Below, piece after piece: positions 1-64,000 of a stretch of 64,000 nucleotides of DNA (position 1 is the first letter of the stretch; each line of letters opens with the position of its first letter). Source of the DNA: Mycoplana dimorpha (GTDB lineage Bacteria; Pseudomonadota; Alphaproteobacteria; Rhizobiales; Rhizobiaceae). Location of the stretch: the NCBI RefSeq assembly GCF_003046475.1, contig NZ_PZZZ01000004.1, positions 223,195 to 287,194 of the forward strand, given 5' to 3'. Below the pieces are notes generated by a model. That model worked only from the letters and a program-made list of their open reading frames with translations. It was not told the DNA's origin and did no database searches. Both the position numbers and the translations under genes were made by a program.

Positions 1-2
1 GG

Positions 3-101
3 CTGAGTAGAAGCACCCCCGCACGCGCCCTTCGTCTATCGGTTAGGACGTCAGATTTTCATTCTGAAAAGAGGGGTTCGACTCCCCTAGGGCGTGCCAC
101 C
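3..101 (+). repeat. Direct repeat copy A (tRNA-Glu plus -10 region)
   Basis: This 99-bp stretch is identical to 2476-2574. It covers a promoter -10 element (TAGAAG, 8-13), the leader and the whole tRNA-Glu gene. The two copies bracket the TRIC and M20 genes. The left limit is real: position 2 differs from its counterpart at 2475. Seen directly by base comparison. Confidence 0.85.
25..99 (+). tRNA. tRNA-Glu (anticodon TTC), copy 1
   Basis: A 75-nt gene with encoded CCA (97-99). The 7-bp acceptor stem pairs GCGCCCT (25-31) with AGGGCGT (89-95), the first pair being G-U. The anticodon stem TCAGA/TCTGA encloses a 7-nt loop with anticodon TTC at 58-60, and the T arm carries GGTTCGACTCC. The discriminator base is G96. 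A TAGAAG -10 element lies at 8-13; the matching -35 would fall outside the window. The gene is identical to the copies at 2498 and 2721. Confidence 0.97.
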
Positions 102-156
102 CCTTCCCCAGCGATGCATATCTCCGGACGAACCGCTTCGGATCACGGCACCGGCT

Positions 157-831
157 TCAGCGCGGCTTGTCTTCCTTGGAACAAGCGGCCTTCCGTCGAC
201 CGCGGGCCGAAAGGTGCGCGACCGGCAGTCGCCATCCATAGCGGATCGCCATGAAGCGGATGCCGAGGCACAGGGCGCCTCCCGCCAGCGCCGACCAGCC
301 ATAGGACGCGCCGATCTCGGAACCGCCGACGACGACGGCGGCACCGGCGAGCGCGGCCACGGCATAGAGGTCGGAGCGCAGGACCTGGGGAATTTCCCTG
401 AGGAGGACGTCGCGCGTCATGCCGCCGCCTATCCCCGTCAGCATCCCGAGGAGCGCGGCGGTCACCGGGCTTGCCCCGAATGCGAGCGCCTTCTGCGTGC
501 CGGCGACGGCGAAGAACGATAGTCCCACCGCGTCAAACATCAGGACGGGGCTGCGCAGCCGGTCGATACCGGCATAGGCGAGGAAGGTGATGAGCCCGGC
601 GATGACGGAAACCAGCAGGTACAGCCCATTGGTCAAGGCTGCCGGCGGCACCGCGCCGATCAGCACGTCGCGGGTTATTCCGCCGAAATTACCGGCCACG
701 AACGACAGGACGAGGATGCCGAACAGGTCGAGCCTGCGATTGACCGCCGCCAGCGCACCGCTGATTGCGAACACGAACGTGCCTCCAAGGTCGAGGACAC
801 GCGTGAAGGTGTCGATGGTGATCATGGTCAT
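157..831 (-). CDS. TRIC (trimeric intracellular cation channel) family membrane protein
   Basis: An integral membrane protein of about 224 residues with the duplicated three-helix TRIC (formerly UPF0126) architecture. Each half carries a hydrophobic hairpin ending in a glycine-rich stretch followed by TRDVL: GNFGGITRDVL near residue 50 and GIGGGMTRDVL near residue 135. Bacterial and archaeal homologues conduct K+/Na+, and similar family members are E. coli YicG and YadS. The N-terminus is uncertain. A GTG at 843 and ATGs at 831 and 825 are in frame; GGTGGA just before 831 favours an ATG. The C-terminus is basic and probably cytoplasmic. It lies between two identical tRNA-Glu copies, downstream of the M20 gene on the same strand (82 bp apart). 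Substrate ion and physiological role are inferred from family only. Confidence 0.88.
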   Translation of the reverse strand: MTMITIDTFTRVLDLGGTFVFAISGALAAVNRRLDLFGILVLSFVAGNFGGITRDVLIGAVPPAALTNGLYLLVSVIAGLITFLAYAGIDRLRSPVLMFDAVGLSFFAVAGTQKALAFGASPVTAALLGMLTGIGGGMTRDVLLREIPQVLRSDLYAVAALAGAAVVVGGSEIGASYGWSALAGGALCLGIRFMAIRYGWRLPVAHLSARGRRKAACSKEDKPR

Positions 832-913
832 TCCACCCGGCACGGCCTCCCCCGAAGCGTCGGAAGCAGCTGGCGCGATGCGGCCGCCGCCGCGAACGCT
901 TGACCGTACAGGA

Positions 914-2188
914 TCAGGTGGCGCCGAGCCAGGCCAGCGTGGCCACCACCATGGTCTCGACGCCTGTTTCCAAGGTCGGGTGCAGGACCGGCGCGAACTG
1001 CGGGCTATGATTGACCGGTAGCTGGTTCAGCCGGCCCGCTGCCTTGGCGTCGGCGTAGGTCTTGGGATCGGTGCCGCCCACGAACCAGAACACCGAGGGC
1101 ACCTGCCAGGCGGTTCCGAAGCAGCCGAAATCCTCGCTCGCCGGCGCCGGACCTGTGTGCCTGACTTTGTCGGGCGAGAAATAGCCGCGGAAGGCCTCGG
1201 CGACACGCTGGCTGGCAGCCTCGTCGTTGACGTTCAGCGGATAGCTGTCGAGTTGCGTGATCTCCGGCTTGCGCGGCGCCCCCGAGGCCTCCGCCTCGGC
1301 ATTGACGATCCGCTCGATTGCGGCGAGCACGTGCTCGCGTACCCCGGCATCGAAGGTGCGCACATTGAGCTTGATCAGCGCGTCGTCGGGGATGACGTTC
1401 TCCTTCGTTCCCGCCTGCAGCACGCCGACCGTGAGCACCGCCGCATCGGTGGCGGCGACTTCGCGTGACACGACGGTCTGCAGCCGCAACACGACCGATG
1501 CGGCCATGACAACGGGATCGATGCTCGCCTGTGGCATGGACCCGTGCGCCCCGCGCCCGAACAGGCGGATCTGCAGGCTGTCGGCGGCCGAGGTTATCGG
1601 TCCGGCGCTGCCGGCGACGAAACCGGCCGGCCCAACCATGACGTGCTGGCCAAGCGTGACAACCGGCTTGGGAAAGCGATCGAGCAGACCATCGTCGATC
1701 ATCGCGCGGGCGCCCTCGGCGGTCTCCTCGCCCGGCTGGAAGACCACCATCAGCGTGCCCTTCCAGGCGTTGCGCGCCTGCGACAGCAATGTCGCCGCCC
1801 CGACCAGCCAGGCCACATGCATGTCGTGGCCGCACATATGCCCCACCGGCACCGTCTTTCCATCCGCGCCCTTCACCGTCACGGTGCTGGCGTAGTCCAG
1901 GCCGGTGCCTTCGGCGATCGGCAGCGCATCCATGTCGGCCCGCAGCATCACGGTGGGACCGTCACCATTGCGAAGCAGTCCGACAACGCCGGTCTTGCCC
2001 ACCCCCGCCGTCACCTCGAAGCCCGCCTTGCGGAGCCTGTCAGCGGCAATGCCTGAGGTTCGCGTCTCCTGCATCGACAATTCGGGATGGGAGTGGATGT
2101 CCTTGTAGAGGGCTTCGATTTCCGGCAGAATCGCGTGCAGATTTGCCAGAACGGACGAAATTCCATCCGGGGATGCATGCTTGGCCAT
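914..2188 (-). CDS. M20 family metallo-amidohydrolase (hippurate/N-acyl amino acid hydrolase type)
   Basis: A protein of 424 residues with the M20D amidohydrolase layout: a zinc-binding catalytic domain interrupted by a dimerisation domain. Visible motifs are MLRADMDALPI near residue 85, GHMCGHDMHVAW near 115 (Cys and His ligands), FQPGEETAEGA near 150 (catalytic Glu pair) and a late SEDFG near 350. Such enzymes hydrolyse N-acylated amino acids, hippurate or indole-3-acetyl conjugates; the substrate cannot be told. There is no signal peptide, so it should be cytosolic. I chose ATG at 2188 because GGAGG sits 8 nt upstream; the frame also opens at a GTG at 2203 that overlaps that ribosome site. 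The TRIC gene follows on the same strand. Confidence 0.92.
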   Translation of the reverse strand: MAKHASPDGISSVLANLHAILPEIEALYKDIHSHPELSMQETRTSGIAADRLRKAGFEVTAGVGKTGVVGLLRNGDGPTVMLRADMDALPIAEGTGLDYASTVTVKGADGKTVPVGHMCGHDMHVAWLVGAATLLSQARNAWKGTLMVVFQPGEETAEGARAMIDDGLLDRFPKPVVTLGQHVMVGPAGFVAGSAGPITSAADSLQIRLFGRGAHGSMPQASIDPVVMAASVVLRLQTVVSREVAATDAAVLTVGVLQAGTKENVIPDDALIKLNVRTFDAGVREHVLAAIERIVNAEAEASGAPRKPEITQLDSYPLNVNDEAASQRVAEAFRGYFSPDKVRHTGPAPASEDFGCFGTAWQVPSVFWFVGGTDPKTYADAKAAGRLNQLPVNHSPQFAPVLHPTLETGVETMVVATLAWLGAT

Positions 2189-2456
2189 GGCGGTAACCTC
2201 CACCGGCCTGTCCTTCTTTGCCTGCGCTCAAGCTTCCGCGCCTGAGGCATCGGACAGGCCACGTACATTTTCATGGCGAGTGGCGGAGACGGCAAGCCCG
2301 TTTGCGGCGATCAAGCGATTGTGACCTTTCCTGCGATTCTGGGTTCAAAGCCAGCCGTACCGTAGGCTGCCATCGCTATTGCTAGGCCGCTGCTACGCCC
2401 GCTGCGCTGACCTTCGGGGCAACGCAACAAAAATGCGACAGCCGGTCATTTTTGCC

Positions 2457-2486
2457 CTTGCGCAATCGGCGGGGCCTGAGTAGAAG
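2457..2486 (+). promoter_or_regulatory. Promoter of tRNA-Glu copy 2
   Basis: CTTGCG (-35) and TAGAAG (-10) are separated by exactly 18 nt and lie 11 nt upstream of the mature tRNA start. The same spacing and near-identical hexamers precede the tRNA genes at 2721 and 3495, which supports a sigma-70-type tRNA promoter. Inference from repeated architecture. Confidence 0.6.
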
Positions 2487-2574
2487 CACCCCCGCACGCG
2501 CCCTTCGTCTATCGGTTAGGACGTCAGATTTTCATTCTGAAAAGAGGGGTTCGACTCCCCTAGGGCGTGCCACC
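2476..2574 (+). repeat. Direct repeat copy B (tRNA-Glu plus -10 region)
   Basis: Exact 99-bp match to 3-101. Beyond the right end the copies diverge immediately in the tRNA trailer. The -35 element of this copy (2457-2462) lies just outside the repeat. Confidence 0.85.
2498..2572 (+). tRNA. tRNA-Glu (anticodon TTC), copy 2
   Basis: Identical in all 75 nt to copy 1: acceptor stem with an opening G-U pair, TTC anticodon, encoded CCA at 2570-2572. It has its own promoter (2457-2486) and therefore does not depend on the other copies. Confidence 0.97.
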
Positions 2575-2677
2575 TCCCCTTCCTTAGCGGCTATGGGCCG
2601 GCTTTCCGCAGGCGATCGACATTCGCGCGCGCGTGCGTCCCGCGGGCAAAATAATTTGTCGAATCATCGTTTTAGGC

Positions 2678-2707
2678 CTTGCATAACGTCGGGGCTCTGG
2701 CTAGAAG
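2678..2707 (+). promoter_or_regulatory. Promoter of tRNA-Glu copy 3
   Basis: CTTGCA (-35), an 18-nt spacer, then TAGAAG (-10), 13 nt before the tRNA. The upstream DNA is otherwise different from that of copy 2, so the matching hexamers and spacing are unlikely to be simple duplication residue. Confidence 0.6.
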
Positions 2708-2720
2708 ACGGCCATCGCAC

Positions 2721-2795
2721 GCGCCCTTCGTCTATCGGTTAGGACGTCAGATTTTCATTCTGAAAAGAGGGGTTCGACTCCCCTAGGGCGTGCCA
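2721..2795 (+). tRNA. tRNA-Glu (anticodon TTC), copy 3
   Basis: Third identical 75-nt copy with encoded CCA (2793-2795). Identity to copy 2 extends only five bases upstream (CGCAC), so it is a separate duplicate with a diverged flank. It lies 148 bp from copy 2. Confidence 0.97.
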
Positions 2796-2837
2796 CCCTC
2801 CTCCGAAAGTCAAAGCCGGAAGTGATCGCAGACGGGC

Positions 2838-3323
2838 TTACTCCGTCCGCTGGTAGCGATAGCGGAAGGTGCAGCTGGAGGCGCCCGCCATGATCGTCTC
2901 CTTGCGCTCAAGCCTGATGTTCGGATCGTAGCCCTCACAGAACGTGCCGTCCCGGTTGCAGGACATCAGATGGCCGATCCCGGCCAGCCCCATCTCCCGG
3001 TAGGTCTCGGCATAGCGGCAGCGGGTGACGTTGAAGTCGTAGGCCTCGTCGGTCGCCTGGAGCACCTCGATCTCGAGCGCGCTGTCGGCGGTCCACAGTT
3101 CGTAGAGTTTGATGAAGCTCGCCATGCTCGTTTCGCCGCCGGGCTCCTTCGCGGCAAACGCCTGGCCCTCGGCGATCGCCGCCTTGCGAATCGCGCTGTC
3201 CAGGATGGCGTCCGCCTTCTCCTGCCCGATCGCCGCAACCATCTCCGCGTGGATCGGCCCGATCACCTGCGCCTGCAGGCGGCGTTTCAGAAGCACCGGA
3301 ATTTCCAGCGGCTTGTCGTCCAT
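2838..3323 (-). CDS. L-2-amino-thiazoline-4-carboxylic acid hydrolase family protein
   Basis: A cytosolic protein of 161 residues that resembles the ATC hydrolase family. The family is named for a Pseudomonas enzyme opening the thiazoline ring of L-2-amino-delta2-thiazoline-4-carboxylate on the route to L-cysteine. The N-terminal half is helical. The C-terminal half carries NVTRCRYAETYREMG, then a Cys-containing LMSCNRDGTFCEGYDPNI stretch, and ends in a TCTFRYR-like strand, the typical family finish. ATG at 3323 is chosen because GGAGAG lies 7 nt upstream; an in-frame ATG at 3338 would swallow that site. It stands alone between tRNA-Glu genes with no carbamoylcysteine hydrolase or racemase beside it, so the actual substrate is open. 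Confidence 0.72.
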   Translation of the reverse strand: MDDKPLEIPVLLKRRLQAQVIGPIHAEMVAAIGQEKADAILDSAIRKAAIAEGQAFAAKEPGGETSMASFIKLYELWTADSALEIEVLQATDEAYDFNVTRCRYAETYREMGLAGIGHLMSCNRDGTFCEGYDPNIRLERKETIMAGASSCTFRYRYQRTE

Positions 3324-3450
3324 TGCAATGCTCTCCATGCAACCATGTCCCGCCGAGACCGTAAGCGATCGCCGGCATCGAACGCAACCGGTCCGGCCAT
3401 CACGGGCCGCCGCCTTGCAGGCCTGCCCTCGCAGCCGTCCCCGCCGCCGG

Positions 3451-3480
3451 CTTGCCGGACGAGCGGTAAGCCCCTATATT
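3451..3480 (+). promoter_or_regulatory. Promoter of tRNA-Glu(CTC)
   Basis: CTTGCC (-35), an 18-nt spacer and TATATT (-10), ending 14 nt before the tRNA. Same spacing as the promoters at 2457 and 2678. Confidence 0.6.
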
Positions 3481-3494
3481 GCCGGAATCCACGG

Positions 3495-3569
3495 GCGCCC
3501 ATCGTCTAGCGGTTAGGACACCGCCCTCTCACGGCGGCAACACGGGTTCGAGTCCCGTTGGGCGTACCA
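3495..3569 (+). tRNA. tRNA-Glu (anticodon CTC)
   Basis: A 75-nt gene with encoded CCA (3567-3569). The acceptor stem pairs GCGCCCA with TGGGCGT. The anticodon stem CCGCC/GGCGG holds loop CTCTCAC with anticodon CTC. It reads GAG, the usual preferred Glu codon in high-GC genomes, while the TTC copies read GAA and GAG by wobble. TTTT at 3570-3573 directly after CCA may serve as a short terminator. Confidence 0.97.
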
Positions 3570-3642
3570 TTTTCTCGAGTGACTTTCGACAAATCACCGC
3601 GCAAAGCAGCAAACGGGCCTGGCCTGCCCAAGGCCGGTCTGT

Positions 3643-5442
3643 CTAAAACGCCTCTGCCGCATCGCTGACGCGAAACTGCACCCGGCGGCTGCCTTGCCAA
3701 TGGTCGGCTGAAACCGAACCTGCGACGTGCAGCACCTGGCCACGGCGCTGCAGGCAGAAGGCGCCGAGCGGCGCGTCGGCGGCCCTGAACGCCATCGCCT
3801 CGATCCGGCCGCGGTCCGGCCCCTCCAGTGTCAGCTTCAGGTGATTGACACCGACGTGCCGGACATCGACGAGCCGATGCGCGGCAAGCGCGAAGACCGG
3901 CTGCGGGTGCCCCGAGCCGTAGGGGCCGGCCTGCTCGAGCCGGTCGGCCAGCGCCAGCGTCGCGCCGGTGGCCGACAACGCCCCGTCGATCTTCAAGGTG
4001 CGCACCGCGGTCAGTTCCTTCACCACCCTTGCGGCCCGCTCCTCGAAGAAGCTGCGCAGCCTGCCGAGATTGGCGCGCTCGACGGTCAGGCCCGCCGCCA
4101 TGGCATGGCCGCCGCCCTTGACGAGGATCCCCTCGTCCACCGCTGCCCGCACCATCCGCCCGAGATCGAAGCCGTTGATCGAGCGGCCGGAGCCGGTGCC
4201 CTTGCCGGAAGGGTCGAAGGCGATCGCGAAGGCCGGCCGGTGGAAGCGATCCTTCAGCCGCGAGGCGAGCAGGCCGACGACGCCCGGGTGCCAGCCCTCG
4301 CGCGCGGTGACAATCACCGAAGCGTTCTCGCCGGTGCCGTACTCGGCGATTGCCTCCGCCTCGGCCTCGGCGAGCATGGCGACCTCGATCGCCTGTCGCT
4401 CGCGGTTCAGCCCATCGAGCTGGGTTGCGATTGCCTCGGCCTGCGTACCGTCCTGCAGCGTCAGCAGCCGGCTGCCGAGTGCCGCGTCGCCGATCCGCCC
4501 GCCGGCATTGATGCGCGGGCCGACCATGAAGCCGAGGTGATAGGGCGTCACCGGCCCGCCGATGCCGGCGTGCTTCAGGAGCGCCGCCAGGCCCGGATTG
4601 GCGAGATGGCGCGCCGCCACCAGCCCCTTGACCACATAGGCGCGGTTCAGCCCCTTCAACGGCACCACGTCGCAGACGGTGGCGAGCGCCACGAGGTCGA
4701 GCATCGCAAGCAGATCGAGGCTGCCGGCGCGCGGGTCACGCCCCCGCAGCAGCCGCTGCAGCGCCACCAGCACCAGGAACACGACGCCGGCGGCGCACAG
4801 ATGCCCCTGCCCCGAAAGATCGTCGTCCCGGTTCGGATTGACGAGCGCCGCACAGGGCGGCAGTTCTTCGCCGACCTGGTGATGGTCGATCACGACGACG
4901 TCGATGCCGCGCTCCCTGGCATGGGCGAGCGAATCGAAGCTGGTCGAGCCGCAGTCGACGGTGACGATCAGCCTGGCGCCGCGCTCGATCAGCGTGTTGA
5001 TCGCCTGCGGGTTTGGGCCGTAGCCCTCGAAGATCCGGTCCGGGATGTAGATTTCCGCCTCCACGCCGAAATGGCTGAGGAAGCGGTACAGGATCGCCGA
5101 AGCGCAGGCGCCGTCGACGTCGTAGTCGCCGAAGATCGCCACCCGCTCGCGCCGCGCGATCGCCGCGGCGATGCGCTCTGCCGCCACCTCGCAATCCGTC
5201 AGCGTATAGGGATCCGGCATCAGTCGGCGCAGCGTCGGATCGAGGAACTCCAGCGCCTCGTCGAAGCCGACGCCGCGTCCGGCAAGCACCCGGGCGATCA
5301 GGTCGGCGATGCCGTGCGTCTGGCTCATCGCCAGCGCCCGGTTCTCGCCCGCCTGGTCGAGCCGCGCGACCCAGCGCTGCCCGGTGGCCGATTGCTCGAC
5401 GCCGAGGAAGGCGCGGTGGACGGGATCGACTTCCTGGTTCAA
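3643..5442 (-). CDS. recJ: Single-stranded-DNA-specific exonuclease RecJ
   Basis: A 599-residue 5'-3' single-strand exonuclease acting in recombination and mismatch/base-excision repair. The DHH phosphoesterase core is clear: GDYDVDGACAS near residue 105, VTVDCGST near 160, and VIDHHQVGEELP near 185. The DHHA1 domain follows with KGGGHAMAAGL near 445, and an OB-like C-terminal domain closes it. The best start is TTG at 5442, because the RecJ-typical N-terminus (HRAFLGVEQSATGQRW) begins at once and no ATG or GTG precedes it in frame; GGGG lies 8-10 nt upstream. It begins 20 bp after hom and probably shares its transcript. Confidence 0.96.
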   Translation of the reverse strand: MNQEVDPVHRAFLGVEQSATGQRWVARLDQAGENRALAMSQTHGIADLIARVLAGRGVGFDEALEFLDPTLRRLMPDPYTLTDCEVAAERIAAAIARRERVAIFGDYDVDGACASAILYRFLSHFGVEAEIYIPDRIFEGYGPNPQAINTLIERGARLIVTVDCGSTSFDSLAHARERGIDVVVIDHHQVGEELPPCAALVNPNRDDDLSGQGHLCAAGVVFLVLVALQRLLRGRDPRAGSLDLLAMLDLVALATVCDVVPLKGLNRAYVVKGLVAARHLANPGLAALLKHAGIGGPVTPYHLGFMVGPRINAGGRIGDAALGSRLLTLQDGTQAEAIATQLDGLNRERQAIEVAMLAEAEAEAIAEYGTGENASVIVTAREGWHPGVVGLLASRLKDRFHRPAFAIAFDPSGKGTGSGRSINGFDLGRMVRAAVDEGILVKGGGHAMAAGLTVERANLGRLRSFFEERAARVVKELTAVRTLKIDGALSATGATLALADRLEQAGPYGSGHPQPVFALAAHRLVDVRHVGVNHLKLTLEGPDRGRIEAMAFRAADAPLGAFCLQRRGQVLHVAGSVSADHWQGSRRVQFRVSDAAEAF

Positions 5443-5462
5443 CGATGCGCCCCGCTGCCGCT

Positions 5463-6785
5463 TCAGGCCGATTTGGGCCGCTCGATCCGGATCACCTGCG
5501 GCGGCCCGGCAAGGTATCCCTCCTTGCTGATCGCCGCCACGGCCCGGCGGACGCTGTCCTCCATCGTCGCATGGGTGACGAGGATGATCGTCTTCGGCTC
5601 GACGCTCTCGGTGAAATGCTTCGAGTGCTGGACGATCGATTCGAGCGAGATGCCGTTCTCGGCCATGTGCCCGGCCATGTTGGCGAAGACGCCGGCGCGG
5701 TCCTCGACGGTCATGCGGATGAAATAGCCGCCGTGGTGCTTGCGGATCTGCGCCCGCACATATGGCTCCAGTGACTTAGCCGGCCGGCCGAGCACCGGCA
5801 CCTTCTGCGCGCCGGGTCGGCTCTTGGCGATGTCGGCGATGTCGCCGAGCACCGCCGACGCCGTGGCGTTGCCGCCGGCGCCCGGGCCGACCATCAGCAG
5901 TTCGCCGAGAATGTCGGATTCGATCGCCACCGCGTTGGTGACGCCGTCGACCTGGGCGATCTCCGATTCGATCGGCACCATCGTCGGGTGCACGCGCTGC
6001 TCGATGCCGGTATCGGTCTTCTGCGCGACGCCAAGCAGCTTGATGCGATAGCCGAGGTCCGCGGCGGCGCGAATGTCCTCGATCGAGATGTTGCTGATGC
6101 CTTCGAGGTAGATGTCGTCGGCCGAGATGCGGTTGCCGAAGGCCAGCGTCGTCAGGATCGAAAGCTTGTGGGCGGTATCGTTGCCCTCAATGTCGAAGGT
6201 CGGATCCGCCTCGGCATAGCCGAGCCGCTGCGCCTCCTTCAGGCACTCCGCAAAGCTTAAGCCCTCCTTCTCCATCTTCGTCAGGATGTAGTTGCAGGTG
6301 CCGTTCATGATCCCGTAGACGCGCGACACCGTGTTGCCGGTCAGGGATTCGCGCAGCGCCTTGATCACCGGAATGCCGCCGGCCACCGCCGCTTCGTAGT
6401 TCAGCAGGCAGCCGCGTTCCTCCGCCAGCATCGCCAGCTCGACGCCGTGGGCCGCCAGCAGCGCCTTGTTTGCGGTCACCACGTGGATGCCCCGCGACAG
6501 CGCCGCTGTGACCGCCGCATGGGCCGGATCGCCGGCGCCGCCCATCAGTTCGACGAACACGTCGATCTCGGCCTGCTCGGCAAGCGCCACGGCGTCCTCG
6601 AACCAGATGGCATGCGAGAGATCGACGCCGCGGTCACGGCTCCTGTCGCGCGCGCAGACGGCGGCGATCTCGATCGGCCGGCCGCAGGTCGTCGTCAGCA
6701 TCTCGCGGCGTTCGAGGAGAATGCGCGCGAGCGAGGCCCCGACGGTCCCCAGGCCCGCTATGCCGATCTTCAGGGCATCAGCCAT
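5463..6785 (-). CDS. hom: Homoserine dehydrogenase
   Basis: A 440-residue monofunctional homoserine dehydrogenase: reduces aspartate semialdehyde to homoserine with NAD(P)H on the way to threonine and methionine. The Rossmann motif GIAGLGTVGASLA is at residues 8-20. The catalytic domain has NYEAAVAGGIPVIK near 150 and GNDTAHKLSIL near 210 (catalytic Lys region). A C-terminal ACT domain (GVFANMAGHMAENGISLES) near 370 suggests feedback control by threonine, as in the family. It starts 62 bp after the aminotransferase gene and is followed closely by recJ, so the three form a likely operon. Confidence 0.97.
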   Translation of the reverse strand: MADALKIGIAGLGTVGASLARILLERREMLTTTCGRPIEIAAVCARDRSRDRGVDLSHAIWFEDAVALAEQAEIDVFVELMGGAGDPAHAAVTAALSRGIHVVTANKALLAAHGVELAMLAEERGCLLNYEAAVAGGIPVIKALRESLTGNTVSRVYGIMNGTCNYILTKMEKEGLSFAECLKEAQRLGYAEADPTFDIEGNDTAHKLSILTTLAFGNRISADDIYLEGISNISIEDIRAAADLGYRIKLLGVAQKTDTGIEQRVHPTMVPIESEIAQVDGVTNAVAIESDILGELLMVGPGAGGNATASAVLGDIADIAKSRPGAQKVPVLGRPAKSLEPYVRAQIRKHHGGYFIRMTVEDRAGVFANMAGHMAENGISLESIVQHSKHFTESVEPKTIILVTHATMEDSVRRAVAAISKEGYLAGPPQVIRIERPKSA

Positions 6786-6817
6786 GATTAAATATTCCTA
6801 TCGAATTGGTGCTGGCA

Positions 6818-6839
6818 TCCACCGGCGGACGCCGGTGGA
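6818..6839 (-). other. Intercistronic hairpin between aminotransferase gene and hom
   Basis: A perfect 9-bp stem (TCCACCGGC/GCCGGTGGA) with a 4-nt loop in the 62-bp gap. No T-tract follows on the minus strand, so it is more likely an mRNA-processing or stability structure than a full terminator. Role is inference. Confidence 0.4.
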
Positions 6840-6847
6840 CGAAAATA

Positions 6848-8065
6848 TTAGCGGTGGGCGCTGAGCGAGACAACGTTGTGCATCGTCTCGTCGGCGGAGG
6901 AAAGGAAGCGCTTGATGTTGCGGGCGGCCTGGCGGATGCGATGTTCGTTCTCGACAAGCGCGATCCGCACGAAATCGTCGCCCTGCTCGCCGAAGCCGAC
7001 GCCGGGAGCGACCGCCACGTCCGCCTTCTCGACCAGGAGCTTGGAGAACTCCAGCGACCCGAGATGCCGGAATATTTCCGGTATCTTCGCCCAAGCAAAC
7101 ATCGTCGCGGCCGGCGGCGGCACCTCGAAGCCGGCCTTGCCGAAGCTTTCGACCAGCACGTCGCGCCGGCGCTTGTAGACGTTGCGCACCTCCTCGATGT
7201 CCGAGCCGTCGCCGTTCAGCGCATGCGTCGCCGCCACCTGGATAGGCGTGAAGGCGCCGTAATCGAGGTAGGACTTCACGCGCGTCAGGGCCGCGATCAG
7301 CCGCTCGTTGCCGACGGCGAAGCCCATCCGCCAGCCGGGCATCGAGAAGGTCTTCGACATAGAGGTGAACTCGACGGTGACGTCGATCGCACCCGGCACT
7401 TCGAGGACGGAGGGCGGCGGCGGGCCGTCGAAGTAGATTTCCGAATAGGCGAGGTCGGACAGCACGATGATGTCGTGCTTCTTGGCGAACGCCACGACGT
7501 CCCTGTAGAAATCCAGCGTCGCGACCTGCGCCGTCGGGTTCGACGGATAGTTGAGGATCAGCGCCAGCGGCTTGGGGATCGAGTGCCGCACGGCGCGCTC
7601 GAGCGGCGGGAAAAAGCTCTCGTCCGGCTCCACCGTGATCGAGCGGATCACCCCGCCGGCCATCAGGAAGCCGAAGGCATGGATCGGATAGGTCGGGTTC
7701 GGGCAGAGCACCACGTCGCCGGGCGCGGTGATCGCCTGGGCCATGTTGGCGAAGCCTTCCTTCGAGCCCAGCGTCGCGACGACCTGCGTTTCCGGATTGA
7801 GCTTCACGCCGAAGCGGCGAGCGTAGTACGCAGCCTGTGCGCGGCGCAGGCCGGGAATACCCTTGGAGGACGAATAGCGGTGGGTGCGCGGGTCCTGCAC
7901 CACCTCGCACAGCTTGTCGACGATCGCCTTCGGCGTCGGCAGGTCGGGATTGCCCATGCCAAGGTCGATGATGTCGGCCCCGCCCGCTCGCGCGCTTGCT
8001 TTCAAACGGTTGACCTGCTCGAAAACATATGGCGGCAGACGCCGGACCTTGTGAAACTCTTCCAT
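6848..8065 (-). CDS. Class I/II PLP aminotransferase (AlaC / LL-diaminopimelate aminotransferase-like)
   Basis: A 405-residue fold-type I aminotransferase. Visible are IIDLGMGNPDLPTP near residue 30, the substrate/PLP region RYSSSKGIPGLRRA near 70, LNYPSNPTA near 175 (PLP-binding Asn), and the Schiff-base lysine in TSMSKTFSMPGWRMGF near 240. The same family contains AlaC (glutamate-pyruvate aminotransferase) and enzymes annotated as LL-diaminopimelate aminotransferase; the sequence does not settle the substrate. Two tandem ATGs occur (8068, 8065); GAGG lies 7 nt before the second, which I chose. It precedes hom on the same strand, consistent with amino acid synthesis. Confidence 0.92.
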   Translation of the reverse strand: MEEFHKVRRLPPYVFEQVNRLKASARAGGADIIDLGMGNPDLPTPKAIVDKLCEVVQDPRTHRYSSSKGIPGLRRAQAAYYARRFGVKLNPETQVVATLGSKEGFANMAQAITAPGDVVLCPNPTYPIHAFGFLMAGGVIRSITVEPDESFFPPLERAVRHSIPKPLALILNYPSNPTAQVATLDFYRDVVAFAKKHDIIVLSDLAYSEIYFDGPPPPSVLEVPGAIDVTVEFTSMSKTFSMPGWRMGFAVGNERLIAALTRVKSYLDYGAFTPIQVAATHALNGDGSDIEEVRNVYKRRRDVLVESFGKAGFEVPPPAATMFAWAKIPEIFRHLGSLEFSKLLVEKADVAVAPGVGFGEQGDDFVRIALVENEHRIRQAARNIKRFLSSADETMHNVVSLSAHR

Positions 8066-8232
8066 CATTCGACCTCGTTGGGCACGGCACGGCCGCGGCA
8101 TCCGCCCGGCTCTCCGCGCAATCAAGATCTCCGGGTAGCGGCGAATCCGACCTAAATGATGACGCTTCGCCGCCCGGAGCGGCCCGTTGGACCACTCAAG
8201 GCTTTGCGGCCAATCGCCGTCAAAGGCAAGAG

Positions 8233-8571
8233 CTATTTCGCGATTTCCTTGAGCGTGTCGGCGCCGTGATTCGCGGCCAGGGCCTGCAATTCCAGCACCT
8301 CGCGCTGGTAATCGGCGTCGCTGATCGTACCGGCCTGCCGGTTTGCGGCAAGCGCCGAAAGCCGCGCGCTGATCGAGGCCGCCTCGTCGTTGCTCATCTG
8401 CGTTGTCGCAGCGCCGACGCGGGCTGTGATGTCGGGAAAGGTGGCGGAACGGTCCGCGCCCCGGTTTATCTCCGGCGATACCGTCGATGTCGGAGAGCAA
8501 CCTCCGAGAATTGCCCCCGCCAGTCCGCCGAGCACGATCATCGCGCCCACCCTGCTGAATTCCGCCTTCAT
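8233..8571 (-). CDS. Small lipoprotein with a SHOCT-like C-terminal segment
   Basis: A predicted lipoprotein of 112 residues. After MKAEFSR there is a hydrophobic stretch ending in the lipobox-like LGGC near residue 26, so lipidation and export are likely. The middle is Ser/Thr-rich and helical. The end has GTISDADYQREVLELQAL, which looks like the short helical tail seen in SHOCT-type proteins. The start at 8571 gives a clean signal peptide; AGGA abuts the ATG, so the ribosome site is poor. It lies divergent from phaC and upstream of the aminotransferase gene. Function unknown. Confidence 0.72.
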   Translation of the reverse strand: MKAEFSRVGAMIVLGGLAGAILGGCSPTSTVSPEINRGADRSATFPDITARVGAATTQMSNDEAASISARLSALAANRQAGTISDADYQREVLELQALAANHGADTLKEIAK

Positions 8572-8702
8572 TCCTGTGCTGCCCCACGCAGTGCGCCCAA
8601 CCACCGCGGGAAGCGGTGTCGTCAAAAGCTGTATGGCCCTTGTAATCTTTTTCGGGCAGGATGTAAAAACGGAAACTGACAGGAAAATCCGGAGGCGTCG
8701 GG

Positions 8703-10550
8703 TTGGGCCAGGAAAGGAACGGCGAAACGCGCGAGACCTCTGGTTTCGGCGGCTTCGACCCGAAATCGATCGAACCCTACATCGTCAAGAACCCCGAGGC
8801 GCTCGCCGTCAATTTCGCCCGCACGCTCGAACAGCTCGGCAAGGCGGCGTCCGCCTGGCTGGAGCCGCGCGAGCGCGGCCATAAGGTCGACACCGGCGCC
8901 GAGCCGGTCGTCGACATGGTCAGGACGCTGTCGAAAGTCTCCGAATACTGGCTTTCCGATCCGCGCCGCACCCTGGAAGCGCAGACCCTGCTGCTCGGCA
9001 GCTACTTCGGCATCTGGTCGCGCACACTGCAAAAGCTCGGCGGCGAGGCCGGCGACGAGCCGCTCGACGACCGGTACGGCAAGGACAAGCGGTTCGAAGA
9101 CGAGGACTGGGTGAAGCATCCCTTCTTCGACTTCCTGCGGCAGGTGTATTTCGTCACCTCCGACTGGGCCGAACGTATGGTCAGCGACGCCGAAGGGCTC
9201 GACGAGCACACCCGCCACAAGGCGGCCTTCTATGTCCGGCAGATCACCAGCGCCATCTCGCCGTCGAACTTCATCACCACCAATCCGCAGCTCTACCGCG
9301 AGACCGTCGCCAGCAACGGCGAGAACCTCGTACGCGGCATGCGCATGCTCGCAGAAGACATCGCCGCCGGCCGCGGCGAACTGCGGCTGCGCCAGACCGA
9401 CACCAGCAAGTTCGCGGTTGGCGAAAATCTCGCCATCACGCCCGGCAAGGTGATCGCGCAAAACGAGGTCTGCCAGGTGATCCAGTACGAGCCGACCACC
9501 AGCGAGGTGCTGAAGCGGCCCTTGCTGATCTGTCCGCCGTGGATCAACAAGTTCTACGTCCTCGATCTCAACCCGCAGAAGTCCTTCATCAAATGGGCGG
9601 TGGACCAGGGGCACACCGTGTTCGTCATCTCCTGGGTCAATCCCGACGAGCGCCATGCGTTGAAGGATTGGGAGGCCTATGCCCGCGAGGGCATCGGCTT
9701 CGCGCTCGACACCATCAAGCAGGCCTGCGGCGAGGAAGAGGTGAACGCGATCGGCTACTGCGTCGGCGGCACGCTGCTGGCCGCCACGCTTGCGCTGCAG
9801 GCAAAGGAGGGCGACAAGCGCATTCGCTCCGCCACCTTCTTCACCACCCAGGTGGACTTCACCCACGCCGGCGACCTCAAGGTCTTCGCCGACGAGGACC
9901 AGATAACCGCCCTCGAGCAGGGCATGGCGACGGTCGGCTATCTCGAGGGCTCGAAGATGGCGACCGCCTTCAACATGCTGCGCGCCTCGGAACTGATCTG
10001 GCCCTATTTCGTCAACAACTACCTCAAGGGCCAGGATCCCCTGCCCTTCGACCTGCTCTACTGGAATTCAGATTCCACGCGAATGCCCGCCGCCAACCAC
10101 TCGTTTTACTTGCGCAATTGTTATCTGAAGAACAATCTCAGCCGGGGTGAGATGGTGTTGGCGGGCAAGAAGATCTCTTTGAAGGACGTCAAGATCCCGG
10201 TCTACAATCTCGCCACCAGGGAAGACCACATCGCCCCGGCCCGCTCCGTCTTCGTCGGCAGCAGCGCCTTCGGCGGCAAGGTCACCTTCGTGCTGTCCGG
10301 CTCCGGCCACATCGCCGGCGTCGTCAATCCGCCCGACAGGATGAAGTACCAGTACTGGACCGGCGGCGCGCCGAAGGGCGAATACGATGACTGGGTGAAG
10401 AAGGCGAAGGAGACGCCGGGCTCATGGTGGCCGCACTGGCACGCCTGGGTCGTGGCGCGGGATCGCCGCAAGGTGCCTGCCCGCAAGCCGGGCGGCCCGC
10501 TGAAACCTCTGGAGGACGCACCCGGATCCTACGTGCGGGTCAGGGCCTGA
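8703..10550 (+). CDS. phaC: Class I poly(3-hydroxyalkanoate) synthase
   Basis: A 615-residue polymerase joining (R)-3-hydroxyacyl-CoA units into PHA granules. The N-terminal domain, about 1-250, is followed by an alpha/beta hydrolase domain with the lipase-like box GYCVGG, whose Cys353 is the catalytic nucleophile. The expected Asp (near [12 protein letters not shown]) and His (GSGHIAGV) follow. Length and the absence of a phaE partner fit class I. The start is TTG at 8703: GGAGG (8691-8695) is spaced 7 nt from it and no better codon is in frame. Neither phaA/phaB nor a phasin gene is nearby, so monomer supply is encoded elsewhere. Confidence 0.96.
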
Positions 10551-10721
10551 GCCGTAACCCACTAACCGCACCGCCAGGCCGCCACGTTCGCCGAATGATG
10601 CAGCGATCGGTGCGATTTCGCCGTCCCCCCGGCCTTCCCGACCCTTTCCCATCGTCCCGCCCTCGCTCCTCCCGGACGAAAACCGACGCCCCTCTCGTTT
10701 CACAGCCTGCAAGAACCGCGA

Positions 10722-11438
10722 ATGATCTTTGACCCGCCCCTCGTTCCCGCCACCCTGATCCAGCGCTACAAGCGTTTCCTTTTCGATGCGACGCTTGCGG
10801 ATGGAACAACGATCACCGGCTCATGCCCGAACACCGGTTCGATGCGCGGCCTGACCGCGCCCGGCTCGCGCATCTGGCTTTCCGAGCACGACGGCGTGCG
10901 CAAGTACCGCCACCGCTTCGAACTGGTCGAGGCCGACGGCACGATCGTCGGCATCAACACCGCCCTGCCGAACCGGCTGGCCGAAGAGGCGATCCGCGCC
11001 GGCCTGCTCGGCGACCTCGCCGAATACCCGGTCGTCGAACGCGAGCGCAAATATGGCCGCAACTCGCGCATAGACCTGCTCCTGTCCGGTCCCGGTCGCC
11101 CGTCGGCCTATGTCGAGGTCAAGAACGTGCATTTCTGCCGGGACCCCGGCCTTGCCGAATTTCCCGACACGGCGACCGCGCGCGGGGCCAAGCATCTGGA
11201 GGAACTCGGCGACATGGCCGAGAGTGGCCATCGCGCGATCATGCTCTATCTTGTACAGCGCGCCGACTGCGACCGGTTCAGCATCTGCCTCGATCTCGAT
11301 CCGGTCTATGCGGCAGCCTATGTGCGGGCCCGCGCCCGCGGCGTCGAGGCCTATGCCGTGGCATGCGCCGTATCGCCGTTCGAAATTCGGCCCGCGGCAT
11401 TGATCGGCATGGACGAAGCCGTCATAGCTGCTTTATGA
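10722..11438 (+). CDS. sfsA: SfsA, DNA/RNA nuclease family (sugar fermentation stimulation protein)
   Basis: A 238-residue SfsA. The N-terminal OB-like part has [11 protein letters not shown] and NTGSMRGL; the C-terminal part has the nuclease-like core with [19 protein letters not shown] and [13 protein letters not shown], the conserved signature of the family. The protein was first described as a regulator of maltose use in E. coli and is structurally a PD-(D/E)XK-type fold. It is the first gene of an sfsA-map-radC run; map begins 30 bp downstream. Confidence 0.95.
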
Positions 11439-11468
11439 AATCCTGACTGACAATTCGAAAGTTCGACG

Positions 11469-12296
11469 ATGGTAACCTATATCGAAGCCTTTTCCGCCCC
11501 GATGAAGAACACGGGCGTGATCCGGCTTTACAACAGCGACGCCTTCGAGGGCATGCGCAAGGCCTGCCAGTTGACGGCACGCGCGCTCGACGAACTCTAT
11601 CCGCTCGTCCAGCCCGGCGTCACCACCGACGCGCTCGACCGCTTCGTGTTCGAGTTCGGCATGGATCATGGTGCGATCCCGGCGACGCTGAACTACCGCG
11701 GTTACACCAAGTCGTGCTGCACCTCGATCAACCACGTCGTTTGTCACGGCATTCCGAACGACAAGCCACTGCGCGAGGGCGACATCGTCAATATCGACGT
11801 CACCTACATCCTCGACGGCTGGCATGGCGATTCCAGCCGCATGTATCCGGTTGGCCAGATCAAGCGGGCGGCCGAGCGACTGCTGGAAGTGACTCACGAA
11901 TGCCTGATGCGCGGCGTGGCGGCGGTAAAGCCGGGCGTACGCACCGGCGCGATCGGCGAGGCGATACAGCAGTTTGCCGAAGCCGAGCGCTGCTCGGTGG
12001 TGCGCGACTTCTGCGGCCACGGCCTGGGCCGACTGTTCCACGACGCGCCGAACATCCTGCACTACGGCAGCGCCGGCGAAGGTCCGGAGCTGAAGGAAGG
12101 CATGATCTTCACGATCGAGCCGATGATCAATCTCGGCCGGCCGCACGTGAAGGTTCTCTCCGACGGCTGGACCGCGGTCACGCGCGACCGGTCGCTATCG
12201 GCCCAGTACGAGCACGCCGTCGGGGTCACGGCCGACGGCTGCGAGATCTTCACGCTGTCGCCCGGCGGCCTCGATCGCCCCGGCCTTCCCGGATAG
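11469..12296 (+). CDS. map: Type I methionine aminopeptidase
   Basis: A 275-residue cytosolic metalloprotease removing the initiator methionine. The pita-bread fold metal ligands are visible: NIDVTYILDGWHGD near residues 107-118 (two Asp), GHGLGRLFHDAPN near 185 (His), FTIEPMIN near 219 (Glu) and SAQYEHAVGV near 249 (Glu). The substrate-binding His is in INHVVCHGIP. The gene is tightly linked to sfsA upstream and radC 6 bp downstream, so the three are probably co-transcribed. Confidence 0.97.
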   Translation: MVTYIEAFSAPMKNTGVIRLYNSDAFEGMRKACQLTARALDELYPLVQPGVTTDALDRFVFEFGMDHGAIPATLNYRGYTKSCCTSINHVVCHGIPNDKPLREGDIVNIDVTYILDGWHGDSSRMYPVGQIKRAAERLLEVTHECLMRGVAAVKPGVRTGAIGEAIQQFAEAERCSVVRDFCGHGLGRLFHDAPNILHYGSAGEGPELKEGMIFTIEPMINLGRPHVKVLSDGWTAVTRDRSLSAQYEHAVGVTADGCEIFTLSPGGLDRPGLPG

Positions 12297-12302
12297 GACC
12301 AG

Positions 12303-13142
12303 ATGGCCAAGCCTCCCGCACCGACTGGCGAACCGACAGCCGCCGCCGACGCGGACCGCGAGGCGGAGTACGGCGGCCCGTTGTTCGATGGCGCCGGCGA
12401 CCGGGATCACTTCGCCGAACAGGCAGGAGGAACGGCGATTGGAAAGCGGCCAGCGCCCGGCAGCCGCGATGAAGCCCATTATCACGGTCATCGCGAGCGC
12501 TTGCGCAGCCGCTATCGTGAACAGGGCGAGGCGGCCCTGGCCGATTACGAAATTCTCGAACTGCTGCTGTTCCGGCTGATCCCCCGTCGCGACACGAAAC
12601 CGATCGCCAAGGCCCTTCTCAACCGGTTCGGCACGCTAGCCGGCGTGTTCGGCGCCTCCCCGGCGCTGTTGCAGGAAGTCGACGGCATCGGCGAGGCGGT
12701 GGCGCTCGACCTCAAGCTGGTCGCGACCGTTTCACAGCGCATGCTGAAGAGCGAGCTGCGCAACAAGCAGGTGCTCGGCTCCTGGTCCGCCGTCATCAAC
12801 TACTGCCACGCCGCCATGGCGCATGAGGACCGCGAACAGTTCCGCCTGCTGTTCCTCGACAAGCGCAACGTCCTGATCGCCGACGAGGTGCAGGGCCGCG
12901 GCACCGTCGACCACACCCCCGTCTACCCGCGCGAGGTGGTGAGACGCGCCCTTGAGCTGTCGGCGACCGCCATCATCCTGGTGCACAACCATCCCTCCGG
13001 CGACCCGACGCCCTCGCGGGCCGACATCGAGATGACGAAGACGATCATCGACACCGCAAGACCGCTCGGCATCACCGTGCACGACCACATCATCATCGGC
13101 CGCGACGGCCATGCCAGCCTCAAGGGCTTGCGGCTGATATAG
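12303..13142 (+). CDS. radC: RadC family JAMM-domain protein
   Basis: A 279-residue protein. The N-terminal 60 residues are variable and charged, then comes a helix-hairpin-helix region ([17 protein letters not shown]) and the C-terminal JAMM/MPN+ domain with [15 protein letters not shown] (zinc ligands HxH and Asp). RadC was once linked to repair of radiation damage, but its true activity is unsettled. The ATG at 12303 is 6 bp after map. The length is somewhat greater than the usual 220-230 because of the N-terminal extension. Confidence 0.95.
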
Positions 13143-13489
13143 GTTGATGCCATTTCAGCAACTTGAACGCGCTTCTGGATGCAGAGCTTTAGCTGATCAA
13201 CGGCGGCTTGTGGAGAAGCGCCGACGCGCCGGCGCACTCCGGCCGATCAGGTATAGCTGCGGCGCAGGTGGCCGCCCGCGCCTCGCCAACCGCCTCGACC
13301 TCCCGCCGCCGCGTTCCCGCCCCACTTCGCCGCATCCGCGGCTTCATCGGCATGACGCAATCCCGCAAAATAATGATGCGGGAAGGCGCGCCTGCCAAGG
13401 CTTTGTTAAGCCATGACGTTGACGCTACGGCCGTCGCGGACGAAGACTGCGGCTTCGCATCCAGATTCTACCAGTTCCGGAAGTTCTCC
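13143..13489. other. Intergenic stretch, radC to sthA (347 bp)
   Basis: No credible gene. The sthA frame stays open through most of it, but translation would give a low-complexity Arg/Pro tail unlike the family. No strong terminator after radC and no confident promoter hexamers were seen. Confidence 0.5.
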
Positions 13490-14902
13490 ATGCAAGAGTA
13501 TGATCTCGTCGTCGTCGGCAGCGGCCCCGCAGGACGCAGGGGCGCGATCCAGGCGGCAAAGCTCGGCCACAAGGTCCTCGTCATCGAACAGGGAAAGCGC
13601 GTCGGCGGTGTGTCCGTGCACACCGGCACGATCCCCTCAAAGACGCTGCGCGAGACGGCCCTGAACCTGACCGGCTGGCGCGAGCGCGGCTTCTACGGTC
13701 GTGCCTACCGGGTCAAGGACGAGATCAGCGCCGACGACCTGCGCCGCCGTCTCATCATCACGCTGGACCACGAGGTCGAGGTCCTGGAACACCAGTTCGC
13801 CCGCAACCGCGTCCAGCACATCCGCGGCAAGGCCAGCTTCCTGACGCCGGAGACCCTGCAGGTCGTCATGGACGACGGCGAGACCCTTCACGTCACCGCC
13901 AAGAGCATCATGCTGGCGGTCGGCACCAAGCCCTATCGTCCGGCGAGCATTCCGTTCGACGGCACGACCATCCTCGACAGCGACGAGCTGCTCGACATCG
14001 CCGAAGTGCCGCGCTCGCTCACGGTGATCGGCGCTGGCGTCATCGGCATCGAATACGCCACGATCTTCAGCGCGCTCGACGTGCGCGTCACCGTCATCGA
14101 TCCGAAGCCGGCCATCCTCGACTTCATCGACCGCGAGATCGTCGATGACTTCACCTATCAGCTTCGCGACCACAACATGAAGCTGATCCTGGGCGCGACG
14201 GCCGACAAGGTCGAAAAGCTCGACAACGGCAAGTGTTCGATCACGCTCGACAACGGTCGGGTTGTCGTCTCCGACATGGTTCTGTACGCCGCCGGCCGCA
14301 TGGGCGCCACCGACGCGCTGAACCTGGCCGCCGCCGGCCTCACCGCGGACGATCGCGGCCGCCTCAAGGTCGATCCGGAGACGTTCCAGACCGCCGTGCC
14401 GCACATCTATGCCGCCGGCGACGTCGTCGGCTTCCCGAGCCTCGCCTCCACCTCGATGGAGCAGGGCCGCATCGCCGCCCGCGTCGCCGTCGGCGCCATC
14501 GCCAAGGAGCCGCAGAAGTACTTCCCCTACGGCATCTATGCGGTTCCGGAAATCTCCACCTGCGGGCTGACCGAGGAGGAGGTGAAGGAGCGCGGCATCC
14601 CCTACGAGTGCGGGATCGCCCGGTTCCGCGAAACGTCGCGCGGCCACATCATGGGGCTCAATTCGGGCCTGCTGAAGCTGATCTTCTCGCTGAAGACGCG
14701 CCGGCTGCTCGGTGTCCACATCGTCGGTGAAGGCGCCACAGAACTGGTCCACATCGGCCAGGCGGTGCTGAACCTGAAGGGCACCGTCGAGTACTTTGTC
14801 GAAAACACCTTCAACTATCCGACGCTGGCCGAAGCCTACAAGATCGCCGGCCTCGACGCCTGGAACCGGATGGGCGAGATCAAGGCGACCGCGGCGCTTT
14901 AG
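13490..14902 (+). CDS. sthA: Si-specific (soluble) NAD(P)+ transhydrogenase
   Basis: A 470-residue flavoprotein moving hydride between NADPH and NAD+. It has the FAD motif VVVGSGPAGRRGA at residue 5, the second nucleotide motif VIGAGVIGIEYA near 180 and the C-terminal dimerisation domain. The place of the redox disulfide in related reductases reads HTGTIPSKTLRE: Cys is replaced by Thr, the hallmark separating SthA from lipoamide dehydrogenase and glutathione reductase. ATG at 13490 is preceded by GGAAG at 6 nt and begins right before the FAD motif; the frame is open further upstream without family similarity. Confidence 0.95.
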   Translation: MQEYDLVVVGSGPAGRRGAIQAAKLGHKVLVIEQGKRVGGVSVHTGTIPSKTLRETALNLTGWRERGFYGRAYRVKDEISADDLRRRLIITLDHEVEVLEHQFARNRVQHIRGKASFLTPETLQVVMDDGETLHVTAKSIMLAVGTKPYRPASIPFDGTTILDSDELLDIAEVPRSLTVIGAGVIGIEYATIFSALDVRVTVIDPKPAILDFIDREIVDDFTYQLRDHNMKLILGATADKVEKLDNGKCSITLDNGRVVVSDMVLYAAGRMGATDALNLAAAGLTADDRGRLKVDPETFQTAVPHIYAAGDVVGFPSLASTSMEQGRIAARVAVGAIAKEPQKYFPYGIYAVPEISTCGLTEEEVKERGIPYECGIARFRETSRGHIMGLNSGLLKLIFSLKTRRLLGVHIVGEGATELVHIGQAVLNLKGTVEYFVENTFNYPTLAEAYKIAGLDAWNRMGEIKATAAL

Positions 14903-14941
14903 CCGGCAATCGGGGCGGCGGCTCCCGCGGCCGTCCTGCGC

Positions 14942-15337
14942 TCAGCAGTTCTGCTCGTATTGCGGCGCGCCGTCGCCGATCTCGTAATAGTCGCCCTTGT
15001 CGGCGCAATAGATGTGGCAGGCGATCTTGAAGCCGGTCGGCTGGTCGAAGGCGCCGGCCATGATCGACGTGTAGGCGGCCCCGTCGCCCTTCCAGAACAG
15101 CGCCGAACCGCAGGTGCGGCAGAAGCCGCGGCTGGCGGTGTCGCTCGCCCGGTACCAGCCGACATTGTCCGCTCCTTCGAGCGCGAGGTCCTCGTCTCTC
15201 ACGTTGGTCGCCGCGTAGAAATGCCCCGTCTGCCGGCGGCACTGGCTGCAGTGGCAGGCGATCACCTCGCGCAGCGGTCCCGTCGTGCGGAAGCGGACCG
15301 TGCCGCAAAGGCAGTGGCCGGTGTGAACCTCGCTCAT
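14942..15337 (-). CDS. GFA/CENP-V family zinc-binding protein
   Basis: A 131-residue protein of the glutathione-dependent formaldehyde-activating (Mss4-like) fold. Zinc-binding cysteines appear as GHCLCGTVRF near residue 8, ACHCSQCRRQTG near 28 and FCRTCGSALFW near 78. Family members range from the Gfa enzyme that makes S-hydroxymethylglutathione to many proteins of unknown role; this one is closer to the broad family. ATG at 15337 has GGAGG 8 nt upstream; the open frame beyond it is not conserved-looking. It is convergent with sthA. Confidence 0.9.
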   Translation of the reverse strand: MSEVHTGHCLCGTVRFRTTGPLREVIACHCSQCRRQTGHFYAATNVRDEDLALEGADNVGWYRASDTASRGFCRTCGSALFWKGDGAAYTSIMAGAFDQPTGFKIACHIYCADKGDYYEIGDGAPQYEQNC

Positions 15338-15432
15338 GTCTCGCTTCCTCCAGCAGCCTCGCCGGCCGCCATTCACCGGACAAGTAAAATCGCACCATCG
15401 GTCTTCGCCCGCGCCAGTCTCCGCGGCGCAAC

Positions 15433-15468
15433 AAAAAGACCGGGCCAGCTTCCTCAGCCGACCCGGTC
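15433..15468 (-). terminator. Rho-independent terminator after the DAHP synthase gene
   Basis: On the minus strand the stem GACCGGG/CCCGGTC (15462-15468 with 15438-15444) encloses a 17-nt loop region that can pair further (GGCT/AGCT), followed by TTTTT (15437-15433). It lies about 75 bp after the stop codon at 15543. Confidence 0.75.
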
Positions 15469-15542
15469 CGGTCAATTGCAGAAAATTCACTCGTCGTTTC
15501 AACGCCGTTGATGCATGGCGCCAAATCGTGAACGAACGGCGA

Positions 15543-16916
15543 TCAGCCGTTCACAACCATCCGCTTCTCGTCGCGGCCGGTCTTCAGCCGCTCGGCGAGC
15601 AGGAACGCAAGCTCCAGCGCCTGATCGGCGTTGAGGCGCGGATCGCAATGGGTGTGATAGCGGTCGGCGAGATCGTCGCCGGAGAGCGCGCGCGCCCCGC
15701 CGGTGCATTCGGTCACGTCCTTGCCGGTCATCTCGATATGGATGCCGCCCGGATGCGTGCCTTCGGAACGGTGGATCTGGAAGAAGCTTTCCACCTCCGA
15801 CAGCACCCGCTCGAACGGCCGCGTCTTGTAGCTGTTCAGCGTGATCGTGTTGCCGTGCATCGGGTCGCAGGACCAGACCACCTTCTTGCCCTCGCGCTCG
15901 ACGGCGCGGATCAGCCGCGGCAGGTGCTCGGCCACCTTGTCGTGACCGAAACGGCAGATCAGCGTCAGCCGGCCGGCCTCGTTCGCAGGGTTGAGGATGT
16001 CAATCAGCTCCAGCAGGCCATCGGCGGTCAGCGACGGGCCGCACTTGAGGCCGATCGGGTTCTTGATGCCGCGGCAGTACTCGACGTGGGCATGGTCAGG
16101 CTGGCGGGTCCGGTCGCCGATCCAGATCATGTGTCCGGAGGTCGCGTACCAGTCACCCGACGTCGAATCGACGCGGGTCAGCGCCTGCTCGTAGCCGAGC
16201 AGCAGCGCCTCGTGGCTGGTGAAGAAATCGGTCTCCCGCAGGCTCGCCTGGTTGTCGGCGGTGATGCCGATCGCCTTCATGAAGTCCATGGTTTCGGAGA
16301 TGCGGTGGGCGAGCGCGCGGTAACGTTCCGCCTGTGGGCTGTCCTTGACGAAGCCCAGCATCCACTGGTGCACGTTCTCCAGATTGGCGTAGCCGCCCAT
16401 CGCAAAGGCGCGCAAAAGGTTCAGCGTCGCCGCCGACTGGCGGTAGGCCATGATCTGGCGCTCGGGATTGGGCACCCGTGCCTCTTCGGTGAATTCGATG
16501 CCGTTGATGATGTCGCCGCGGTAGGACGGCAGCGTCACATCGCCCTGCGTCTCGACGTTCGACGAGCGCGGCTTGGCGAACTGACCGGCGATGCGGCCGA
16601 CCTTGACCACCGGCTGCTGGGCGCCGAACGTCAGGACCACCGCCATCTGCAGGAAGGCGCGGAAGAAGTCGCGGATCGTATCGGCGCCGTGCTCGGCGAA
16701 GCTCTCGGCGCAGTCGCCGCCCTGCAGCAGGAAGCCCCTGCCCTCGGCCACGTTGGCAAGCGCGCTCTTCAGGCGTCGCGCCTCGCCGGCGAAGACGAGC
16801 GGCGGATAGGATGCGAGCTGCTCTTCGGTCGCGGCCAGCGCCGCGGCATCCGGATAGTCCGGCACCTGCTGGATCGGCTTGTTCCGCCAGCTGTCCGGGG
16901 TCCAATTCTGTGCCAT
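15543..16916 (-). CDS. aroF: Class II 3-deoxy-7-phosphoheptulonate (DAHP) synthase
   Basis: A 457-residue enzyme condensing phosphoenolpyruvate and erythrose 4-phosphate, the first step to chorismate. It is of the plant-like class II: N-terminus [14 protein letters not shown], then [13 protein letters not shown] near residue 80, GQFAKPRSS near 125, [18 protein letters not shown] near 260, the metal-site CDPMHGNT near 350, and GGIHIEMTG near 395. ATG at 16916 with AGGTGA 7-8 nt upstream matches the usual N-terminus; an in-frame codon at 16940 adds eight unlike residues. Symbol usage varies (aroF/aroG/aroH). Confidence 0.95.
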
Positions 16917-16997
16917 GTAACTCACCTGTCTACCGGCCACAGCCGAGCGGCCGTATGCCCGTCTATCATTGGGGATGCGGGCTTATAAACCGGAATG

Positions 16998-17016
16998 GCC
17001 CGCTTGCCTAGCGGGC
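16998..17016 (-). other. Hairpin downstream of gor
   Basis: A 7-bp perfect stem GCCCGCT/AGCGGGC with a 5-nt loop, 21 bp after the gor stop on the minus strand. No T-run follows, so terminator function is uncertain. Confidence 0.4.
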
Positions 17017-17036
17017 ACGTCCGGCTCTCGCCCGGC

Positions 17037-18425
17037 TCAGGCGCGCTCGCCGTTGCGGATGCGGTAGCTCGGCTGGTACATCGTCACCAGTTCCTCGGCC
17101 GCCGTCGGGTGCACCGCCATGGTGCGATCGAAGTCGTCCTTGGTGCAGCCCGCCTTCAGCGCGATCCCGAGCAGCTGCGCCATCTCGCCGGCGTCGTGGC
17201 CGAGCACGTGCACGCCGAGAACCCGGCGGTCGGCCGCATTGACGATGATCTTCATGATCGTCTTCTCCTGCCGGCCCGACAGCGTCGCCTTCATCGGCCG
17301 GAATTCGGCACGGTAGACCTCCAGTTCCGGATATTTCCTGGCGGCCGCTTCCTCGCTCATGCCCACCGTCCCGATCTCCGGCTGCGAGAACACGGCCGTC
17401 GGAATCAGGTCGTGGTCCGGCGAGGTCGGCCGGTCGCGGAATTCGGTGTCGATGAAGCACATCGCCTCGTGGATCGCCACCGGCGTCAGCTGCACGCGAT
17501 CGGTGACGTCGCCGATGGCAAAGATGCCCGGAACATTCGTGCGCGAGTACTCGTCGACGACGATCGCGCCCCTGGCATCGGTATGGATGCCGGCGATCTC
17601 CAGTCCGAGGTCGGTCGTGTTGGGCACCCGGCCGAGCGCCAGCATGACGTGGTCGACCAGCAGCGTCTCGCCCCTCAACGTTTTGGCGCGGCGGCCGCCG
17701 CCCTCCGTCTCGGCGACCTCGACGACGATGTCCTCGCAGAGGATCCGGATTCCCTTGTCGACCATGGCCTTGTGCAGCCCCTGGCGCATGTCGTGGTCGA
17801 ACCGAGAGAGGATTTCCTTGCCGCGATAGATCAGCGTCGTCTCGACGCCGAGGCCGTGGAAAATGTTGGCGAACTCGACGGCGATATAGCCGCCTCCGGC
17901 GATCAGGATCGACTTCGGGAGCTCGAGCAGGTCGAACGCATCGTTTGAGGTGATGCACAGCTCGCGCCCCGGCAGATCCTGGTGCGGTGCGGGATGTCCG
18001 CCGGTGGCGATCAGGATGCGCTCGGCGGTCACCAGCTGGTCCGTCGCCGTCAGCCGGATCGTGTTGGGGCCGACGAGCACCGCCCGGGAGTTGAGGATTT
18101 CCGCACCCGCATTGTCGAGGCCCTTGCGGTAGAGTCCCTCCAGCCGGGTGATCTCCCGCTCCTTGGCCTCGACAAGCGCCTTCCAGTCGAACGTCGTCTC
18201 GCCGACGCTCCAGCCGAACCCGGCCGCATCCTCGAAGTGCTCGCTGAACTGCGAGGCATAGACGTAGAGCTTCTTCGGCACGCAGCCGCGGATGACGCAA
18301 GTGCCGCCGTAGCGAAACTCCTCGGCGATCGCCACCTTCTTGCCCAGTCCCGCGGCGAGCCGCGCGCTGCGCACGCCGCCCGAACCGCCACCGATCACGA
18401 AGAGGTCATAGTCGAACACGGGCAT
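17037..18425 (-). CDS. gor: Glutathione-disulfide reductase
   Basis: A 462-residue FAD enzyme regenerating GSH from GSSG with NADPH. The FAD site FVIGGGSGGVRSA is at residue 9, the redox disulfide is in GGTCVIRGCVPKK near 40, the NADPH site IAGGGYIAVEFA near 175, and the C-terminal catalytic His is in TMAVHPTAAEE near 435. ATG at 18425 has GGAG 7 nt before it. A terminator-like hairpin separates it from the upstream DUF2059 gene, so it likely has its own promoter between 18426 and 18510. Confidence 0.96.
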   Translation of the reverse strand: MPVFDYDLFVIGGGSGGVRSARLAAGLGKKVAIAEEFRYGGTCVIRGCVPKKLYVYASQFSEHFEDAAGFGWSVGETTFDWKALVEAKEREITRLEGLYRKGLDNAGAEILNSRAVLVGPNTIRLTATDQLVTAERILIATGGHPAPHQDLPGRELCITSNDAFDLLELPKSILIAGGGYIAVEFANIFHGLGVETTLIYRGKEILSRFDHDMRQGLHKAMVDKGIRILCEDIVVEVAETEGGGRRAKTLRGETLLVDHVMLALGRVPNTTDLGLEIAGIHTDARGAIVVDEYSRTNVPGIFAIGDVTDRVQLTPVAIHEAMCFIDTEFRDRPTSPDHDLIPTAVFSQPEIGTVGMSEEAAARKYPELEVYRAEFRPMKATLSGRQEKTIMKIIVNAADRRVLGVHVLGHDAGEMAQLLGIALKAGCTKDDFDRTMAVHPTAAEELVTMYQPSYRIRNGERA

Positions 18426-18510
18426 CGGGGCACTCCATATGGCGGTTGGCGGTCATTGCGACAGGCCGATCGTCGCCGGCCAGCGTCCGTGATATAGGCT
18501 GAGGGGGCGG

Positions 18511-18541
18511 AAAAGGAAAAGCCCGGATCGCTCCGGGCTTT
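18511..18541 (-). terminator. Rho-independent terminator after the DUF2059 gene
   Basis: A 10-bp perfect stem AAAGCCCGGA/TCCGGGCTTT with a 4-nt loop, followed on the minus strand by TTTTCCTTTT. It sits 29 bp after the stop codon at 18571 and insulates gor. Confidence 0.85.
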
Positions 18542-18570
18542 GAGAAACAGGAATTCGGTGGGGCGCAGCC

Positions 18571-19107
18571 TCAGTTCTTCGGCGCCGCGCCCTCGGCCTT
18601 CTTCTGGGCGCCGATCTCGGCTTCGAGCTTCTTGTCGCTGTTGACGGCCAGGTCGCGGGAGATGCCCGCCGCCCAGATGTCCGCAGCCTTCATCACCTCG
18701 CGTGCCGCAAGCGGTCCGGACCGCAGCAGCTTCTTGCCGGCCTCCGACGCGTAGAAGTCGGAAATCGCCTTCAGTTCCTCGACCGTGAAGGTCTTGGCGT
18801 AGATGTTTGCCACCTCGCGCTCGAGGTCGGCCCGGCGCGAGGCGAGCGCCAGCGCCTCCTCGTCGACGGTCTTGTTGATCAGGTCGCCATAGTTCGGCGT
18901 CGACTGGATGAGCGTGCTCTTCAGCTTCTCGGCGATCTCCGGCAGGATGCCGTCGAACTGGGCGGTCGCGTTCAGCGCATCCATCGCCGCGCGCGCCGCC
19001 TTGATCTGCTCTTCGGTTGCGTCCTGCGCCATGACGGTGCCCGCGAAGGTGGCGGAGGCGATGAGCGTTGCGGCAAGCGTGCGGCCAAGGCCGGCAAAGA
19101 TGGTCAT
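18571..19107 (-). CDS. DUF2059 domain-containing exported protein
   Basis: A 178-residue secreted protein. A signal peptide ends in VMAQDATEE, with cleavage expected near residue 27. The mature part is almost wholly helical and carries the DUF2059 signature YAKTFTVEELKAISDFYASEAGKK near residues 110-130. The family is common in the periplasm of proteobacteria and has no agreed function. AGGAG lies 10 nt upstream of the ATG. The gene is 17 bp after rpiA, a neighbourhood that recurs in rhizobia, so co-transcription with rpiA is likely. Confidence 0.9.
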   Translation of the reverse strand: MTIFAGLGRTLAATLIASATFAGTVMAQDATEEQIKAARAAMDALNATAQFDGILPEIAEKLKSTLIQSTPNYGDLINKTVDEEALALASRRADLEREVANIYAKTFTVEELKAISDFYASEAGKKLLRSGPLAAREVMKAADIWAAGISRDLAVNSDKKLEAEIGAQKKAEGAAPKN

Positions 19108-19124
19108 GGTGTCTGTGCTCCTGT

Positions 19125-19823
19125 CTAAGTGTCCGCTGTCAACGTCCGCGCACCTGCCGGCCCGGCAATGATGGCAAGAGACGCCATGTTGATGAACAAC
19201 CCGTGCTCGACGACGCCGGGAATCGCATTCAGGGCGGTCGCCAGCGCCTCTGCATCAGGAATACGGCCAAAAGATGCGTCGAGAATAAGGTGCCCGCCAT
19301 CGGTCATGAAATGGCCGGCGCCCGCCTGGCGCAGTTCGATCGCCCCTGAAAGACCGAGACGCGAGGCCGTGCGCTCGATCGCGATTCGCGTCGCCACCAT
19401 GCCGAACGGATTGACTTCGATCGGCAGCTTGAACGCGCCGAGCGTCTCGACGACCTTCGATTCGTCCGCGATCACGATCATGCGGCTCGAGGCGCCGGCC
19501 ACGATCTTCTCCCGCAGCAGCGCGCCGCCGCCGCCCTTGATGAGGCGAAGCCGGCCGTCCACCTCGTCCGCCCCGTCGATCGTCAGGTCCAGCTCGGGCA
19601 GCTCGTCCAGCGACATCAGCGGCACGCCGAGCTCGACGCAGAGCCGCGCCGTGCGCTCCGACGTCGGCACGCCGATCACCGAAAGGCCGCCTGCGACCCG
19701 CTCGGCAAGCAGCCGGACGAATTCCTCGGCCGTCGATCCGGTGCCGATCCCAAGGCGCATGCCGTCCTCGACGTGAGCCAGCGCCGCCGCAGCGGCTTTT
19801 ATCTTCATTTCGCGGGCGTCCAT
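19125..19823 (-). CDS. rpiA: Ribose-5-phosphate isomerase A
   Basis: A 232-residue enzyme interconverting ribose 5-phosphate and ribulose 5-phosphate in the pentose phosphate pathway. Motifs are [12 protein letters not shown] near residue 25, [12 protein letters not shown] near 82 (catalytic Asp) and [12 protein letters not shown] near 96 (catalytic Glu and Lys), all as in RpiA. The ATG at 19823 gives the usual length; GGAG/GAGG lie 3-10 nt upstream. The frame is open far beyond the start but that part is an antisense artefact over the gph leader. Confidence 0.96.
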
Positions 19824-20028
19824 CCGCCTCTCGCTCCTCGTAAACAGGGCCCGTCTGCGGGCAGATTCCGGTGTGACACTTACACGCCATCCGGCGCAAA
19901 CAAAAGCCAAATTCAGCCGCCGCGCGATTCGGGCGATAACGGCTGTGGGCATCGGTCGCGGACCGCGATTGCAATCGCGCCGCCCATCGCCTACCTCCAG
20001 ACGCTGTTGCCCAGCAGAAAGGACCGAC

Positions 20029-20715
20029 GTGACCCCGCCCCTAGTCGTCTTCGATCTCGACGGAACCCTCGTCGATACCGCCCCCGACCTGGTGTCCAGC
20101 CTGAACCATACGATCGGCACCGCCGGCCTCGCGCCGGTCACCTATACCGACCTGACTTATCTGGTCGGCCACGGCGGACAGGTGATGATCGAGCGTGCCT
20201 TCAAGCTGCGCGGCCGCGAGCTTGCCCGGGAAGATCTCGCCGGCATGCTGGAAATTTTCGTCGATCACTACGCGCAGGGCATGCCGGGCGAATCCCGGCC
20301 CTATCCGGGCCTGATCGACGCGCTCGCCCGTCTCGACGCTGCCGGCTTCAGGCTCGCCGTCTGCACCAACAAGATGGAAGGCCTCGCACGCCGCCTGATC
20401 GACGGTCTCGGCCTGACGGCGCGGTTTGCGGCGATCACCGGCGGCGACACTTTTCCCGTGCGCAAGCCAGACGCCTCGCATCTGCTGGAAACCGTGCGCC
20501 TCGCCGGCGGCGACCCGGCCCGCGCCGTGATGGTGGGCGACAGCCTCAACGACGTGCTCGTCGCCCGCAATGCCGGCGTACCCTCGATCGGCGTGCCGTT
20601 CGGCTACTCGGACGTGGCGATCGACGCGCTGGAACCGACGCACGTCATCGAAAGCTTCGACGAACTGGGTCCCGACCTCGTCCACTCCCTGATCGCAAGG
20701 ACGGCGGCTGCCTGA
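20029..20715 (+). CDS. gph: Phosphoglycolate phosphatase (HAD family)
   Basis: A 228-residue HAD-superfamily phosphatase that clears 2-phosphoglycolate. Motif I is [16 protein letters not shown] at residue 6, motif II CTNKMEG near 112, and motif [16 protein letters not shown] near 145 and MVGDSLNDV near 168. The start is GTG at 20029 with AAAGGA 5 nt upstream; no ATG is suitably placed. It is divergent from rpiA across 205 bp, which must hold both promoters. A shared hairpin follows at 20751. Confidence 0.93.
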
Positions 20716-20750
20716 CCGATCGGATCCAAGCCGAGGAAACCGGCAGACGC

Positions 20751-20784
20751 AAAGGGCCCGCTCCGTTGCCGAAGCGAGCCCTTT
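20751..20784. terminator. Bidirectional terminator between gph and L,D-transpeptidase gene
   Basis: AAAGGGC pairs with GCCCTTT and an inner CGCT pairs with AGCG, with a 10-nt loop. It lies midway between the two convergent stop codons (20715 and 20831). T-runs are short on both sides. Confidence 0.65.
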
Positions 20785-20830
20785 CATCTTTCACCGGCCA
20801 ACTGCAGCAGCCGGTCACGCCTCCGGCTGG

Positions 20831-22732
20831 TTAGCTCTGGGCCTGCCGCACCGCGCGGGTCGCTTCCATCGCCTTGCGCATGTAGTCGTCGCGGCCGTAA
20901 ATGTCGTCGAAGAACTCTACCTTGCCGTCCTTGTTCGGCCAGGCAGTGAAGTAGGACACATAGACCGGGACGCGCTCCGGAACGCTCACCGCCTTGTTGC
21001 GGCCCTTGGCGATCTGGGCGCCGACGTCGTCGACGCTGGTGCGGAGCACCGCCGCCGCCATGCGGCGCGGATCGGAAAGTCGCACGCAGCCATGGCTCAG
21101 TGCCCGCATGTCCTTCTTGAAATAGCTCTTCGATGGCGTGTCGTGCATGTAGATGGCGTGCGCGTTCGGAAACAGGATCTTCAGGTCGCCCAGCGCATTG
21201 TCGTCGCCGGGCGGCTGGCGCACCGCCACGCCCTTCGTCGAACTCCAGTCGATCTGCGTCGAGGAGACGGTCCGGCCGTTCAACTCCACTTCGTAGCCGA
21301 GGCGGTCGAGATAGGAGGGATCCGACCGCAGCTTCGGCAGCATCTCGTTGATGATGATCGACTGCGGCACGCCCCAGTACGGGTTGAATTCCACCGTCTG
21401 GATCTCGTCCTGGAAGAAATAGGTCTGGTTCGCCTTCGAACCGACCACCACGCGCATGGCGAACTGTTCGTCCCCCTTGTCGTGGTAGTAGGCCATGTAG
21501 GCCGGCTGGTTGATGAACACGTAGCGGCTGCCGAGCTCGGCCGGCAGCCATCGCGCCTGCTCCATCGCCACCTTGATCTTGAAGATCCTGTCGGCGACGC
21601 TGTCGCCGCCCGTCAGGTGGCGGATGGTCGCCTGGCCGACGACGCCGTCCGGCTTCAGCCCCTTCTCCTTCTGGAACGCCTCGACGAGCGCCACCAGCTC
21701 GGGCGTGTACTCCGGCGACTCCTTGTAGGCCGCGATCGTCGCCGCCTGCTCCGTCTTCAGCGCCTCCGAGCCGTGGCGGACCACGCCCTTGACGATGTTT
21801 GCGAGTTCCGGGTTGCTCTGGCCCGGCTTGAGCAGCGTGCCGGCGGCGATCACCACCGGATCGGAAGCGTCCGCCGACGCCTGCAGCCGCTTAAGCTCGG
21901 CCGCCAGCGCCTGGAAATGGCGGCCGGAGGGCGCGCGGCTGCGGAGATAGGCAGCCACGTCCGGACTTTGCGAGATGATGCTGAGCGCGGCGACGAGATT
22001 GACCTTCTTGCGGGCGAAGTCGTGATAGCCGGAAATACGGTTCGGATCGATCCGGCCGCGCACCGTATCGAGGACATAGGTAGTGACCGCCGAGGACAGG
22101 TTCACCTCGAATGCCGCAAGGTCCTGGTAGCGGGCGGCCATGTTGGCGCCGTCGAACACGGCGGACGGAACCTCCACCATGTAGTCCTTCGGGTCGAGGC
22201 CGACCGCCTCGGCGTCGGCAAGCACCGAAAGCGCCGCACGGGCGCGGGCGCTGATCTGACTGCCCGAGACCCAGATGAGGCCGGCATTGCGGCTGTAATA
22301 CTCTTCGACCGCCCTGGCGCTCTCCGCCGGAGCCATGGCGTTGACGGTCGCGAAATCGCGGCGGATCTCGTTTTCGGACGAGTACTGCACCAGCGGCATG
22401 CCGCGCTCCTTGATCGAGCCGGTGACCACCGGATCGGCGAGCTTGTCCATGGCGATCGCCCGCAACGGCTCGGGCTTGTAGGTATAGTATTGGGGTCCGG
22501 TGACGCGCGGCAGCGCCGCGGGTTTGGCATCCTTCCGCGCCCCCGGGACTGCAATGGCGGCCGGCCCGAGCGCGACCGGCAGCCGTGCGGGCTCCGGCTC
22601 CTGCCGCTTGCGCTTGCCGAACAGCATCTGCAGAAGGTTCGGCGCCTCGGCGCGTGCCGGCACCGCATCGACCACGACAAACGCGCAGGTTACCAGGAGC
22701 GCCGTAAGCGCCGCGGACTTTCTAAACTTCAT
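20831..22732 (-). CDS. YcbB-like murein L,D-transpeptidase
   Basis: A 633-residue periplasmic peptidoglycan enzyme making 3-3 cross-links. A signal peptide occupies the first 33 residues (ending VPARAEA). A scaffold region and a peptidoglycan-binding domain (VEAFQKEKGLKPDGVVG, near 365) precede the YkuD catalytic domain, where SHGCVRLSDP near 570 holds the catalytic Cys and His, with HDTPSK upstream. Large size and domain order match LdtD/YcbB. ATG at 22732 is chosen for the signal peptide; the frame continues 19 codons further without one. Confidence 0.93.
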   Translation of the reverse strand: MKFRKSAALTALLVTCAFVVVDAVPARAEAPNLLQMLFGKRKRQEPEPARLPVALGPAAIAVPGARKDAKPAALPRVTGPQYYTYKPEPLRAIAMDKLADPVVTGSIKERGMPLVQYSSENEIRRDFATVNAMAPAESARAVEEYYSRNAGLIWVSGSQISARARAALSVLADAEAVGLDPKDYMVEVPSAVFDGANMAARYQDLAAFEVNLSSAVTTYVLDTVRGRIDPNRISGYHDFARKKVNLVAALSIISQSPDVAAYLRSRAPSGRHFQALAAELKRLQASADASDPVVIAAGTLLKPGQSNPELANIVKGVVRHGSEALKTEQAATIAAYKESPEYTPELVALVEAFQKEKGLKPDGVVGQATIRHLTGGDSVADRIFKIKVAMEQARWLPAELGSRYVFINQPAYMAYYHDKGDEQFAMRVVVGSKANQTYFFQDEIQTVEFNPYWGVPQSIIINEMLPKLRSDPSYLDRLGYEVELNGRTVSSTQIDWSSTKGVAVRQPPGDDNALGDLKILFPNAHAIYMHDTPSKSYFKKDMRALSHGCVRLSDPRRMAAAVLRTSVDDVGAQIAKGRNKAVSVPERVPVYVSYFTAWPNKDGKVEFFDDIYGRDDYMRKAMEATRAVRQAQS

Positions 22733-23267
22733 GACTGCTTCATTCCCATGTACCGCCGACAGCAGCGGCGAGCCGGCATCCACCCGCATACGCGAGTGCG
22801 GAAACTATAGGGCGGGATGGTGAATGAAAAGGAAATGCACCCCGTTGTCCCGGTCGCATTTGCGGTCGGCCGCGCCACCGCAGCCGTTCCGTGCGACGCG
22901 GTGCAAAAATCTGAAATGCAACGAAGATTTCGGCGGCAATCACCCTTGCGAACGCCCGATCCGGGTTCCGCCGGCATCGACTTGGCCGGCGATTTCGCGC
23001 ATTCTGTAGCAGCGCGGCCACAGTCCCGGCAAAGGCCGGAATCCGGGCTAAGCCATCGCTCGACCGCAGCCTGCGCGGCCCTAATCGATTTTAGCCCGCA
23101 TGCCGGGCGTCGCCCGTCCCGCCGACCCTTTACAAGCGCCGCCCTGTTGGGCCAGAGAAGGCCCGGATTTCCAGCACGGCGCAGCCCAACCTGCGCCGTC
23201 CGGCCGCGCCGCGCCATGCGGCGGCGACGACCGCTCCGACAACGCATGGAAACAAGCGGGAAGCGAC
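22733..23267. other. Divergent intergenic region, L,D-transpeptidase gene to fumC (535 bp)
   Basis: The longest non-coding stretch of the window. Open frames in it are Arg/Pro-rich shadows with no family resemblance. A GGGCC/GGCCC hairpin with a 6-nt loop sits about 110 bp before fumC. I could not assign promoters with confidence. Confidence 0.5.
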
Positions 23268-24659
23268 ATGACATCTACGCGCACGGAAACCGACACCTTC
23301 GGCCCCATCGAAGTCGACAACAGCCGCTACTGGGGCGCCCAGGCCCAGCGCTCGCTCGGCAACTTCAAGATCGGCTGGGAGAAGCAGCCGCTTTCGATCG
23401 TGCGCGCGCTCGGCATCGTCAAGCAGGCGGCGGCGCGTGCCAACATGGCGCTTTCGGGTCTCGACCCGAAGATCGGCGAGGCCATCGCCGCCGCCGCCCA
23501 GGAGGTCATCGACGGCAAGCTCAACGACCACTTCCCGCTCGTCGTCTGGCAGACGGGCTCGGGCACCCAGTCGAACATGAACGCCAACGAGGTCATCTCC
23601 AACCGCGCGATCGAAATGCTCGGCGGCGAAATGGGCTCCAAGAAGCCGGTCCACCCGAACGACCACGTCAACATGAGCCAGTCGTCGAACGACACCTATC
23701 CGACGGCCATGCACATCGCCTGCGCCGAGCGCGTCGTCCACGACCTGCTGCCGGCGCTGAAGCACCTGCACGCTGCCCTCGAGGCCAAGGTCAAGGCCTT
23801 CGACCACATCATCAAGATCGGCCGCACCCACACCCAGGACGCAACGCCCCTCACCCTCGGCCAGGAGTTCTCCGGCTACGCCGCCCAGGTCGCCTCGTCG
23901 ATCAGGCGCATCGAGATGACCCTGCCCGGCCTGTGCGAGCTCGCCCAGGGCGGCACCGCCGTCGGCACCGGCCTGAACGCCCCGGTCGGCTTTGCCGAGA
24001 AGGTCGCCGAGGAAATCGCCAAGATCACCGGCATCGCCTTTAAGACCGCCCCGAACAAGTTCGAGGCGCTGGCCGCGCACGATTCGATGGTGTTCTCGCA
24101 TGGCGCGATCAATTCCGCCGCCGCCGCGCTCTTCAAGATCGCCAACGACATCCGCCTGCTCGGCTCCGGCCCGCGCTCCGGCCTCGGCGAACTGTCGCTG
24201 CCGGAAAACGAGCCCGGCTCGTCGATCATGCCCGGCAAGGTCAACCCGACCCAGTGCGAGGCGCTGACGCAGGTCTGCGTGCAGGTCTTCGGCAACCATA
24301 CCTCTCTCACCTTCGCCGGCAGCCAGGGCCACTTCGAACTGAACGTCTACAACCCGCTGATGGCCTACAACTTCCTGCAGTCCGTACAGTTGCTGTCGGA
24401 CGCGGTCGTCTCCTTCACCGACAATTGCGTCGTCGGCATCGAGGCGCGCGAGGACAACATCAAGGCGGCGCTCGAGCGTTCGCTGATGCTCGTCACTGCG
24501 CTGGCCCCGAAGATCGGCTACGACAACGCTGCCAAGATCGCCAAGACCGCCCACAAGAACGGCACGACGCTGCGCGAGGAAGCCGTCGGCGGCGGCTATG
24601 TGACCAACGAGGAATTCGACGAGGCGGTCCGTCCGGAAAAGATGATCATGCCGGGCTGA
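23268..24659 (+). CDS. fumC: Class II fumarate hydratase
   Basis: A 463-residue iron-independent fumarase interconverting fumarate and malate in the TCA cycle. The superfamily regions are visible: [13 protein letters not shown] near residue 98, [11 protein letters not shown] near 138, [16 protein letters not shown] near 185 and the signature [16 protein letters not shown] near 316. ATG at 23268 has GGGAAG 5 nt upstream; the frame stays open upstream but without family sequence. A terminator follows. Confidence 0.97.
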
Positions 24660-24686
24660 TCAGCCCCCATCGGCAGAAATTTACGG

Positions 24687-24717
24687 CCTCGCGGGTCCGC
24701 CCGCGGGGTCTTTTTTT
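24687..24717 (+). terminator. Rho-independent terminator after fumC
   Basis: The stem CCTCGCGGG/CCCGCGGGG (one G-U pair) with a 4-nt TCCG loop, followed by TC and then seven T. It begins 27 bp after the fumC stop. Confidence 0.9.
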
Positions 24718-24807
24718 CGCGACCAAAGTCACAGCATCGTTAATCGTTTCCAAATCTTTTCCACCTATTTTTATCACTCGCATAAGCAGCCACGACGGGA
24801 GCCGCCC

Positions 24808-25875
24808 ATGAACACGCCTGCAGCGCCGAAGGTCCAGGTGCCGGACATCGCGGCGCAGGTGACCTATGCGATGCGCATCATGGGCATCGCGCCGATACCG
24901 CGGAACTATGAGCTCTTTTACGAGGCCTATATCGGCTCGAGCCCGCAGCTGACGCGCGAGGTCGCCGCGCTCGGCAGCAAGGCCACCCAGGAAGAGCTGG
25001 ATGCGATCGGCGCCAAGCATTTCGGCCATCACCGCGCCGAGGCGATCGACGGCGCTCACACGAAGATGGTCTCGCAGCTCGACGCTCTGCTGCATCTGCT
25101 TAAGCAGGAGCAAAGCTCGCTGGAAAGCTACAACCGGCTGCTGGACGAAACCTACAGCCGCATCAACGACAAGAACCACGCAAGCGCCGAAATCATCCGC
25201 AGCGCCATCAACGTCCTGTCTGCGGCGACCGGCGACACCATCACGCAAGGCAAGGAGATGGTCGAGAACGTCGCCCAGAAGTCACGCGAGATGGACCTCG
25301 TCCGCCGCGAACTGGACGAATACAAGCGCATCGCCAACACGGACTCGCTCACGCAGCTCTCCAACCGCCGCGCCTTCGACGACAAGCTGGCCGCCATCTA
25401 CAACAATCCGATGCTGCACGGCGTCACCGCCCTGGTGCTTGCCGACATCGACCACTTCAAGAAGATCAACGACACCTACGGCCACCCGGTCGGCGACAAG
25501 ATCCTGGCCAGCGTCGGCAGCATCATCCGGGCCAGCGTGCGCAAGGACGTCTTCCTGGCCCGCACCGGCGGCGAGGAATTCGCGTTGATCGTCGAGGGCA
25601 ATACCCTCGACGAGGTCGTCGCGATGGCCGAGCGGGTCCGCATCGCACTCGAGCACACCCCGTTCAAGAACTCCAGGACCGGCGTCAACTACGGCCGGGT
25701 CACCATCTCGCTCGGCCTCTGCATGGCCAGCGACGCGGAAAGCCCGTCCGAGCTCTACAGCAAGGCCGACATCGCCCTCTACTGCGCCAAGAACGGCGGC
25801 CGCAACCGCACCATGGCCTTCGAGGAGGGCATGAAGAAGGACTTCTCCAAGAGCTGGCTGATCTACCGTAAATAG
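24808..25875 (+). CDS. GGDEF-domain diguanylate cyclase
   Basis: A 355-residue soluble protein: about 160 helical residues with no recognised sensor domain, a short coiled-coil linker (SREMDLVRRELDEYK near 165), then a GGDEF domain from about 185 (DSLTQLSNRRAFDD) with active-site TGGEEF near 253. GGEEF is a functional variant for c-di-GMP synthesis. The inhibitory I-site position reads RKDV instead of RxxD, so product inhibition may be lost. ATG at 24808 has GGGAG upstream. It is monocistronic after the fumC terminator. Confidence 0.92.
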   Translation: MNTPAAPKVQVPDIAAQVTYAMRIMGIAPIPRNYELFYEAYIGSSPQLTREVAALGSKATQEELDAIGAKHFGHHRAEAIDGAHTKMVSQLDALLHLLKQEQSSLESYNRLLDETYSRINDKNHASAEIIRSAINVLSAATGDTITQGKEMVENVAQKSREMDLVRRELDEYKRIANTDSLTQLSNRRAFDDKLAAIYNNPMLHGVTALVLADIDHFKKINDTYGHPVGDKILASVGSIIRASVRKDVFLARTGGEEFALIVEGNTLDEVVAMAERVRIALEHTPFKNSRTGVNYGRVTISLGLCMASDAESPSELYSKADIALYCAKNGGRNRTMAFEEGMKKDFSKSWLIYRK

Positions 25876-25912
25876 TGGCGCCGGGTCGTCGCGGCGCGCC
25901 GCCTTGGCTCGC

Positions 25913-26287
25913 CTACCGCGGCTTTTCCGACCGGTCCCGCGTCATGCCCTTGTCGGCAAGCTCCTGCTCGTAGGCGGCGAAGAGCTCGTCGCCCTTCTCG
26001 CCGAGCTCGCGCAGGTAGCTCCAGGTATAGATGCCAGAGTCGTGGAAGTCGTCGAAGCCGATCCGCACGGCGTAGTTTCCGGTCGGGACGACGGAGATGA
26101 TGCAGACGTTCCGCTTGCCGGGCACCGTGACCCGTTGGCCGGGCCCGTGCCCCTGCACCTCCGCCGATGGCGACAGCACCCGCAGCATCTCCGCCGACAG
26201 CTCGTAGCGTGCACCATTCTCGAAGGCGACCGTCAGGCGCTGACGGTCCTGCGAAACCCGCAATTCGGTGGGCCAATTCTCGCTCAT
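25913..26287 (-). CDS. DUF971 (gamma-butyrobetaine hydroxylase N-terminal-like) protein
   Basis: A 124-residue protein with the DUF971 pattern: [14 protein letters not shown] at the start, [21 protein letters not shown] in the middle, then [22 protein letters not shown] near residue 90. The same fold forms the zinc-binding N-terminal domain of gamma-butyrobetaine hydroxylase and is often fused or linked to Mrp/ApbC iron-sulfur carriers. ATG at 26287 has GGAGG 7 nt upstream. It lies divergent to moaA, whose product needs two Fe-S clusters, so a cluster-related role is a fair guess but unproven. Confidence 0.88.
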
Positions 26288-26426
26288 CGTCGTCCTCCAC
26301 GCGCTTTCTGGCAGCACTATGCCGCACGCGGCACATAGGCAAGCGGCAAATTGGTGCGATAATACCCAGGCGGTCTTGACGGGCGGCACGCCACGCCCGA
26401 CATTCCGCGGCAGCAGGAGGAATGAC

Positions 26427-27473
26427 GTGAACAGTTATGCAGGACCATCGGACACGGCAACGGCACTGGCAACATCCGGGGCGCCGATGATCGACCCGTT
26501 CGGTCGCGCCGTCACCTACCTGCGCGTGTCGGTCACCGACCGCTGCGATTTCCGCTGCACCTATTGCATGGCGGAGAACATGACCTTCCTGCCGAAGAAG
26601 GACCTGCTGACGCTGGAGGAACTGAACCGGCTCTGCACCGCCTTCATCGCCAAGGGCGTGCGCAAGCTGCGGCTGACCGGCGGCGAGCCGCTGGTTCGCA
26701 AGAACATCATGCATCTGGTGCGCGAGCTCGGCCGCCATGTCGAAGCCGGCCGTCTCGACGAGCTGACGCTGACGACCAACGGCTCGCAGCTCGCAAGGCA
26801 CGCCGCCGAGCTCTATGACTGCGGCGTGCGCCGCATCAACGTTTCCCTCGACACGCGCGACCCCGACAAGTTCCGCGCCATCACCCGCTGGGGCGACCTA
26901 TCCAAGGTGATGGAGGGCATCGATGCCGCCCAGGCGGCCGGCCTCAAGGTCAAGCTCAACGCCGTGGCCCTGAGGGATTTCAACGACCGCGAAATCCCCG
27001 ACATGCTTCGCTGGGCACATGGCCGCGGCATGGACCTGACGCTGATCGAGACGATGCCGATGGGCGAGATCGACGAGGATCGCACCGAGCACTACCTGCC
27101 GCTGTCTGAGATGCGGGCGCGGCTGTCGGAGCAGTTCACGCTCACCGACATCGACTACCGCACCGGCGGCCCGGCCCGCTACGTGACCGTCGCGGAGACC
27201 GGCGGCCGGCTCGGCCTCATCACGCCGATGACGCACAATTTCTGCGAAAGCTGCAACCGGGTGCGACTGACCTGCACCGGCACGCTCTACATGTGTCTCG
27301 GCCAGAACGACGCCGCCGACCTGCGCCTGCCGCTTCGCGCCTCCGACGACGATGCGCTGCTGTCGCAGGCTATCGACGAGGCGATCGGCCGCAAGCCCAA
27401 GGGGCATGACTTCGTCATCGGCCGCAACAACCGCCCCGCCGTTGCCCGCCACATGAGCGTCACCGGCGGCTGA
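26427..27473 (+). CDS. moaA: GTP 3',8-cyclase MoaA
   Basis: A 348-residue radical SAM enzyme starting molybdenum cofactor synthesis. The SAM cluster motif CDFRCTYC is near residue 36; the second cluster has cysteines in [11 protein letters not shown] and MCLG (CX2C...X13...C) near 275. [13 protein letters not shown] is the SAM-binding GGE region, and the protein ends in Gly-Gly, needed for catalysis. The start is GTG at 26427 with AGGAGG 6 nt upstream. mobA and mobB are in the window at 34 kb, not adjacent. Confidence 0.97.
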
Positions 27474-27487
27474 CGGCCACTCTCACC

Positions 27488-27922
27488 TCAGGCCTTTGGA
27501 CCGTCGCTTGTGTCCTCGATTTCAAAGTCGTGGGTGATGGTGGCGCTTTTGGCGAGCATCGCCGAGGCCGAACAGTACTTTTCGAGCGACAGCGCGATGG
27601 CGCGTTCCACCTTGTTCGCCGAAAGGCCACGGCCCTTGACGACAAAGTGCATGTGAATGCGGGTGAACACCTTCGGATCCTGCTCGGCACGGTCCGCATC
27701 GAGTTCGATGACGCAATCCTCGACGTTCTCGCGGCCCTTTTCCAGGATGTGCACCACATCGAAGGCGGTGCAGCCGCCGGTCCCGATCAGCACCAGTTCC
27801 ATCGGGCTGGGCCCCGGCGTGTGCCCCTCCGGCCCGGATGCCGTGCCCAACACGACCGTGTGCCCGCTGCCGGACTGGCCGATGAAGGTCCGGTCCTCCA
27901 CCCATTTGACGCGCGCTTTCAT
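27488..27922 (-). CDS. OsmC/Ohr family protein (YhfA-like)
   Basis: A 144-residue protein of the OsmC fold. The two peroxidatic cysteine positions are present in LIGTGGCTAFDVV near residue 52 and LEKYCSASAML near 116, so thiol-dependent hydroperoxide reduction is possible. Overall pattern (HTPGPSPMELVL) is closer to the YhfA subgroup, whose role is unknown, than to Ohr. GGGAG lies 7 nt before the ATG. It converges with moaA, only 14 bp between stops. Confidence 0.9.
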   Translation of the reverse strand: MKARVKWVEDRTFIGQSGSGHTVVLGTASGPEGHTPGPSPMELVLIGTGGCTAFDVVHILEKGRENVEDCVIELDADRAEQDPKVFTRIHMHFVVKGRGLSANKVERAIALSLEKYCSASAMLAKSATITHDFEIEDTSDGPKA

Positions 27923-28167
27923 GCAATTGCTCCCTTTCTCGACAAGGGCGCATCATAGTCTGGTTGCCGACGATGCGCACCGGATTCGCTCTTCTTGACG
28001 CGGCCCGGTGGGCCGGGCCTGCCACCGCCTCGCCTGCGCGGGGCGGCTTCGATGCTCTACAGCCGCGCCGCGACGGACCCGACCACCTGTCGTCGATAGC
28101 CAGACCGGGCGATCGGGGCTACAGTTGCGCGTGGCGCCCCATTGCCATTGATAGCGAGATTTTCGCC

Positions 28168-29931
28168 ATGACGGCCGAGCGGGTTCAGCGCAGGCTTGCA
28201 GCCATCCTTGCGGCCGACGTCGTCGGCTATTCGCGGCTGATGGAAGCCGACGAGGCCGGGACGCTGGCGCGCCTGAAGACGCTGCGCGTCGACGTGATCG
28301 ACCCGGCCGTTGCGCGGCATTCCGGCCGCATGGTCAAGCTGATGGGCGACGGCGCGCTGCTGGAGTTCGCCAGCGCCGTCGAGGCGGTGACCTGCGCCAT
28401 GGAAATCCAGAAGCAGGTGGCCGAGTTCGAACGCGCCGTCCCCGCCGACGCCCGCATCCGGTTCCGCATCGGCATCAATGTCGGCGACGTCATCGTCGAC
28501 GGCGACGACATCTACGGGGACGGCGTCAATGTCGCCGCGCGCCTGCAGGCACTCGCACAGCCGGGCTGCATCTACATCTCCCGGGCGGCCGCCGACCAGG
28601 TGCGCGACAAGGTTCCGGTCGGCATCGAAAGTCTCGGATCGCAGTCGGTGAAGAACATCGCCCGGCCCATCGAAATCTTCTGTCTCGTCGATGCCGCCGC
28701 TCAGGACCGTCCGGCCGCGGCCGCTCCCGACAGGGCCGAGCCGGCAAAGAAGACGTCGATCGCAGTGCTCGCCTTCAACAACATGAGCGGGGATGCCGAC
28801 CAGGAGTATTTCTCCGACGGCATAAGCGAGGACATCATCACCGACCTCGCCCGGGTTGCAGAGTTGCACGTCATCTCCCGCAACTCCTCCTTCGTCTACA
28901 AGAACAGCCCCGTCTCCATCCGCCAGGTCGCAGAAGCCCTGGGCGTGCGCTATGTCCTGGAAGGAAGCGTGCGCAAGGCCGGAAACCGGGTCCGGGTCAC
29001 CGCGCAGCTCATCGACGCTGCGACCGGCGGCCACGCCTGGGCCGACCGCTTCGATCGCGACATGACCGACATCTTCACCGTGCAGGACGAAATCACCCAG
29101 CAGATCGTCGCCGCCCTGAAGGTCCGCCTGACCCGCACCGAGACCGACCGCCTGTTCGGCCGCCACCCCGCCAACGTCACCGCCCACGACTGCTTCCTTC
29201 GCGGCCGCGAACAGGTGTGGCTGCACACCCGTACCGGCAACATCAACGCGCGCGCCCAGATGGCACGCGTGATCGAGATCGATCCGGCCTTCGCGGCCGC
29301 CTATGCCCTCAGCGCGTTCGCGCACATCAACGACTACATCAACGGCTGGGCGGCCAACCCGGCAGAGGCGCTCGCAACCGGGCTGGACCTCGCACGCCGT
29401 GCCATCGCAATGGATGAAAGCCTGGCAGAGGGGCATTTCGTCATGGGCGTGGCGCTGCTCTGGAGCAGGCGCCCGGACGAGGCGATGGCGGCGGTCGAAC
29501 GGTGCATAGCGCTCGCCCCGAGTTCCGCCGAGGGGCTGCTGCTGCGGGCCCATATCGAGATGTTCACCGGTCGGCCGACCCGGTCAATCGAGACCATCGA
29601 CGCCTACATGCGGCTCGACCCGGTCTATCCGGAGATTGCCCTGCAGTTTCTTGCCGAGGCGCAGTTCCAGCTGCGACGGTTCGACATGGCGGCTGAAACC
29701 CTGCGCCGGCGGCTGGAGCGCAATCCCGACGCCCCGACGGCTTACGCGCTGCTGGCGTCCTGCTACGGGCATCTCGGCCGGATCGATCAGGGCCGCAGCG
29801 CGTGGGCGCAGGTGCAAAGGACCGATCCCGGCTTTTCGATCGAACGGCGGCGGAAGATGCTGCCGTTCAAGAACCCCGCCGACTTCGAGCTGCGTGTCGA
29901 AGGAATCAGGCGGCTGGGGCTTGCCGATTGA
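28168..29931 (+). CDS. Class III adenylate cyclase with TolB-like and TPR domains
   Basis: A 587-residue soluble protein. Residues 5-175 form a class III nucleotide cyclase domain: LAADVVGYSRLM (metal Asp), KLMGDGALLEF (second metal region) and DDIYGDGVNVAARLQ. A TolB-like N-terminal fold segment follows (AVLAFNNMSGDADQEYFSDG near 200) and then TPR-like helices from about 370 to the end. Widespread in rhizobia, where several paralogues per genome make cAMP for different signals. No transmembrane segment, so input is intracellular, perhaps via the TPRs. A strong terminator follows. ATG at 28168 fits the conserved start. Confidence 0.92.
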   Translation: MTAERVQRRLAAILAADVVGYSRLMEADEAGTLARLKTLRVDVIDPAVARHSGRMVKLMGDGALLEFASAVEAVTCAMEIQKQVAEFERAVPADARIRFRIGINVGDVIVDGDDIYGDGVNVAARLQALAQPGCIYISRAAADQVRDKVPVGIESLGSQSVKNIARPIEIFCLVDAAAQDRPAAAAPDRAEPAKKTSIAVLAFNNMSGDADQEYFSDGISEDIITDLARVAELHVISRNSSFVYKNSPVSIRQVAEALGVRYVLEGSVRKAGNRVRVTAQLIDAATGGHAWADRFDRDMTDIFTVQDEITQQIVAALKVRLTRTETDRLFGRHPANVTAHDCFLRGREQVWLHTRTGNINARAQMARVIEIDPAFAAAYALSAFAHINDYINGWAANPAEALATGLDLARRAIAMDESLAEGHFVMGVALLWSRRPDEAMAAVERCIALAPSSAEGLLLRAHIEMFTGRPTRSIETIDAYMRLDPVYPEIALQFLAEAQFQLRRFDMAAETLRRRLERNPDAPTAYALLASCYGHLGRIDQGRSAWAQVQRTDPGFSIERRRKMLPFKNPADFELRVEGIRRLGLAD

Positions 29932-29954
29932 GTGTGTATTCATGCTGCACGAAA

Positions 29955-29992
29955 AAAAGCCCCGCGACGATGACGATCGTCGCGGGGCTTTT
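29955..29992. terminator. Strong bidirectional Rho-independent terminator
   Basis: A 17-bp perfect stem (AAAAGCCCCGCGACGAT with its complement) around a 4-nt GACG loop, with T-runs on both strands. It lies between the convergent cyclase and chemoreceptor genes. Confidence 0.93.
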
Positions 29993-30009
29993 CTGTGGCC
30001 GTCGCCGGT

Positions 30010-32553
30010 TCACGCGGCGTAGTAATCTTCTCCGTCGGCCAGGTCACGGCTGCCGAGGTCGCGCGTCTTGAAGTGGTCGATCTTGGCGTTCAGCACCTCG
30101 ACGCGGCTGCGCAGCCCGTGGATCTCGGCGGTGTTCTCCTCGACCATCGTAGCGTTCTGCTGGGTGATGAGCTCGACCTCGTTGACGGCCTGGTTGACCT
30201 CGTTCAGCCCCTCGTACTGCGCGGCCGTGGCCTGCTCGATGTTGCCGACGAGCTGGTGGATCGACGAAATGTGCTCGTTGATCACCGCCAGCGCCTTGCC
30301 GGTCTCCTCGACCAGAGACACGCCGCTGCGGACCTGGGCGGAACTGTCGGAGATCAGTCCCTTGATCTCGCGCGCTGCGCCCGCGCAGCGCTGTGCGAGT
30401 TCACGCACCTCCTGGGCGACGACGGCAAAGCCGCGGCCCGCCTCGCCGGCTCGCGCCGCCTCGACGCCGGCGTTGAGCGCCAGCAGGTTGGTCTGGAAGG
30501 CGATCTCGTCGATCACGCCGATGATCGTGCCGATCTTCTCCGACGAGCGGTTGATCTGGGCCATGGCGTCAACCGCTTTGGCAACCACCTCGCCCGACCG
30601 CATCGCATAGACGTGCGTCTCGTTGACGGACACGGCGGTACACTGGGCGCTCTCCGCGGTCGAACGGACGATCTCGGTCAACTGGCGCAGCGCCCGGGTG
30701 CTCTGCTCCAGTGCGGCGGCCTGCTGCTCCGTGCGCTTCGCCAGGTCGTCGGCCGACGCGGCGAGATTGCCGGCTCCCCCGCTGATCTCCACGGTAGTCG
30801 CGCGCACGTCCGACAGCGTCGCCCGGAGCGCCTCGACGGCATGGTTGTAGGTGCGGGCCATGGCCACGTACTCGGCCGCCAGCGCCTCGGTCATGCTCTC
30901 CTCGAGGTCGCCCTCGGCCAGCTTGCCGAGCACCTCGGAGAGCGCGGTCAACGCTTCCATCTGCTCCGCCTCGATACGGGCGCGCTCGGCGGCCCGCCGC
31001 GCCTGCTCCTCTTCGGAGAGCGCCCGCTGGGCTTCCGCCTCCCGTTCCAGCCGCACGTTCTCCAGCGCGGCGTCGCGGAACACGGCCACGGACCGGACCA
31101 TGTCGCCGATCTCGTCGCCGCGGTTGCGGCCCTCGATCGGAACGTCGAGTTCGCCGCCGGCCAGCCGCGACATCACCTCGGTGATCCGCCGCAGCGGCCC
31201 GCGCAGCGTTTCGACGAGCATCAGGCCGCCGATGATGGCCAGCAGCGTGCCGGCGACCATGGCGATCAGCGACACGTTGGCCGAGCGCTGGCTGTCCTTC
31301 TTGCCGGCCTCCTGGGCGCTGCTGACGAACGCCTCGAGCGTCTGGCTCGCGTCGGTGATCAGCGTCCGCGCGCCGGCGCGCGCCTCCCGCCAGCGTTCGG
31401 CAACGGAAATCAGGTCCTGCGAGTGCTGTCCGACCGCGCCGAGCAGCGGCGCGAGCTTGCCGGGAAGGTTGTGGAGGGTGGCGTTCTTGCCGCCCAGCCT
31501 GGCAAGGTCGGCCGCCTTCGACGCAATCACCTGGATATCCTTCAGCACAACCGTACGGCTTTCCTGATCCGGCTTGCGGTGCAGTTCGCTGATATGAAGG
31601 CTGGCGCGATCGACCTGCGTGAAGGTCTCGCTGATCAGCGACATCAGCCGCTTCATCAGAGCGATCTCGGCCCCCATGCTGACATAGCGCTTTGCCGCGG
31701 TGTCGGAGTTCTGCTGCGCCGCCTTGGCGAAGTCGGCCTCGAACTTCGAAAGCTTCGAGACGATCGGCGACAGCGTCTGCTTCTTGCTCTCAGCGTCGCC
31801 GCTGCCGGCGATGATCGTCTGGATCGCCTCGATCTCGGTTTTCAGAAGCGCGAAGTGTTCCCGAGCCTTCGGCGATGCGATCCGCTCGGAGCTTTCAAAC
31901 TCCTTCAGCAGACGCGGCAGGTAGGTTTCGGCCGCCTTGATCGCGTCCTCCGGCTTCATTGCCAGCACGACCGGCTTGCGGAACTTGCCGACGCGTTCGG
32001 CCAGCCCCTGGTAGGCAGCGGCATCGAACAGCAGCGTCTTGGCGAATTTCTCCTTCTCGTCCGATTCACGGCGAATGACGTCGATCTGCTTTTCAGCGAT
32101 GTCGCCCTCCGCGGCCATGCTCGTCAACGCCGTCTCCAGCGCGGCGGTGACCGCCTCCTGCTCCGTGCGGATCGACCACAACAGCTCGGTCTGGCCGCGC
32201 ATCTTGTCGGCCAGTTCGACGACCGTGGCGATCTTCGCCTTCTCGGCCTCATCCGGCAGCAGCGCGTTGAGGGTCTGGATGCCCTCCTCCTGCTCGTCGA
32301 TCCGTTCGACCAGCGACTTCAGCCCCTCCTCGCTCGGATGATCGGCGAAATCCTGCAACGCGTTTCGCAGTCGCTGGAAGTCCGACAGGCTGTTGATGGT
32401 CTCGCGCGTGACGGTCATGTGGCCGTTCAGCGTTCGCGCGGTGAAGAAGCCGACGAGGCCGATCCCGGCGATCAGCGCGACCAGCGGAATGACGAACAGC
32501 AGCACTTTGGTGACGATGCGGCGGCGCTGCAGCAGACGATCGATGAAGGACAT
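30010..32553 (-). CDS. Methyl-accepting chemotaxis protein
   Basis: An 847-residue chemoreceptor. TM1 is at about 14-42 and TM2 near 425-450, enclosing a large (about 380-residue) helical periplasmic domain without a recognised ligand fold. A HAMP domain follows (LRRITEVMSRLAGGELD), then a second HAMP-like stretch, then the kinase-control tip with FQTNLLALNAGVEAARAGEAGRGFAVV near 690 (quoted in part). No che genes are near, so it must feed a distant CheA. ATG at 32553 is placed just before TM1 with GGGGAA upstream. Confidence 0.93.
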   Translation of the reverse strand: MSFIDRLLQRRRIVTKVLLFVIPLVALIAGIGLVGFFTARTLNGHMTVTRETINSLSDFQRLRNALQDFADHPSEEGLKSLVERIDEQEEGIQTLNALLPDEAEKAKIATVVELADKMRGQTELLWSIRTEQEAVTAALETALTSMAAEGDIAEKQIDVIRRESDEKEKFAKTLLFDAAAYQGLAERVGKFRKPVVLAMKPEDAIKAAETYLPRLLKEFESSERIASPKAREHFALLKTEIEAIQTIIAGSGDAESKKQTLSPIVSKLSKFEADFAKAAQQNSDTAAKRYVSMGAEIALMKRLMSLISETFTQVDRASLHISELHRKPDQESRTVVLKDIQVIASKAADLARLGGKNATLHNLPGKLAPLLGAVGQHSQDLISVAERWREARAGARTLITDASQTLEAFVSSAQEAGKKDSQRSANVSLIAMVAGTLLAIIGGLMLVETLRGPLRRITEVMSRLAGGELDVPIEGRNRGDEIGDMVRSVAVFRDAALENVRLEREAEAQRALSEEEQARRAAERARIEAEQMEALTALSEVLGKLAEGDLEESMTEALAAEYVAMARTYNHAVEALRATLSDVRATTVEISGGAGNLAASADDLAKRTEQQAAALEQSTRALRQLTEIVRSTAESAQCTAVSVNETHVYAMRSGEVVAKAVDAMAQINRSSEKIGTIIGVIDEIAFQTNLLALNAGVEAARAGEAGRGFAVVAQEVRELAQRCAGAAREIKGLISDSSAQVRSGVSLVEETGKALAVINEHISSIHQLVGNIEQATAAQYEGLNEVNQAVNEVELITQQNATMVEENTAEIHGLRSRVEVLNAKIDHFKTRDLGSRDLADGEDYYAA

Positions 32554-32957
32554 GGGTTCCCCGGCATTTTTATTTTTTACCGACCTCATACCCGTCCGAT
32601 GGCGGCAGGTCCGCCTGTGCGATATGCGCCCCCGACAGGCCCGACCCCGGGCGTGAACGACGACACCGCGAAGGGGCGCACTTAGGGCGTGCGTCCACCA
32701 TCCGTCGCATCATGCGATGGTGCTTGGGTGACGTTACGATATGGCCCAATACATTAACGAAGTACGAAGCGACCGCGGCATTTCGGCGCAATGGCCGCGT
32801 CGTCCGGTCAGATTGTGCAGCCAATGTCGGCAAAACCGGCGGTTTATGACCAAAATCGATCCGACAGGGCGGTTTTCACGCAAGCATCCGTCGCTGCGGC
32901 GATGACAGTTCGCCAACAACCGTCCTAAGAAGGAGCGGTCAGTTCAGGAACGCGCGC
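32554..32957. other. Divergent intergenic region, chemoreceptor to EamA gene (404 bp)
   Basis: No gene supported. It contains a short inverted repeat around CGCATCATGCG near 32710 and AT-richer DNA near 32730-32770 than its surroundings, as expected for promoters, but no hexamer pair is convincing. Confidence 0.5.
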
Positions 32958-33863
32958 ATGAATCGCTCCGCCAACCACAAGGGTGCCCTCTTCATGGTCC
33001 TGGCCATGGCGGGGTTCACCATCAACGACGCGCTCGTCAAGTCGGTGACCGACGCGATGAACGCCGGGCAGATCATCTTCGTGCGCGGGCTGATGACCTC
33101 GGCGATCGTCGTCACGCTCGCCTGGCTCGCCGGCGCGTTCCGGCCGCTCGAGGCGCTGCGCGATCGTGCGCTGGTGCTGCGCGCCGTTGGCGAGATCGCC
33201 GCTGCGGTCACCTATGTGTCGGCGCTGGGGCTGATGCCGCTCGCCAATACCGCCTCCATCCTGCAGGCGCTGCCGCTGGCGGTGACGCTCGGCGCCGCGC
33301 TCTATCTCGGCGAAGCGGTCGGCTGGCGGCGCTGGCTGGCCATCCTCGCGGGGTTCGTCGGGGTGCTCATCGTGCTCCGCCCGGGCCCGGACGGCTTCTC
33401 GCTGGGCGCGATCTGCGTCGTCGCCTCCGTTTTCTTCGCCGCGATGCGCGACCTGTGCACCCGCCGTATCGACAGGGCCATCCCCGCCTTGCTGATCACC
33501 GCCGTTACCTCGATCGCGATCACGGTGGTCGGCGGTCTGCTGGTCGTTCCGATGGGCGGCTGGCGTCCCATGGACCCGGCCCCGGTCCTCCGCATCGCCG
33601 GCGCGAGCCTGGCCCTCGTCGCCGGCTACCAGGGCATCGTCATGGCCATGCGCACCGGCGAGATCTCCTTCATCGCTCCGTTTCGCTATACCAGCCTGCT
33701 CTGGGCGATCGCCATCGGCATGCTGTTCTTCGGCGAGCAGCCCGATCTGTGGATGGGCGCCGGCGTCGCCGTCATCGTCGCCTCCGGGCTCTACTCCTTC
33801 TACCGCGAGAACCGCCGGCGCCGTAAGACCGTAGGCCAGGAACCGCAGCCCGAATCGCCGTAG
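32958..33863 (+). CDS. EamA/DMT superfamily transporter
   Basis: A 301-residue inner membrane protein with two EamA repeats of five helices each: first from FMVLAMAGFTINDALVKS, second from SLGAICVVASVFFAAMRDL. Related carriers export amino acids, purines or drugs; substrate unknown. The C-terminus is a short basic tail (RRRRKT). AGGA lies 8 nt before the ATG. Followed by mobA after 100 bp with no evident terminator. Confidence 0.92.
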   Translation: MNRSANHKGALFMVLAMAGFTINDALVKSVTDAMNAGQIIFVRGLMTSAIVVTLAWLAGAFRPLEALRDRALVLRAVGEIAAAVTYVSALGLMPLANTASILQALPLAVTLGAALYLGEAVGWRRWLAILAGFVGVLIVLRPGPDGFSLGAICVVASVFFAAMRDLCTRRIDRAIPALLITAVTSIAITVVGGLLVVPMGGWRPMDPAPVLRIAGASLALVAGYQGIVMAMRTGEISFIAPFRYTSLLWAIAIGMLFFGEQPDLWMGAGVAVIVASGLYSFYRENRRRRKTVGQEPQPESP

Positions 33864-33963
33864 AGCGGCAGCTTTCGCCGCCCTCGGCCGCGTCGCGAAA
33901 GCTCGCGCGCGACGGTATACTCCGATCGGATTGGCGTTAACGAGAAAGGACCGGGACAGCAGC

Positions 33964-34617
33964 ATGGAGACGCAAGGGACGGCAAGCGGCACGGAAACGT
34001 TCCCCGGGGTGATCCTCGCGGGCGGACTATCCAGCCGCATGGGCGCCAACAAGGCGCTTGTCCGCCTCGGCGGCGTGCCGTTGCTCGAGCGCGCCGCTGA
34101 CCGCCTGCGCCCGCAGGTATCGGCGCTCTCGATCAGCGCCAACGACCCGCTCCCTGCCCTCTCCGGTTTCGCCGGACCGGTGTTCCCGGACCTTCAGGGC
34201 GTGCGTTCCGGGCCGCTCGGCGGCATCCTCGCCGCGCTCGCCGACGGCCGGCTTCGGCATCCGACCGCGAGCCATGTGGCGACGGTGCCGACCGACAGCC
34301 CCTTCTTCCCCACCGACCTGGTCGACCGCCTCGCCGCGGCGATCGACCGCGCCGACCGGATCGTCGTCGCCTGTTCCTCCGGCGGATTGCACCCGGTTTT
34401 CGGCCTGTGGCCGCTGGCCCTCGCAGACGACTTGGCCGAATGGCTGCGAAGCGGGCAATCGCTGCGGCTGCGCGCCTGGCTCGACCGGCATGGCGCCGCC
34501 CAGGTGCGTTTCGCCGACTTGGAGACGCGGCGCGGCCCGCTGGACCCTTTCTTCAACATCAATACGCCGGACGACCTCGCCACGGCGGAAACCTGGCTCA
34601 GGACGCTCGAACCATGA
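33964..34617 (+). CDS. mobA: Molybdenum cofactor guanylyltransferase MobA
   Basis: A 217-residue nucleotidyltransferase attaching GMP to molybdopterin (and probably used for bis-MGD). The signature ILAGGLSSRMGANKA is at residue 16; GPVFPDLQGVRSGPLGGIL and VPTDSPFFPTDL follow as in MobA. The start ATG at 33964 has GGGA 7 nt upstream; a TTG further up is in frame but unlikely. The stop overlaps the mobB start by 4 nt (ATGA), so the two are translationally coupled. Confidence 0.95.
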   Translation: METQGTASGTETFPGVILAGGLSSRMGANKALVRLGGVPLLERAADRLRPQVSALSISANDPLPALSGFAGPVFPDLQGVRSGPLGGILAALADGRLRHPTASHVATVPTDSPFFPTDLVDRLAAAIDRADRIVVACSSGGLHPVFGLWPLALADDLAEWLRSGQSLRLRAWLDRHGAAQVRFADLETRRGPLDPFFNINTPDDLATAETWLRTLEP

Positions 34618-35141
34618 CCGACCGCCCCCGCATTTTCGGCATCGCCGGATGGAAGAACTCCGGCAAGACCGGCCTCGCCGTCAGGCTCGTCGAAACGCTG
34701 GTCGCCCGCGGCCTGCGGGTCTCCACCATCAAGCACGCCCATCACGACTTCGACATCGACAAGGTCGGCGCCGACAGCTACCGCCACCGTCAGGCCGGTG
34801 CGCACGAGGTGACGATCGTTTCGGGCACGCGCTATGCCATCATGCATGAGTTGCGCGGCGAACCGGAGCCCAGCTTCGAATCGATTCTGGCCCGACTGTC
34901 CCCCTGCGACCTGGTCCTGATCGAGGGCTACAAGCGCGAGCCGATCCCGAAGATCGAGGCGCGGCGGCTCGAATCGGCGAACCGCGCCCCACTCGCCCCG
35001 CAGGACCCGCATATCGTCGCCATCGCCGCCGATCACCCGATCACCGACAGCGACCTGCCCGTCTTTGACCTGAACGACACCGAGACGATCGCCGACTTCA
35101 TCCTCCATGCCGTCGGCCTCGCCCCCAAGGCCGGCAAGTAA
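34614..35141 (+). CDS. mobB: Molybdopterin-guanine dinucleotide biosynthesis protein MobB
   Basis: A 175-residue GTP-binding accessory protein of molybdenum cofactor maturation. The P-loop GWKNSGKTGLA is at residue 12, then TIKHAHHDFDIDKVGADSYRH (shown in part) and LVLIEGYKREPIPKIE near 100, all MobB hallmarks. The ATG overlaps the mobA stop. It ends 19 bp from the convergent pentapeptide gene. Confidence 0.95.
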   Translation: MTDRPRIFGIAGWKNSGKTGLAVRLVETLVARGLRVSTIKHAHHDFDIDKVGADSYRHRQAGAHEVTIVSGTRYAIMHELRGEPEPSFESILARLSPCDLVLIEGYKREPIPKIEARRLESANRAPLAPQDPHIVAIAADHPITDSDLPVFDLNDTETIADFILHAVGLAPKAGK

Positions 35142-35160
35142 GCGGGGCCATTCCGCGGGG

Positions 35161-35940
35161 TCAATCGAATGGGCAGGGCCAGCTCGTCGGAACGGTGAGG
35201 CCGGAGGGCAGCTTGGTGGCGGCATCGCCGCAGGCAATATCGATCTGCTCCTGTTCGAGCCCGGTGGAGGACGAAAGGTCCAGTCCCTCGATGCGCGTCA
35301 GGAACAGGAAGGCGCGCGAAAAGTCGAGGCCGCCCTCGAACTTGGCCCTGCCGAGTTCCGCCCTGGAGAGATTGGCAAGAGCAAAGCGGGCTCCTGTCAG
35401 CACCGCGCCGGAAAAATCCGCCCGCCCCAGTTCCGCCTTTTCAAAATTGGCGTTGATGAGAAGCGCCCCCTTGAAACTGGCCCGCGGCAATTCGGCCAGG
35501 GCGAAGGACGCACCGACCGCCGAGACCTTGTCGAAACCGGTACGGTAGCCCTCGATGCGGTCGAACTTCGCCCCGTCGGCGGTTGCGCCGGTGAACCAGG
35601 CGCGCGTCAGCGACGCCTTTTCCAGGTCGGCGCCTTTCATGTTCGTCCGGCTGAGATCGGTCAGCGTGAGATCGGCGCCCGTGAGATTGCCGCCCTCGAA
35701 GTTGCTTCCGCCCAGCATGAGCGCCTTCTTCGAGCACTCGCTCCAGTCGACGCCGGGCCCGGGCGTCTGCGAGCAGTTCGCCGCCACCGCCGGGCGGAAC
35801 GTGATCGCGACAAGCGCGAGGGCGACAGCCAGGATCGGGCCGAGCGGCATCGCACAAGACGCGTGTCCAAGCCCGTGGCCGCCGGATGAAGGCGCTTCTG
35901 ATGGCGCCCATCGCGCCCGAGGCTGACGACGAATGCTCAT
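35161..35940 (-). CDS. Exported pentapeptide-repeat protein
   Basis: A 259-residue protein. The first 55 residues hold a basic start then a hydrophobic segment (ILAVALALVAITF) ending RPAVAANC, a signal peptide or anchor. Pentapeptide repeats of A(D/N)(L/F)xx type run from about 75 to 225 (e.g. GGNLTGADLTLTDLSRTN, LGRADFSGAVLTGARFALA), forming a right-handed quadrilateral helix. No enzymatic motif. Function unknown; some relatives mimic DNA, but export argues against that here. ATG at 35940 has GGAG 6 nt upstream; an alternative ATG right at the signal peptide lies at about 35850. Confidence 0.83.
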   Translation of the reverse strand: MSIRRQPRARWAPSEAPSSGGHGLGHASCAMPLGPILAVALALVAITFRPAVAANCSQTPGPGVDWSECSKKALMLGGSNFEGGNLTGADLTLTDLSRTNMKGADLEKASLTRAWFTGATADGAKFDRIEGYRTGFDKVSAVGASFALAELPRASFKGALLINANFEKAELGRADFSGAVLTGARFALANLSRAELGRAKFEGGLDFSRAFLFLTRIEGLDLSSSTGLEQEQIDIACGDAATKLPSGLTVPTSWPCPFD

Positions 35941-36220
35941 GCGACACTCCATTTCCACGGCTTGTGGTGGACCTTGCGGGGTCTCGCCCCGTGCGTCGCT
36001 GCAACCAGCTTTGTTCTCGCACAGGCCGGTGGAAATTGGAAGAACATCGCCGCCGCTGGATGCTCGGCCGACAGCGGCGGCGCATCCCCGAGATAGCCCG
36101 GCGGGCAGTGCGTCGCGCCTCGGGATCGCTGTCTTGCGAGCACGGGTGCGGTGGGCATTTCCTTCGGGCTTCGCCTCCGCTAAGAACTCCCGTCCGCCGG
36201 GGAGCGGACAGGGAGACTTC

Positions 36221-37381
36221 ATGCAATCCAATCCGGCCGTTGAGGCCCATGCCGCGCCGGACTGGCCGGCGATCGTCGCAATCGTCCTGGGCGTCACGGC
36301 CTTTTCAGTGGCCCAGGGCGTCACCTATCCGCTCGTCTCGCTGGTCCTGGCGGCACGCGGCGTCTCCTCGACGATGATCGGGGTCAATGCCGTCGGCTTT
36401 GCGCTCGGCCTCGCGGCGGCGACGCTGATGCTGGGACGGCTGACGCAACGCTTTCGCGCCAACCACCTGATCATCGCCGGGCTCGTCGGCTGCTCGCTGT
36501 GCCTGGCTGCCTTCGCCGTCTTTTCCTCGACGCTCGTCTGGTTCGTCGCCCGCTTCCTGCTCGGCTTCTGCGCCAGCCTGATCTTCATGCTGAGCGAGGC
36601 CTGGCTCAACGTCGCCTGCCCGGACCGGCTGCGGGGGCGGGTCTCGGGCTTCTATGGCGCATCGATCTGCGCCGGCTTTGCCGCAGGCCCGCTGGCCATC
36701 CCGCTGTTCGGCACTGCGGATGGCTTCGGCTTCGCCCTGACCGCGGTCTACCTCGCGCTGGTCGCCTTCGCCACGGCGACCCTGATGTATTCGACCCGCA
36801 CCACGCCCGAGCCGACCTCGACGCGCGACATCTTCCGCTTCTTCCGCCAGGCGCCGATGCTGATCGCCATGGTCTTCGCCTTCGGCTTCGCCGACATCGC
36901 GGCGATCTCCGCCATGCCGGTCTATTTCGTCAGGACCGGCCACACCGAGGCCTTCGCCGCCATCAGCGTCACCGTGCTGGCGCTGCCGACCGCCGTCGCC
37001 CAGCCCTTCATCGGCTACGCCCTCGACCGGCTGCCGCGCCATCGCGTCGCCGTCGGGACCGCGGCGGTCGCGGCGCTCAGCTACCTGGCCATTCCCTTCC
37101 TCGACGCGCCGGCGCTGATTCTCGTCGCCTTCGCCATGCTGGGGGCAGCGACCTTCTCGCTCTACACCTGCGCGCTCACCATGCTGGGCGAGCGTTTCCG
37201 CGGCGGAATGCTGGTCGCCGGCAGCGCCGCCTATGCGCTGATCTATGCGATCGGCAGCGGCGCCGGGTCCAGCCTCACCGGCGCCATCATGGAGATCGGC
37301 GGACCGGACGCCGGCCCGCTGTCGGTCGGCGCCGCACTGGCCGTCTTCACCGCCGCCTTCCTGTTGGCCCGGCGCCGCTAG
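36221..37381 (+). CDS. MFS transporter (YcaD-like)
   Basis: A 386-residue carrier with 12 predicted membrane helices. The first half has the loop motif GRLTQRFRANHL between helices 2 and 3; the second half has GYALDRLPRHRVAVG in the matching place. Substrate unknown; the pattern resembles the YcaD/YfkF group. GGGAG is 5-6 nt before ATG 36221. The 280 bp upstream, divergent to the pentapeptide gene, contain no gene. Confidence 0.92.
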   Translation: MQSNPAVEAHAAPDWPAIVAIVLGVTAFSVAQGVTYPLVSLVLAARGVSSTMIGVNAVGFALGLAAATLMLGRLTQRFRANHLIIAGLVGCSLCLAAFAVFSSTLVWFVARFLLGFCASLIFMLSEAWLNVACPDRLRGRVSGFYGASICAGFAAGPLAIPLFGTADGFGFALTAVYLALVAFATATLMYSTRTTPEPTSTRDIFRFFRQAPMLIAMVFAFGFADIAAISAMPVYFVRTGHTEAFAAISVTVLALPTAVAQPFIGYALDRLPRHRVAVGTAAVAALSYLAIPFLDAPALILVAFAMLGAATFSLYTCALTMLGERFRGGMLVAGSAAYALIYAIGSGAGSSLTGAIMEIGGPDAGPLSVGAALAVFTAAFLLARRR

Positions 37382-37447
37382 AACGAGCCCGGGGCGCGTC
37401 TCGCCGGATCGGCTCCGGCATGACCGGCAGGCTTGGTCGAACAGAAA

Positions 37448-37471
37448 GGCCGCCGGATTGCCCCGGCGGCC
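37448..37471. terminator. Hairpin between convergent MFS and OmpA-like genes
   Basis: A 9-bp stem GGCCGCCGG/CCGGCGGCC with a short loop, 66 bp after the MFS stop and 27 bp after the OmpA-like gene stop. Short T/A flanks only, so a moderate-confidence shared terminator. Confidence 0.6.
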
Positions 37472-37498
37472 CTTGTTCTGTCGATCCGATGTCTCGTC

Positions 37499-39871
37499 TT
37501 ACTGGGCCGAGGCCACCGGCTTGACCAGCGGGGTGACGCGCCGGATGGTGACGCGACGGTTGAGCTGTTCCGGCCCGTCGGTCTCGACCTTGAGGTAACG
37601 CTCGCCGTAGCCCTGCGTCGACAGGTTCTCCGGCGGAATGTCGTAGACCTCGGTCAGCAAGGTGGCGACCGACTCGGCCCGCTCGTCCGACAGGATCAGG
37701 TTCGATTCGTCCGAACCGACCGCATCCGTATGACCTTCGATCAGGAAGGTCTCGTCCGGATTCTCGTCCAGCAGGTCGTTGATCGCGTCGGCCACCCGCC
37801 GCAGCGTCTTGGCCTGTTCCATCGAGATCTCGGCGCTGCCGGTCGCAAAGGTGATCGTATCGAGGTCGATGCGGCGCACCTTGTCACGGATACGGGCCGA
37901 GTACTTCACCTCGTCCAGCGTGTAGACGCGCTCAACCGGCTCGACCGGCGGGGACCGCAGGAACGCGCGGTAATCGCGGTCGTAGTCGGTGGACGTATCG
38001 ATGATGTAGTCGTTGACCGGGATCGTCAGCCGCATCGGCGGCAGGTCCCGGCCAGGGTCGTAGAACGGCCGGCGGTCGTCGATGTATTCGACGTCCGGGG
38101 CGTAATACAGCACGTATTCCCGGTCGCCGATGAAGCGCGAGCGCTGGATGATCTCGCCATAGCTGTTTCGGATCGTCACGACGCGGATGCCGCCCGGACG
38201 CGTGATCGTCTCGCGCACCCGGCCACGGCTGAGGTGCTCGTAGTAGACGTCGTCAGCCCGGCGCGACAGCCGGTCGCTGTCGTAGTGCCGCACGAAGGTG
38301 CGGTTGTCGATATTGATGATGACGCGGTTGTTCTCGCGCTTCTCGACCTTGGCGTAGTCGGGCGCGCGATAGCCCGGGCGGCGATCGAACCGCTCGCCGC
38401 GCTCACGCTCGATCGCGCCGTATTCCACGCGGCGAGGCTCTCCGTCGCGAATCATCTGGGCATCCGCATCCGAGGTCGGGACCTCGACCCTGACGTTGCG
38501 CCGCTCCTCGGCCCGACGCTTGCGCCGCTCCTCGCGCGATCCCTGGCCACGGTTGTCCGCTTCCTTGTCGCTGTCGAGCACGGCGGCCCCGCCCACCACC
38601 GGGAGGTCGATGGTCTGGTTGGTGCGCGACGGATCGCGGGCGATTTCCTCGCGCGCGGGGTCGATCTCCGGACGCGGCCGGTTGCGATTGGTCTCGTCGG
38701 CGTTGCGCGCCCGCTCGGCCTCGGCCTTCTTGCGGCGCTCCTCACGGGCCTTCTGACGGTCCGTCTGCTGAGGCTCCTCGGCGGCGTTCTGCTCCTCTGA
38801 CCGCTGTTGCTCTTCAACAACGTTCTGGTCCTCGGCAGCCTTCTGCTCCTCGGCGGCCTTCTGCTCATCAGCGGCGCGGTTCTGCTCCTCGGCCTGCTGC
38901 TGCTTCTTGCGCCGCTCCTCGCGGGACTTCTGCTGCTCGGACTGCTGCTGCTCGTCGGCAGCCTTCTGCTCTTCGGCAGCCTTCTGCTCCGCGGCCTTCT
39001 GCTCTTCGGCGGCCTTCTGTTGCTCGGCAGCCTTCTGCTCTTCGGCGGCGCGGTTCTGCTCCTCGGCCTGCTGCTGCTTCTTGCGCCGCTCTTCGCGCGA
39101 CTTCTGCTGCTCGGACTGCTGCTGCTCCTCGGCAGCCTTCAGCTCCTCGGCAGCCTTCAGCTCCTCGGCAGCCTTCTGCTGCTCGGCGGCCTTCCGCTCT
39201 TCGGCAGCTTTCTGCTCCTCGGCAGCCTTCTGCTCTTCGGCAGCCCGGTTCTGCTCCTCGGCCTGCTGCTGCTTCTTGCGGCGCTCCTCGCGGGCCTTCT
39301 GCTTGTCGGACTGCTGCTGCTCCTCGGCGGCCTTCTGCTGCTCGGCAGCCTTCTGCTCTTCGGCGGCGCGGTTCTGCTCGTCCGCTTGCTGCTGCTTCTT
39401 GCGTCGCTCCTCGCGAGCCTTCTGCTTGTCGGACTGTTGCTGCTCCTCGGCAGCCTTCTGCTCTTCAGCGGCGCGGTTCTGTTCCTCGGCCTGCTGCTTC
39501 TTGCGCCGCTCCTCGCGGGCCTTCTGCTTGTCGGACTGCTGCTGCTCGTCGGCGGCCTTCTGCTCTTCGGCGGCGCCGTTCTGTTCCTCGGCCTGCTGCT
39601 GCTTCTTGCGCCGCTCCTCGCGGGACTTCTGCTTGTCGGACTGCTGCTCGCCATTCTGGCTTTCGCCCTGCTGCGCCTCCTGGCGCTGCTTGCGGCGCAG
39701 TTTGCGCAGTTCTTCTTCGCTGAGCTGGCCTTCGTCGGCCTGGGCGAGAATCACCTGCTGCCCGGTCCCGGCCGGCGGCATGATACGGAATGCCGCGGCG
39801 TCCGCGGGCTGCCAGATGATCGAGGCTATCGGCAACGCTACCGTTGCGAGCAATTTGGTTCGGTTACCCAT
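37499..39871 (-). CDS. OmpA-family protein with a long charged repeat region
   Basis: A 790-residue envelope protein. Residues 1-27 form a signal peptide (ending DAAA). A low-complexity coiled-coil region of Glu, Gln, Lys, Ala and Arg spans about 77-385 in six or seven units, each opening with a QSDKQKAREERRKK-like block. A middle region of unknown fold (440-670) is rich in Arg and Tyr. The C-terminal OmpA domain (about 680-790) has FLIEGHTDAVGSDESN and ALTLSxxRA-type residues that bind peptidoglycan. It probably tethers the outer membrane or spans the periplasm. AAGGAA lies 7-8 nt before ATG 39871. Confidence 0.9.
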   Translation of the reverse strand: MGNRTKLLATVALPIASIIWQPADAAAFRIMPPAGTGQQVILAQADEGQLSEEELRKLRRKQRQEAQQGESQNGEQQSDKQKSREERRKKQQQAEEQNGAAEEQKAADEQQQSDKQKAREERRKKQQAEEQNRAAEEQKAAEEQQQSDKQKAREERRKKQQQADEQNRAAEEQKAAEQQKAAEEQQQSDKQKAREERRKKQQQAEEQNRAAEEQKAAEEQKAAEERKAAEQQKAAEELKAAEELKAAEEQQQSEQQKSREERRKKQQQAEEQNRAAEEQKAAEQQKAAEEQKAAEQKAAEEQKAADEQQQSEQQKSREERRKKQQQAEEQNRAADEQKAAEEQKAAEDQNVVEEQQRSEEQNAAEEPQQTDRQKAREERRKKAEAERARNADETNRNRPRPEIDPAREEIARDPSRTNQTIDLPVVGGAAVLDSDKEADNRGQGSREERRKRRAEERRNVRVEVPTSDADAQMIRDGEPRRVEYGAIERERGERFDRRPGYRAPDYAKVEKRENNRVIINIDNRTFVRHYDSDRLSRRADDVYYEHLSRGRVRETITRPGGIRVVTIRNSYGEIIQRSRFIGDREYVLYYAPDVEYIDDRRPFYDPGRDLPPMRLTIPVNDYIIDTSTDYDRDYRAFLRSPPVEPVERVYTLDEVKYSARIRDKVRRIDLDTITFATGSAEISMEQAKTLRRVADAINDLLDENPDETFLIEGHTDAVGSDESNLILSDERAESVATLLTEVYDIPPENLSTQGYGERYLKVETDGPEQLNRRVTIRRVTPLVKPVASAQ
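38715..39645 (-). repeat. Nested in-frame repeats in the OmpA-like gene
   Basis: Six clear units and one degenerate unit, each encoding (QS)(D/E)(K/Q)QK(A/S)REERRKKQQ(Q)AEEQNRAA and then one to six copies of a 5-7 residue EEQKAA module. Unit length varies because the short module (15-21 bp) is repeated a different number of times in each. Seen directly in DNA and protein. Confidence 0.9.
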
Positions 39872-40206
39872 CGTGTTTCCTTGTCTTACCAGTGGCTCCT
39901 GATCAACGGCGGTCGTCAACCAGTAGTTCCGGGCGAATTTGTGGTTCGCCCCACGAACCGAGTCGGCAGGCCTGGGGGAAAGCTATTGGGGAGGACGTGA
40001 ACTCGTGATGAACACGCCGTTGCTTGGCGTTCAGCCGTCACCGTCGGAATGCCTCTCGGCGGTTTGAATACCGTGACGGTTAAAGGCGGCAAATGACAGT
40101 TGATTTTTGTTGTCAAACAGGTCGATTATCGCCGCAAGCGGGGCGACCGCCCCCGTAACCGCCGAGTACACAAGAGCCGGCGGGGTCTGAAACAGAGAGG
40201 ATGAAC
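39872..40206. other. Divergent promoter region, OmpA-like gene to ABC binding protein (335 bp)
   Basis: No gene. Around 40095-40130 it is AT-rich with a TTGA...TCAA dyad; see the promoter entry. The rest holds nothing recognisable. Confidence 0.5.
40100..40129 (+). promoter_or_regulatory. Possible promoter of the amino acid ABC operon
   Basis: TTGATT and GATTAT separated by 18 nt, about 77 bp before the binding-protein start. On the other strand a TTGACA (40116-40111) overlaps it and may serve the OmpA-like gene. Inference from hexamer matching only. Confidence 0.35.
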
Positions 40207-40989
40207 ATGCGCATTTCCAAACGTCTCACCATGGCTGCGTCCGCGGCCATCTTTACTCTGCTTTCCAGCGCCGCAATGGCCGATGGTGAAAAGATCGTCA
40301 TCGGCACCGAGGGCGCCTACCCGCCCTTCAACGTCCTGGAGTCCGACGGCACCCTGACGGGCTTCGACATCGATATCGCCAAGGCGCTCTGCGAGGAGAT
40401 GAAAGCCCAGTGCACCTTCGTCACCCAGGACTGGGACGGCATGATCCCGGCGCTGGTGGCCAAGAAGTTCGACGCCATCATCGCCTCGATGTCGATCACC
40501 GAGGAGCGCAAGCAGAAGGTCGACTTCTCCGCCAAGTACTACAACACCCCGCCGGCGATCGTGGTGCCGAAGGATTCCGACATCACCGAGGCGACCGCCG
40601 AGGCGCTGGCCGGCAAGACGCTCGGCGCCCAGTCCTCGACCACCCACTCCAACTATGCCGAGGCGCACATGAAGGGGGCGGAGCTCAAGCTCTACCCGAC
40701 CGCCGACGAGTATAAGCTCGACATCGCCAACGGCCGCGTCGACGCCGTCATCGACGACGTCGTCGTGCTTTCGGAATGGCTGAAGACCAGTGAAGGCGCC
40801 TGCTGCAAGCTGCTCGGCACGCTGCCGGTCGATCCGGTGATCAACGGCGCGGGCGCCGGCATCGCCGTCCGCAAGGGCGACCCGCTGGCCGAAAAATTCA
40901 GCAAGGCCATCCAGGGCATCCGCGCCAGCGGCAAGTACCAGGAGATCAACGCCAAGTACTTCCCCTTCGACGTTTACGGCGAGGAATGA
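40207..40989 (+). CDS. Polar amino acid ABC transporter, substrate-binding protein
   Basis: A 260-residue family 3 periplasmic binding protein. The signal peptide ends SSAAMADG (cleavage near residue 23). The lobes show IGTEGAYPPFNVLESDGTLTGFDIDIAKAL (shown in part), SMSITEERKQKVDFSAKYY and the Lys/Arg/His-type ligand pattern. Basic amino acids are the likely ligands. Two ATGs occur (40201, 40207); GAGAGG is 6 nt before the second. A terminator between this gene and the permeases should make the binding protein more abundant. Confidence 0.93.
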   Translation: MRISKRLTMAASAAIFTLLSSAAMADGEKIVIGTEGAYPPFNVLESDGTLTGFDIDIAKALCEEMKAQCTFVTQDWDGMIPALVAKKFDAIIASMSITEERKQKVDFSAKYYNTPPAIVVPKDSDITEATAEALAGKTLGAQSSTTHSNYAEAHMKGAELKLYPTADEYKLDIANGRVDAVIDDVVVLSEWLKTSEGACCKLLGTLPVDPVINGAGAGIAVRKGDPLAEKFSKAIQGIRASGKYQEINAKYFPFDVYGEE

Positions 40990-41039
40990 GGCGTTCCCGC
41001 TAATGCGGGGAAAATTGTGACCCGTTGCGGGTTTGTATC

Positions 41040-41069
41040 GACGGGAGGGCTTGCTCTCCCGTCTTTTTT
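41040..41069 (+). terminator. Internal terminator between binding protein and permease genes
   Basis: An 8-bp perfect stem GACGGGAG/CTCCCGTC with an 8-nt loop followed by TTTTTT. Partial read-through here would set the binding protein to permease ratio, a known design in ABC operons. Confidence 0.85.
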
Positions 41070-41145
41070 GTTTGAGAACAACCTCAAACAAAGGCGTGCG
41101 CAAGCGCCGTAACGACGGGCGCGACGCGCCGGGGGTTCTTTGGGC

Positions 41146-41949
41146 ATGAGCGGGTTCTTTTCCGCCATAGCGGAGGCGATCTCCGCATTTCTCAGGTTGA
41201 TCGATCCCTTGTGCGGCCCGGCCGGGGTGTTCCGCTGGTTTGCCGGCAACACGCTGCTGGCCTGCGGCGACACCGGCTGGGGCGACGAGATCGCCATCGG
41301 CTTCCTGGTCACCGCCAGCCTTGCCGTCGCCACGCTGCCGCTCGGTCTGCTGGTCGGTTTCTTCATCGCGCTCGCCAAGCAGTCCGAGGAACGCTCGCTG
41401 CGGCTGGCCGCCGACGTCTACACCACGATCTTCCGCGGCCTGCCCGAACTGCTGACGCTGTTCATCGTCTATTACGGCCTGCAGATCCTCGCCCAGAACC
41501 TGCTTTCCGCCCTCGGCTACCAGGGTGCGGTGGAGATCAACGCCTTCGTCGCCGGCATGATCGCGCTCGGCGTCGTCTTTTCCGCCTACTGCTCGGAAGT
41601 GCTGCTCTCCGCCTTCCGGGCGATCCCGCGCGGCCAGTACGAGGCGGGCTATGCGCTGGGGCTGCACGGGGGGCGCACCATGCGTCTGATCGTGCTGCCG
41701 CAACTGGTCCGCATCGCTCTGCCCGGCCTCGGCAACCTCTGGATGGCGCTACTGAAGGATACCGCGCTGGTCTCAGTCGTCGGCCTGCCCGACATCCTGC
41801 GCCAGACCGGCATTGCCGCCCGCGTCACCAAGGAGGCGTTCCTGTTCTATAGCCTCGCCTGCGGCCTGTTCCTCGTCCTCGCCTTCCTGTCGTCCGTCGC
41901 CTTCACGGCGATCGAGCGGCGCGTGAAGCGCTCGGAGGTGGCTCGATGA
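41146..41949 (+). CDS. Polar amino acid ABC transporter permease (HisQ-like)
   Basis: A 267-residue inner membrane permease of the HisMQ/His-Glu-Gln type. The helices begin near residue 45, FRGLPELLTLFIVYYG is near 98, and the EAA loop that contacts the ATPase is EAGYALGLHGGRTMRLIVLP near 168. ATG at 41146 is preferred over the in-frame TTG at 41140. Its stop overlaps the next gene (ATGA). Confidence 0.93.
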   Translation: MSGFFSAIAEAISAFLRLIDPLCGPAGVFRWFAGNTLLACGDTGWGDEIAIGFLVTASLAVATLPLGLLVGFFIALAKQSEERSLRLAADVYTTIFRGLPELLTLFIVYYGLQILAQNLLSALGYQGAVEINAFVAGMIALGVVFSAYCSEVLLSAFRAIPRGQYEAGYALGLHGGRTMRLIVLPQLVRIALPGLGNLWMALLKDTALVSVVGLPDILRQTGIAARVTKEAFLFYSLACGLFLVLAFLSSVAFTAIERRVKRSEVAR

Positions 41950-42776
41950 GCGTCGTCACCACTCTCATTCCGCCGCAGGCGCCGCCGCCCGCACCGCCGC
42001 GGCCCTACACGCTGTCGCGCTTTTTCGGCAGCGTCGCGCTCGGCATCTGGCTGGCGCTCGCCGTCGGCATTTTCCTCACCGTCGTCAACGGCTGGGATCC
42101 GGACAAGTTCGCCAAGTACGGCCCGAGCTATCTGTCGGGCCTCGGGGTGACGCTGCTGCTCGTCGCCGTGTCGATCAGCCTCGGGGCGGTGGTCTCGCTG
42201 CCGCTCGCCTTCGCCAGGATGTCGAACAACAAGATCCTGTCCTGGCTCGCCTATGCCTATGTCTATTTCTTCCGCGGCACGCCGCTGCTGACGCAGCTCT
42301 TCCTCGTCTATTACGGCCTCGGCAGCTTCTCGGCGGAACTGAAGGCGATCGGCCTGTGGGGTTTCTTCCGCGACGCCTGGAACTGCGCGCTGCTCACCTT
42401 CACGCTCAACACCGCCGCCTACCAGGCCGAGATCCTGCGCGGCGCAATCGAGAGCGTTCCGCGCGGCCAGCATGAGGGCGCCGCCTCGCTCGGCCTGTCC
42501 AAGCGCGTCACCTTCTTCAAGATCATCCTGCCGCAGGCGCTGATCGTGGCGCTGCGCCCCTACGGCAACGAGATCATCCTGATGATCAAGGGCTCGGCGA
42601 TCGTCGCCATCGTCACCGTCTTCGACCTGATGGGCGAGACGCGCCGCGCCTTCTCGCGCACCTTCGACTACCAGACCTATCTCTGGGCGGCGCTGCTCTA
42701 CCTGATGATCGTCGAGCTGATGCGCAATCTCTGGGCGTGGCTGGAGGCACGGCTGACCCGCCACCTGAAGCGCTGA
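41946..42776 (+). CDS. Polar amino acid ABC transporter permease (HisM-like)
   Basis: A 276-residue partner permease, translationally coupled to the previous gene by a 4-nt overlap. A Pro-rich N-terminal tail precedes TM1 (FGSVALGIWLALAVGIFL). FFRGTPLLTQLFLVYYG and the EAA loop EGAASLGLSKRVTFFKIILP are typical. No ATPase gene follows, so the nucleotide-binding subunit must be encoded elsewhere. Confidence 0.93.
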   Translation: MSVVTTLIPPQAPPPAPPRPYTLSRFFGSVALGIWLALAVGIFLTVVNGWDPDKFAKYGPSYLSGLGVTLLLVAVSISLGAVVSLPLAFARMSNNKILSWLAYAYVYFFRGTPLLTQLFLVYYGLGSFSAELKAIGLWGFFRDAWNCALLTFTLNTAAYQAEILRGAIESVPRGQHEGAASLGLSKRVTFFKIILPQALIVALRPYGNEIILMIKGSAIVAIVTVFDLMGETRRAFSRTFDYQTYLWAALLYLMIVELMRNLWAWLEARLTRHLKR

Positions 42777-42919
42777 GGCCGGCTGGCAGCACTCCCCTAG
42801 CTCTGCTGCCAACGGCTTGTTTCCACAAGATATTTTTTCTTCGGCGTCATTTCGGCGATTGCGTCGTCGCGCCAGCGGTTCGATGATGAGGTCATCATTC
42901 ACCGACTGGCGAGGAACGA

Positions 42920-43186
42920 ATGACACCGGACCTGGAACTGCAGCTCAAGGGCTACGGCCTCACAACCGCCCAGATCCTCTATCGCATGCCGGACCATCCC
43001 GCCCTGCTGCAAACCTTCATCTGGCAGCACTACGACCTTGCGCCGGATTTTCCCGAGATGCGCCAGTTCCTGAAGTTCTGGCAGGAGGAACTGGACGGGC
43101 CGCTGCACTCGGTCCGCTACGTGCACCGCAAGCTGATCTCGGCCAGCGAGTGGCGGGCGCTGGACGGCGAGTTCATCCTGCACTGA
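42920..43186 (+). CDS. usg: Usg family protein
   Basis: An 88-residue cytosolic protein recognised by QLKGYGLTTAQILYRMPDHP at its start and FLKFWQEELDGPLHSV in the second half, the alphaproteobacterial Usg family. Its function is unknown; the name comes from an unrelated gene near trp and is misleading. AGGA is 4 nt before the ATG. It sits 143 bp after the permease gene and converges on the DUF2270 gene. Confidence 0.88.
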   Translation: MTPDLELQLKGYGLTTAQILYRMPDHPALLQTFIWQHYDLAPDFPEMRQFLKFWQEELDGPLHSVRYVHRKLISASEWRALDGEFILH

Positions 43187-43205
43187 GGGGGGCCAGGTGG
43201 CTATC

Positions 43206-43931
43206 TCACACGTGCGCCTCGCCGCGCACGCGCTCGCCCTCGGAGCTTTCCCTGTGCAGCACGGCGAGAAGAATGAGCCCGTAGAACGCCGCGACCATGA
43301 CCAGCACCAGCCCGCCCGGGATCGGCCCGAGCGCCGCGTTCTTCAGGACGCGATGGATCGACATCGCCACGTCGAAACCGCCGCTGCCCTCCGCCAGGTT
43401 CGACGAGGATATCTTCAGCGCCCAGGCCAGCAGCAGGATGAGGTACATCCACGAATAGTTCCGCCGCAGCCGCCGGCACGCCGCATCTCGATAACTGATC
43501 AGGAAGGTCGGCTTGCGCAGGCTGGCGGCGATCGCGGCCGCCCAGTCGGGCTGCAGGTCGCCGCGCGGCAGCAGGAATTCGGCGAAGTAGCGCTTCTCGA
43601 TCTGGCGCACCCGCGCCCGGTAGACGTCGAAGAAGCGGTACCGCCGCGCCTCGATCACCAGCAGCAGCGAGATCAGCAGCATCGCAAACAGCAGCACCCC
43701 GTGGTGCGAGCTCGGCGTCGACAGCGACACCGAGAGCAGCGCCGCCACCACCGTGATCGCCCAGTTGCTGGTACGGTCGATCCGGTCGCGCCAGCCGGCC
43801 ATTCGCGCCAGTTCGCCGCGATAGTAATGCACCATCAGGTTCATCGATTCCATCGACGTCGCCGGCAGGCGCGGCGAGGAAACGTCACTCTTGTCGGTCT
43901 GCGCGGACAACGCGGCAATCTCGCCCGCCAT
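43206..43931 (-). CDS. DUF2270 domain membrane protein
   Basis: A 241-residue protein with four predicted membrane helices in two pairs: about 55-100 (ITVVAALLSVSL, VLLFAMLLISLLLVI) and about 170-225. The conserved MVHYYRGELARMAGWRDRID before TM1 and IEARRYRFFDVYRARVR after TM2 mark DUF2270. Family function unknown. ATG at 43931 follows GGAGGAG by 5 nt. The very long open frame beyond the start is an antisense shadow of the methyltransferase gene. Confidence 0.88.
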   Translation of the reverse strand: MAGEIAALSAQTDKSDVSSPRLPATSMESMNLMVHYYRGELARMAGWRDRIDRTSNWAITVVAALLSVSLSTPSSHHGVLLFAMLLISLLLVIEARRYRFFDVYRARVRQIEKRYFAEFLLPRGDLQPDWAAAIAASLRKPTFLISYRDAACRRLRRNYSWMYLILLLAWALKISSSNLAEGSGGFDVAMSIHRVLKNAALGPIPGGLVLVMVAAFYGLILLAVLHRESSEGERVRGEAHV

Positions 43932-44060
43932 CGTCTCCTCCTTTTCGTCCTTCCGTTGAAAAGAATGATGCTCCTCTTTGTTCCCGTTGTGAAATGTCAA
44001 TTTCCCCGCCGAGCGGCCCTGCACCCTTGCGCGCCGTTGCCAAACGCCGCTGTCGGGCCT

Positions 44061-44894
44061 ATGACGACGGCCATGAAAAAGATCGACGAAGAAGCGCTCG
44101 CGCAAGCCTACGACCGTGCCCTCGCCCTGGAGAAATCCGGAGATCTCGACGCGGCCGCCAGGGCCTATGCCGAGGTGCTGGCGCTCGATCCCGACGACCA
44201 CGGCGGCGCCGCCGTTCGCCTCGCCTCGATGGGCCGCGGCGAGACGCCGGAAAAGGCACCGGATGCCTATGTAACGACGCTGTTCGACCAGCACGCCGAA
44301 GTGTTCGAGGACGTTCTCGTCGAGCAGCTCGGCTATGCCGTGCCGGTGCTCGTGCGCCAGCGGCTCCAGACGCTGGGCCTCGGCCCCTTCAAGCGCATGC
44401 TCGACCTCGGCTGCGGCACCGGCCTCACCGGCGGCACGCTGCGCGACATGGTGGAGGACCTCACCGGCATCGACCTGTCGGAGAACATGGTCGAGATCGC
44501 CCATGAGAAGGATCTCTACGAAACCCTCTACGTCGCCGAAGCCGTCGATTTCCTCGACGACAACGACGAAGAGCCCTTCGACCTGATCACCGCGACCGAC
44601 GTGCTGCCCTATCTCGGCGCGCTCGAGCCGCTGTTCTTCGGCGCCGCCGACAATCTCGTCCCCGGCGGCCTGTTCATCTTCTCCTCCGAGACCCTGTCCG
44701 CCGACACCTTCGCCGGCCGCGGCTTCATGGTCGGGCCGCACCAGCGTTTCGCCCACGCGGAGGACTATGTGCGCAACCGGCTCGACGCCACCGGCTTCGA
44801 CCTGGTCGAAATCGCCGACATCACCGTGCGCATGGAGGACGGCGAGCCGACGCCCGGCCACCTGGTGGTCGCACGGCGTCGGGGCGACGCATAA
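44061..44894 (+). CDS. SAM-dependent methyltransferase with a TPR-like N-terminus
   Basis: A 277-residue protein. The first 50 residues form one tetratricopeptide-like helical pair (AQAYDRALALEKSGDLDAAARAYAEVL in part). The methyltransferase domain begins near 105 with motif I MLDLGCGTGLTGG, acidic loop TGIDLSENMVEIA and LITATDVLPYLG. This layout (TPR then class I methyltransferase) is common in rhizobia; substrate unknown. In-frame ATGs at 44061 and 44073 are both possible; neither has a good ribosome site. Confidence 0.88.
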   Translation: MTTAMKKIDEEALAQAYDRALALEKSGDLDAAARAYAEVLALDPDDHGGAAVRLASMGRGETPEKAPDAYVTTLFDQHAEVFEDVLVEQLGYAVPVLVRQRLQTLGLGPFKRMLDLGCGTGLTGGTLRDMVEDLTGIDLSENMVEIAHEKDLYETLYVAEAVDFLDDNDEEPFDLITATDVLPYLGALEPLFFGAADNLVPGGLFIFSSETLSADTFAGRGFMVGPHQRFAHAEDYVRNRLDATGFDLVEIADITVRMEDGEPTPGHLVVARRRGDA

Positions 44895-44973
44895 GAGAGA
44901 GGGACACAACCTTCTGGCGCCGCTGCGGCAATTTCCCTAGCCTATGTCCCGCACACCGAGGGGACCGCGGCCG

Positions 44974-46506
44974 ATGGAGAACGTCACAGCGGCAACGGAC
45001 GCCGCAGCACATGGCTATGTTGCGAGCTCTCTTCTCTACATCTGGGCGAGAATAAATGGCTGGGCCCTCCTTGTGGCCCTTCTTACGCCAGCCCTTATCA
45101 TCTTCGGACGCCAGGAAATCCGCGTTCGCCGTGTTCGACAGATCGTCGACTTCGAGCGCACCTTCGACCACCTGGGATCCTCCGGTGAGGACCGGATCAA
45201 TCCGTCGTTCGAGTTCGTCCGCAGCAAATACCTGTCCGACGTCGACGCGGATGGTGGCTGGGAGACAAAGAGATCCGCCCTGCCGACGGGCATCCCGCTC
45301 AACGACCTCTTGAACCGCATCCGCCGGCAGGGGCTGCTCCGGGACCTGCGTCTCCTGGTGTCATCCATCGGACTGATCATCGTGACCTACCTCGGTTTTG
45401 ATGCGCTGATGGCGGCGTTTCGCTGCAACCTCATCAGTGTGTCGTGCACCTGCGGCAGCACCGTTTTTGCCGGCTGCAACGCACCGGCGCCGGCGGCGGC
45501 AGGCGCGACGGAAGCCGGCTACGGTAATCTCATCGTCATCGGCGCCCTCGCCTTTGTGGGCGCCTATGTGGGCGCCGCTCGCAGCTTCCTGCGCCACCTG
45601 GCCGTCTATGACCTCAGTTCGTTCACCTTCCTCAAGCAGACCGTCGAGATCGTCGCCGCCAGCATCTTCGCGATGATCGCCTTTGCGGCCCTGGACGATC
45701 CGTTCTTGGTGTTCACGGCACCGGTACAAGACAGCGTCCCGGCACGCAGCGGGGCGATCCCACGCGTCTGGATCGCCCTCGCCCCGATCCTGGGCCTGAT
45801 GCCGCGGGCTGCAACGCAGTTCGTCTACACGAAGACGAGAAATCTCATCGCCTGGTTCAAGTCTGAAGACGACCGGTTCGACAGCGTGACGCGCATCACT
45901 CCGATGGACGTCATCGACGGCATCGACTTTGCGACGCGCTTCCGCCTGGAGGACTGCGGCATCTACGACGTGCAGAACCTGGCCTCCACCAATCCGATCA
46001 TGTTGCACATCGAATCGCCGTACGGCATCTACCAGTGCATCGATTGGGTCGCGCAGGCCCAGCTCTGCCATATTCTCGGCATCGAAAAATTCCTGATGAT
46101 GCGCGAACTGAACATCCGGACGATCTTCGACCTGGAGCGGGCCATCGACAGCGCGGGAGAACCGAACGAAGCCGACACGATCTATGCCGGAATCCTCTTT
46201 GCAGCCACCGATAACCTGCGTTCGGTGTCCACGATCGGCAACAGCCGGCCCTTCATCGTCGAAGACGGCAGGGTCTCGGCCGTCTCGATCGATGACTACT
46301 GCGCCTGGGCGCGCACCGTGATCGGCACCACGCCGGAACAGACGAGCAGATGCATCGAGCACGTCATGCGCTGGATCGGCGATGATCTCCATGTCCGCCG
46401 GCTGCGGTTGGTCTGGAACGATATCTCGAGGTCCCTTGGGCCACGCGCCTGGGCACTGCAGGATGTTCGCCCTCACACCGTATTCGAACGCGGCGCCGGC
46501 ATCTGA
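44974..46506 (+). CDS. Orphan multi-pass membrane protein with a C-terminal helix-hairpin-like domain
   Basis: About 510 residues, not recognised as a named family. One helix near 20-42 is followed by a charged stretch (RVRRVRQIVDFERTF), then four helices near 130-150, 185-208, 222-242 and 265-285. The C-terminal 215 residues look soluble; from RFRLEDCGIYDVQNLAS to FLMMRELNIRTIFDLE they alternate G-I turns with short helices in a way recalling tandem pseudo helix-hairpin-helix repeats. ATG at 44974 has GAGGGG about 10 nt upstream; an ATG at 44944 has none. It stands alone between a methyltransferase and a DUF4010 protein. Confidence 0.75.
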   Translation: MENVTAATDAAAHGYVASSLLYIWARINGWALLVALLTPALIIFGRQEIRVRRVRQIVDFERTFDHLGSSGEDRINPSFEFVRSKYLSDVDADGGWETKRSALPTGIPLNDLLNRIRRQGLLRDLRLLVSSIGLIIVTYLGFDALMAAFRCNLISVSCTCGSTVFAGCNAPAPAAAGATEAGYGNLIVIGALAFVGAYVGAARSFLRHLAVYDLSSFTFLKQTVEIVAASIFAMIAFAALDDPFLVFTAPVQDSVPARSGAIPRVWIALAPILGLMPRAATQFVYTKTRNLIAWFKSEDDRFDSVTRITPMDVIDGIDFATRFRLEDCGIYDVQNLASTNPIMLHIESPYGIYQCIDWVAQAQLCHILGIEKFLMMRELNIRTIFDLERAIDSAGEPNEADTIYAGILFAATDNLRSVSTIGNSRPFIVEDGRVSAVSIDDYCAWARTVIGTTPEQTSRCIEHVMRWIGDDLHVRRLRLVWNDISRSLGPRAWALQDVRPHTVFERGAGI

Positions 46507-46624
46507 ACGCCCCGCTGACCCTTTCTGCCTCCCCTGCCGCCGCTCGCTTGTCCGGCTTGCTGAGCACTGTGCCGGTGCTCCGGGGGCGACTTGTTTCAGA
46601 CCGGCAGGCGGGTATGCTGCCCGA

Positions 46625-47908
46625 ATGGATACTGTCGAAGCATTTCAACGCCTTGGCGTCGCGTTGGCGATCGGACTCCTCGTCGGCATCGAACGCGGCT
46701 GGAAGGAACGCAGCGTTCGCGCCGGCGGTCGCACGGCAGGGATTCGCACCTTCGCCCTGGTCGGCCTGCTTGGCGGCCTGACCGGCTATCTCCAGCCCTA
46801 TTTAGGAACAGCCTTCGCGATCGCCTTGCTGCTTCTGTTCGGCGCGATCTTCACCCTCTTCAAACGCCGCGAAGCCGAGGAGGAGGAGGATTACAGCGTC
46901 ACCGGCGTCATCGCCGCCATCCTGGTGTTCGTGCTCGGCGCAGCCGCGGTCGTGGCCGATCCCCGCGTGGCGGCGGCAGCGGGCGTGGTGACCGCCGGCT
47001 TCCTCGCCGCCCGCGACCGGCTGCACGGCTTCCTGAGGCGGCTCACCTGGCTCGAACTGCGCTCCGCCCTTGTCCTCCTCGCCATGACGGTCGTGGCCCT
47101 GCCGCTGCTGCCGGATCGCCCGATCGACGCCTGGGGAGGCCTCAACCCCCGCACGCTCTGGCTGATGACGGTGATGATCGCCGCGATCTCCTACGCCGGC
47201 TACATCGCGGTGCGGGTGGCCGGCTCCGAGCGCGGCGTACTGTTCGCCGGCGCGGCGGGCGGACTGGCCTCCTCCACGGCGCTCACCGTGGCCTTCGCCA
47301 ATTTCGCGAGGAAGGCACCGGAGAGCGGCCGGCAGCTCGCCGCGGGCGCGATCCTGTCGGGCGCGCTTTCGCTTGCGCGCGTTCTCGTCCTCAGCTTCAT
47401 CCTGGCGCCTGCCCTCGCCCTTGCGCTGGCGGCATCGCTCGTGCCTGGGTTTCTGGCCATGCTCGCCGTGGTGTTCTGGACGACCCGGCATGGCGCGGAG
47501 GGGGGCAAGGCCCCCGAACTGACCATGACCAACCCGTTCGATCTCCGCGTCGTGCTGCAGTTCGGCCTGCTGCTCGGGGCGATCACCTGGGTCTCCAAGG
47601 TCCTCGTGGACACCGGTCCGACCATGCTCTACGCCGTCGCCGCGATCTCCGGAACCATGGATATCGATGCGATCACGCTTTCAACGGCTCGGCTGGCGGG
47701 CGGATCGATCTCGCTGGATACGGCGGCGACAGCCATTCTGATCGCCGTCGTCGTCAATCTCCTCACGAAAGTGGGGCTGGCGGCATCCGGAGCCGGCGCA
47801 GGCGCCTTCACTGCGCGGCTCGGCGGCGCGACGCTGTTCTGCATCGGCTGCGGCCTGGCCGGCTACCTCCTGCTCATGCCGCTCGTTCCCGCGCCGGCAC
47901 CCGCCTGA
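46625..47908 (+). CDS. MgtC/SapB-DUF4010 family membrane protein
   Basis: A 427-residue protein. The N-terminal part is MgtC-like (LGVALAIGLLVGIERGWKER, then RTFALVGLLGGL); the rest is the DUF4010 domain with many helices (VLFAGAAGGLASSTALTVAFA, shown in part, near residue 205). About 12 membrane helices. Relatives are of unknown transport role; MgtC itself affects Mg2+ limitation and ATP synthase. The ATG at 46625 places the first helix at residue 8. Confidence 0.88.
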   Translation: MDTVEAFQRLGVALAIGLLVGIERGWKERSVRAGGRTAGIRTFALVGLLGGLTGYLQPYLGTAFAIALLLLFGAIFTLFKRREAEEEEDYSVTGVIAAILVFVLGAAAVVADPRVAAAAGVVTAGFLAARDRLHGFLRRLTWLELRSALVLLAMTVVALPLLPDRPIDAWGGLNPRTLWLMTVMIAAISYAGYIAVRVAGSERGVLFAGAAGGLASSTALTVAFANFARKAPESGRQLAAGAILSGALSLARVLVLSFILAPALALALAASLVPGFLAMLAVVFWTTRHGAEGGKAPELTMTNPFDLRVVLQFGLLLGAITWVSKVLVDTGPTMLYAVAAISGTMDIDAITLSTARLAGGSISLDTAATAILIAVVVNLLTKVGLAASGAGAGAFTARLGGATLFCIGCGLAGYLLLMPLVPAPAPA

Positions 47909-48021
47909 ACCGCTGCCCGAGCCGCAGCCTCGGCCACGCAGCGACACCCGAGGCCGGCGGCAGCACTTCCGCCGAGCCCCGCTTTCCGATACATCACCAC
48001 GGATAAAGAGGAGAACCCAGC

Positions 48022-48894
48022 ATGGCAAAAGTCGCGTTCATCGGTCTCGGCGTCATGGGCTACCCCATGGCCGGCCATCTCAAGGTCAAGGGCGGCCATG
48101 ACGTCACCGTCTACAACCGGACCTTCGCCAAAGCCGAGAAATGGACCGAACAGTTCGGCGGCAAGGCCGCGAGCACGCCCGCGGCGGCCGCCGAGGGCGC
48201 CGACTATGTCTTCGTCTGCGTCGGCAACGACGACGATCTGCGCTCGGTCACCACGGCCGAAGACGGCGCGCTGGCGGGCATGAAGGCGGGCGCGATCCTG
48301 ATCGACAACACCACCGCCTCTGCCGAAGTGGCCCGCGAACTTTACGAAGCGGCACGGGCCCGCGGCTGCGCCTTCCTCGACGCCCCGGTCTCCGGCGGCC
48401 AGGCCGGTGCCGAGAACGGCGTGCTTACCGTCATGTGCGGCGGCGACCAGGAGACCTTCGACAAGGCCAGGCCGGTCATCGACGCCTATGCCCGCATGGT
48501 CGGCCTGATGGGCCCGGCCGGGTCGGGGCAACTGACCAAGATGATCAACCAGATCTGCATCGCCGGCCTCGTCCAGGGGCTTGCCGAGGGCATCCATTTC
48601 GGCAAGCGGGCCGGGCTCGACATCGAGAAGGTGGTCGAGGTGATCTCCAAGGGGGCGGCCGGCTCCTGGCAGATGGAGAACCGCCACAAGACGATGAACG
48701 AAGGCAAGTACGACTTCGGCTTTGCCGTCGACTGGATGCGCAAGGATCTCGGCATCGTTCTGGCGGAAGCCCGCCGCAACGGCGCCAAGCTGCCGATCAC
48801 CGCCCTGGTCGATCAGTTCTACGGCGACGTGCAGGAGATGGGCGGCAACCGCTGGGATACGTCCTCGCTGCTGGCGCGGCTGGATCGGAAGTAA
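48022..48894 (+). CDS. NAD(P)-dependent oxidoreductase, 3-hydroxyisobutyrate dehydrogenase family
   Basis: A 290-residue beta-hydroxyacid dehydrogenase. The nucleotide-binding VAFIGLGVMGYPMAGHL is at residue 4, the substrate-binding DAPVSGGQAGAENG near 122 and the catalytic lysine in GSGQLTKMINQ near 172. Candidate substrates are 3-hydroxyisobutyrate, tartronate semialdehyde, glyoxylate or succinic semialdehyde; context does not decide. AGAGGAG lies upstream of the ATG. Followed by a long perfect inverted repeat. Confidence 0.92.
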   Translation: MAKVAFIGLGVMGYPMAGHLKVKGGHDVTVYNRTFAKAEKWTEQFGGKAASTPAAAAEGADYVFVCVGNDDDLRSVTTAEDGALAGMKAGAILIDNTTASAEVARELYEAARARGCAFLDAPVSGGQAGAENGVLTVMCGGDQETFDKARPVIDAYARMVGLMGPAGSGQLTKMINQICIAGLVQGLAEGIHFGKRAGLDIEKVVEVISKGAAGSWQMENRHKTMNEGKYDFGFAVDWMRKDLGIVLAEARRNGAKLPITALVDQFYGDVQEMGGNRWDTSSLLARLDRK

Positions 48895-48900
48895 ATTCTA

Positions 48901-48938
48901 GAGCAGATCGCCTGACACAAATCTCAGGCGATCTGCTC
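48901..48938. repeat. Perfect 15-bp inverted repeat
   Basis: GAGCAGATCGCCTGA (48901-48915) and its exact complement (48924-48938) flank an 8-nt AT-rich loop, 7 bp after the dehydrogenase stop. Terminator-like in position but without a T-run on either strand. Confidence 0.8.
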
Positions 48939-49104
48939 CATGCCTTGGCCCGGACGCCGTTGCGGGCTTTCGGGTGACATCCTCAGCCTGGAAAGAATGT
49001 CTCGCCCAACCAACTTCGGGTCCGGCCGACATCGCCGCCATGGAACGCGCGCCCACGACTGCACTCCAGTTCAGATCGGCCGTCAAAGCCGGATCCGGCC
49101 GGCG

Positions 49105-49590
49105 TCAGTCGTCGGCCGACTTGCTGTCCACCATCATGTAGTCGAGCGGCAGCTCGGTGGTGTACTTGATCTGCTCCATGGCGAAGCTGGAGGAGACGTC
49201 GCGGATCTCGATCCGCGCGATCAGCCGCTTGTAGAAGGCATCGTAGGCGGCGATGTCGGGCACCACCACGCGCAGGAGATAGTCGACGTCGCCACTCATC
49301 CGGTAGAACTCGACCACCTCGGGGAAATCCACCACCACTTCCGAGAAGCGCTTCAGCCATTCGATCGAGTGCGAATTCGTTCGGATCGAGACGAAGACGT
49401 TCACCTTGGTGTTGATCTTGACGGGGTCGAGCAGCGCGACGCGGCGGCGGATGACGCCGTCTTCCTCCATCTTCTGGATGCGCCGCCAGCACGGCGTCGT
49501 CGACAGGCCGACCTTCTTTGCAAGATCCGCCACGGCAAGGGTGGAGTCCTCCTGCAGCAGCCGAAGTATCTTGCGGTCGAGGCGATCCAT
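49105..49590 (-). CDS. Lrp/AsnC family transcriptional regulator
   Basis: A 161-residue regulator. The N-terminal winged helix-turn-helix is MDRLDRKILRLLQED to VGLSTTPCWRRIQKMEEDG, and the C-terminal RAM domain binds an amino acid effector (MSGDVDYLLRVVVPD near 105). ATG at 49590 has GGGAG upstream at about 8 nt. Neighbours are unrelated: a convergent dehydrogenase and a UDG 158 bp upstream, so the regulon is not evident. Confidence 0.93.
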   Translation of the reverse strand: MDRLDRKILRLLQEDSTLAVADLAKKVGLSTTPCWRRIQKMEEDGVIRRRVALLDPVKINTKVNVFVSIRTNSHSIEWLKRFSEVVVDFPEVVEFYRMSGDVDYLLRVVVPDIAAYDAFYKRLIARIEIRDVSSSFAMEQIKYTTELPLDYMMVDSKSADD

Positions 49591-49748
49591 GTAAATTCTC
49601 CCTGTCGCGCCGCCCTGCCCCTTGGGCCGGTGCGGCGGCAATCCTCACGGCGCACCGCGCGGAGACCGCAACCGGCCACCGGCATTGATGCCCTTTGAAA
49701 CGAATTTCCTATTAGGACGACTCTCGTGGCGAAATAAAGAACATCATT

Positions 49749-50402
49749 TCAGCCGAGGCGGGTTTTCACCTGCTTTCGCAACTCCGGAAGCAGGTCCTCC
49801 GCAAACCATGGGTTGCGCTTCAGCCAGCCGGTGTTGCGCCAGCTCGGATGCGGCAGCGGCAGCACCGCCGGTCCGTCGTTGCGCGACAGGAAACGCCGCC
49901 ACGCCGCCACGGTCTCCGTCATGGTTTTCTCGCGCAAGGCGCCCAGATGCCAGGCCTGCGCATACTGGCCGACCGCCAGCACCAGCTCGATCTGCGGCAT
50001 GGCGGCCATCACCTTGTCCCGCCAGCGCGGCGCGCATTCGCGCCGCGGCGGCAGGTCGCCGCCATTGGCGTCGTAGCCGGGGAAGCAGAACCCCATCGGC
50101 ACGATCGCGAACAGGTCACGGTCGTAGAACTGCTCGCGGCTGACCTGCAGCCAGTCGCGCAGCCGGTCCCCGGAGGCGTCGTTGAACGGAAGCCCGGTCT
50201 GATGCACCCGCAGGCCCGGGGCCTGCCCGGCGATCAGGATGCGCGCCTTGTCCGACAGCACCGTCACCGGCCGCGGCTCGTGCGGCAGGCAAAAGGCCGA
50301 CCCACCGGCCGGGGCGTCGCGGCAGAGGCGGCATGCGGCGATCGCGGCCGCCAGCGCGGCGGTCTCCGGCGGTCGTCCCTGTCCGTCGTCCTGGCCCGCC
50401 AT
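49749..50402 (-). CDS. Uracil-DNA glycosylase family protein
   Basis: A 217-residue protein of the UDG superfamily. Motif A reads LIAGQAPGLRVHQTGLPFNDASGD (shown in part: GQAPG), and the late motif is PLPHPSWRNT. An N-terminal CRLC pair and further Cys suggest relation to families 4/5, although the four-cysteine iron-sulfur pattern is not complete. It is often annotated simply as UDG family. Start: ATG 50402 with AGAGG 7 nt upstream; ATG 50408 is too close to that site. Confidence 0.85.
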   Translation of the reverse strand: MAGQDDGQGRPPETAALAAAIAACRLCRDAPAGGSAFCLPHEPRPVTVLSDKARILIAGQAPGLRVHQTGLPFNDASGDRLRDWLQVSREQFYDRDLFAIVPMGFCFPGYDANGGDLPPRRECAPRWRDKVMAAMPQIELVLAVGQYAQAWHLGALREKTMTETVAAWRRFLSRNDGPAVLPLPHPSWRNTGWLKRNPWFAEDLLPELRKQVKTRLG

Positions 50403-50418
50403 CGTCATGCCTCTCACG

Positions 50419-51006
50419 TCATTGCAGGCCGATCGCCCGCAGCACCATCGCCAGGATGCCACCGACCACCTCGTGCGGCTCTTCCTGCGGCCGGCCGTGC
50501 TGCTGCCGCCACTCCTGCGGCCGTTCGAAGCTGCTACCCCAGAGGCCCTTGCGCTCCGCCCGCGCCAGCGCTTCCGCATCCTCATAGTCGCCGTAGGAAA
50601 CCGCAAGCCCTTCGCGCACCATGCGCGCGCCAAGGTCCTCGCCGCCGACGCGGCAGCGCGCCAATGTCCTGTTGTAGCGGTCGGTGCCGATGAGGGTGCA
50701 GGCGATCGCCCCTTGCCGCAGGAGTTCCGCCAGCCGCGCGCGGGCCGCCGCGCCGCACTGCCATTCCGCCCCGTCCCTGCGGCAGGGCTGCGTCAGTTCC
50801 GGTGCATCCATGCCCGACAGCCGGATGCGCAGGCCGTTCATCGTCAGCGTGTCGCCGTCGGCCGCCCGGGCCGTGCCCCCGAGAACCTCGGAACCGGCGT
50901 GCTGCTCGAGCCGCGCGGCAATCAATGCCATCAGCATCAGGATGGCGACCGCGACCACCAGGTCGCGCCTCTTCATGCCACTGCGCGCCAAACTATCCTC
51001 AATCAT
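50419..51006 (-). CDS. Membrane-anchored thermonuclease (SNase-like) family protein
   Basis: A 195-residue protein with an N-terminal hydrophobic segment (LVVAVAILMLMALIA) and a staphylococcal-nuclease-like OB domain: ADGDTLTMNGLRIRLSGMDAPE near residue 50, DRYNRTLARCRVGG near 108 and GARMVREGLAVSYG. The Ca-binding and Arg catalytic positions look kept, so Ca2+-dependent nuclease activity outside the cytoplasm is plausible. Start may be 51006 or the ATG at 50976; neither has a clear ribosome site. It ends 17 bp before the UDG gene. Confidence 0.85.
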   Translation of the reverse strand: MIEDSLARSGMKRRDLVVAVAILMLMALIAARLEQHAGSEVLGGTARAADGDTLTMNGLRIRLSGMDAPELTQPCRRDGAEWQCGAAARARLAELLRQGAIACTLIGTDRYNRTLARCRVGGEDLGARMVREGLAVSYGDYEDAEALARAERKGLWGSSFERPQEWRQQHGRPQEEPHEVVGGILAMVLRAIGLQ

Positions 51007-51141
51007 TCGATGTATCCGAAGCGGGTGCGCCTCGGACCGGCGTTCATGCCGTGTGGTGCGCCGCGCATAATGGCGAAACCCTTTGCAAATTCCTAACGCC
51101 CGGCAGCATCTTTTTAAGAAATTGCCTCTACACTCCGGCGC

Positions 51142-52701
51142 GTGATCACAACCGCAAGACAACCCATGGGTACCGGGGCCACCACCACGACCGACAAGAA
51201 CATCGTCGACCGATCGCGCAGCCACCGCAACCGGGCTGTTTCGCGCGCCGTCCGCGTCACCCGCGAGCGCCTGCAATCGGCCGCCGGAGCCCCGCCGGTG
51301 TTCGAGCGCGAGATGCTGTTGCTCTACATCGACGCCGTGCTGAGCGGCGCGCTTGCGATGCCGGTGCTGATCTTCGCGCTGGTCGGCATCGGCACCCATT
51401 TCAGCCGCGATTCCACCTACGTCATGTGGGGTGTGATGGCGCTGAGCATGCACGCCATCGGGCTGCTGCTGGCCCGCCACGTGCGCTCGAAGGGACTTGC
51501 GCCGGAAGAACTGCAACGCTGGCGGCGCCTGCTTCTGGCCACCCAGTTGCTGATGGGCGCCGCATGGGCCGTCTTCGCCCTGCAGGAATGCGACCCCTGC
51601 ACCGGCAACGCCTTCGCCTTCTACAAGGGAACCGCGCTGCTCGTCGCCCTTTGCGTCACGACGATGACCGCGCTGATGCTGCGCCACGCCGTCCTCTGCG
51701 CCTTCCTCCCGACCGTGGCGGCCCTCGCCGTATATGCCGTCGTCACCCCCGAGCCGATGATCGTCGGCATGACGGCGATCCTCTCGGTCGCACTGGTCTT
51801 TCTGTCCATCCTCACCGGCCGGCTCCGCCGCACCAGCACGCAACTTTTGTCCTTCCAGTCCGAGAAGGACGACCTGATCGTCGAACTGGAGGTGGCGAAG
51901 TCGATGTCGGACGAGGCCCGCCGCCGGGCCGAGGAGGCCAACCTCGCCAAGTCCCGCTTCCTCGCCTCGATGTCGCACGAGCTGCGCACGCCGCTGAACG
52001 CCATCCTCGGCTTTTCCGAGGTCATGTCCACCGAGGTGCTCGGCCCGCTCGACAACCCGATCTACAAGGAATACACCGCCGACATCCACAATTCCGGCAA
52101 GCACCTGCTCAATCTCATCAACGAGATCCTCGACCTTTCGCGGATCGAGGCCGGGCGCTACGAATTGACGGAAGAGGCGATCCGGCTCGTCGACATCTGC
52201 GAGGACTGCATCGGCATGGTGCAGCTGCGCGCCCAGGCCAAGAACATCTCCATCACCGAACAGTTCGAGACCGGCATGCCCGATGTCTGGGCCGACGAGA
52301 AGGCGATGCGGCAGGTGGTGCTCAACCTGCTCTCGAATGCGGTGAAGTTCACCCCGCAAGGCGGTGAGATCACCATGCGGGTCGGCTGGACCGCCGGCGG
52401 CGGCCAGTATGTCGCCATCCGCGACAATGGTCCGGGCATTCCCGAGGAAGAGATGCCGGTCGTGCTGTCGGCCTTCGGCCAGGGCGCCATCGCCATCAAG
52501 AGCGCCGAACAGGGCACCGGCCTCGGCCTGCCGATCGTCCAGGCGATCCTTGCCAAGCACAATGGCGAGTTCATCCTGAAGTCGAAGCTGCGCGAAGGCA
52601 CCGAGGCCATCGCCATCCTCCCGGCCAAGCGGGTGCTGCAAAGCCTGCCGCCGGTCGAATCGATCAAGACGGTCGCCCCCCGCCGCCGCAGCTTCGCCTG
52701 A
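51142..52701 (+). CDS. Membrane histidine kinase of the DivJ/PleC/PdhS type
   Basis: A 519-residue sensor kinase. Six or so helices span about 55-225, then a short coiled coil, then a HisKA domain with MSHELRTPLNAILGFSE (phospho-acceptor His279) and the LGPL...SGKHLLNLINEILDLSR extension typical of DivJ/PleC relatives that act on DivK. The ATPase domain shows VVLNLLSNAVKFTPQGG, DNGPGIP and GTGLGLPIV. No response regulator is adjacent. The start could be GTG 51142 or ATG 51166; neither has a strong site. Confidence 0.85.
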   Translation: MITTARQPMGTGATTTTDKNIVDRSRSHRNRAVSRAVRVTRERLQSAAGAPPVFEREMLLLYIDAVLSGALAMPVLIFALVGIGTHFSRDSTYVMWGVMALSMHAIGLLLARHVRSKGLAPEELQRWRRLLLATQLLMGAAWAVFALQECDPCTGNAFAFYKGTALLVALCVTTMTALMLRHAVLCAFLPTVAALAVYAVVTPEPMIVGMTAILSVALVFLSILTGRLRRTSTQLLSFQSEKDDLIVELEVAKSMSDEARRRAEEANLAKSRFLASMSHELRTPLNAILGFSEVMSTEVLGPLDNPIYKEYTADIHNSGKHLLNLINEILDLSRIEAGRYELTEEAIRLVDICEDCIGMVQLRAQAKNISITEQFETGMPDVWADEKAMRQVVLNLLSNAVKFTPQGGEITMRVGWTAGGGQYVAIRDNGPGIPEEEMPVVLSAFGQGAIAIKSAEQGTGLGLPIVQAILAKHNGEFILKSKLREGTEAIAILPAKRVLQSLPPVESIKTVAPRRRSFA

Positions 52702-52718
52702 GGGGTGGCCGGCTGCCG

Positions 52719-53822
52719 TCAGCTCACGAGCGCCAGGAACGCGGCATCGTCCTTGAAGTCCTGCAGGTCATTGTCGTAGGAGCCGGGATTGGAGAGCGCC
52801 TTAAGCCGCGCTTTGTAGGCCGGATCGAGGTTGACGGCGTTGCGGACGCAGGTCAGGACGCTGTTCGATGTTTCGCTCAGCTGCTTTTGCCGTTCCGGTT
52901 CCGGCAGCGACTCGCTATCCGGACTCTTCAACAACGCATGGTACTTCTGCCCGAAGGCGCAAGCCATCAGCAGCCAGTACTCCGCACTGCCGCGCGCCGA
53001 ACTGCCGCTGATCTTGTTGCCGAGGTCGATCGCCCGCTGATAGCCGCCCTCTACGTAGAGAAGGGAGCGGATGATATCGAGGCCCTGGTTGACCGAAGGA
53101 GCGGCGCCGCCCGAGACCAGCTTGACCGACGGATCCTCGCTCTCATCGCTTAACTGCGCGGCTTCCTTGATGACCGCCTCGGCGCCCTGTTCGAGCTTGG
53201 CCGTACCATCCGGCTCATCGCCCAAGATTTGCTCGACATACTGGAACAGCGGCGAGAGATAGAGCCGGGTGTAGAGGTAGAAGAAGATGAAACCGGCCAC
53301 CATTCCGAACAGGAGGATAGGCGGGCCGATGACCGGAATCGTCGCGCCGGCTGGTCCCAGATGACTGGTTTCAGTCCGCAGATAACCGGAAAAGGCGGCG
53401 AGATGGTCGTCGATCGTTCCGATCTGCGTCAGGCCGACGCCGACCAGCATGGTCGTCAGCCATTCGGAGATCCGCTCCAGATTGGAATTCGAGCGCAGGA
53501 GGCTGACCTTCCGATCCTTCCCCCTGCCTTCCTCCTCCGGCCGGCGCACTTCGTTGTCGGGCAACGGCGCCAGCGGGTCCTTTGCAAGGATCCGCGGAAC
53601 GGAAAAGAGAAAGCCGAACATGCCGCCGATGGCGGCCGAGCTGACCAGGATCAGGCCGCCAACCCCGATCGCGGCCGAAAGTCCGCTCGTCTGCGAGATG
53701 ATCAGGAACAGCAGAGCGGCAGCAACCAGCGCCAGCGCCACCTCGCCGAGAAACAGCGCCTTCCGGTTTCGATTGTGCTCCGCCCGCTCGGCGAGATTGG
53801 TTCCGAGAACAATTCCCTGCAC
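52719..53822 (-). CDS. Uncharacterised membrane protein with an NLERISEWLTTMLVGVGL motif
   Basis: A 367-residue protein with helices near 23-45, 50-75 (GGMFGFLFSVPRILAKD follows), 120-140 and 165-190, then a helical soluble C-terminal half from about 195. The block SNLERISEWLTTMLVGVGLTQIG before the third helix (shown in part) occurs in many unclassified bacterial membrane proteins. The C-terminal part (ADxxLL..YxxAIDLGNKI) is TPR-like. Start GTG 53822 is well supported: GGAGG 7 nt upstream. It converges on the kinase gene (17 bp). Function unknown. Confidence 0.8.
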   Translation of the reverse strand: MQGIVLGTNLAERAEHNRNRKALFLGEVALALVAAALLFLIISQTSGLSAAIGVGGLILVSSAAIGGMFGFLFSVPRILAKDPLAPLPDNEVRRPEEEGRGKDRKVSLLRSNSNLERISEWLTTMLVGVGLTQIGTIDDHLAAFSGYLRTETSHLGPAGATIPVIGPPILLFGMVAGFIFFYLYTRLYLSPLFQYVEQILGDEPDGTAKLEQGAEAVIKEAAQLSDESEDPSVKLVSGGAAPSVNQGLDIIRSLLYVEGGYQRAIDLGNKISGSSARGSAEYWLLMACAFGQKYHALLKSPDSESLPEPERQKQLSETSNSVLTCVRNAVNLDPAYKARLKALSNPGSYDNDLQDFKDDAAFLALVS

Positions 53823-53893
53823 GGACTGCCCTCCCCCTCTTTGCAGGAGGATACGCCCGCAGAAAATGTCAAGTCAACGTGAAATTGTCGGAA

Positions 53894-54295
53894 TCAAAAA
53901 TACAACCCGAGAGCGATCACGTACACCGCATACCCCCCGTTCGCCAGGATCAGGCAGAAGACGGCGAACGAGCCGAGATCCTTGGCGTGCTTGCCCATTT
54001 CCGAGATCTCCGGCGACACCCGGTCGACGATCTCCTCGATCGCCGTGTTGATTGCCTCGAACGCCATCATCAGCAGGAACAGGATCGCCATCGCCACGTA
54101 CTGGAAGAAGGTCGCCCCGACCAGCACGAAGACCGCCATCACCAGGCCGAAGGCGATCAGTTCGTGCCGGAAGGCCGCCTCGCCGAGCAGGCGCCGTGCC
54201 CCGCCGAGCGAGTAGCTTGCGGCGGCGAACAGATGCCGCAGCCCCGTCTGCTTCTTCACCGGTCCCCTGTCGATCCTGCCTTCAGCCATGGACAT
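53894..54295 (-). CDS. dgkA: Diacylglycerol kinase
   Basis: A 133-residue prokaryotic DgkA phosphorylating diacylglycerol in the inner membrane, salvaging lipid from periplasmic glucan synthesis. Three membrane helices follow an amphipathic N-terminus; the signature [17 protein letters not shown]...[10 protein letters not shown] near residues 82-113 is intact. ATG 54295 has GAGAAG 4-5 nt upstream; ATG 54289 is also in frame. Confidence 0.95.
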
Positions 54296-54499
54296 CGTTC
54301 TTCTCTCGCTTATCCCGGTCTCGGAAGCCGGCACATGACATGATGCCAGCAAAGCACAAAAAAACCATTGCGGGCGGCATCGGCCCCGTATCGGGGCTAG
54401 ATGGCGGAAACATGGCCGCAAATCGAGCAACGCAGACAAGCGTGCCTGCGCGCACCCGCCCGCATCTGCGGCCCCTGCCGTGCCCGTGAAGGGCCGGCC

Positions 54500-55516
54500 T
54501 TAGTCCTTGTTGCTGACGCCGGCCTGGGCGAAGGTCGCCATGCCGGAATGGCAGGCGGCCGCCGCCTTGACGATGCCCGCGGCAAGCGCCGCCCCCGTCC
54601 CCTCGCCGAGCCGCATGCCGAGCGCCAGAAGCGGCGTCTTGCCCAGCTTGTCGATGGCCGCCATATGCCCCGGCTCGGCCGAGACGTGGCCGATCAGGCA
54701 GTGGTCGAGCGCAGACGGATTGGCCGCCCTCAGGATCGCTCCGGCGCAGGTCGCGACATAGCCGTCGAGGATCACCGGAATCTTCTGCATGCGCGCGGCA
54801 AGGATCGCCCCTGCCATCGCGGCGACCTCGCGCCCGCCGAGCCGACGCAGCACCTCGAGCGGATCGGAGAGGTGGCTGCGATGCAGCTCCACCGCCTTCT
54901 CGACGGCTGCGATCTTGCGGGCGAGCACCTCGCCCTGCGAGCCGGTGCCCGGCCCGACCCATTCCGCCGCCGTGCCGCCGTAGAGGGCGAGATTGATCGC
55001 CGCGGCGATCGTCGTGTTGCCGATCCCCATTTCGCCGATGCAGAGCAGGTCCGTGCCGCCGGCCACCGCCTCCATGCCGAACGCCATGGTGGCGGCGCAG
55101 TCGCGCTCGGAAAGCGCCGCCTCTTCGGTGATGTCGCCGGTCGGATAGTCGAGCGCCAGGTCGAACACCTTCAGCCCGAGATCGTAGGCGACGCAGATCT
55201 GGTTGATCGCCGCCCCGCCGGCGGCAAAGTTCTCCACCATCTGCGCGGTGACGGATGGCGGATAGGGGGTGATGCCGTGCTTCGTCACGCCGTGATTGCC
55301 GGCGAACACCGCCACCAGCGGCCGGGTAACCGCCGGCGGCCGGCCGGTCCAGGCGGCCAGCCAGAAGGCGATCTCCTCGAGCCGGCCGAGCGCACCGGCC
55401 GGCTTGGTCAGCTGCGCGTCGCGTTCGCGCGCCTTGACCAGCGCCGCCGAATCCGGGCCCGGCAGATTGCGCAGCAATTCACGGAAATCATCGAAGGGCA
55501 GGCCGCTGGCACTCAT
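54500..55516 (-). CDS. cobT: Nicotinate-nucleotide-dimethylbenzimidazole phosphoribosyltransferase
   Basis: A 338-residue enzyme activating the lower ligand of cobalamin (5,6-dimethylbenzimidazole to alpha-ribazole phosphate). VAVFAGNHGVTKHGIT near residue 75, EMGIGNTTIAAA near 170, GTGSQGEVLARK near 200 and GMRLGEGTGAALA near 305 (catalytic Glu) are conserved. ATG 55516 has AAGGA about 10 nt upstream. The gene is divergent from cobS across 217 bp. The same protein is called CobU in Pseudomonas naming. Confidence 0.96.
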   Translation of the reverse strand: MSASGLPFDDFRELLRNLPGPDSAALVKARERDAQLTKPAGALGRLEEIAFWLAAWTGRPPAVTRPLVAVFAGNHGVTKHGITPYPPSVTAQMVENFAAGGAAINQICVAYDLGLKVFDLALDYPTGDITEEAALSERDCAATMAFGMEAVAGGTDLLCIGEMGIGNTTIAAAINLALYGGTAAEWVGPGTGSQGEVLARKIAAVEKAVELHRSHLSDPLEVLRRLGGREVAAMAGAILAARMQKIPVILDGYVATCAGAILRAANPSALDHCLIGHVSAEPGHMAAIDKLGKTPLLALGMRLGEGTGAALAAGIVKAAAACHSGMATFAQAGVSNKD

Positions 55517-55593
55517 CTTGGGGAATTCCTTGTTTTCAGCTTCCAAAGCAGGAGAGGATGCCTCCTATTAGAGATCGGTAACCAGTCCGACAA

Positions 55594-55605
55594 CCGCAAT
55601 TGCGG
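55594..55605. promoter_or_regulatory. Palindrome CCGCAATTGCGG between cobT and cobS
   Basis: A perfect 12-bp palindrome, with partly symmetrical flanks (GACAA...TTGTC), midway between the divergent cob genes. It could be an operator or only chance; no B12 riboswitch signature was found in the same gap. Confidence 0.3.
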
Positions 55606-55733
55606 CGGTTCTTGTCGCCGCCTGTGCGTTGCGGCATGCAGGACAGGCATACATTGCAGGCCGCGTGCGATCGCCTTCCGGTCTTGCGACCGGTGCGCCC
55701 GCGCCGGCCGATGGCGCCCAGGAGGAAAAGCTG

Positions 55734-56516
55734 GTGGACATCCGCGACTACATCGACGACGTGGCGCGCTCCGTCGCCTTCCTCTCGCGGATCCGCGTGC
55801 CGCAGCGGCATTTCGCCGGCCACGACGGGCGTCTCAGCCGCACCGTCCGCGCCTTTCCGGTCGCCGGCGTCCTGATCGCGCTTCCCGCCGCAGCCTTGCT
55901 GGCCATCTTTAAGGCGCTGGGCGTTTCCACGCTGTTTTCGGCTTTCATCGTATTGGCCGTCCAGACGCTCCTGACCGGAGCGCTCCATGAGGACGGCCTC
56001 GCCGACACCGCCGACGGTCTCGGCGGCGGACGCGACCGCGATAGCATGCTGGCGATCATGAAGGACAGCCGCAGCGGCTCCTACGGGGTCGTCGCCCTGG
56101 TTCTCTCCTTCGGGATCCGGTCGGCGGCGCTGGCCGCCATCCTTCCGCTGCTCACCCCCGTCACCGCGGCATTGATGCTGCTCGCCGTCGCCGCGGCCAG
56201 CCGGACGGCGATGGTCTGGCACTGGTCGATGCTGCCGCCCGCCCGCGCCGACGGCGTGGCCGCGTCGGCCGGCGCGCCGGATGGCGAGGCGACGCGCACC
56301 GCCCTGCTGTCGGGGGCGGCGATCGCGGCGCTGCTGCTCTTGCCGGACGCGCCGCTTTTGGCCGTCGCCTCGGTCGCTCTTGCCGTCGCTGCCGCCGTTT
56401 TCGCGTTCACCGATGTCGTGCGCGACAAGCTCGGCGGCCACACGGGCGACACGATCGGCGCAAGCGAACAGTTCGCCGAGATCGCCGCGCTTGCCGCCCT
56501 TGCACTGGCGCTCTGA
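55734..56516 (+). CDS. cobS: Adenosylcobinamide-GDP ribazoletransferase (cobalamin synthase)
   Basis: A 260-residue polytopic membrane enzyme joining adenosylcobinamide-GDP to alpha-ribazole, the last main step of B12 assembly (CobV in Pseudomonas naming). The acidic signature HEDGLADTADGLGGGRDRD near residue 83 and MKDSRSGSYGVVAL near 108 are typical; several hydrophobic helices follow. The start is GTG 55734 with AGGAGG 8 nt upstream; the frame is open further but without conserved sequence. Confidence 0.95.
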   Translation: MDIRDYIDDVARSVAFLSRIRVPQRHFAGHDGRLSRTVRAFPVAGVLIALPAAALLAIFKALGVSTLFSAFIVLAVQTLLTGALHEDGLADTADGLGGGRDRDSMLAIMKDSRSGSYGVVALVLSFGIRSAALAAILPLLTPVTAALMLLAVAAASRTAMVWHWSMLPPARADGVAASAGAPDGEATRTALLSGAAIAALLLLPDAPLLAVASVALAVAAAVFAFTDVVRDKLGGHTGDTIGASEQFAEIAALAALALAL

Positions 56517-56629
56517 CCCGCCGATATAAATCAATGCGTGTCTCGCCTGGCGGGAGACATGCCAGAAGGACCTGAGCGGCGAGCCGACCGGTGGGAGCGC
56601 AACCGGTCCAGGAAAGATTTGGAGACCCG

Positions 56630-56851
56630 ATGGAATCGCCCTGCATCCTCGTCTGCTCGATCGACGACGTCACCGGCTACTGCTTCGGCTGCGGCCGCAC
56701 CCGCGACGAGATCGGCGCCTGGACGCTGTACAGCGCCGGCGAACGCCGCGCCATCATGGCCGACCTGCCGGCGCGGCTCGCCACGGTCGAACGCAAGCCG
56801 CGCCGCGAGACCCGGCGCGCGCGCATGGCCCGGGAGCGCGACGAGATATGA
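56630..56851 (+). CDS. DUF1289 domain protein
   Basis: A 73-residue protein with the cysteine pattern SPCILVC...GYCFGCGRTRDEI of DUF1289, then EIGAWTLYSAGERRAI and a basic tail. The four cysteines probably bind zinc or an Fe-S cluster. GGAG lies 5 nt before ATG 56630. Its stop overlaps the following protease start (ATGA), so the two are translationally coupled. Confidence 0.9.
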   Translation: MESPCILVCSIDDVTGYCFGCGRTRDEIGAWTLYSAGERRAIMADLPARLATVERKPRRETRRARMARERDEI

Positions 56852-57546
56852 GGTTCTGGATCCTCATCGCCATTGTCGGTTTCGGCCTGGCGATGCTCCT
56901 GTGGAACCATCAGACAGGCCGCACCTTCGGGCTGCCGAACGACGATTTCGGCCATTTCGTCCAGCTCGCCGCCATCGGCGCGTTGATTGCGACCGGCCTG
57001 CTCGCCAGCCGCCGGCGCCTGGGCGAGACGCTGCGCAATGCCGCGCTGTGGCTGCTGATCGCGCTGCTGTTCGTCGCCGGCTACGTCTATCGCGACGACC
57101 TCACCTCGATCGCCGACCGGATGACCGCAGGCCTCGTTCCCGGCCGCGCGGTGCTGACGACCGACTCGTCCGGCGCGCAGATCCTCGTGCTGCACAAAAT
57201 GGGCAACGGCCATTTCCAGGTGAAGGCCGAGATCGACGGACGGCACGTCAGCATGCTCGTGGATACCGGCGCAAGCTCGGTGGTGCTCTCCTATGCCGAT
57301 GCCGAAAGGCTGGGCCTCGAACCGGAGACGCTGGATTTCAACATGATGGTGTCGACGGCGAACGGCGTGAGCGTCGCCGCGCCGGTTCGGCTGGACAGCC
57401 TCGCGGTCGGCCCGATCGAACGCCGCCACGTCCGCGCCATGGTCGCCGGCCCCGGCAAGCTCGACCAGAGCCTGCTCGGCATGAACTTTCTCGGCAGCCT
57501 CGGCTCCGTCGAGATCCGCGGCGACGAGCTTCGCCTGCGCGACTGA
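56848..57546 (+). CDS. Membrane-anchored retropepsin-like aspartic protease (TIGR02281 type)
   Basis: A 232-residue protein. Three hydrophobic segments lie in the first 80 residues. The C-terminal 120 residues are a single retropepsin-like domain with active-site MLVDTGASSVVLS near residue 135 and the later LGMNFLGSLGSVEI. Single-domain enzymes of this clan work as dimers. It is coupled to the DUF1289 gene and follows cobS, an arrangement often seen in rhizobia. Confidence 0.9.
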   Translation: MRFWILIAIVGFGLAMLLWNHQTGRTFGLPNDDFGHFVQLAAIGALIATGLLASRRRLGETLRNAALWLLIALLFVAGYVYRDDLTSIADRMTAGLVPGRAVLTTDSSGAQILVLHKMGNGHFQVKAEIDGRHVSMLVDTGASSVVLSYADAERLGLEPETLDFNMMVSTANGVSVAAPVRLDSLAVGPIERRHVRAMVAGPGKLDQSLLGMNFLGSLGSVEIRGDELRLRD

Positions 57547-57559
57547 CCCAGCCTCGCCC

Positions 57560-58317
57560 TCAGTTCTTCAGCTTGTAGCCGGTCCGGAAGATCCAGGCGG
57601 TGATCGACAGGCAGGCTGCGAGGAAGCCGGCCACGATCGCCAGGCTCAGGATCGGATTGACGTCGGCGATCTCGAAGAAGCTCCAGCGGAACCCGGAGAC
57701 GAGGTAGAGCACCGGGTTGAAGTGGCTCACCGTCTGCCAGAACGGCGGCAGCATGTCGATCGAGTAGAAGCTGCCGCCGAGAAACACCAGCGGCGGGATC
57801 ACCAGCATCGGGATCAGGTTCAGCTGCTCGAAGTCCTTGGCCCAGATGCCGATCATGAAGCCGAACAGGCTGAAGCTCACCGCCGTCAGAACGAAGAACA
57901 GCACCATCATCAAGGGATGGGCAATGCTGATGTCGACGAACAGCGAGGCGGTCGCAAGGATGATCGTGCCGACGATCAGCCCCTTGGTCGCCGCCGCGCC
58001 GACATAGCCGATCAGGATCTCCACCGTCGAGATCGGCGCCGAGAGGATCTCGTAGATCGTGCCGGTGAATTTCGGGAAATAGATGCCGAACGAGCCGTTG
58101 CCGATGCACTGGTTCAACAGCGTCAGCATGATCAGGCCCGGCGCGATGAAGGCGCCGTAGGGCACTCCGCCCACCTCCTGCACGCGCGAGCCGATCGCCG
58201 CCCCGAAGACGATGAAGTAGAGCGAGGTGGACACGACCGGCGAGACGACGCTCTGCAGCAGGGTGCGGCGGGTGCGCGCCATCTCGAACTTGTAGATCGC
58301 CTTGATCGCCTCGAAGT

Positions 58318-58321
<4 letters not shown>
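57560..58321 (-). CDS. ABC-2 type transporter permease (YadH-like)
   Basis: A 253-residue integral membrane subunit with six helices. The N-terminal [20 protein letters not shown] and [15 protein letters not shown]...[18 protein letters not shown] are typical of the YadH/NodJ group. Its start overlaps the upstream ATPase gene by 4 nt, so the two form one exporter unit. Substrate (drug, polysaccharide or lipid) unknown. It converges with the protease gene (13 bp). Confidence 0.93.
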
Positions 58322-59244
<923 letters not shown>

Positions 59245-59333
59245 GAAACGGTCCATGCGATGAACGGAGGCAGGACCAGCTATATGGACCTAAGGACCGG
59301 CCCTGTCATCCCGTCCGGTGTGAAAACCTGAGT

Positions 59334-60155
59334 TCAGCCGTAGATGCTGTAGAGAAAGCGCGCCCCCACCAGCAGCAGGAAGACGCCGAAGCCGATCTCC
59401 AGTTGGCGCCTGCTCAGCGCATGCGCCAGCTTCACGCCATACGGCGTGACGGCGAGCGCGATCGGGATGATCAGCGCCACGGCGATCCAGTTGACGAAGC
59501 CGGTCGACAGCGGCGGCAGCCCCGGCGCACCCCAACCGGCCCAGATATAGCCGAACAGGCCCGGAATCGAGATCAGCACGCCCACGCCGGACGACGTCGC
59601 CACCGCCTGGTGGATCGGCCGGCCATACATGGTCATGAAGGTGTTGTTCAGCACCCCGCCGCCGATTCCCATCAGCCCGGACAGCGTGCCGATGACGACG
59701 CCGGCGATCCATCGCCACGGATTGGGCGGCAGGTCCCGCCCGAGCCGCCAGTGCGGCTGGTCGAGCAGCATGCGCAGCGCCACGGCAAAGGCGATGGCGA
59801 CGAAGATCAGCCGCAGCCCCTGGCTCGAGATCAGCGCGGCGATCACCGCGGCAAGGATCGCACCGAGCGGCAGTGCCACGATCCAGCCCTTCAGGAGCTC
59901 CAGGTCGACCACGCCGAGCTTGCGGTGGCCGGTGAACGAGCGCAGCGACGTCGGCACGATGATGGCGATCGAGGTTCCGATCGACAGGTGCATGCGCACC
60001 GCCTCCGGCACGTCGAGATAGCCGAATACCTGGTAGAACACCGGTACCAGGATCGCCCCGCCACCAATGCCGAAGATGCCGGCGAGCAGGCCCGAGACGA
60101 CACCCGCCGCGGCAAGCGCAAGGGCGAACACGATGAGGTCGGTGACGGGGGGCAT
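59334..60155 (-). CDS. TauE/SafE family sulfite/anion exporter
   Basis: A 273-residue carrier with eight or nine helices in two TauE halves. Each half starts with a Gly-rich block: LAGIFGIGGGAILVPVF near residue 22 and LSGLMGIGGGVLNNTFM near 160. Family members move sulfite, sulfoacetate or other organosulfonates; the substrate is not given by context. GGAG lies 5 nt before ATG 60155. The upstream region holds the candidate sRNA on the other strand. Confidence 0.92.
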   Translation of the reverse strand: MPPVTDLIVFALALAAAGVVSGLLAGIFGIGGGAILVPVFYQVFGYLDVPEAVRMHLSIGTSIAIIVPTSLRSFTGHRKLGVVDLELLKGWIVALPLGAILAAVIAALISSQGLRLIFVAIAFAVALRMLLDQPHWRLGRDLPPNPWRWIAGVVIGTLSGLMGIGGGVLNNTFMTMYGRPIHQAVATSSGVGVLISIPGLFGYIWAGWGAPGLPPLSTGFVNWIAVALIIPIALAVTPYGVKLAHALSRRQLEIGFGVFLLLVGARFLYSIYG

Positions 60156-60249
60156 GGCGGCTCCAGACAGGGGGCGAGGACTCGCAAGGAGTCGAACAGG
60201 TTCGCAACTGTCATCAAACGCGAAGAATTTCAATCATTGTCTCGATCGA

Positions 60250-60415
60250 GGTGCACAGGCGTGGCACGATCATCGCCTGTGCGCTTCCACTCGCAATGAC
60301 TGCGAAAACCGCCTGCGTTTCCCTGTACGCGCCGCGGACCGGATGGATGAACCGTCCGCAAGATCGACCGCTTCGGTCGTTCCCCTTCGGCCAGTCTTCG
60401 CGCTGGCCCTTTTTC
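60250..60415 (+). ncRNA. Candidate small RNA with four hairpins and a terminator
   Basis: On the plus strand four stems follow in a row: GCACAGGCG/CGCCTGTGC (60253-60282, 12-nt loop), GCGGAC/GTCCGC (60334-60359), CGACCG/CGGTCG with a CTT loop (60365-60379) and GGCCAG/CTGGCC (60389-60408), the last followed by CTTTTT. No plus-strand gene precedes it for this terminator to serve. The 5' end and promoter are not determined; the region could instead be the untranslated leader of the minus-strand TauE gene. No match to a named RNA family is claimed. Confidence 0.5.
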
Positions 60416-60427
60416 ATGCCGGCGTGG

Positions 60428-61627
60428 CTAGAGGCTGCAGTGCCGGTAGCCCGACTTCCGCATCCGCAGGTCGAAATGGAAATGGTCCGTGTGGAATCGG
60501 TCGCTGCCGGGACCGAGCACGGTGGTGAAGTACTTGCAGCTGTCGGTGCGCACCGCCTTCAGCAGCCCCTTTTCGCGGAAGGCGAAGAAACCCTTCCTTC
60601 GGACCAGGATCTCCTTGCCGCTGTTGAGCACGATCTTGCCGACGTCGATCGCGTTGCCCCTTGCATGTTCCGACATCGCCGCGCCGCGCTGCGAGTTCAT
60701 GGTCCGGCAGGAATAGGAGGACATCTGGTGGATCGAGCGGACGCCGGAGAGGTAGCGAAGCCGCGCCGAGGGCGCGAGCTCGTTCTTCACCCACTTCGCG
60801 AAGGCCTCGGTGATCTGGCAGTTGACCCGCGCCGCCGGCTTGATCTGGATGCCGCCGGAAAGGGCCTGCAGCTCGATCGGATAGGCGATGCCGCAGGACC
60901 GCCCGCTCGAGAACGCCGGGACGTCGCGATAGGTCACCCCGAGCCGCTGCAGCCGCTGCCGGCAGGCCTTTTCCGCGGCCGGCATGCCGCCGTGCGATTC
61001 CGGCACCGCCATCGGATCGGTGAAGCGCGGGATGAAGGCGACCTGCTGATCCTGCCCAGCCGGCTTGGACCCGGACGCTGGCGCCCGCAGGCCGATCTCG
61101 CCGCCCGCCTGGCTCATCGGCACCGGCAACGGCTGACCGAGCTGCCGGGGTGTATCCGTGCCGATCCCGTCGACCATCACCTGCGTGGCGTTGCCCTCGG
61201 CGATCTCTTCCGCCTGGGCCTCGGCCAGACCCTGGATCGGTTGCTGCCCCGATCCGTGGGCCGCCCCCACGCCGAGCCCCGCATCCATGTTCACGCCATC
61301 GTCGGGGATCTGCAGGGTGCCGCCCGCCATCGACGCCCGCGCCGCACCATTCGCGCCAAGCGCCGCGTCGCTGTCGATAATCGGCAGCTGCCTGGACGTG
61401 CCCGGCACGACCGCATAACCGTCGCCCGCCGATGTTACCGGCATGGTCTCGGTCGGATAGGCAGCCGCCCCCTCGGCGCCGATCGCACGGGCGGGCGTGA
61501 TCGCATTCACGGTATTGTCGCCATCGATGCCGACCGGCGGCGTCAGATCGCCCGAGCAGCCGGCGACAAACACGGCCGCCAGCAGCGCGCGCGGCATTCG
61601 CCGGGAGAAAAAGCACGCAGTACCCAT
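60428..61627 (-). CDS. Extensin-like (LAS-type) envelope lipoprotein
   Basis: A 399-residue predicted lipoprotein: signal peptide with lipobox FVAGC near residue 25, a 190-residue unstructured Gly/Ala/Pro linker, and a C-terminal extensin-like domain (about 225-399) with conserved cysteines. Inside it SEHARGNAIDVG near 325 and TDHFHFDLR near 383 reproduce the SxHxxGxAxD...HxH zinc pattern of VanY/MepA peptidases. Role in peptidoglycan cleavage is therefore plausible though the family is named after plant extensins. ATG 61627 has GGGAG 5 nt upstream. Confidence 0.87.
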   Translation of the reverse strand: MGTACFFSRRMPRALLAAVFVAGCSGDLTPPVGIDGDNTVNAITPARAIGAEGAAAYPTETMPVTSAGDGYAVVPGTSRQLPIIDSDAALGANGAARASMAGGTLQIPDDGVNMDAGLGVGAAHGSGQQPIQGLAEAQAEEIAEGNATQVMVDGIGTDTPRQLGQPLPVPMSQAGGEIGLRAPASGSKPAGQDQQVAFIPRFTDPMAVPESHGGMPAAEKACRQRLQRLGVTYRDVPAFSSGRSCGIAYPIELQALSGGIQIKPAARVNCQITEAFAKWVKNELAPSARLRYLSGVRSIHQMSSYSCRTMNSQRGAAMSEHARGNAIDVGKIVLNSGKEILVRRKGFFAFREKGLLKAVRTDSCKYFTTVLGPGSDRFHTDHFHFDLRMRKSGYRHCSL

Positions 61628-61924
61628 CATGTCTCCCGTAACGAATGCCGCCTCTTGCCCGGAAAGGTCCGCCGTTCTGCCGCCCATCGTGCAGACGCCT
61701 GTGTCCGCAATCGGGTGAAAATTGCCGCACGAGCCGCGGATCGGCTTACGCCCTGTGGCACCGGCAAATTTTAGGCCGACAGGGTAAACGAAGTGTTTCG
61801 CGCCGCCCCGCCGCAATCGGCAGTCAGCCTTAGCGCGTGACGGAAAGTTCCTCGCCGCTGGCCGCGGCTGCCCTTCCTCTGCCGCCGAGAGTCGGCTACA
61901 CGGTTTCCTTCAACGGGAGTTCGA

Positions 61925-62314
61925 ATGATGGCAGATACCGACGGCCCGCAGGGCCAGTTGACCCTCCGCACGCTCGCCATGCCCGGCGACGCCAACGCGG
62001 CCGGCGACATCTTCGGCGGCTGGGTGATGTCGCAGATGGACCTTGCCGCCGGCATCCGCGCCGCCGAGCGGGCGCGCGGCCGCGTCGTCACCCGCGCGGT
62101 GAAGGAGATGGCCTTCGAACTGCCGGTGCGGATCGGCGACACGATCAACGTCTACACCGAACTGACCGGCGTCGGCCGCAGCTCGATCACGCTTTTGGTC
62201 GAGGCCTGGGCCCGGCGCTACCTGACCGGCGAGCTCGACAAGGTGGCGGCAGCCACGTTCATCATGGTCGCGCTCGACCACGACGGCCACCCGACCGCCG
62301 TGCCGGCCGAGTAG
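61925..62314 (+). CDS. Acyl-CoA thioesterase, YciA-like hotdog fold
   Basis: A 129-residue thioesterase. The hotdog signature GDANAAGDIFGGWVMSQMD is at residue 20 (the Asp is the likely catalytic residue), then AVKEMAFELPVRIGD. YciA-type enzymes hydrolyse short to long acyl-CoAs. Tandem ATGs at 61925 and 61928 follow GGGAG at 5 or 8 nt. It is convergent with the DUF1501 gene (45 bp). Confidence 0.93.
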   Translation: MMADTDGPQGQLTLRTLAMPGDANAAGDIFGGWVMSQMDLAAGIRAAERARGRVVTRAVKEMAFELPVRIGDTINVYTELTGVGRSSITLLVEAWARRYLTGELDKVAAATFIMVALDHDGHPTAVPAE

Positions 62315-62359
62315 CGCAAGCCACGACCTCGGCAAGCGGCACCGGACGAACCGCACCGT

Positions 62360-63529
62360 TCAACCGCGCAAAAAGCTCGCGGACCTGTCGAGCGCCAGCC
62401 CCGGGAAGATATCCCTACCGAGGTCGCGCGCCGCAATGGCGAACTGCTGGTAGAGCATCGCCGCCGCCAGCTGGCGCAGGTCCGTGGTCGGCGCAAGGTC
62501 GCGCCCGTCCAGCAGGCTGCCCTCGGCAAGCCCCGGCCAGGCCCCGTGCACCTTGCCGCCGGCGACCGCCCCGCCGGCGATGACCGCAACCCCGCCCGTC
62601 CCGTGGTCGGTGCCGCCCGAGCCGTTTTCCTGCGCGGTGCGGCCAAACTCGGTGATCGCCAGGATCGCCGTCCGGCGCCACGCCTCCGGGGCAAGGAGGG
62701 CTTTCAGGGTGAGGATCGCCGCGCAGAGATCGGCCACCGGCCGTTCGAACGTCTTGTCCTGGCCGATATGCGTGTCCCAGCCGGTGATGGAGAAACTGGC
62801 GATGCGATATTCGCCGTTGAGCATTCCGGCGGCGAGCCTCGCCACGTCGGCCACCCCCGCGCCCCGTTTCTCGCCCTTGAAGATGCCGTCGGAGAACAGG
62901 TCGGTCTCCATCGCCTCGCTCAGGGCTGCGGCGAACAGCGGGTCGTGGCGATAGAGCCGGACGAAGGCGGCCTGCTCGTCCTCCGCCAGTTGCAGGTCGG
63001 CGCGGGTCGTCCAGACGTCGACGGGATTGGGGCCCGACAGGATCAGTTCGGAGGTGGTGTTGACGTCGATCGCTTTCCGCCCGGCGCTGCGGGGGATGGC
63101 GGCGATCGCCCGGTTCAGCCAGCCGGTCCGCTCTTCCTGCACCGCCGCGCCGCCGCTTTCGAGCATGTCCTGCCCGTCGAAATGGCTCCGGCCCGAGCGA
63201 TAGGGTGTGGAGACGGCATGGACGAAACCGAGTTCGCCCGACCGCCACAGCGGCATCAGCGCCTGCGCGGACGGATGCAGGCCGAAGAAGCCGTCGAGAT
63301 CGACCAGCCCCTGTTCCGCCGAGAGCGCCAGCTTCGGCCGCAGGGCGCGCAGGGCCGGATCGCCGTGCGGCTGCACCAGCGCCAGCCCGTCCATCGCGCC
63401 GCGCAGCACGATCGTCACCAGCCTCCTGTCGCCCGGCAGCGCCGCAAAGCTGACCGGCGTCACCAGCGGCGCTGCGGCCACGCAGCAGGCGCCGGCAAGC
63501 AGGGTACGGCGGCTGAATTCGGTCGTCAT
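62360..63529 (-). CDS. DUF1501 family protein with Tat signal
   Basis: A 389-residue exported protein. The twin-arginine start MTTEFSRRTLLAGAC marks Tat export in folded form. The body has the DUF1501 / alkaline-phosphatase-like pattern: VTIVLRGAMDGLALVQP near 40, STPYRSGRSHFDGQDMLE near 115, ITGWDTHIG near 255, and ITEFGRTAQENGSGGTDHG near 310, which carry likely metal ligands (Asp, His). Its enzymatic activity is unknown. GGAGA lies upstream of ATG 63529. A DUF1800 gene precedes it, the usual partner. Confidence 0.9.
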   Translation of the reverse strand: MTTEFSRRTLLAGACCVAAAPLVTPVSFAALPGDRRLVTIVLRGAMDGLALVQPHGDPALRALRPKLALSAEQGLVDLDGFFGLHPSAQALMPLWRSGELGFVHAVSTPYRSGRSHFDGQDMLESGGAAVQEERTGWLNRAIAAIPRSAGRKAIDVNTTSELILSGPNPVDVWTTRADLQLAEDEQAAFVRLYRHDPLFAAALSEAMETDLFSDGIFKGEKRGAGVADVARLAAGMLNGEYRIASFSITGWDTHIGQDKTFERPVADLCAAILTLKALLAPEAWRRTAILAITEFGRTAQENGSGGTDHGTGGVAVIAGGAVAGGKVHGAWPGLAEGSLLDGRDLAPTTDLRQLAAAMLYQQFAIAARDLGRDIFPGLALDRSASFLRG

Positions 63530-63683
63530 CGTCTCCTCTCCCCCGGCGCGCGAGCCCTGAATCTCCGGAACGCGCCCCGGTTCGCCTACGCACCGGGCGC
63601 CCGGCCGAGCCCCGCCGCTTCCGCTCGGCACCTCGTTCAGCACCTGTCAGCACCCCGGGCCAGCACCCGGGCAGCAGGTCGGC

Positions 63684-64000
63684 CTAGCGCCGGTTGAACT
63701 CCGGCGAGCCCAGCAGCAGCGCAAGCCCCGCCTGCCGGCTCGGCGCCCGTGTCACCACCTCGATCGTGTCGTCGCGGGCCGCATCGGCCAGCACGGTCCC
63801 GAGCAGTGCACGCGGGTCCTGGTCACCGCCGAAGCGCGCCACCAGCCGATGGCTCCAGCCGATCCGCTGCGTCAGCTGGCTGGCGGTGATCCAGGCCGAC
63901 AGGCCTTCGTCCCAGCCGGCCGGGCTCGGCGGCCGCCACAGCGGTTGCCCGAGCGCCTGCAGGGCGGCGACCGAAAACGGGTTGGCCCGGATCGGCACGC
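63684..64000 (-). CDS. DUF1800 family protein, C-terminal part (cut by window end)
   Basis: About 105 C-terminal residues of a protein whose start lies beyond the window. The end QAGLALLLGSPEFNRR is the classical DUF1800 finish, and QALGQPLWRPPSPAGW precedes it. DUF1800 and DUF1501 genes are commonly adjacent and co-transcribed. The gap to the DUF1501 start is 154 bp without an obvious terminator. Confidence 0.8.
   Translation of the reverse strand, partial: VPIRANPFSVAALQALGQPLWRPPSPAGWDEGLSAWITASQLTQRIGWSHRLVARFGGDQDPRALLGTVLADAARDDTIEVVTRAPSRQAGLALLLGSPEFNRR

Follow-up and report, generated by a model that had tools for sequence, protein, structure and literature searches.

This locus raises a simple question: what, if anything, is encoded in the gap between a TauE/SafE-family gene and a gene for an Extensin-like_C protein in Mycoplana dimorpha? 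In the window—the whole 64,000-nucleotide stretch of DNA analysed here—the two neighbours (59334-60155 for the TauE/SafE-family gene, which is missing in some relatives, and 60428-61816 for the extensin-like gene, which may in fact begin lower, for instance at 61639) both lie on the minus strand. An earlier note, made from the DNA letters alone, had described consecutive plus-strand hairpins between them and proposed either a trans-acting RNA of about 160 nt or a cis leader of TauE read on the other strand. Our preferred reading, to which we give a probability of roughly two in three, is that a trans-encoded sRNA gene occupies the plus strand at about 60247-60414; the sRNA would act by base pairing, and its relatives carry an upstream box presumably bound by PhoB. 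Comparison across genomes shows a predicted structured plus-strand RNA that ends in a terminator, a box in the same orientation in the relatives, and a synteny that is independent of TauE across several Rhizobiaceae genera. Folding, homologs and a covariance model all point to the predicted sRNA of about 168 nt, the 5' end of which is placed 22-25 nt after the box and the 3' end of which is the T run. The predicted gene lies outside the TauE gene and is convergent with the extensin-like gene. A plus-strand open frame of 507 codons (60251-61774), antisense to the extensin-like gene, also spans the RNA, and is taken as a high-GC artefact.

Partition-function folding predicts plus-strand hairpins throughout 60246-60414, as the earlier note had claimed for 165 bp, with the correction that their number is six instead of four. 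Hairpin H1 (60248-60287; 14 + 3 pairs) has diverged from its relatives, and its inner part, GCACAGGCG/CGCCTGTGC, is the perfect 9-bp first stem described earlier. Hairpin H2 (UCGCA-AUGAC-UGCGA, 60291-60305) is among the best conserved elements, whereas H3 (60309-60337) carries the loop UUCCCUGU in place of the CCCC loop of its relatives in the genus. Both the alignment and the partition function support H4 (CGGAUGG-AUGAA-CCGUCCG, 60340-60358). H5 (60362-60382), predicted by the partition function, is followed by the unpaired CCCUUC at 60383-60388, and H6 (60389-60408) by a single C and then TTTTT at 60410-60414, an intrinsic terminator; the earlier note had described a last hairpin with five T. 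The stretches predicted to be unpaired are CACGA, AUGAC, UUCCCUGU, AUGAA, CCCUUC and CUUCGC.

This structure is unusually stable for its composition. The plus strand of 60240-60425 has a folding energy of -82.8 against a mean of -65.8 for dinucleotide shuffles (z = -4.06, with 0 of 200 shuffles as good), and z falls to -5.28 (300 shuffles) for 60246-60414, limits that were chosen after the first folding. The corresponding values for the minus strand are -1.65 and -1.75. Among 400 tiles of the window (169 nt each, both strands, coding sequence included, 40 shuffles per tile), the lowest z was -4.24 and none reached -5.28. The terminator on its own is less telling: a single terminator-like site, H6 with its T run, was found in 59500-61500 against 0.7 expected in these 2 kb, so that it is not beyond chance and gains its weight from conservation in homologs. 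No match to a sigma-70 promoter was found in the same interval.

Homologs are readily found within the genus. A DNA search of 61 genomes returned matches in 8, including M. dimorpha itself, and those in G001, G003 and G005 are the RNA locus. The genome of M. dimorpha holds the RNA at one place, together with two further short and weak matches from the search for relatives that fall, by eye, in coding stretches. When the neighbourhoods of all six other Mycoplana genomes were compared, the RNA was present in five (G001, G003, G004, G005 and G006) and absent from G002, where the gap measures only about 145 bp. The G002 gap (L028, 2730-2875) holds a degenerate box-like sequence, CTCTCATTAATCGGTGAC. 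In each of the five homologs the RNA closes with an equivalent terminator, and the distance from a genus-conserved upstream stretch, TTTCAATCA, to the T run is 245-251 nt in these five versus 187 nt in the window. The single-sequence z values of four of the homologs (L116-L119) are modest, from -1.4 to -2.9; a strong z belongs to the window copy, to the one in G086 (L109, -5.7) and to some others.

The pairing itself is supported by compensatory changes, as had been proposed as a check of the sRNA reading. In an unfitted MAFFT alignment of the six sequences, RNAalifold found 58 pairs, of which 10 had both partners changed with pairing retained; the covariation term reached only -0.42, which probably stems from misalignment of the shorter window row in its 3' part. 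A core covariance model built from five sequences, searched with strict filters and with 9 candidates scored per genome, matched 6 of 394 Rhizobiaceae genomes—six of the seven in the genus—and none of the other 387 passed at E 0.01. Against 28 loci of other genera, the model gave one match below E 1, the syntenic L069 of G086 (E 0.0088). In a seven-sequence alignment that adds this locus to the six of the genus, 96.2% of 209 cells are paired and 11 of 31 pairs show changes on both sides; none of 500 shuffles reaches any of five measures, and slid structures pair only 35-48%. This alignment was fitted to the covariance model and hence leans towards it, so the strongest counts should be read with that in mind; the changes were nevertheless found, and the reading of a structured RNA stands. 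Some search routes led elsewhere. A two-element pattern hit six stretches in genome contigs, five of them from the genus and one in a Campylobacterales MAG that, lacking a model match up to E 1, was set down to chance; TCGCAATGAYTGCGA with one mismatch proved too common as a search word (178 of 247 genomes); and plasmid records gave no match for the window RNA or for one short form of the family described below.

A shared sequence ahead of the RNA extends the comparison. All five homologs in the genus are preceded by the box TGTCAyGAAACcGTGAy, one of them reading CGTCA; spelled out, it is TGTCAYGAAACNGTGAY, for which G003 has CGTCAT, and then TTTTCAATCA or a close variant, and in M. azooxidifex DSM 100211 it is GTGTCATGAAACCGTGAT. 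The window keeps a remnant, CTGTCATCAAACGCGAAG, on the plus strand at 60208-60225, with the first half-site intact and the second eroded. Downstream of it, TTTCAATCA (plus strand, 60228-60236) would occupy the -10 position, if the spacing given in the part of PMC3616915 covered here applies.

A strict form of the box, TGTCAYSAAACNGTGAY, yielded 28 matches in 27 of 394 Rhizobiaceae genomes from 7 genera, four of them in Mycoplana, with a single match for the reversed control. The box occurs once per genome in 26 of these 27 genomes. Its invariance among the 28 matches arises by selection, and the boxes of the genus homologs and of L069, L071, L072 and L073 were recognised independently of the strict pattern. 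An extensin-like, TauE or ABC gene, at least one of the three, lies within 1.5 kb of 27 of the 28 matches. The only off-locus box of the family search (L136 in G203, 1501-1517) stands 107 nt before a gene for a small secreted-looking protein of 112 aa. On the RNA strand, a hairpin with a T run follows within 340 nt of the box at all 27 loci; the opposite strand of these stretches has none (0 of 27), and of the control tiles drawn from these loci 18 of 378 do so. In L125, L126 and L129 the first T run, which was the one taken, is probably not the true end of the RNA. Moreover, at 26 of the 27 box loci the strand of the RNA folds more stably than the complementary one, and z lies below -3 for 14 RNA strands versus 3 complements.

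The same picture emerged when the search started from the neighbouring protein. The extensin-like protein had matches at E 1e-60 in 80 of 131 genomes, and the best 30 of the 80 were taken, 28 of them outside the genus. Within about 1.4 kb and allowing up to two mismatches, seven of these 28 best-matching loci carry the box in the orientation of the RNA and none in the other, and the remaining 21 have no box. Of the 28 gaps, 21 were inspected, and several of these combine a box with a compact RNA and a terminator opposite the strand of the extensin-like gene. The distance between box and extensin-like gene varies, reaching about 1 kb in L067, and L122, L124, L125 and L129 have no such gene within 1.5 kb. 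Beyond the genus, similarity of sequence hardly reaches, and kinship rests on synteny, box and layout.

Two forms of the RNA can be told apart by length. The short form, seen in 15 sequences from three genera, measures 91-108 nt from its approximate start and consists of a variable hairpin, the invariant linker TGATTTGCA, a second hairpin and a terminator; the loop region of the second hairpin contains UCCC in 14 of the 15 sequences, the exception being L115. The long form, of about 214-263 nt, has more hairpins and is found in Mycoplana and three other genera. We infer that both forms belong to one family from their common place, orientation, box and layout, not from their sequence. A 12-mer complementary to the linker is present in 8 of 10 short-form genomes, eight times at the RNA locus and only twice elsewhere, so no simple conserved perfect target for the linker emerges.

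Which regulator the box serves is suggested by its likeness to PhoB boxes, for which the part of PMC2573895 covered here gives the consensus CTGTCAT(N4)CTGTCAT. Scored over 14 bases, the boxes of 28 relatives depart from this consensus at 2-5 positions and that of the window at 5; the best relatives thus match 12 of 14 bases, in fetched loci where sites with three or fewer mismatches occur at 70 per Mb, boxes included. As in PhoB-activated phosphate starvation promoters, a sequence near the consensus would lie at about -35; here, by contrast, the second half-site reads GTGA instead of GTCA, and what follows the box is a predicted non-coding RNA. Of the 33 predicted S. meliloti PhoB boxes for which a start has been mapped, the section of PMC3616915 on which we draw places 16 over the -35 position, 22-25 nt upstream, and H1 of the window begins 22 nt after the box, which is that same spacing. 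In a set of 199 genomes from the order, 6 carried the strict pattern (control, 0), and in two of these, from one genus of another family (L159 in G419 and L160 in G553; 1501-1517), it stands 52/54 nt before the ATG of a calcineurin-like metallophosphoesterase gene that is followed by a family 4 glycosyltransferase gene. We take this pair to be PlcP-Agt-like. PlcP is PhoB-activated according to the portion of PMC3972451 considered, and the box before a PlcP-like gene in another family therefore suggests PhoB. The gene settings of the other four order-level matches show no evident link. In L158 (G576, 1141-1157), from another family, a cold-shock-like frame has its ATG 129 nt downstream of the box.

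The strongest competing explanation concerns this regulator and not the RNA. The box might be bound by another response regulator or by a dimeric regulator, in which case the RNA would answer a different signal. The arrangement GTCAY-N6-GTGAY is both a dyad and a degenerate direct repeat, the G of GTGA departs from the PhoB consensus, and the phosphate genes of the genus offer little that resembles the box: five of seven pstS loci have boxes with 2-4 mismatches in other wording, and phoX has no box below 4 mismatches. Set against these points are the up to 12 of 14 consensus matches, the same pattern before the PlcP-like gene and the S. meliloti-like spacing of the window copy. A regulator other than PhoB is thus a serious possibility, though not one that we favour; PhoB control of the RNA family appears somewhat probable from the sequence evidence. 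The same control is doubtful for the window copy, given that the second half of its box is lost.

Under PhoB control, the following course of events may be envisaged. In the relatives, PhoB, active in phosphate starvation, would bind the box, which would stand in for a -35 element, and transcription of the RNA would start 22-25 nt downstream. The RNA would then act by base pairing: its CCC-rich loops—UUCCCUGU and CCCUUC in the window, UCCC or CCCC in most relatives—would mask the ribosome binding sites of target mRNAs, whose translation would fall. In M. dimorpha, the loss of the second half of the box implies that the RNA is probably expressed less or placed under other control. The best reading of these sequence comparisons is an sRNA that was ancestrally phosphate-controlled and that evolves fast while remaining syntenic.

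A further explanation, which we consider improbable, is that the RNA is real in the family while the window copy, having lost its activator site, is decaying and no longer functional. Besides the missing second half-site, this copy is about 60 nt shorter than its congeners, scores 40.4 bits with the covariance model against 126-142 bits in its genus relatives and breaks several of the model's pairs; moreover, G002 has lost the RNA outright. Yet the window copy keeps its terminator and most core hairpins, some of them by compensatory change, and it folds better against its shuffles than any of the 400 tiles.

Slightly less probable still is a cis element: it would be the minus-strand 5' leader of TauE, or else an antisense RNA acting on TauE or on the 3' end of the extensin-like mRNA. 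The geometry would allow it: the RNA and the region upstream of TauE overlap, and 13 bp separate the end of the RNA's T run from the stop codon of the extensin-like gene, so that transcripts may overlap. The fate of TauE in the genus argues otherwise. The gene is complete in G001 and G006, both of which have the RNA; in G004, a fragment with a 44-residue match (about residues 231-273; L032, 3342-3473) remains beside the sRNA; and in G003 and G005 it is absent from the locus, with the best TauE relatives elsewhere only 45-46% identical. TauE is therefore missing or fragmentary in three of the six genus members that have the RNA, which indicates that the RNA is independent of it. The minus strand, with its z of -1.75, is not unusually stable, and outside the genus box and extensin-like gene stand about 1 kb apart (L067), or there is no such gene within 1.5 kb (L122, L124, L125 and L129). 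Of the two options in the earlier note, the TauE leader is thus not supported, and the trans-acting RNA of about 160 nt is the one favoured by the compensatory changes, the plus-strand terminators, the similarly oriented box of the relatives and the apparent persistence of the RNA without TauE. That note was also right that the T run terminates neither TauE nor the extensin-like gene, both being on the minus strand. Finally, a small protein can be dismissed as highly improbable: in each of the six genus members that have the RNA, a frame starts at an ATG within H2, but these frames range from 22 to 128 codons, have no evident Shine-Dalgarno sequence and contain indels that are not in threes, and no reading frame is conserved among the six.

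The RNA has no match at gathering level among the Rfam families, those of alpha-r and suhB included. Over the whole window, Rfam gave four gathering-level matches, all tRNA, and over 60100-60600 no match at E up to 5. Apart from the sRNA locus, the window contains four tRNA-Glu genes within 3.5 kb (25-3569), three with the anticodon TTC and one with CTC. Eight syntenic loci returned five matches with E no higher than 1, none of which reached gathering level; the best was Bp1_781 (E 0.0046, 26 bits versus 80), and some cover the RNA or its complement.

In the accessible passages, sections and listings covered, no sRNA is described at an extensin-like locus, and none of them gives an S. meliloti sRNA an extensin-like neighbour. 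Phosphate-responsive sRNAs of S. meliloti are already in print, as far as these sources extend. In the part of PMC2573895 used here, sm3', sm14, sm25, sm30 and smA5 are candidates with a predicted PhoB site and, like the window RNA, predicted intergenic RNAs with a PhoB-like site; their gene orientations are < < < or < > >, unlike the < > < here, a comparison made by description only. AbcR1 and AbcR2 (alpha-r15) of S. meliloti are likewise short intergenic RNAs with few stem loops and have CU-rich anti-Shine-Dalgarno motifs in unpaired regions, similar to those predicted here, going by the passages of PMC7143759 considered; they differ in lying at SMc01226-lsrB, and the present RNA has no Rfam match, different loops and a PhoB-like box in its relatives. 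RFMSmelA075 and RFMSmelA099, as far as PMC3927594 was covered, share the layout of several hairpins each with a C-rich loop, but the loops are CCUCCUCCC instead of the UCCC or CCCC found here, and they occur in several copies per genome on each replicon, unlike the mostly single box at a fixed locus. Similar in setting is sm11, listed in PMC2573895 as < > < beside SMc01671 with 99-244 nt, which fits the short form; its promoter is listed as NN and s70, not PhoB, in a comparison made by table entry only. That sm11 is the short form is a guess; that some entry of the S. meliloti catalogues is the short form may well be the case.

Tentatively, the syntenic loci with the box may represent one PhoB-switched sRNA gene of the Rhizobiaceae at the extensin-like/TauE/ABC site, with short forms of about 100 nt and long forms of about 230 nt and with the window copy rewired or released from this control. 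On that tentative view, the two forms would share promoter and place and hardly any sequence, and the family would not yet have been recognised as one. Since the box occurs once per genome in nearly all genomes that have it, the link to phosphate is directly testable. If the reading holds, several Rhizobiaceae genera would share an sRNA able to relay a phosphate signal to the translation of other genes, much as RyhB relays an iron signal. It would also mean that the place and promoter of an sRNA gene can persist while its sequence turns over almost completely—a family that searches by sequence or covariance alone would miss.
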